Below, in pieces: positions 1 through 12,400 of a stretch of DNA of 12,400 bases. Within the stretch, counting starts at the first letter, position 1. Each line of letters opens with the position of its first letter. The notes beneath the pieces are model-generated. The model was not told the origin of the DNA and did not search any database. It saw only the letters and a program-made list of their open reading frames with translations. Source of the DNA: a candidate division WWE3 bacterium (GTDB lineage Bacteria > Patescibacteriota > 4484-211 > JAGQKX01); the NCBI GenBank assembly GCA_020429905.1, contig JAGQKX010000009.1, forward strand, positions 1 through 12,400, in the 5' to 3' direction. Position numbers and translations under genes: made by a program.

Positions 1-207
1 GTAGGTATACAGTCGTGAATCTTTTCTCATAATTCCTAAAGGGATGATCATTACCAACGGGTACATAAAAATTCTTTGGTACCAGCATAACGTGCACGGA
101 GGCCAGTGTAAGATTTCGCTAAAATACAGGCTAACTACTGAGGCTACGAGGGCTTGAAGCCAAGCAAGATAATAGTACAACTTAGGTGTGATTTTTTCAG
201 CTAACAT
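1..207 (-). CDS. DsbB/BdbC-family disulfide bond formation protein, N-terminal part
   Basis: The gene runs off the left edge; 69 codons are visible, starting at ATG 207-205. The product begins with a short polar stretch, a membrane segment at about residues 11-29, then a Cys-x-x-Cys motif (CTLC, Cys38 and Cys41) inside the context HWPPCTLCWYQRIFMYP, and a second hydrophobic segment at about 45-60. This arrangement of a CxxC just before the second helix, followed by W-Y-Q-R, is characteristic of the DsbB/BdbC family of quinone-linked membrane proteins that reoxidise thiol-disulfide oxidoreductases outside the cytoplasm. The second cysteine pair would lie beyond the edge. A TGn-extended -10 box lies 7 nt before the ATG and no Shine-Dalgarno sequence is visible, so the transcript is probably leaderless. 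The exported four-Cys protein at 10224-10943 is a possible client of such a pathway. Identification is confident; completeness cannot be judged. Confidence 0.88.
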   Translation of the reverse strand, partial: MLAEKITPKLYYYLAWLQALVASVVSLYFSEILHWPPCTLCWYQRIFMYPLVMIIPLGIMRKDSRLYTY

Positions 208-214
208 GGTAACT

Positions 215-223
215 ATTATACCA
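215..223 (-). promoter_or_regulatory. Extended -10 promoter of the DsbB-like gene
   Basis: On the minus strand the sequence TGGTATAAT carries a perfect -10 hexamer (215-220) with the TGn extension (221-223). The start codon at 207 lies 7 nt downstream, so transcription would begin at or next to the A of the ATG. No good -35 hexamer is visible, as is common for extended -10 promoters. Confidence 0.6.
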
Positions 224-303
224 ATCATCTTAAAATAGTTTGAAGTATTCATAAGTACTTGATTTCATTTGGTATCCCTCAACATGATCAGTGATATCAA
301 TCG

Positions 304-332
304 TTGACGATAACTATGAACTTTCGTAAGCT
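304..332 (+). promoter_or_regulatory. Possible promoter of the riboswitch transcript
   Basis: TTGACG at 304-309 is five of six to the -35 consensus and is followed after exactly 17 nt by TAAGCT at 327-332, a poor -10. A TSS would fall near 339, just before the conserved riboswitch core but inside the palindrome at 333-344. The -35 sits inside an inverted repeat (ATCGT-TG-ACGAT, 300-311). The call is tentative because of the weak -10; no better-placed promoter was found in 230-330. Confidence 0.3.
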
Positions 333-506
333 CACAATATTGTGGTGATTGGTGAAGTTGGTGGAAACCCAACACTGTCGCGCAACGGTGATTTTGTTCT
401 AGGCAAATAAGTCCGGTCCCGTTACCACAACTATAAGGCTCGCGTCTCGGCCGACATGATTTTTAATCATTCCCAACGCGAACAAGAAAGTGATCAGGGA
501 GGTGAT
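333..506 (+). promoter_or_regulatory. Cobalamin (B12) riboswitch
   Basis: The leader of the DUF4430 gene contains the conserved core of cobalamin riboswitches: GGTGAAGTTGGTGGAAACC with a GTTGG/CCAAC stem (357-361/369-373), then CACTGTCGCGCAACGGTGA (373-391), and AAGTCCGG (409-416), in the expected order and spacing. Peripheral elements seen are a 12-bp palindrome CACAATATTGTG (333-344), a helix TCGCGT/ACGCGA (440-445/476-481) and within it a hairpin ATGATT-TTT-AATCAT (456-470). Bases 466-474 can instead pair with the ribosome binding site 497-506, which suggests translational control. The family is known to bind adenosyl- or methyl-type cobalamins and usually shuts off uptake or synthesis genes when B12 is plentiful. 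The exact 5' end is uncertain. Confidence 0.88.
497..506 (+). promoter_or_regulatory. Strong Shine-Dalgarno of the DUF4430 gene
   Basis: GGGAGGTGAT is a near-complete complement of the 16S rRNA 3' end and lies 4 nt before ATG 511. It fixes the start at 511 rather than at the in-frame GTG at 490, which would place the site inside the coding region. Confidence 0.85.
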
Positions 507-510
507 ACGT

Positions 511-948
511 ATGAAAAATAATCTTATGACAAAAGTGCTCTATGCAGTTACTGGACTAGCGCTTATGGTGGGTGGCTTAGTTGCCTATCAACAATATCAA
601 TCAATAACCGCACAGCCAGCCCCGCAGGACACCTCGTCGAAAGAACTAGTGGTGTCTGATGAATCTGCTCAAACAACCGCCGAAGATGGGAAGGTGGCGG
701 GAGAACAACAAACGACTATTCAGTACATGGGTGTAAACGGTAAAGATGCGATGGAACTACTGAAAGAAAACGCAACCGTAGTCACCAAAGATTCCAGTTT
801 TGGTGAATATGTCGATTCGATTAATGGGATACAAGGCGGTACTGATAGTAAGTATTGGATATTCTATGTAAACGATCAAATGTCGCAAGTTGGGGCAGCT
901 GATTATAAGACACAGGAGGGAGATCTTATTGAATGGCGGTTCGAATAA
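511..948 (+). CDS. Membrane-anchored DUF4430 (transcobalamin C-terminal-like) protein
   Basis: A 145-residue protein with a short basic N-terminus and a hydrophobic segment at about residues 8-26 (signal anchor or uncleaved signal), a Ser/Thr/Gln/Asp-rich linker (about 30-68), and a C-terminal domain from about 69 to 145. The domain has the hallmarks of DUF4430: G-E-Y-V-x-S-I-N-G, Y-W-x-F-Y-V-N-D, V-G-A-A-D-Y and a final G-D-L-I-E-W-R-F-E. In animal transcobalamin/intrinsic factor the equivalent beta domain covers one face of bound cobalamin, and bacterial copies are extracellular and often linked to B12 uptake. Here the link is direct, because a cobalamin riboswitch precedes the gene. It is a single-gene unit, ended by an intrinsic terminator. 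A role in capturing cobalamin or a related corrinoid at the surface is inferred, not shown. An upstream in-frame GTG at 490 is rejected because of the Shine-Dalgarno position. Confidence 0.88.
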   Translation: MKNNLMTKVLYAVTGLALMVGGLVAYQQYQSITAQPAPQDTSSKELVVSDESAQTTAEDGKVAGEQQTTIQYMGVNGKDAMELLKENATVVTKDSSFGEYVDSINGIQGGTDSKYWIFYVNDQMSQVGAADYKTQEGDLIEWRFE

Positions 949-961
949 TGCTGTTCAGATC

Positions 962-1006
962 AGAAACGGCAGCGGATCCTTTTGATATAGCTGTCGTTTC
1001 TTTTTG
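962..1006 (+). terminator. Intrinsic terminator after the DUF4430 gene
   Basis: AGAAACGGCAGC (962-973) pairs with GCTGTCGTTTCT (990-1001), 12 bp with one G-U pair and a 16-nt loop, and runs directly into a T-rich tract (1000-1005). It lies 13 nt after the stop codon. In the other direction there is no T tract, so it acts on the plus strand only. Confidence 0.85.
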
Positions 1007-1007
1007 T

Positions 1008-1619
1008 TTAAAAGAGCCCGACTTGTTTTTCTTGAGGAACTTCTGCTTGCGAATACCTAAAATCGATGGGTATTTTTTGTACAGAATTCCAATCATCTTT
1101 GTAGTTAATGTATCCATTTTGTAACCCAAAATCATACAGCTGAGTCGTTAATCGTACATCGGCCTCACAATAATGCTGCAATTTAGCTAAACTTTCAGGG
1201 TCACCTGCTCGCCAGTAGGCCACTGCGTTTGTACCAACATCCGTTTTTGCTTCTCCTAGGGTATTTTGAACCGCGTTATCGAGTTTGATTCTTCGGCCGA
1301 TTACTTTTCTAATCTCATCAAGAATGTCAAAATGAGGTAATGAAGAAAGATCAAAATATGCATACGGTTGGAGCACCGGCACATCGAAACTGATCGTGTT
1401 GTAGCCAATAACGCGATCGGCTTTCTGAAAATCTTGCCACATTGCATCTAAGTCTTTTTCCCAATAACTAACCATATTTCCTGATAATTCCTGATAATCG
1501 TCATCGATTTCACGTGCATATACTGAGACCACAGATATCTTTAAATTTTCAGGCTTTCGGTCTGGAACCTCATGAAAAAGGTATTGGGTTTCGACGTCGA
1601 AAATAATTTCTTTATACAT
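1008..1619 (-). CDS. Predicted DEDDy-type 3'-5' exonuclease (RNase H fold)
   Basis: A 203-residue protein with the exonuclease motifs in order: Exo I F-D-V-E (Asp8, Glu10), Exo II G-Y-N-T-I-S-F-D (Asn74, Asp79), and Exo III Y-C-E-A-D (Tyr150, Asp154), the Y-x3-D spacing of the DEDDy class. It resembles the compact YprB-like/RNase_H_2 proteins more than a DNA polymerase proofreading domain, and has no polymerase or helicase part. The expected activity is metal-dependent hydrolysis of single-stranded DNA or RNA ends; the substrate cannot be told. The last five residues, QVGLF, resemble the pentapeptide used to bind the DNA sliding clamp. The start codon lies 3 nt after the YibE/F stop with no Shine-Dalgarno sequence, so translation is probably coupled to that gene. 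Confidence 0.8.
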   Translation of the reverse strand: MYKEIIFDVETQYLFHEVPDRKPENLKISVVSVYAREIDDDYQELSGNMVSYWEKDLDAMWQDFQKADRVIGYNTISFDVPVLQPYAYFDLSSLPHFDILDEIRKVIGRRIKLDNAVQNTLGEAKTDVGTNAVAYWRAGDPESLAKLQHYCEADVRLTTQLYDFGLQNGYINYKDDWNSVQKIPIDFRYSQAEVPQEKQVGLF

Positions 1620-1622
1620 AAA

Positions 1623-2810
1623 CTAGTGAGCGTGGGTATGAGAAGGTGAATCGGATCCTACGCCTGTTTTATTATAAATATAAACGGCTAAGAGTGTCGT
1701 GATTGGTACCGCGATGATAATACCGATAGTTCCCACAAGAGTGCGTATGATTTCTTCGGCAACAATTTCTTGATTCACAATATAACTAAAAGGTTGCGGA
1801 TTATCGATAAACAAAAGTAATAATGGTAGCGCAGCACCGGTATAAACCAAAATGAGTGTATTGATGAGGGAAGAAATATGGTCTCTGCCAACCGCCATCC
1901 CGCGTTGAATAAGTTCTGTCTGTGACATTTTAGGATTGGCTGCTTTGAGTTGATGTACGATGGATGCTTGAGAGATAGTAATATCGTCTAGAATTCCCAA
2001 CGCTCCGATAATGATTCCCGCAAGTAACAATCCTTTCATATTAATGTGTTCGCCTTGAAAGATCTTAAGATATTGTGCTTCATCAGATGCGAGTCCTGTG
2101 AGATGTCCGGTTGTAATAAACAGTTGGGCCAGTACACCGGTCACGATAAGGGCGATAATCGTTCCCCCGATGGAAATGGTTGTCTTTTTGTTAATGCCAT
2201 GAGACAGATAAAAAGTTACGGGGATAATCATGATCGACCCAAGGATGGCTATCATCACCGGATCTTTTCCGAGCAATAGTTGGGGTAAAACAAATTCTAC
2301 GATAACCAAAAACGAATATGCCATACCAATGAGCGAAGTAAGCCCCCAGATTTTTCCGATAAGGATTGACAAGACAATGAATAGGATTAATAGGTACAGA
2401 AGTACTGGTCGCCGTACAAAATCTGTAATGAAATATATTGGTGTTCCCTCAGTATCGGTTTGTTCGCTGACGACGACGACATCACCTGTTTTATATTTAA
2501 CAACGGAAGCAAGCGGGATTTTCCCGTTTTCGATCATTATTTCTTGAGCCGTGTTGTCTCCCGTAAGCACCTCCAGTTTTAACTCCTGATACAGTTGTCT
2601 CGACTGATCTTCAAAGGTTATTTCTTCCTCTTTAGTAACCTCAATCACTTTAGCCTCAAAAAAAGTTTCAATTCCCGTCTGAGTCATGGTCTCTTGGGCA
2701 AAAACGATTGACTGCGCGCTAAGTTGAGTGAAAAAAATAAATCCAATTAAAATGAAGAATAGCTGAATTAGGTTGTGTTTCATGATCTTAATGATATGGA
2801 TGAGTCTCAT
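1623..2810 (-). CDS. YibE/F family multi-pass membrane protein
   Basis: A 395-residue protein with an N-terminal signal-like hydrophobic helix, an extracytoplasmic beta-rich region of about 90 residues (typical of YibE/F, with K-T-G-D-V-V-V-V near its end), and then about seven or eight membrane segments. Conserved-looking loop elements include A-L-G-I-L-D-D-I-T-I-S-Q and G-R-D-H-I-S-S-L-I-N-T near the C-terminal third, both typical of the family. The tail is His-rich (S-H-T-H-A-H). No biochemical function is established for this family; transport is the usual guess. Two starts are possible: ATG 2810 (given here) and ATG 2783, 27 nt downstream. The second leaves a classical signal peptide beginning MKHNLIQLFF and fits a possible promoter (TTGCGT, 17 nt, TACTGT at 2836-2841/2813-2818) whose TSS would fall near 2806. 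Neither has a clear Shine-Dalgarno sequence. Confidence 0.85.
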   Translation of the reverse strand: MRLIHIIKIMKHNLIQLFFILIGFIFFTQLSAQSIVFAQETMTQTGIETFFEAKVIEVTKEEEITFEDQSRQLYQELKLEVLTGDNTAQEIMIENGKIPLASVVKYKTGDVVVVSEQTDTEGTPIYFITDFVRRPVLLYLLILFIVLSILIGKIWGLTSLIGMAYSFLVIVEFVLPQLLLGKDPVMIAILGSIMIIPVTFYLSHGINKKTTISIGGTIIALIVTGVLAQLFITTGHLTGLASDEAQYLKIFQGEHINMKGLLLAGIIIGALGILDDITISQASIVHQLKAANPKMSQTELIQRGMAVGRDHISSLINTLILVYTGAALPLLLLFIDNPQPFSYIVNQEIVAEEIIRTLVGTIGIIIAVPITTLLAVYIYNKTGVGSDSPSHTHAH

Positions 2811-2852
2811 TTACAGTAGCGTATTTATTGAAATAACGCAACAAGGTCAGAG

Positions 2853-2884
2853 AGGAGGGAGATGGCTCTCCCTCCTTCTTTTTT
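2853..2884 (+). terminator. Strong hairpin with plus-strand T tract downstream of the UbiA gene
   Basis: AGGAGGGAGA (2853-2862) and TCTCCCTCCT (2867-2876) form a perfect 10-bp stem with a TGGC loop, followed on the plus strand by TTCTTTTTT, which overlaps the stop codon of the minus-strand UbiA gene. As a plus-strand element it is a textbook intrinsic terminator, yet no plus-strand gene lies nearby. Read on the minus strand the same stem is followed only by CTCTGACCTTGTT, so it may terminate UbiA transcripts weakly. Confidence 0.6.
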
Positions 2885-3707
2885 ATGCACTCACGAGCAC
2901 GATTAAAAACCAAACAAAAAAAGCCATTTTCATCATGCCGCTTGTCTTTTCTAGTGTTTTTGTACACGTTGTTCGAGCAACACGAATCATACTGAAAATG
3001 GTTACCGTTACAGGGATCAACGCGAGTAGTGCGTAATCGAACCCATATGAGACAGTGGGGCAAAGTATTGCTCCTACTGTACAAACGGCCAGAATCTCAA
3101 ACGCAATACGGGTGCGTTTTGGGCCTAGGACCACAGCAGTTTTTTGACAGTTTCCTTGAGTATCACCATCAATATCTGCTAGGTCTTTGACCAACTCTCT
3201 AGCCAAAATTCCGAAGAATACAACAATTGCCAATGGAATTCCTGCTTTCCAATTGCCACCAGCGGTGGCTCCAAACAATGGGACAAGAGCAGAAATACCA
3301 GCAACGGTGAGATTGCTGACAAACACAGTACACTTAAGGCTGGTAGCGTAGAGTGCTAGGGTTAGAGTGACGATGATTGAAATCGAGAATAACCCATGGT
3401 CAAGCAAAATAGAGATACCATTTCCGATACAGAATAGGGCTACTGCCAGTATAGTAGCTTGTCTATAGGAAAGGTCGCCATGAGGGATTGGCCTCCATGG
3501 CTTGTTTACCAGGTCGATGTTTCGGTCATACACATCGTTTACTGTATTTCCAGCGCCTTGAATACAAAGCACTGCAAGAGCAGCTAAAACGATGGACCAC
3601 CAATCATTCGCACCGGCTACATATCCACCCAGTATTGTCGCCAAAACACCACTCAATGTAGTTCCTGGCCTGACAAGGCGGATAACTCCCCGAGGAACGT
3701 TTCTCAT
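2883..3707 (-). CDS. UbiA-family prenyltransferase
   Basis: A 274-residue integral membrane protein. The first aspartate-rich motif N-D-V-Y-D-R-N-I-D (57-65) is followed by L-V-N-K-P-W-R-P-I-P-H-G, and the second is K-D-L-A-D-I-D-G-D (174-182); these two motifs bind the Mg-diphosphate of the prenyl donor. Eight or nine hydrophobic helices surround them. The sequence after motif 1 (N-K-P-x-R-P-I-P-x-G) resembles the digeranylgeranylglyceryl-phosphate synthase/geranylgeranyltransferase branch at least as much as the UbiA/MenA quinone branch, but the acceptor cannot be assigned: quinone ring, chlorin/heme or glycerol phosphate are all possible. A clear Shine-Dalgarno sequence (GAGGAGG) lies 4 nt before ATG 3707. 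The gene has its own promoter and is divergent from the fusion gene at 3836. Confidence 0.85.
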   Translation of the reverse strand: MRNVPRGVIRLVRPGTTLSGVLATILGGYVAGANDWWSIVLAALAVLCIQGAGNTVNDVYDRNIDLVNKPWRPIPHGDLSYRQATILAVALFCIGNGISILLDHGLFSISIIVTLTLALYATSLKCTVFVSNLTVAGISALVPLFGATAGGNWKAGIPLAIVVFFGILARELVKDLADIDGDTQGNCQKTAVVLGPKRTRIAFEILAVCTVGAILCPTVSYGFDYALLALIPVTVTIFSMIRVARTTCTKTLEKTSGMMKMAFFVWFLIVLVSA

Positions 3708-3722
3708 GTCTCCTCCTCTGTT

Positions 3723-3763
3723 GGACCCAACGGTCCTTACTCAAAGTGCATGAAGTGATTATA
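3723..3763 (-). promoter_or_regulatory. Promoter and leader hairpin of the UbiA gene
   Basis: A perfect TATAAT on the minus strand (3758-3763) lies about 50 nt upstream of ATG 3707; its -35 region is poor. The short leader contains a 5-bp hairpin, GGACC-GTTG-GGTCC (3736-3723), just upstream of the Shine-Dalgarno sequence. Confidence 0.5.
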
Positions 3764-3793
3764 CCGTATGCGAAATTGTATGGGTTATTTTGT

Positions 3794-3823
3794 TTGTCTG
3801 AAGGACGCAGTTAATGCTATAAC
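3794..3823 (+). promoter_or_regulatory. Promoter of the RdgB-IMPDH fusion gene
   Basis: TTGTCT (3794-3799), an 18-nt spacer ending in the TGC extension, and TATAAC (3818-3823). Transcription would begin near 3830, giving a leader of about six nucleotides before ATG 3836. No Shine-Dalgarno sequence is present, so initiation is leaderless or nearly so. Confidence 0.55.
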
Positions 3824-3835
3824 TATAAATGCCAC

Positions 3836-6094
3836 ATGCCTCGAATCAACAATGATCAACAACCTAATGTTATCAATTGCATTCAATCCGTTGAAGAAAA
3901 AAGATCCAATATTCTCGAAATTGCCACCACAAACAAAAATAAATTAGCCGAGTTTCAACGAATTTTCTCCGAATATACTGTCGTGGGAGTTAAGTTATCT
4001 GTTGATGAAATTCAATCGCTTGATCCCTATGAGGTCGTAAGGGAAAAAGCGAAAGTAGCCTGGCAACAGAATGGTTGTAATCCAGTCTTAGTGGAAGATA
4101 CATCGCTCGAAATCAGAGGGTTGGCTGATAGACCCGGTGTGTATGTGAACGATTTTTTCAGCGAGGTAGAAATACGTAGATTGGCGGCGGAAAAATGGTT
4201 AAAAGATGCTGATCGGAGAGCGGTTGCTCGAGTATTATTGGCTATTTATGATGGGGTTGAAGCGCATATTTTTGAAGGTACCGTCGACGGTTCGATTTCT
4301 GAAGACCTTAGAGGAACTAATGGTTTTGGTTGGGATGATTTTTTTATTCCAGCTGGTCAACCAAACAGTGAGTCCAAAACGTTTGCGGAGATGACTGACG
4401 ATGAAAAGGATACGTATTCGATGAGAAACAAAGCAGCACATGCATTTAGAAATTCAAATCTAAAGCTTGCCGAACTGGTATATGAATTACCCGAACCACT
4501 TGATTCTGAAATGCTTCGAGTTCAAACTGGGTCATTGGGCGATAGCGGAGCTGTCGATTTTGCTTTTAGACTAGAGGGCATTGAAGATAATAACACGCCT
4601 AATGCTAATTTTGAGGCTACTGCCTATACTCCGATTATCAAAGAGCAGAACGATTTCTATCGCCGCTATGTATTGACCCGAGATTCCGCCAGTCTCGGAG
4701 TAGTGGTAACAGATGTAGACCGGGCGAAGAGTCTTACCTACCAAAACGGGGAGCCGCGTATTTGGCAGATGGGCCCACAACGGCGCCGTTTAGCACTCGC
4801 GCAACGTGCTGAATATTGGCTTCGTAATATTCAACCCGACGTATTAACTACGCTCGAAAAATTAGAAAATGGAACCGCAACAATCCCGCAGCGTTCGAAT
4901 CGGAAATCTGTCACCGTAGAACATATGCTAAAAATGATTGACGAAGTTCCACTAGAAGCACACGCGCTAAAGGAACTTGGGTATAAAAAACTATCTTCAA
5001 CTCAGAAAGTAAGCCGGACAACGGGGGCACAGTTTGGTCTTTTTAACAAAATCGGCAAACATTATCGTTCGTTCTTGGGTATTGGATCTATGCCGGCAAT
5101 ATCCGGATGGAGAGATGTGATCGTGACTTCGATTGTTGGCAATATGCCCGTCTTTATTTCACGAAACAATATTTTTGCCGAAAACGAATCGTTGCGGATT
5201 TCGCTAGTGAGCCAAGTACAAAAGGTGATTGACTCACTTGCTGTTGACGACATTCACAAACAACGTCTCCGTCAAAATATTGGAGTTGCAATAGGAGCAA
5301 GTGATGTTTCCTTAGAAATCGAACGCGTAAATAAATTTGTAAAACAGGGTGTGAAAATGTTTAGGATCTACACGATCAATAGTGATCCACGTGTCATTGA
5401 GGTCGCTTCGGGATTGCGTCGTGAATTTGGAGACGAAATTGAAATTTTTGCCGGTCAAATAGCAGATAAGAAGCAGGCAAAGAGGCTGATTGATGAAGCT
5501 CGAGTAGACGGATTGATCTTTGGACATGGTGGCGGGCGGCAATGCACATCGGCGGTAAATGGGATGGCGATTACTACGTTGGAAGAAATTTATGCCGTAG
5601 TGACGGATTCCTATTTTAACGATGTTTCTGTTATTGCCGAAGGTGGAGTAGGTAAAAATATCGGTCCGTTGCTGATACTGGGTGTGGATGCGGTCCTGTA
5701 TAGTCAGCAACTGGCTCGCGGCACGATAGAGTGCGGTGGGGTTTTTTTGCAAGACCGAGAGGGTGATTTTGGACAACCATATCACGGCAGTGCGAGTGCT
5801 CCGACCATGATTATTGAGGCTGCAAATGAACGTTTAAAAGATGCCCGCCTTACGAAATCAGGAAGGACGAAAGTACCAGAAGGAAAGCCTGGATTCCTAA
5901 AATACACTGAGAAAGCCAATTCAATGACTTTCTGGATTGATGAATTCAGACACCACTTGGCCCGAACACTTGCTGATATAGGAGTAAAAGATATTGCAGA
6001 AATGCGAACGTTTCTGTCTGAAAACGATGAAGAACTATTACGTGTGGTATCTTCTGGAGCGGCGAGTATTGCCCAAGCATATGGGGCTTCTTAA
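3836..6094 (+). CDS. Fusion: HAM1/RdgB-like NTP pyrophosphatase plus IMP dehydrogenase/GMP reductase-like domain
   Basis: A 752-residue protein in one uninterrupted frame. Residues about 26-215 are a HAM1/RdgB (ITPA-type) domain: T-T-N-K-N-K (31-36), E-D-T-S-L-E (87-92, catalytic Asp88), R-G-T-N-G-F-G-W-D (159-167) and T-F-A-E-M-T-x-x-E-K (182-191). This family cleaves ITP, dITP and XTP to the monophosphate. The usual S-H-R base-selecting motif reads S-M-R (195-197). Residues about 230-400 are not recognised. Residues about 410-752 follow the IMPDH/GMP reductase barrel: G-V-A-I-G (483-487), the loop with the catalytic-type cysteine G-G-G-R-Q-C-T-S (Cys570), A-E-G-G-V-G (601-606), G-V-D-A-V (616-620), and the C-terminal Y-H-G-S plus V-P-E-G-K-P-G (680-686). 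No CBS domains are seen. The Asp of the IMPDH I-D-T motif appears replaced by Tyr512. The two activities meet at IMP and XMP. Domain identities are confident; activity of either half is not. Confidence 0.85.
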   Translation: MPRINNDQQPNVINCIQSVEEKRSNILEIATTNKNKLAEFQRIFSEYTVVGVKLSVDEIQSLDPYEVVREKAKVAWQQNGCNPVLVEDTSLEIRGLADRPGVYVNDFFSEVEIRRLAAEKWLKDADRRAVARVLLAIYDGVEAHIFEGTVDGSISEDLRGTNGFGWDDFFIPAGQPNSESKTFAEMTDDEKDTYSMRNKAAHAFRNSNLKLAELVYELPEPLDSEMLRVQTGSLGDSGAVDFAFRLEGIEDNNTPNANFEATAYTPIIKEQNDFYRRYVLTRDSASLGVVVTDVDRAKSLTYQNGEPRIWQMGPQRRRLALAQRAEYWLRNIQPDVLTTLEKLENGTATIPQRSNRKSVTVEHMLKMIDEVPLEAHALKELGYKKLSSTQKVSRTTGAQFGLFNKIGKHYRSFLGIGSMPAISGWRDVIVTSIVGNMPVFISRNNIFAENESLRISLVSQVQKVIDSLAVDDIHKQRLRQNIGVAIGASDVSLEIERVNKFVKQGVKMFRIYTINSDPRVIEVASGLRREFGDEIEIFAGQIADKKQAKRLIDEARVDGLIFGHGGGRQCTSAVNGMAITTLEEIYAVVTDSYFNDVSVIAEGGVGKNIGPLLILGVDAVLYSQQLARGTIECGGVFLQDREGDFGQPYHGSASAPTMIIEAANERLKDARLTKSGRTKVPEGKPGFLKYTEKANSMTFWIDEFRHHLARTLADIGVKDIAEMRTFLSENDEELLRVVSSGAASIAQAYGAS

Positions 6095-6100
6095 TTTTTT

Positions 6101-7342
6101 CTAGTATCCAACTGTGAAGAGAGCTACTTCATCGAGGAAGACGGTTCCAGCAGAACCTTGATACAGATAAAGCTGTACGCTGGCCGTAGATACGTCAGCA
6201 TTTGATGGGGTATAGTGAGCCGAAAAATCTTTTACCTGTCCTGGAGCCACTAGTCCAACCCACTGTCCAGAAATCCAATTTCCTGCTTGATCATATTCAT
6301 CAATATAAAATCCAAATTCACCAGCAGTCATTTTATCTGCGTTTACGTATGCCTGGAGTAAATATTCATTTCCATAGGTAACACTTACATTTGGTGAAAA
6401 TAAGTGAATGGACTTATTGGCGACTGCATTGAATCGGATCGAGTTGGCAGGAGAAGGATAACGGCCATTGTTTCGGGTATTAAAGGTGATTCTATTAGCA
6501 TTATCACTTGTCCATGCGCCTAATCCTCCGACAAAATTTCCGGATGGTAGTAAGTTAACTCCTGGATCAATTAGCGTGTGATTAAGTTTTTCGACTTGAA
6601 TTCCGCTGCCCACAATATAATCAGCAATCGCTTCGAAATCATCTATCGTTGTGGTGTATTCATAATCAGGAAGGAGTTCTGGCTGAATTTCATGGAATAC
6701 TAAAATAAGCCACTTGTTTTGGGCGATTGCTTGATCAATCCAGCTGTACACTTGTGCTAACGTAGTGCTACTTTCAACTGATTGAACCATAAGCACTGTT
6801 TTATTAAATGGCCACGTATTGAGATCATCTCGATCCCAAAATCCACGGTGAACGTTGTAATATTTTGAAGCTTCGACTAGCACCCGATTATCGTACGCTC
6901 CATAGGGGGTAGCAAAAGACGTTGCCTGAATACCGTGGTTAGCTAATTGAGTAGCGGATTGGGCGATTTCTTTTCTGATCTGGGAATTTGATAATAGCGG
7001 GAGCTCAGGGTGAGTTTTGGAGTGACTGCCTACCTCCCAACCGTACGTATCCTGTAAAGATTTTACTTGAGACCAATTCATGTACCCGCTTGAACCCACG
7101 AGGTTAGTAATAATGAATGAGGTAGCTGGAATATTTCGGTCAGCTAAGATAGGGAGGGCATTCTCATATTGAGAAGTTAGGCCATCGTCGAAGGTTAGAG
7201 ATATTTTTGCTTCGTGGTAACTATTTTGCGAGGCATGTTGTGCAAACGTTTCGACCCCATGAGCAAGAAACATACCCATGAAAAATAAACTGATAAAAAA
7301 GAAAAATGTGTTTTTTGATTTTATGATCGAGCCTCTTCTCAT
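6101..7342 (-). CDS. Exported polysaccharide deacetylase (NodB/CE4) with C-terminal carbohydrate-binding-like domain
   Basis: A 413-residue protein. An N-terminal hydrophobic segment (about 12-34) follows a basic head (MRRGSIIKSK) and ends near A-Q-H-A, so it is exported. The NodB domain (about 45-255) shows motif 1 T-F-D-D-G (50-54; Asp52 catalytic, Asp53 metal), motif 2 H-S-K-T-H (107-111; metal ligands), motif 3 T-P-Y-G (145-148, with Ala-Thr where many enzymes have Arg-Pro) and the C-terminal V-F-H-E (215-218). Such enzymes remove N-acetyl groups from GlcNAc polymers or peptidoglycan. Residues about 260-413 look like a beta-sandwich carbohydrate-binding module (N-L-L-P-S-G-N-F start, L-Q-A-Y-V-N-A and V-F-L-D-E-V-A-L-F near the end, as in CBM4/9-type folds). 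The gene lies 6 nt after the sortase stop, the last of four in the cluster, and is tail to tail with the fusion gene (6 bp apart). Confidence 0.87.
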   Translation of the reverse strand: MRRGSIIKSKNTFFFFISLFFMGMFLAHGVETFAQHASQNSYHEAKISLTFDDGLTSQYENALPILADRNIPATSFIITNLVGSSGYMNWSQVKSLQDTYGWEVGSHSKTHPELPLLSNSQIRKEIAQSATQLANHGIQATSFATPYGAYDNRVLVEASKYYNVHRGFWDRDDLNTWPFNKTVLMVQSVESSTTLAQVYSWIDQAIAQNKWLILVFHEIQPELLPDYEYTTTIDDFEAIADYIVGSGIQVEKLNHTLIDPGVNLLPSGNFVGGLGAWTSDNANRITFNTRNNGRYPSPANSIRFNAVANKSIHLFSPNVSVTYGNEYLLQAYVNADKMTAGEFGFYIDEYDQAGNWISGQWVGLVAPGQVKDFSAHYTPSNADVSTASVQLYLYQGSAGTVFLDEVALFTVGY

Positions 7343-7348
7343 AATTTA

Positions 7349-8014
7349 TTACTTGGATATGTTGGTTTGACGAGCATGAACAACATATCGTTTTTCAGAG
7401 AAGATACCGTCACACGTAACGAGTGTTAATGTTGGTGTATCGGTTGGATAAAAAACATTCACATCACTCGGTTGAGTAATTGTGCTCTCTGATACTGTGT
7501 ATTGTACACTATATCCCTCAATAGTGGTAACCGAAATTGTATCTCCCTCGGATAAAAGCTTGATGTTGCGAAAAGCTTGGTCGCGATCGTGACCATACAA
7601 CCCAACATTTCCGCTCTCTTTGCCAATCAGACTCGTTCCTTCTGCATAGTTAGCAACGTAGTCGTAGACCTTCCAGGTTCCGTTCTGAAGCGGGACTGAA
7701 ACTACAGGCAAATCCAGGTTGATTTTGGTAATGGTGATACTTGATGGCCGTAAGTTTGAAATATTTTCTTTTTCTTCCGGTTGATCAGAGGAGAGATATG
7801 TTTCTGTTGGCTTGGCGATATACAGTGCTCCTAAATCTGACTGTTCAGCGTCTTGTCCTAATATTTGGGTAACTACGGCTGGTATTGGGTTAGAAGCCCA
7901 AATTACCCCGAACCCTTTCACCATATACCATAATTGAATGGTGCTGAGGGCGAGAATAATACCCAATAACAAATACGGTCCATCAAATGTATACCATTTA
8001 AATAGCTTGCGCAT
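7349..8014 (-). CDS. Sortase (class D/E-like transpeptidase)
   Basis: A 221-residue protein with an N-terminal membrane anchor (about 12-33), a variable linker, and a sortase domain from about residue 88. The catalytic triad is visible: His142 in L-Y-G-H-D-R-D, Cys201 in L-T-L-V-T-C-D-G and Arg209 in K-R-Y-V-V-H-A. The G-H-D/A-F-R-N-I-K-L-L-S-E-G-D-T-I block is the family signature. Sortases cut an LPxTG-like signal and join the protein to a nucleophile such as lipid II or a pilin lysine. The gene starts 2 nt after the stop of a 65-residue LPATT-containing protein, its likely substrate, and precedes a polysaccharide deacetylase. A single N-terminal anchor and short size fit class D or E better than class B. 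The start lacks a strong Shine-Dalgarno sequence, so it is probably coupled to the upstream gene. Confidence 0.9.
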   Translation of the reverse strand: MRKLFKWYTFDGPYLLLGIILALSTIQLWYMVKGFGVIWASNPIPAVVTQILGQDAEQSDLGALYIAKPTETYLSSDQPEEKENISNLRPSSITITKINLDLPVVSVPLQNGTWKVYDYVANYAEGTSLIGKESGNVGLYGHDRDQAFRNIKLLSEGDTISVTTIEGYSVQYTVSESTITQPSDVNVFYPTDTPTLTLVTCDGIFSEKRYVVHARQTNISK

Positions 8015-8016
8015 GA

Positions 8017-8214
8017 TTATTCGTTAGCTCTTCGCTTATTAATGAGATATCGACTGATCATAGCCGCACTCAAAACGAGGTTCACTCCAGTAAGTAACAA
8101 TAGACCGGCAATGATCCATGCGTTAGCGCGATTAAGCATAATAAGCCCAGCTGCTGTTGTAGCTGGTAATGTTGTGGCAGCTCCGATAACTGCTCCCTGC
8201 GTATAATTTGTCAT
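8017..8214 (-). CDS. 65-residue membrane protein resembling a bare cell-wall sorting signal
   Basis: The product has about 15 small, polar or neutral residues, then LPATT (16-20), a mixed stretch, a hydrophobic helix (about 32-57) and a basic tail I-N-K-R-R (58-62). That order (LPxTx, hydrophobic span, positive tail) is the layout of a sortase recognition signal, though the motif ends in Thr-Ala instead of Gly and the gap to the helix is longer than usual. No separate N-terminal signal peptide is present; the positive-inside rule would place the N-terminus and LPATT outside. Cleavage after Thr19 would leave a peptide of only 19 residues. A good ribosome binding site (GGGGGTGA, 8224-8231) stands 9 nt before the ATG, which supports translation. 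It sits directly before the sortase. Alternatively it is a simple small membrane protein with a chance LPxT. Confidence 0.7.
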   Translation of the reverse strand: MTNYTQGAVIGAATTLPATTAAGLIMLNRANAWIIAGLLLLTGVNLVLSAAMISRYLINKRRANE

Positions 8215-8241
8215 AGTTTTTGTTCACCCCCTAGATTTGTA

Positions 8242-9471
8242 TTATCTGGTTCCCCAGGTATCTGAGTAACCGAATTCAAAAAATGTTTTTTTACTAGCCT
8301 GAGATATTTTTTTCAATCCCGGCACCATCTCGAGTAACTTTGAAACAATACGCTTATATAAAAAATACGAATACGTTCCGATTAATAACCAACTTAAAAT
8401 ATTGCTATAAATAAATTCTGGGATGAGACTCAGGCGAATCAACCAATCAACAATGTCAGCGTCTTGATAAACAAGAAGGGTAAAGACATTAAAAACAAAT
8501 GAAATAAAAAATTGAAAGATGGCGAATAGGATAAGGAGTTGAACGAGTGGAGAGGCTTCCTGATGGTTGGGGAGCATGAACGATAACGTGATAAACGTCA
8601 TCATAAAAATAAATGACAGGTGTCCGATCAGGTCTTGGATAATGGATGGTATGTAACGCAGATGACTGGTAACAACCTGAAGTCCTCCGGTTGTCCAGCG
8701 CACCCGTTGTCTCCAGAGTTTACCAAACTGGGTTGGTACTTCAGTCCATGCGGCGGCTCCCGGTTGGACCATCACTTGCCAGCCGTGTTGTTTAAGTCGA
8801 GCGGTAATGTCATAGTCTTCGATGAGGTGTTTGGCTGTAAATCCACCGACCTCTATTAACGCAGAATATCTAAAAGCCACGAGCATCCCCTGCATAACCA
8901 ATGGTCCTTGAATGAAACCGTTATCGGCGATTTTAGAAATATTAAACCCATGATACTCGAGAGCCTGTAATCGAGTGAGTAAATTTTTATTTTTATTGAC
9001 AACCCTGACTTGTGAACATGCCGCTCCAATTTCTGCATTTTCTTGCAACGCCTTCACCAGCAGCGCAATTGTATTTGGTTCAACTTCTACATCATCATCA
9101 AACGTAACGATGACATCAGGATGTGTCTGGGAATTTTTTATATAGGTCAGACCAAAATTGGTCGCGGCGGCTTTGAGTTTGTTTTCGGGTGTATGGATCA
9201 GGGTTATTTGATCGTTTTTTGCTGATAAATTGTTAATTTTATTAAGTACGCTATTGTGGGGATATTTTGAAGTCGTGCAGTCATCGACAACCACAATGTG
9301 CATGCTTGGGTTATACGCATGTAATGCTGTTACCAATCGGTAAAGAGCAGAATCAGGATTGAACGTCGGGATGATGGCTGCTACTCGAGCTTTCTCACCA
9401 AAAACCGCCTTCGAATTGTAGACGAGTTTTTTGGGTTTCCAGAGTTGTGTAGCTATAGCAATAACATTCAT
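8242..9471 (-). CDS. Family 2 processive glycosyltransferase (PgaC/hyaluronan synthase-like)
   Basis: A 409-residue protein with a GT-A domain: I-I-P-T-F-N (33-38), V-V-V-D-D (60-64), the metal-binding T-F-D-D-D (123-127), I-E-D-Y-D (217-221, catalytic-base region) and Q-R-V-R-W (255-259), the Q-x-x-R-W motif of processive beta-glycan synthases. Three C-terminal membrane blocks follow (about 282-300, 307-335, 342-373). The two N-terminal helices found in PgaC/IcaA-type enzymes are missing, so this is a short version. The product is likely a beta-linked polymer of GlcNAc, glucose or similar sugars pushed through the membrane; the deacetylase three genes on favours an N-acetylated polymer, as in the poly-GlcNAc pairs PgaC-PgaB and IcaA-IcaB. 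It is the first gene of the cluster and has its own promoter. No Shine-Dalgarno sequence is seen before ATG 9471. Confidence 0.88.
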   Translation of the reverse strand: MNVIAIATQLWKPKKLVYNSKAVFGEKARVAAIIPTFNPDSALYRLVTALHAYNPSMHIVVVDDCTTSKYPHNSVLNKINNLSAKNDQITLIHTPENKLKAAATNFGLTYIKNSQTHPDVIVTFDDDVEVEPNTIALLVKALQENAEIGAACSQVRVVNKNKNLLTRLQALEYHGFNISKIADNGFIQGPLVMQGMLVAFRYSALIEVGGFTAKHLIEDYDITARLKQHGWQVMVQPGAAAWTEVPTQFGKLWRQRVRWTTGGLQVVTSHLRYIPSIIQDLIGHLSFIFMMTFITLSFMLPNHQEASPLVQLLILFAIFQFFISFVFNVFTLLVYQDADIVDWLIRLSLIPEFIYSNILSWLLIGTYSYFLYKRIVSKLLEMVPGLKKISQASKKTFFEFGYSDTWGTR

Positions 9472-9473
9472 AT

Positions 9474-9512
9474 GAATACTCTATGGCAGCAGAGGCTGAA
9501 AGTATTCTATCA
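9474..9512 (-). promoter_or_regulatory. Promoter of the polysaccharide cluster with overlapping inverted repeat
   Basis: On the minus strand TGA-TAGAAT gives an extended -10 (hexamer 9504-9509, TGn 9510-9512) and a TSS near 9497. A perfect 7-bp inverted repeat GAATACT/AGTATTC (9474-9480 and 9501-9507) overlaps the -10 and the start of the leader, with a smaller CAGC-AGAG-GCTG hairpin (9487-9498) inside it. It could be an operator or a leader hairpin that hides the start codon region. Confidence 0.5.
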
Positions 9513-9560
9513 CATGCTACAGGGTTCGAAAATGGCCGTCTTATAGGGTGTATCTAGTAT

Positions 9561-10214
9561 TTATACTTCTGCATCCCATTCGAGATAGAAGTGTTCCAAA
9601 AATTGTTCCATAAACTGGTGTCGTTCATTTGCCATTTCTACTGCGGTTTTTGTGTTCATTCGATCTTTAAGCAGCAGCAGCTTTTCGTAAAAATGATTAA
9701 TTGAGGGACTGTCGCTATTCTTATATTTTTCTTTATTTTCGTGTAATTCAGGTTTTTTATCCGGATTATATATTTCCCGATGAGTATATCCTCCATAGGC
9801 AAAACAGCGGGCTATTCCAATTGCCCCAATAGCATCAAGTCTATCAGCGTCTTGGACGACCTTTCCTTCTAATGAGTCCATATGATCGGCTACACCGGCT
9901 CCTTTGAAAGAAATGTTTTTGATAATTCCTGTGATATGAGCAATGGTTTCCTGCTCAAGGTTCAGTCCGGTCAACCACTTTTCAGCCGTCTTGGGCCCGA
10001 TATCTTCATCTCCTTCATGAAATTTCCAATCAGCAATATCGTGAAGCAGCGCCGCAAGCTCAACGATTACCAGATCAGCTCCCTCTTTTTCACCGATAAC
10101 ATGAGCGGTCTTCCAAACCCGATACACATGCCACCAATCATGTCCCGATCCCTCACCTTCAAGAGTATCTCTCACGTATTTAATTGTTTTATCTATGATT
10201 TCGTTGGGTTCCAT
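9561..10214 (-). CDS. HD-domain phosphohydrolase (YpgQ/YedJ-like)
   Basis: A 217-residue soluble protein with the HD superfamily metal ligands in order: G-H-D-W-W-H (His25, His29), L-L-H-D-I-A-D (His58, Asp59) and Q-D-A-D-R-L-D-A-I-G (121-130). The stretch after this, G-A-I-G-I-A-R-C-F-A-Y-G-G, matches the YpgQ/YedJ subgroup, whose characterised members hydrolyse nucleoside triphosphates or related nucleotides; other HD proteins act on cyclic or signalling nucleotides. The exact substrate is not evident. It lies 9 nt downstream of the secreted-protein gene, but a TATAAT 8 nt before its ATG suggests a separate leaderless transcript; there is no Shine-Dalgarno sequence. Length and motifs are complete. 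Confidence 0.85.
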   Translation of the reverse strand: MEPNEIIDKTIKYVRDTLEGEGSGHDWWHVYRVWKTAHVIGEKEGADLVIVELAALLHDIADWKFHEGDEDIGPKTAEKWLTGLNLEQETIAHITGIIKNISFKGAGVADHMDSLEGKVVQDADRLDAIGAIGIARCFAYGGYTHREIYNPDKKPELHENKEKYKNSDSPSINHFYEKLLLLKDRMNTKTAVEMANERHQFMEQFLEHFYLEWDAEV

Positions 10215-10222
10215 TGGGGTAG

Positions 10223-10228
10223 ATTATA
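10223..10228 (-). promoter_or_regulatory. -10 box of the HD phosphohydrolase gene
   Basis: TATAAT on the minus strand ends 8 nt before ATG 10214 and contains the TAA stop codon of the upstream gene. No -35 match or TGn extension is seen. The spacing predicts a leaderless or one-nucleotide leader transcript. Confidence 0.45.
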
Positions 10229-10943
10229 TTCTACTGAGAGTCATAATGATTGAGTTAATCTCGTTGTTCTCAAAATAATCATTGACGGTGCTTCCAAAAA
10301 TTTCAAGCCAAAAAACATTTACTCCATAAAGGTTGACCAAAATTCCTTTTTCAAGGGGAGTACACGAAGATTGGTCCGGTGTAGTACACGATGCTATATC
10401 AACGACATTATTAGGGAACGCTCCGCTATCACTGGTCACGATAATAGAATCTTCCGTAATCGTTTTCCTTAGTATTGAATTTCCAAGGTTTTCGTCGGGG
10501 AAATTGGGTTTTTGTTTATACAGAACGTAGACTACGCCAGATTGATAAATGGTCACGGTATCTTCGGTTTCGAAAATATTATTCACACTGGCGGTTCTGA
10601 GTGAGGAAAAGAGAAAAATGGGACATCGTTGAGCAATTTCACTGAGCGTCGGTTGGATAAACAATCCTTCACTGTCGTCGTTTGCCTGGAAACAGTCATG
10701 AAAATCAAGCGATTGCGCAATGGTTGGAAATGCCGTCGGTTCAACAGTCGGGAACGTGTCTACGGTTGGAGTTGGGGAGATTGTAGGCGAGATTGAGTTG
10801 GAAGTTGGGGTAGGCTGATTTTCGTTAGATGATTCTGGAGTAGTATAAGCCGCGCGGCTTGTATAAAAAAATGCAATGACCACCACAATAACTACCGCAC
10901 CAACAAGCAAAAATATTTCGGCCAAACCACGTTGATCTTTCAC
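10224..10943 (-). CDS. Signal-anchored protein of unknown function with Pro/Thr linker and four cysteines
   Basis: A 239-residue protein, family not recognised. The N-terminus QRGLAEIFLLVGAVVIVVV (residues 4-22) with a hydrophobic helix to about residue 26 resembles the pilin-like or signal-anchor starts common in candidate-phyla bacteria. A low-complexity linker follows (about 35-75), rich in Pro, Thr and Ser (S-P-T-I-S-P-T-P-T and further P-T repeats), then an extracellular domain (about 80-239) with four cysteines at 84, 107, 186 and 194, an even number that would allow two disulfides. The start is GTG 10943, supported by an excellent promoter (TTCACA, 17 nt, TGG-extended TATTCT) whose -10 lies 6 nt upstream, which again predicts a leaderless message. 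It follows the adenylate kinase terminator. The function is unknown; a surface or pilus-associated role is a guess. Confidence 0.7.
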   Translation of the reverse strand: MKDQRGLAEIFLLVGAVVIVVVIAFFYTSRAAYTTPESSNENQPTPTSNSISPTISPTPTVDTFPTVEPTAFPTIAQSLDFHDCFQANDDSEGLFIQPTLSEIAQRCPIFLFSSLRTASVNNIFETEDTVTIYQSGVVYVLYKQKPNFPDENLGNSILRKTITEDSIIVTSDSGAFPNNVVDIASCTTPDQSSCTPLEKGILVNLYGVNVFWLEIFGSTVNDYFENNEINSIIMTLSRI

Positions 10944-10949
10944 CTTTAC

Positions 10950-10978
10950 AGAATACCAAATCTCCAGTTTGTTGTGAA
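10950..10978 (-). promoter_or_regulatory. Promoter of the four-Cys secreted protein gene
   Basis: On the minus strand TTCACA (10973-10978), a 17-nt spacer ending in TGG, and TATTCT (10950-10955). The -35 matches five of six consensus bases and the -10 has the TGn extension. It begins directly after the T tract of the adenylate kinase terminator, and its TSS falls at the GTG start. Confidence 0.7.
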
Positions 10979-10979
10979 T

Positions 10980-11022
10980 AAAAAAGCTCGGTGAGGTCCT
11001 TGGTTTCCATGCAAGGACCTCA
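10980..11022 (-). terminator. Terminator of the adenylate kinase gene
   Basis: A perfect 11-bp stem, TGAGGTCCTTG/CAAGGACCTCA (11022-11012 and 11002-10992 on the minus strand), with a 9-nt loop, followed after CCGAGC by six T residues (10985-10980). The six-nucleotide gap between stem and T tract is longer than ideal, but no other stem is closer. Confidence 0.7.
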
Positions 11023-11046
11023 TTTCATTTCAGCGCCAATACGATT

Positions 11047-11694
11047 TCAGCCCAGGGCTTTTTTGACATTTTTCAACACCGTTTCAGGTGGTTTATTGCC
11101 CATGACTCTTTTGATAGTCAATTTTTTCTCTCGTAAAAATCCGAGAACTGGTTTGGTTTCTCGGTGATACACCTTCAACCGTGTTCTGATTGTTTCCTCC
11201 GATTCATCATCGGGCCGACGTTCGAGTGGAGTTTCGCATTTTTCCGTAACGCAATTTCCCCCTTTGATGATGGCTGCATGGAGGTTGGTGTTGTAAGTTC
11301 GTTTGCATTTGGGGCAAGTCCAACGACCAATGAGTCGATTAACGATCACGTCATCTTTGACAGACAAATAGATCGTCAGGATTTCTGCCTCAGGGAAACT
11401 CTCCAGAAATGCTTCTGCTTGAGGTTTTGTTCTTGGAAAACCATCCAGAATAATGAGTTCGGCTTGTTGACAGTCTGGCTGCTCCAGCCGTTCTTTAAGC
11501 ATTGCGATCGTGATGTCATCTGGAACAAGTTTGCCGTCGTCCATGAAAGCTCTTGCTTTTTGCCCAAGCTCAGAATTTCTTTTGAGATGATCCCTGAATA
11601 AGTCGCCAGTAGCGATGCTGATGGCGCGCTCGATTTTTCGGGCGACAGTGCCTTTTCCGGCACCGGGGGGGCCAAACAAGATCAGGAATTTCAT
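11047..11694 (-). CDS. adk: Adenylate kinase, zinc-lid type
   Basis: A 215-residue enzyme that interconverts ATP plus AMP and two ADP in the cytosol. The P-loop G-P-P-G-A-G-K-G-T is at 8-16, the AMP-binding T-G-D-L-F-R at 29-34, D-G-F-P-R-T at 84-89, and the lid arginines in R-R-P-D-D and R-L-K-V-Y (159-176). The lid holds Cys127, Cys130, Cys148 and Cys153 (C-P-K-C and C-V-T-E-K-C), a four-Cys zinc site as in many Gram-positive and candidate-phyla enzymes. The helix between the P-loop and T-G-D is two or three residues shorter than usual, lacking the common Y-G-I-P-H-I turn. The stop is TGA, which shows that TGA terminates in this genome. It is transcribed alone: own promoter upstream, hairpin terminator downstream. 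A purine-rich AAAGGTAGG precedes the ATG as a modest ribosome binding site. Confidence 0.95.
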   Translation of the reverse strand: MKFLILFGPPGAGKGTVARKIERAISIATGDLFRDHLKRNSELGQKARAFMDDGKLVPDDITIAMLKERLEQPDCQQAELIILDGFPRTKPQAEAFLESFPEAEILTIYLSVKDDVIVNRLIGRWTCPKCKRTYNTNLHAAIIKGGNCVTEKCETPLERRPDDESEETIRTRLKVYHRETKPVLGFLREKKLTIKRVMGNKPPETVLKNVKKALG

Positions 11695-11742
11695 TCCGTG
11701 TACCTACCTTTGGAAACTGGAAATGTGCTGAAATGTGAAACG

Positions 11743-11772
11743 ATTATACTACGGGATACATTGAGGGGTTAA
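11743..11772 (-). promoter_or_regulatory. Promoter of the adenylate kinase gene
   Basis: Minus-strand TTAACC (11767-11772), 18-nt spacer, and a perfect TATAAT (11743-11748). The -35 overlaps the stop codon of the CYTH gene. The leader is about 40 nt and holds a direct repeat GAAATGTG at 11720-11727 and 11730-11737. Confidence 0.55.
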
Positions 11773-12400
11773 GCTGATTTTATAAGCTTTTTATAAATTT
11801 TTTGTTCGTGTTCCCAGACATTCCACTGCGGATCCTCGGTAAATTTCTCGAACGCTGTTTCATGATGATCAAATTCCTTTACATTTTTAAGCCAGATAAA
11901 ACTTGTAGCCATCGCTGTTGGGCTCCACTCTTTTTCTTCCAAAATGTTTTGAATCAGTTCTGAGGTGTCTATTGTGGTGTTACGCAGTTCAATTAAGATT
12001 CCGACATTATCAACCATATCAATCACAAGTTCTGCATCCGGACTAACGTAGACTTGTCTGACTTTATGTACTTGTTGTTCCGACTGTAACCCTAATTGCA
12101 GCAGGTGCTTCTGTAGCGTTCGCCCGTTGATCAGTGATTCCTCAGGGCTCTCTAATTCAAGACGATCAAATAATTTATTTATGGCTTTGAAGTCCTTGAA
12201 AGGAGTATCAATCGTGATTTCTTCCGTGATGAAATTTTGTTTCCCTTTTGGGGAATAAAACACCTTTTTAAACGTGAGCGAATGGTCGGCCCCATCAATA
12301 AGCCGAAGTCTGAAAGATGCGAGGTGGTTATAAAAATGCCAGTCAGAAGTGTCAAAATAGATATCATGCTGGTTAAGGGTCTCGGTACGAGAAAATCCGT
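11769..12400 (-). CDS. CYTH-domain protein (triphosphate tunnel family), N-terminus beyond the window
   Basis: The open frame continues to the right edge, so 210 codons are visible and the true start is outside; the GTG at 12263 is internal. Upstream of it the frame reads D-I-Y-F-D-T, then a block with F-R-L-R-L and L-T-F-K-K, which are the paired beta strands of the CYTH/triphosphate tunnel fold: alternating Arg and Lys residues line the tunnel. Further acidic and basic strands follow (T-E-E-I-T-I-D, V-H-K-V-R-Q-V-Y-V, D-A-E-L-V-I-D-M-V-D, I-L-I-E-L-R). The defining N-terminal E-x-E-x-K lies beyond the edge. Known members are class IV adenylyl cyclases, thiamine triphosphatases and inorganic triphosphatases, and substrate choice cannot be made here. 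The C-terminal 40 residues (W-L-K-N-V-K onwards) are charged and not recognised. Confidence 0.75.
   Translation of the reverse strand, partial: GFSRTETLNQHDIYFDTSDWHFYNHLASFRLRLIDGADHSLTFKKVFYSPKGKQNFITEEITIDTPFKDFKAINKLFDRLELESPEESLINGRTLQKHLLQLGLQSEQQVHKVRQVYVSPDAELVIDMVDNVGILIELRNTTIDTSELIQNILEEKEWSPTAMATSFIWLKNVKEFDHHETAFEKFTEDPQWNVWEHEQKIYKKLIKSA

Follow-up and report, generated by a model that had tools for sequence, protein, structure and literature searches.

Enzymes of the RdgB/HAM1/ITPA family (PF01725) usually recognise the base through an S-H-R motif. A HAM1-like protein, KomB, is also part of the deoxyinosine nucleotide sensor of the Kongming anti-phage system, where its partners are deaminase and SIR2 proteins. 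In barrels of the IMP dehydrogenase (IMPDH)/GMP reductase (GMPR) type, the Asp of an A-D-G-G motif contacts the ribose. Simulation of T. foetus IMPDH has revealed an additional way of activating water, through Thr321 and Glu431, for which a mutant gave support; Thr321 is reported to occur in every IMPDH and GMPR, Glu431 to be conserved in the GMPRs, and the Thr321 pathway is proposed, from simulation, mutant and phylogeny, to be ancestral and to have been the first IMPDH's only means of water activation (PMC2525682). In V. cholerae IMPDH, Asp250 holds the nicotinamide ribose and two Gly residues hold the nicotinamide carboxamide, and the same source describes a cofactor site that has diverged among IMPDHs (PMC4342496).

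Here, we describe a protein that joins both kinds of domain, encoded in a 12,400-nucleotide stretch of DNA from a candidate division WWE3 bacterium (the whole of this stretch is referred to as the window). The gene is a single uninterrupted ATG frame of 752 aa plus stop (Table 1). Pfam Ham1p_like (PF01725) matched residues 29–205 with 130.1 bits (E 1.1e-37; gathering cut-off 22.5), and Pfam IMPDH (PF00478) matched residues 460–737 with 78.9 bits (E 4.8e-22; gathering cut-off 25.6), so that both domain matches are far above chance. The frame and the two matches confirm the architecture given in the original prediction, which had read one continuous 752-codon frame with a HAM1 and an IMPDH/GMPR part, and had named a failure of HMM scans to find one of the domains as evidence against it; both were detected in the query protein. 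In the 30-row family alignment (A1), HAM1 was detected in 30 members and IMPDH in 25 (E up to 1), and the start codon of the frame is supported by the near invariance of M1, P2 and R3. The barrel, which had been placed at residues ~410–752, begins earlier, at about residue 381, as judged against the aligned E. coli GuaB and GuaC; a profile alignment to canonical IMPDH (probability 96.9%) likewise began at residue 381.

Table 1 Features of the fusion gene in the window.
Feature	Position in window	Strand	Basis
Whole gene: HAM1 domain, middle region and IMPDH/GMPR-like barrel, 752 aa	3836..6094	+	
HAM1/RdgB (ITPase-type) domain, residues 29–205	3920..4450	+	Pfam PF01725 (130.1 bits) and conserved residues
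Middle region, residues 216–380, in fused and standalone members	4481..4975	+	Matches no known family
IMPDH/GMPR-type barrel, residues ~381–752, without CBS domains	4976..6091	+	PF00478, profile, GuaB/GuaC alignments
Catalytic loop G-H-G-G-G-R-Q-C570-T-S572-A-V-N-G-M	5522..5566	+	Cys codon 5543–5545; C570 aligned to GuaB C305 and GuaC C186

With an E-value limit of 1e-3, a protein search with the query gave 207 matches. Among the best 120 of these (query included), the other 119 were 50–60% identical over 94–100% of the query, and 148 fetched relatives besides the query were at least 700 aa long, some of them on contigs of several Mb. The full-length relatives come from Chloroflexota and scattered Patescibacteria, and a scan of GTDB genomes with the family alignment identified 42 loci, comprising 32 in Chloroflexota, 3 in Dojkabacteria, 2 in WWE3 and 5 in Woesebacteria. 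Within the phylum of the window, the fusion was found in 3 of 379 genomes at E up to 1e-40, the source genome included, and among 57 relatives examined, none gave a full-length match. This patchy distribution suggests transfer between groups. The condition named beforehand as counting against a fusion, that homologues always occur as two separate genes, did not arise, most of the fetched homologues being fused. A virus origin was considered and set aside, no relative being present in viral_contigs (single-sequence query); one Parcubacteria protein (P0028) bears the source name 'Euphorbia ringspot virus', an apparent annotation error that perhaps derives from a viral HAM1 name. In a literature search by title and abstract opening, with few subscription journals covered, neither a HAM1–IMPDH fusion nor a lost GuaB in these groups was found. 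Taken together, this is a real family in two phyla for which no earlier description was found, and there is good evidence that its role lies in purine nucleotide metabolism.

Conservation of the HAM1 domain includes N33, K36, E58, K71, E87, D88 (Asp or Glu), W166, D167, K191 and R197, such that the query shares with RdgB/HAM1/ITPA proteins the T-x-N-x-x-K motif, E58, K71, the W-D pair, K191 and R197. E58, K71, E87 and P100 are invariant among members with a residue there. The triphosphate-site Asn and Lys are likewise kept: of 148 members in which these positions are occupied, all have K36 and 144 have N33, with Tyr replacing N33 in the other 4. N33 and K36 correspond to N16 and K19 of human ITPA, and their RdgB counterparts are reported to matter for activity (PMC8893687). 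By contrast with RdgB/HAM1/ITPA proteins, the query is fused, scores below the equivalog cut-off of NCBIfam TIGR00042 (106.8 of 145.35 bits) and has Met for the His of S-H-R. Among 167 members with a residue at this His position, Met occurs in 149 and His in 1. At the Asp88 position, the family also departs from RdgB/HAM1/ITPA: of the 150 members that have a residue here, 88 have Glu and 62 Asp. These residues indicate that the HAM1 domain probably works, and that its base preference is perhaps shifted.

Conservation in the barrel was counted over a set of 190 proteins that includes the query; 4 of under 500 aa were dropped, which left 186. The catalytic Cys, C570, together with N575, E602, Y649 and E682, was present in 186/186 members and S572 in 185/186, and the loop G-H-G-G-G-x-Q-C-T-S-A-x-N-G-M was nearly invariant across the family. 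In alignments, S572 corresponds to GuaB T307 and GuaC T188, E682 to GuaB E415 and GuaC E289, and E602 to GuaB D338. The barrel therefore resembles IMP dehydrogenase GuaB (PF00478, TIGR01302) in its Cys loop, in the Tyr that follows this loop (Y649, presumably with an active-site role), in the Glu431 equivalent E682 and in barrel order. It differs from GuaB in lacking CBS domains, in its additional middle region and at several active-site positions. Thr321 is replaced by Ser in 185/186 members, and the flap elements attributed to the C-terminus by the original prediction do not include the Arg418-Tyr419 pair: no Arg-Tyr occurred anywhere in residues 655–680 in any of the 186 members (0/186), while R677 of the flap region is invariant. 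Tyr512, found in 186/186, aligns to Asp248 of E. coli GuaB, the nicotinamide-ribose Asp (Asp250 in V. cholerae), and Glu602 stands in 186/186 where the A-D-G-G motif has Asp. The residue before the catalytic Cys is Arg, Gln or Met in place of Ser in 185/186, and G563 and G565 are kept in 186/186. The query reached 66.9 of the 481.5 bits set as the TIGR01302 IMPDH equivalog cut-off. Among the replaced residues are ones with which IMPDH binds its cofactor and the phosphate. As cofactor-site residues are replaced and the carboxamide Gly residues are kept, the barrel may act on IMP with an unusual cofactor fit, or on another compound.

Between these two domains, residues 216–380 gave zero family matches in a Pfam scan, and a search with this segment alone returned zero relatives among proteins whose lengths lay between 0.55 and 1.75 times that of the segment. 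Profile comparison with the HAM1 part and with canonical IMPDH also gave no match (probabilities of 1.2 and 0.2 percent, respectively), and the segment was accordingly rejected as a second HAM1 or a piece of canonical barrel. Its mean majority-residue share over the 186 members (0.62) compares with 0.71 for the HAM1 part and 0.72 for the barrel. By these sequence measures, residues 216–380 are a separate conserved region, previously undescribed.

In a HAM1 tree, 40 fused HAM1 domains formed one clade (support 100/99); of 13 other HAM1 loci, 8 passed the pattern and were included, L003, L005, L011, L015 and L067 being left out. The Woesebacteria HAM1 genes were the probable sister of this clade, placed beside and not inside it (83/90). 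In Woesebacteria, the barrel gene has no HAM1 part, and at 5/5 readable loci a separate HAM1 gene lies head-to-head beside it, with 35–197 bp between the frame starts as called by script. Four of these loci (L054–L057) represent a larger standalone group and one (L061, P0150) a smaller one, as assigned by source name or identity. Because a HAM1 gene adjoins the barrel gene at all five standalone loci, the partnership of HAM1 and barrel thus outlasts the covalent bond.

In the barrel tree, rooted by six canonical IMPDHs (L020 not among them), 29 standalone barrels were nested inside the fused ones, two label changes were needed, and none of the 200 bootstrap trees (0%) had a single branch that set the standalone barrels apart from the rest. 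One protein of 556 aa with the source name 'IMP dehydrogenase' (P0172) has the Met of the SMR motif as its first residue; because of this start, which makes it likely that a fused member was called too short, it was counted as fused in the finished tree. Given the nesting and the two label changes, the fusion would be the older state so far as the root holds, and, with the same proviso, HAM1 would have been lost from the polypeptide repeatedly, or a single time with a later re-joining. The Woesebacteria HAM1 genes may be a recruited sister copy rather than the product of a simple split, as the HAM1 tree sets them beside the fused clade. In four fused members close to the standalone groups (P0141, P0143, P0144 and P0149), Tyr replaces N33 and T31 is Ser, Asn or Pro, as if the HAM1 activity had passed to another copy.

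The fusion gene is flanked upstream by a UbiA prenyltransferase gene pointing away from it and downstream by a converging polysaccharide deacetylase gene. A Pfam scan of ten window proteins showed no further IMPDH or HAM1 domain, and an operon with purine genes, likewise sought by Pfam, was not seen in the window (neighbour clusters of other loci were viewed by eye). The UbiA-family protein (2883–3707, − strand) is nearest to geranylgeranylglycerol-phosphate geranylgeranyltransferase models, under their cut-offs. On the other side, a polysaccharide deacetylase with a carbohydrate-binding domain, a sortase and a family 2 glycosyltransferase lie in a row (6101–9471, − strand), possibly as a cell-surface cluster. 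Elsewhere in the window are an RNase H-like protein (PF13482; 1008–1619, − strand) with a weak PADLOC DEDDh match of 18.5 bits, and a 164-aa protein (11769–12263, − strand) with no Pfam match and a weak class IV adenylate cyclase (CyaB) match of 21 bits, under the cut-off.

Pathway content was assessed in 27 of the 42 carrier genomes, namely 18 of 32 Chloroflexota and 9 of 10 Patescibacteria (L035 left out of the latter). PurH (PF01808) was present in 18/18 Chloroflexota and 0/9 Patescibacteria carriers, and the GMP synthase GuaA (PF00958) in 17/18 and 1/9, respectively. A PF00478 search found a canonical IMPDH in 0/18 of the tested Chloroflexota carriers. PF00478 matches above the cut-off did occur in 16/27 carrier genomes; in the 18 Chloroflexota, the top matches (44.9 and 38.8 bits) were the fusion itself and the next scored 28.4 bits, compared with 280–542 bits for canonical IMPDHs among the matches listed in a class survey (see below). 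Ten of the weak PF00478 matches, from nine of these Chloroflexota genomes, were also rescanned as possible hidden canonical IMPDHs, five of them slightly exceeding the PF00478 cut-off, and were rejected, the best family being FMN_dh, Glu_synthase or S-methyl_trans in 10/10. The fusion was the only HAM1 match in 14/18 Chloroflexota carriers, the other four (G061, G066, G072 and G076) having an additional ordinary HAM1 of over 190 bits. In the window's own genome (77% complete), the HAM1 and IMPDH families matched solely in the fusion, and GuaA was not found.

With PurH in 18/18, GuaA in 17/18 and canonical IMPDH in 0/18, the fusion protein is, from gene content, the best candidate for the step from IMP to XMP in the tested Chloroflexota carriers. 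For comparison, we surveyed 199 genomes of the class of one Chloroflexota carrier (G063), counting a PF00478 match as strong at a best E under 1e-50. Strong matches were present in 123/199 genomes, and the remaining 76 comprised 49 with weak matches and 27 with none; some of the weak matches, near 1e-10 or 1e-11, could be further divergent barrels. The fusion occurred in 2/199 genomes, G063 itself and the known carrier G059, neither of which has a strong match. Comparison of 0/18 with 123/197 by Fisher's test gave 8e-8, a figure that serves as a guide only, the carriers being related and not independent. A real weakness of the pathway argument lies in the 74 of 199 genomes with neither a strong IMPDH nor the fusion, and the IMPDH gap may reflect incomplete data, uptake of guanine or some further route that escaped notice. 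Patescibacteria carriers are mostly without GuaA, so that XMP would there have no outlet by the usual route; in these genomes, the barrel might run in a GMPR-like direction or the protein might serve clean-up alone. The suggestion, made at the outset, that the fusion recycles damaged purine nucleotides into the guanylate pathway has thus fared unevenly: the single fused clade and the five head-to-head loci speak for a functional link of HAM1 and barrel, its place in the guanylate pathway is supported only in the tested Chloroflexota, and the scarcity of GuaA in Patescibacteria carriers counts against it.

We consider it about an even call that the protein is a bifunctional purine-nucleotide enzyme, in which HAM1 clean-up is combined with a divergent barrel that replaces GuaB in Chloroflexota, recycling IMP and XMP. 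The HAM1 domain would cut non-canonical purine triphosphates (ITP, XTP and their deoxy forms) to monophosphates, and the barrel would represent a divergent branch of the IMPDH/GMPR superfamily with Cys570 acting on purine C2. In Chloroflexota, the barrel would take the place of GuaB, pass XMP to GuaA and so bridge the gap between PurH and GuaA, while the joining of the domains could allow IMP or XMP that had strayed into the triphosphate pool to be handed back to the enzyme acting on it. As the Arg-Tyr pair is absent, hydrolysis of the covalent E-XMP* might proceed via a Ser572/Glu682 relay, the counterpart of the Thr321–Glu431 pathway, or the invariant Arg677 of the flap region might act as the base instead. 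The two activities, what the barrel uses as substrate and cofactor, and the channelling are inferences, and we regard a role as substitute IMPDH as credible but unproven. A link between ITPase and IMPDH is known: trypanosomes lacking ITPase tolerate IMPDH inhibition less well, loss of ITPase combined with IMPDH defects leads to more inosine in nucleic acids, and ITPase loss is reported, for trypanosomes and bacteria, to be more harmful when IMPDH is impaired (PMC9016069). More tentatively, the family may be a third, biochemically distinct IMPDH/GMPR branch with a HAM1 partner, forming XMP without the Arg418-Tyr419 machinery by a Thr/Ser–Glu relay like that proposed for the ancestral IMPDH, having a remodelled cofactor site and replacing GuaB in certain bacterial lineages.

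Other readings were weighed against the same data. A barrel that lacks a normal nicotinamide site and has new chemistry, such as hydrolysis of a C2-substituted purine nucleotide (e.g. GMP to XMP) or action on a non-IMP nucleotide, the monophosphate being made by HAM1 from an unusual triphosphate, is possible though rather unlikely. It would accommodate the almost invariant Cys loop, the Tyr in place of the nicotinamide-ribose Asp and the Glu602 in place of the A-D-G-G Asp (186/186 each), the changed residue before the Cys, the reading of SHR as SMR and the conserved middle region; however, the Gly pair kept in all members (G563 and G565) has a carboxamide-holding counterpart, and IMPDH cofactor sites are reported to be diverged (PMC4342496). 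We give a smaller share of belief to a GMPR-type barrel, in which Cys570 would attack GMP, ammonia would leave and the adduct would be reduced to IMP, with HAM1 guarding against the resulting ITP. Such an enzyme would suit salvage-living Patescibacteria, in which GuaA is absent from 8/9 carriers, and E. coli GuaC resembles the family in Cys186, Thr188 (here Ser), Glu289 and the absence of an Arg-Tyr pair at the aligned place; Glu431 is a conserved residue of GMPRs (PMC2525682). Yet the query matched zero GMPR models at E up to 0.01, and members of A1 favoured TIGR01302 (13/30) over the GMPR models (at most 2/30 each, weakly); the Asp of the GuaC IDVANG motif is also Tyr here, the extra region sets the protein apart from GuaC, and the Chloroflexota context asks for XMP, which would be without a source if the barrel were a GMPR.

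A defence function related to KomB of the Kongming system appears very improbable, even though, of the PDB entries, KomB (8zsg_V) matched the HAM1 part best (A1 profile, 120.5 bits) and has the SMR, FAEM and FIP motifs in common with it. KomB has His at the Asp88 position, where the family has Asp or Glu in 150/150 members with a residue there, and it sat on a long unplaced branch in the HAM1 tree. Unlike in the full system, Kongming partners were not seen in the window, Pfam detecting no SIR2 or deaminase family in its ten proteins; PADLOC (2023 library) had no match for the query protein, nor for one Woesebacteria pair of barrel and HAM1. Finally, a join of two genes by assembly or annotation can be regarded as ruled out for practical purposes: no evidence for it was found, and the existence of the 148 long relatives, some on contigs of several Mb, means that the fusion is no assembly artefact.

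Returning to the reading as a bifunctional enzyme, family proteins carry source names such as hypothetical protein, XTP/dITP diphosphohydrolase and IMP dehydrogenase, and, should the barrel produce XMP, an enzyme that has gone unrecognised would have taken on an essential step in making guanine nucleotides. If this is true, the family would provide a natural test of the water activation by Thr321 alone that is proposed for the first IMPDH (PMC2525682), and housecleaning would be seen in physical union with the enzyme whose substrate is the origin of the damage.
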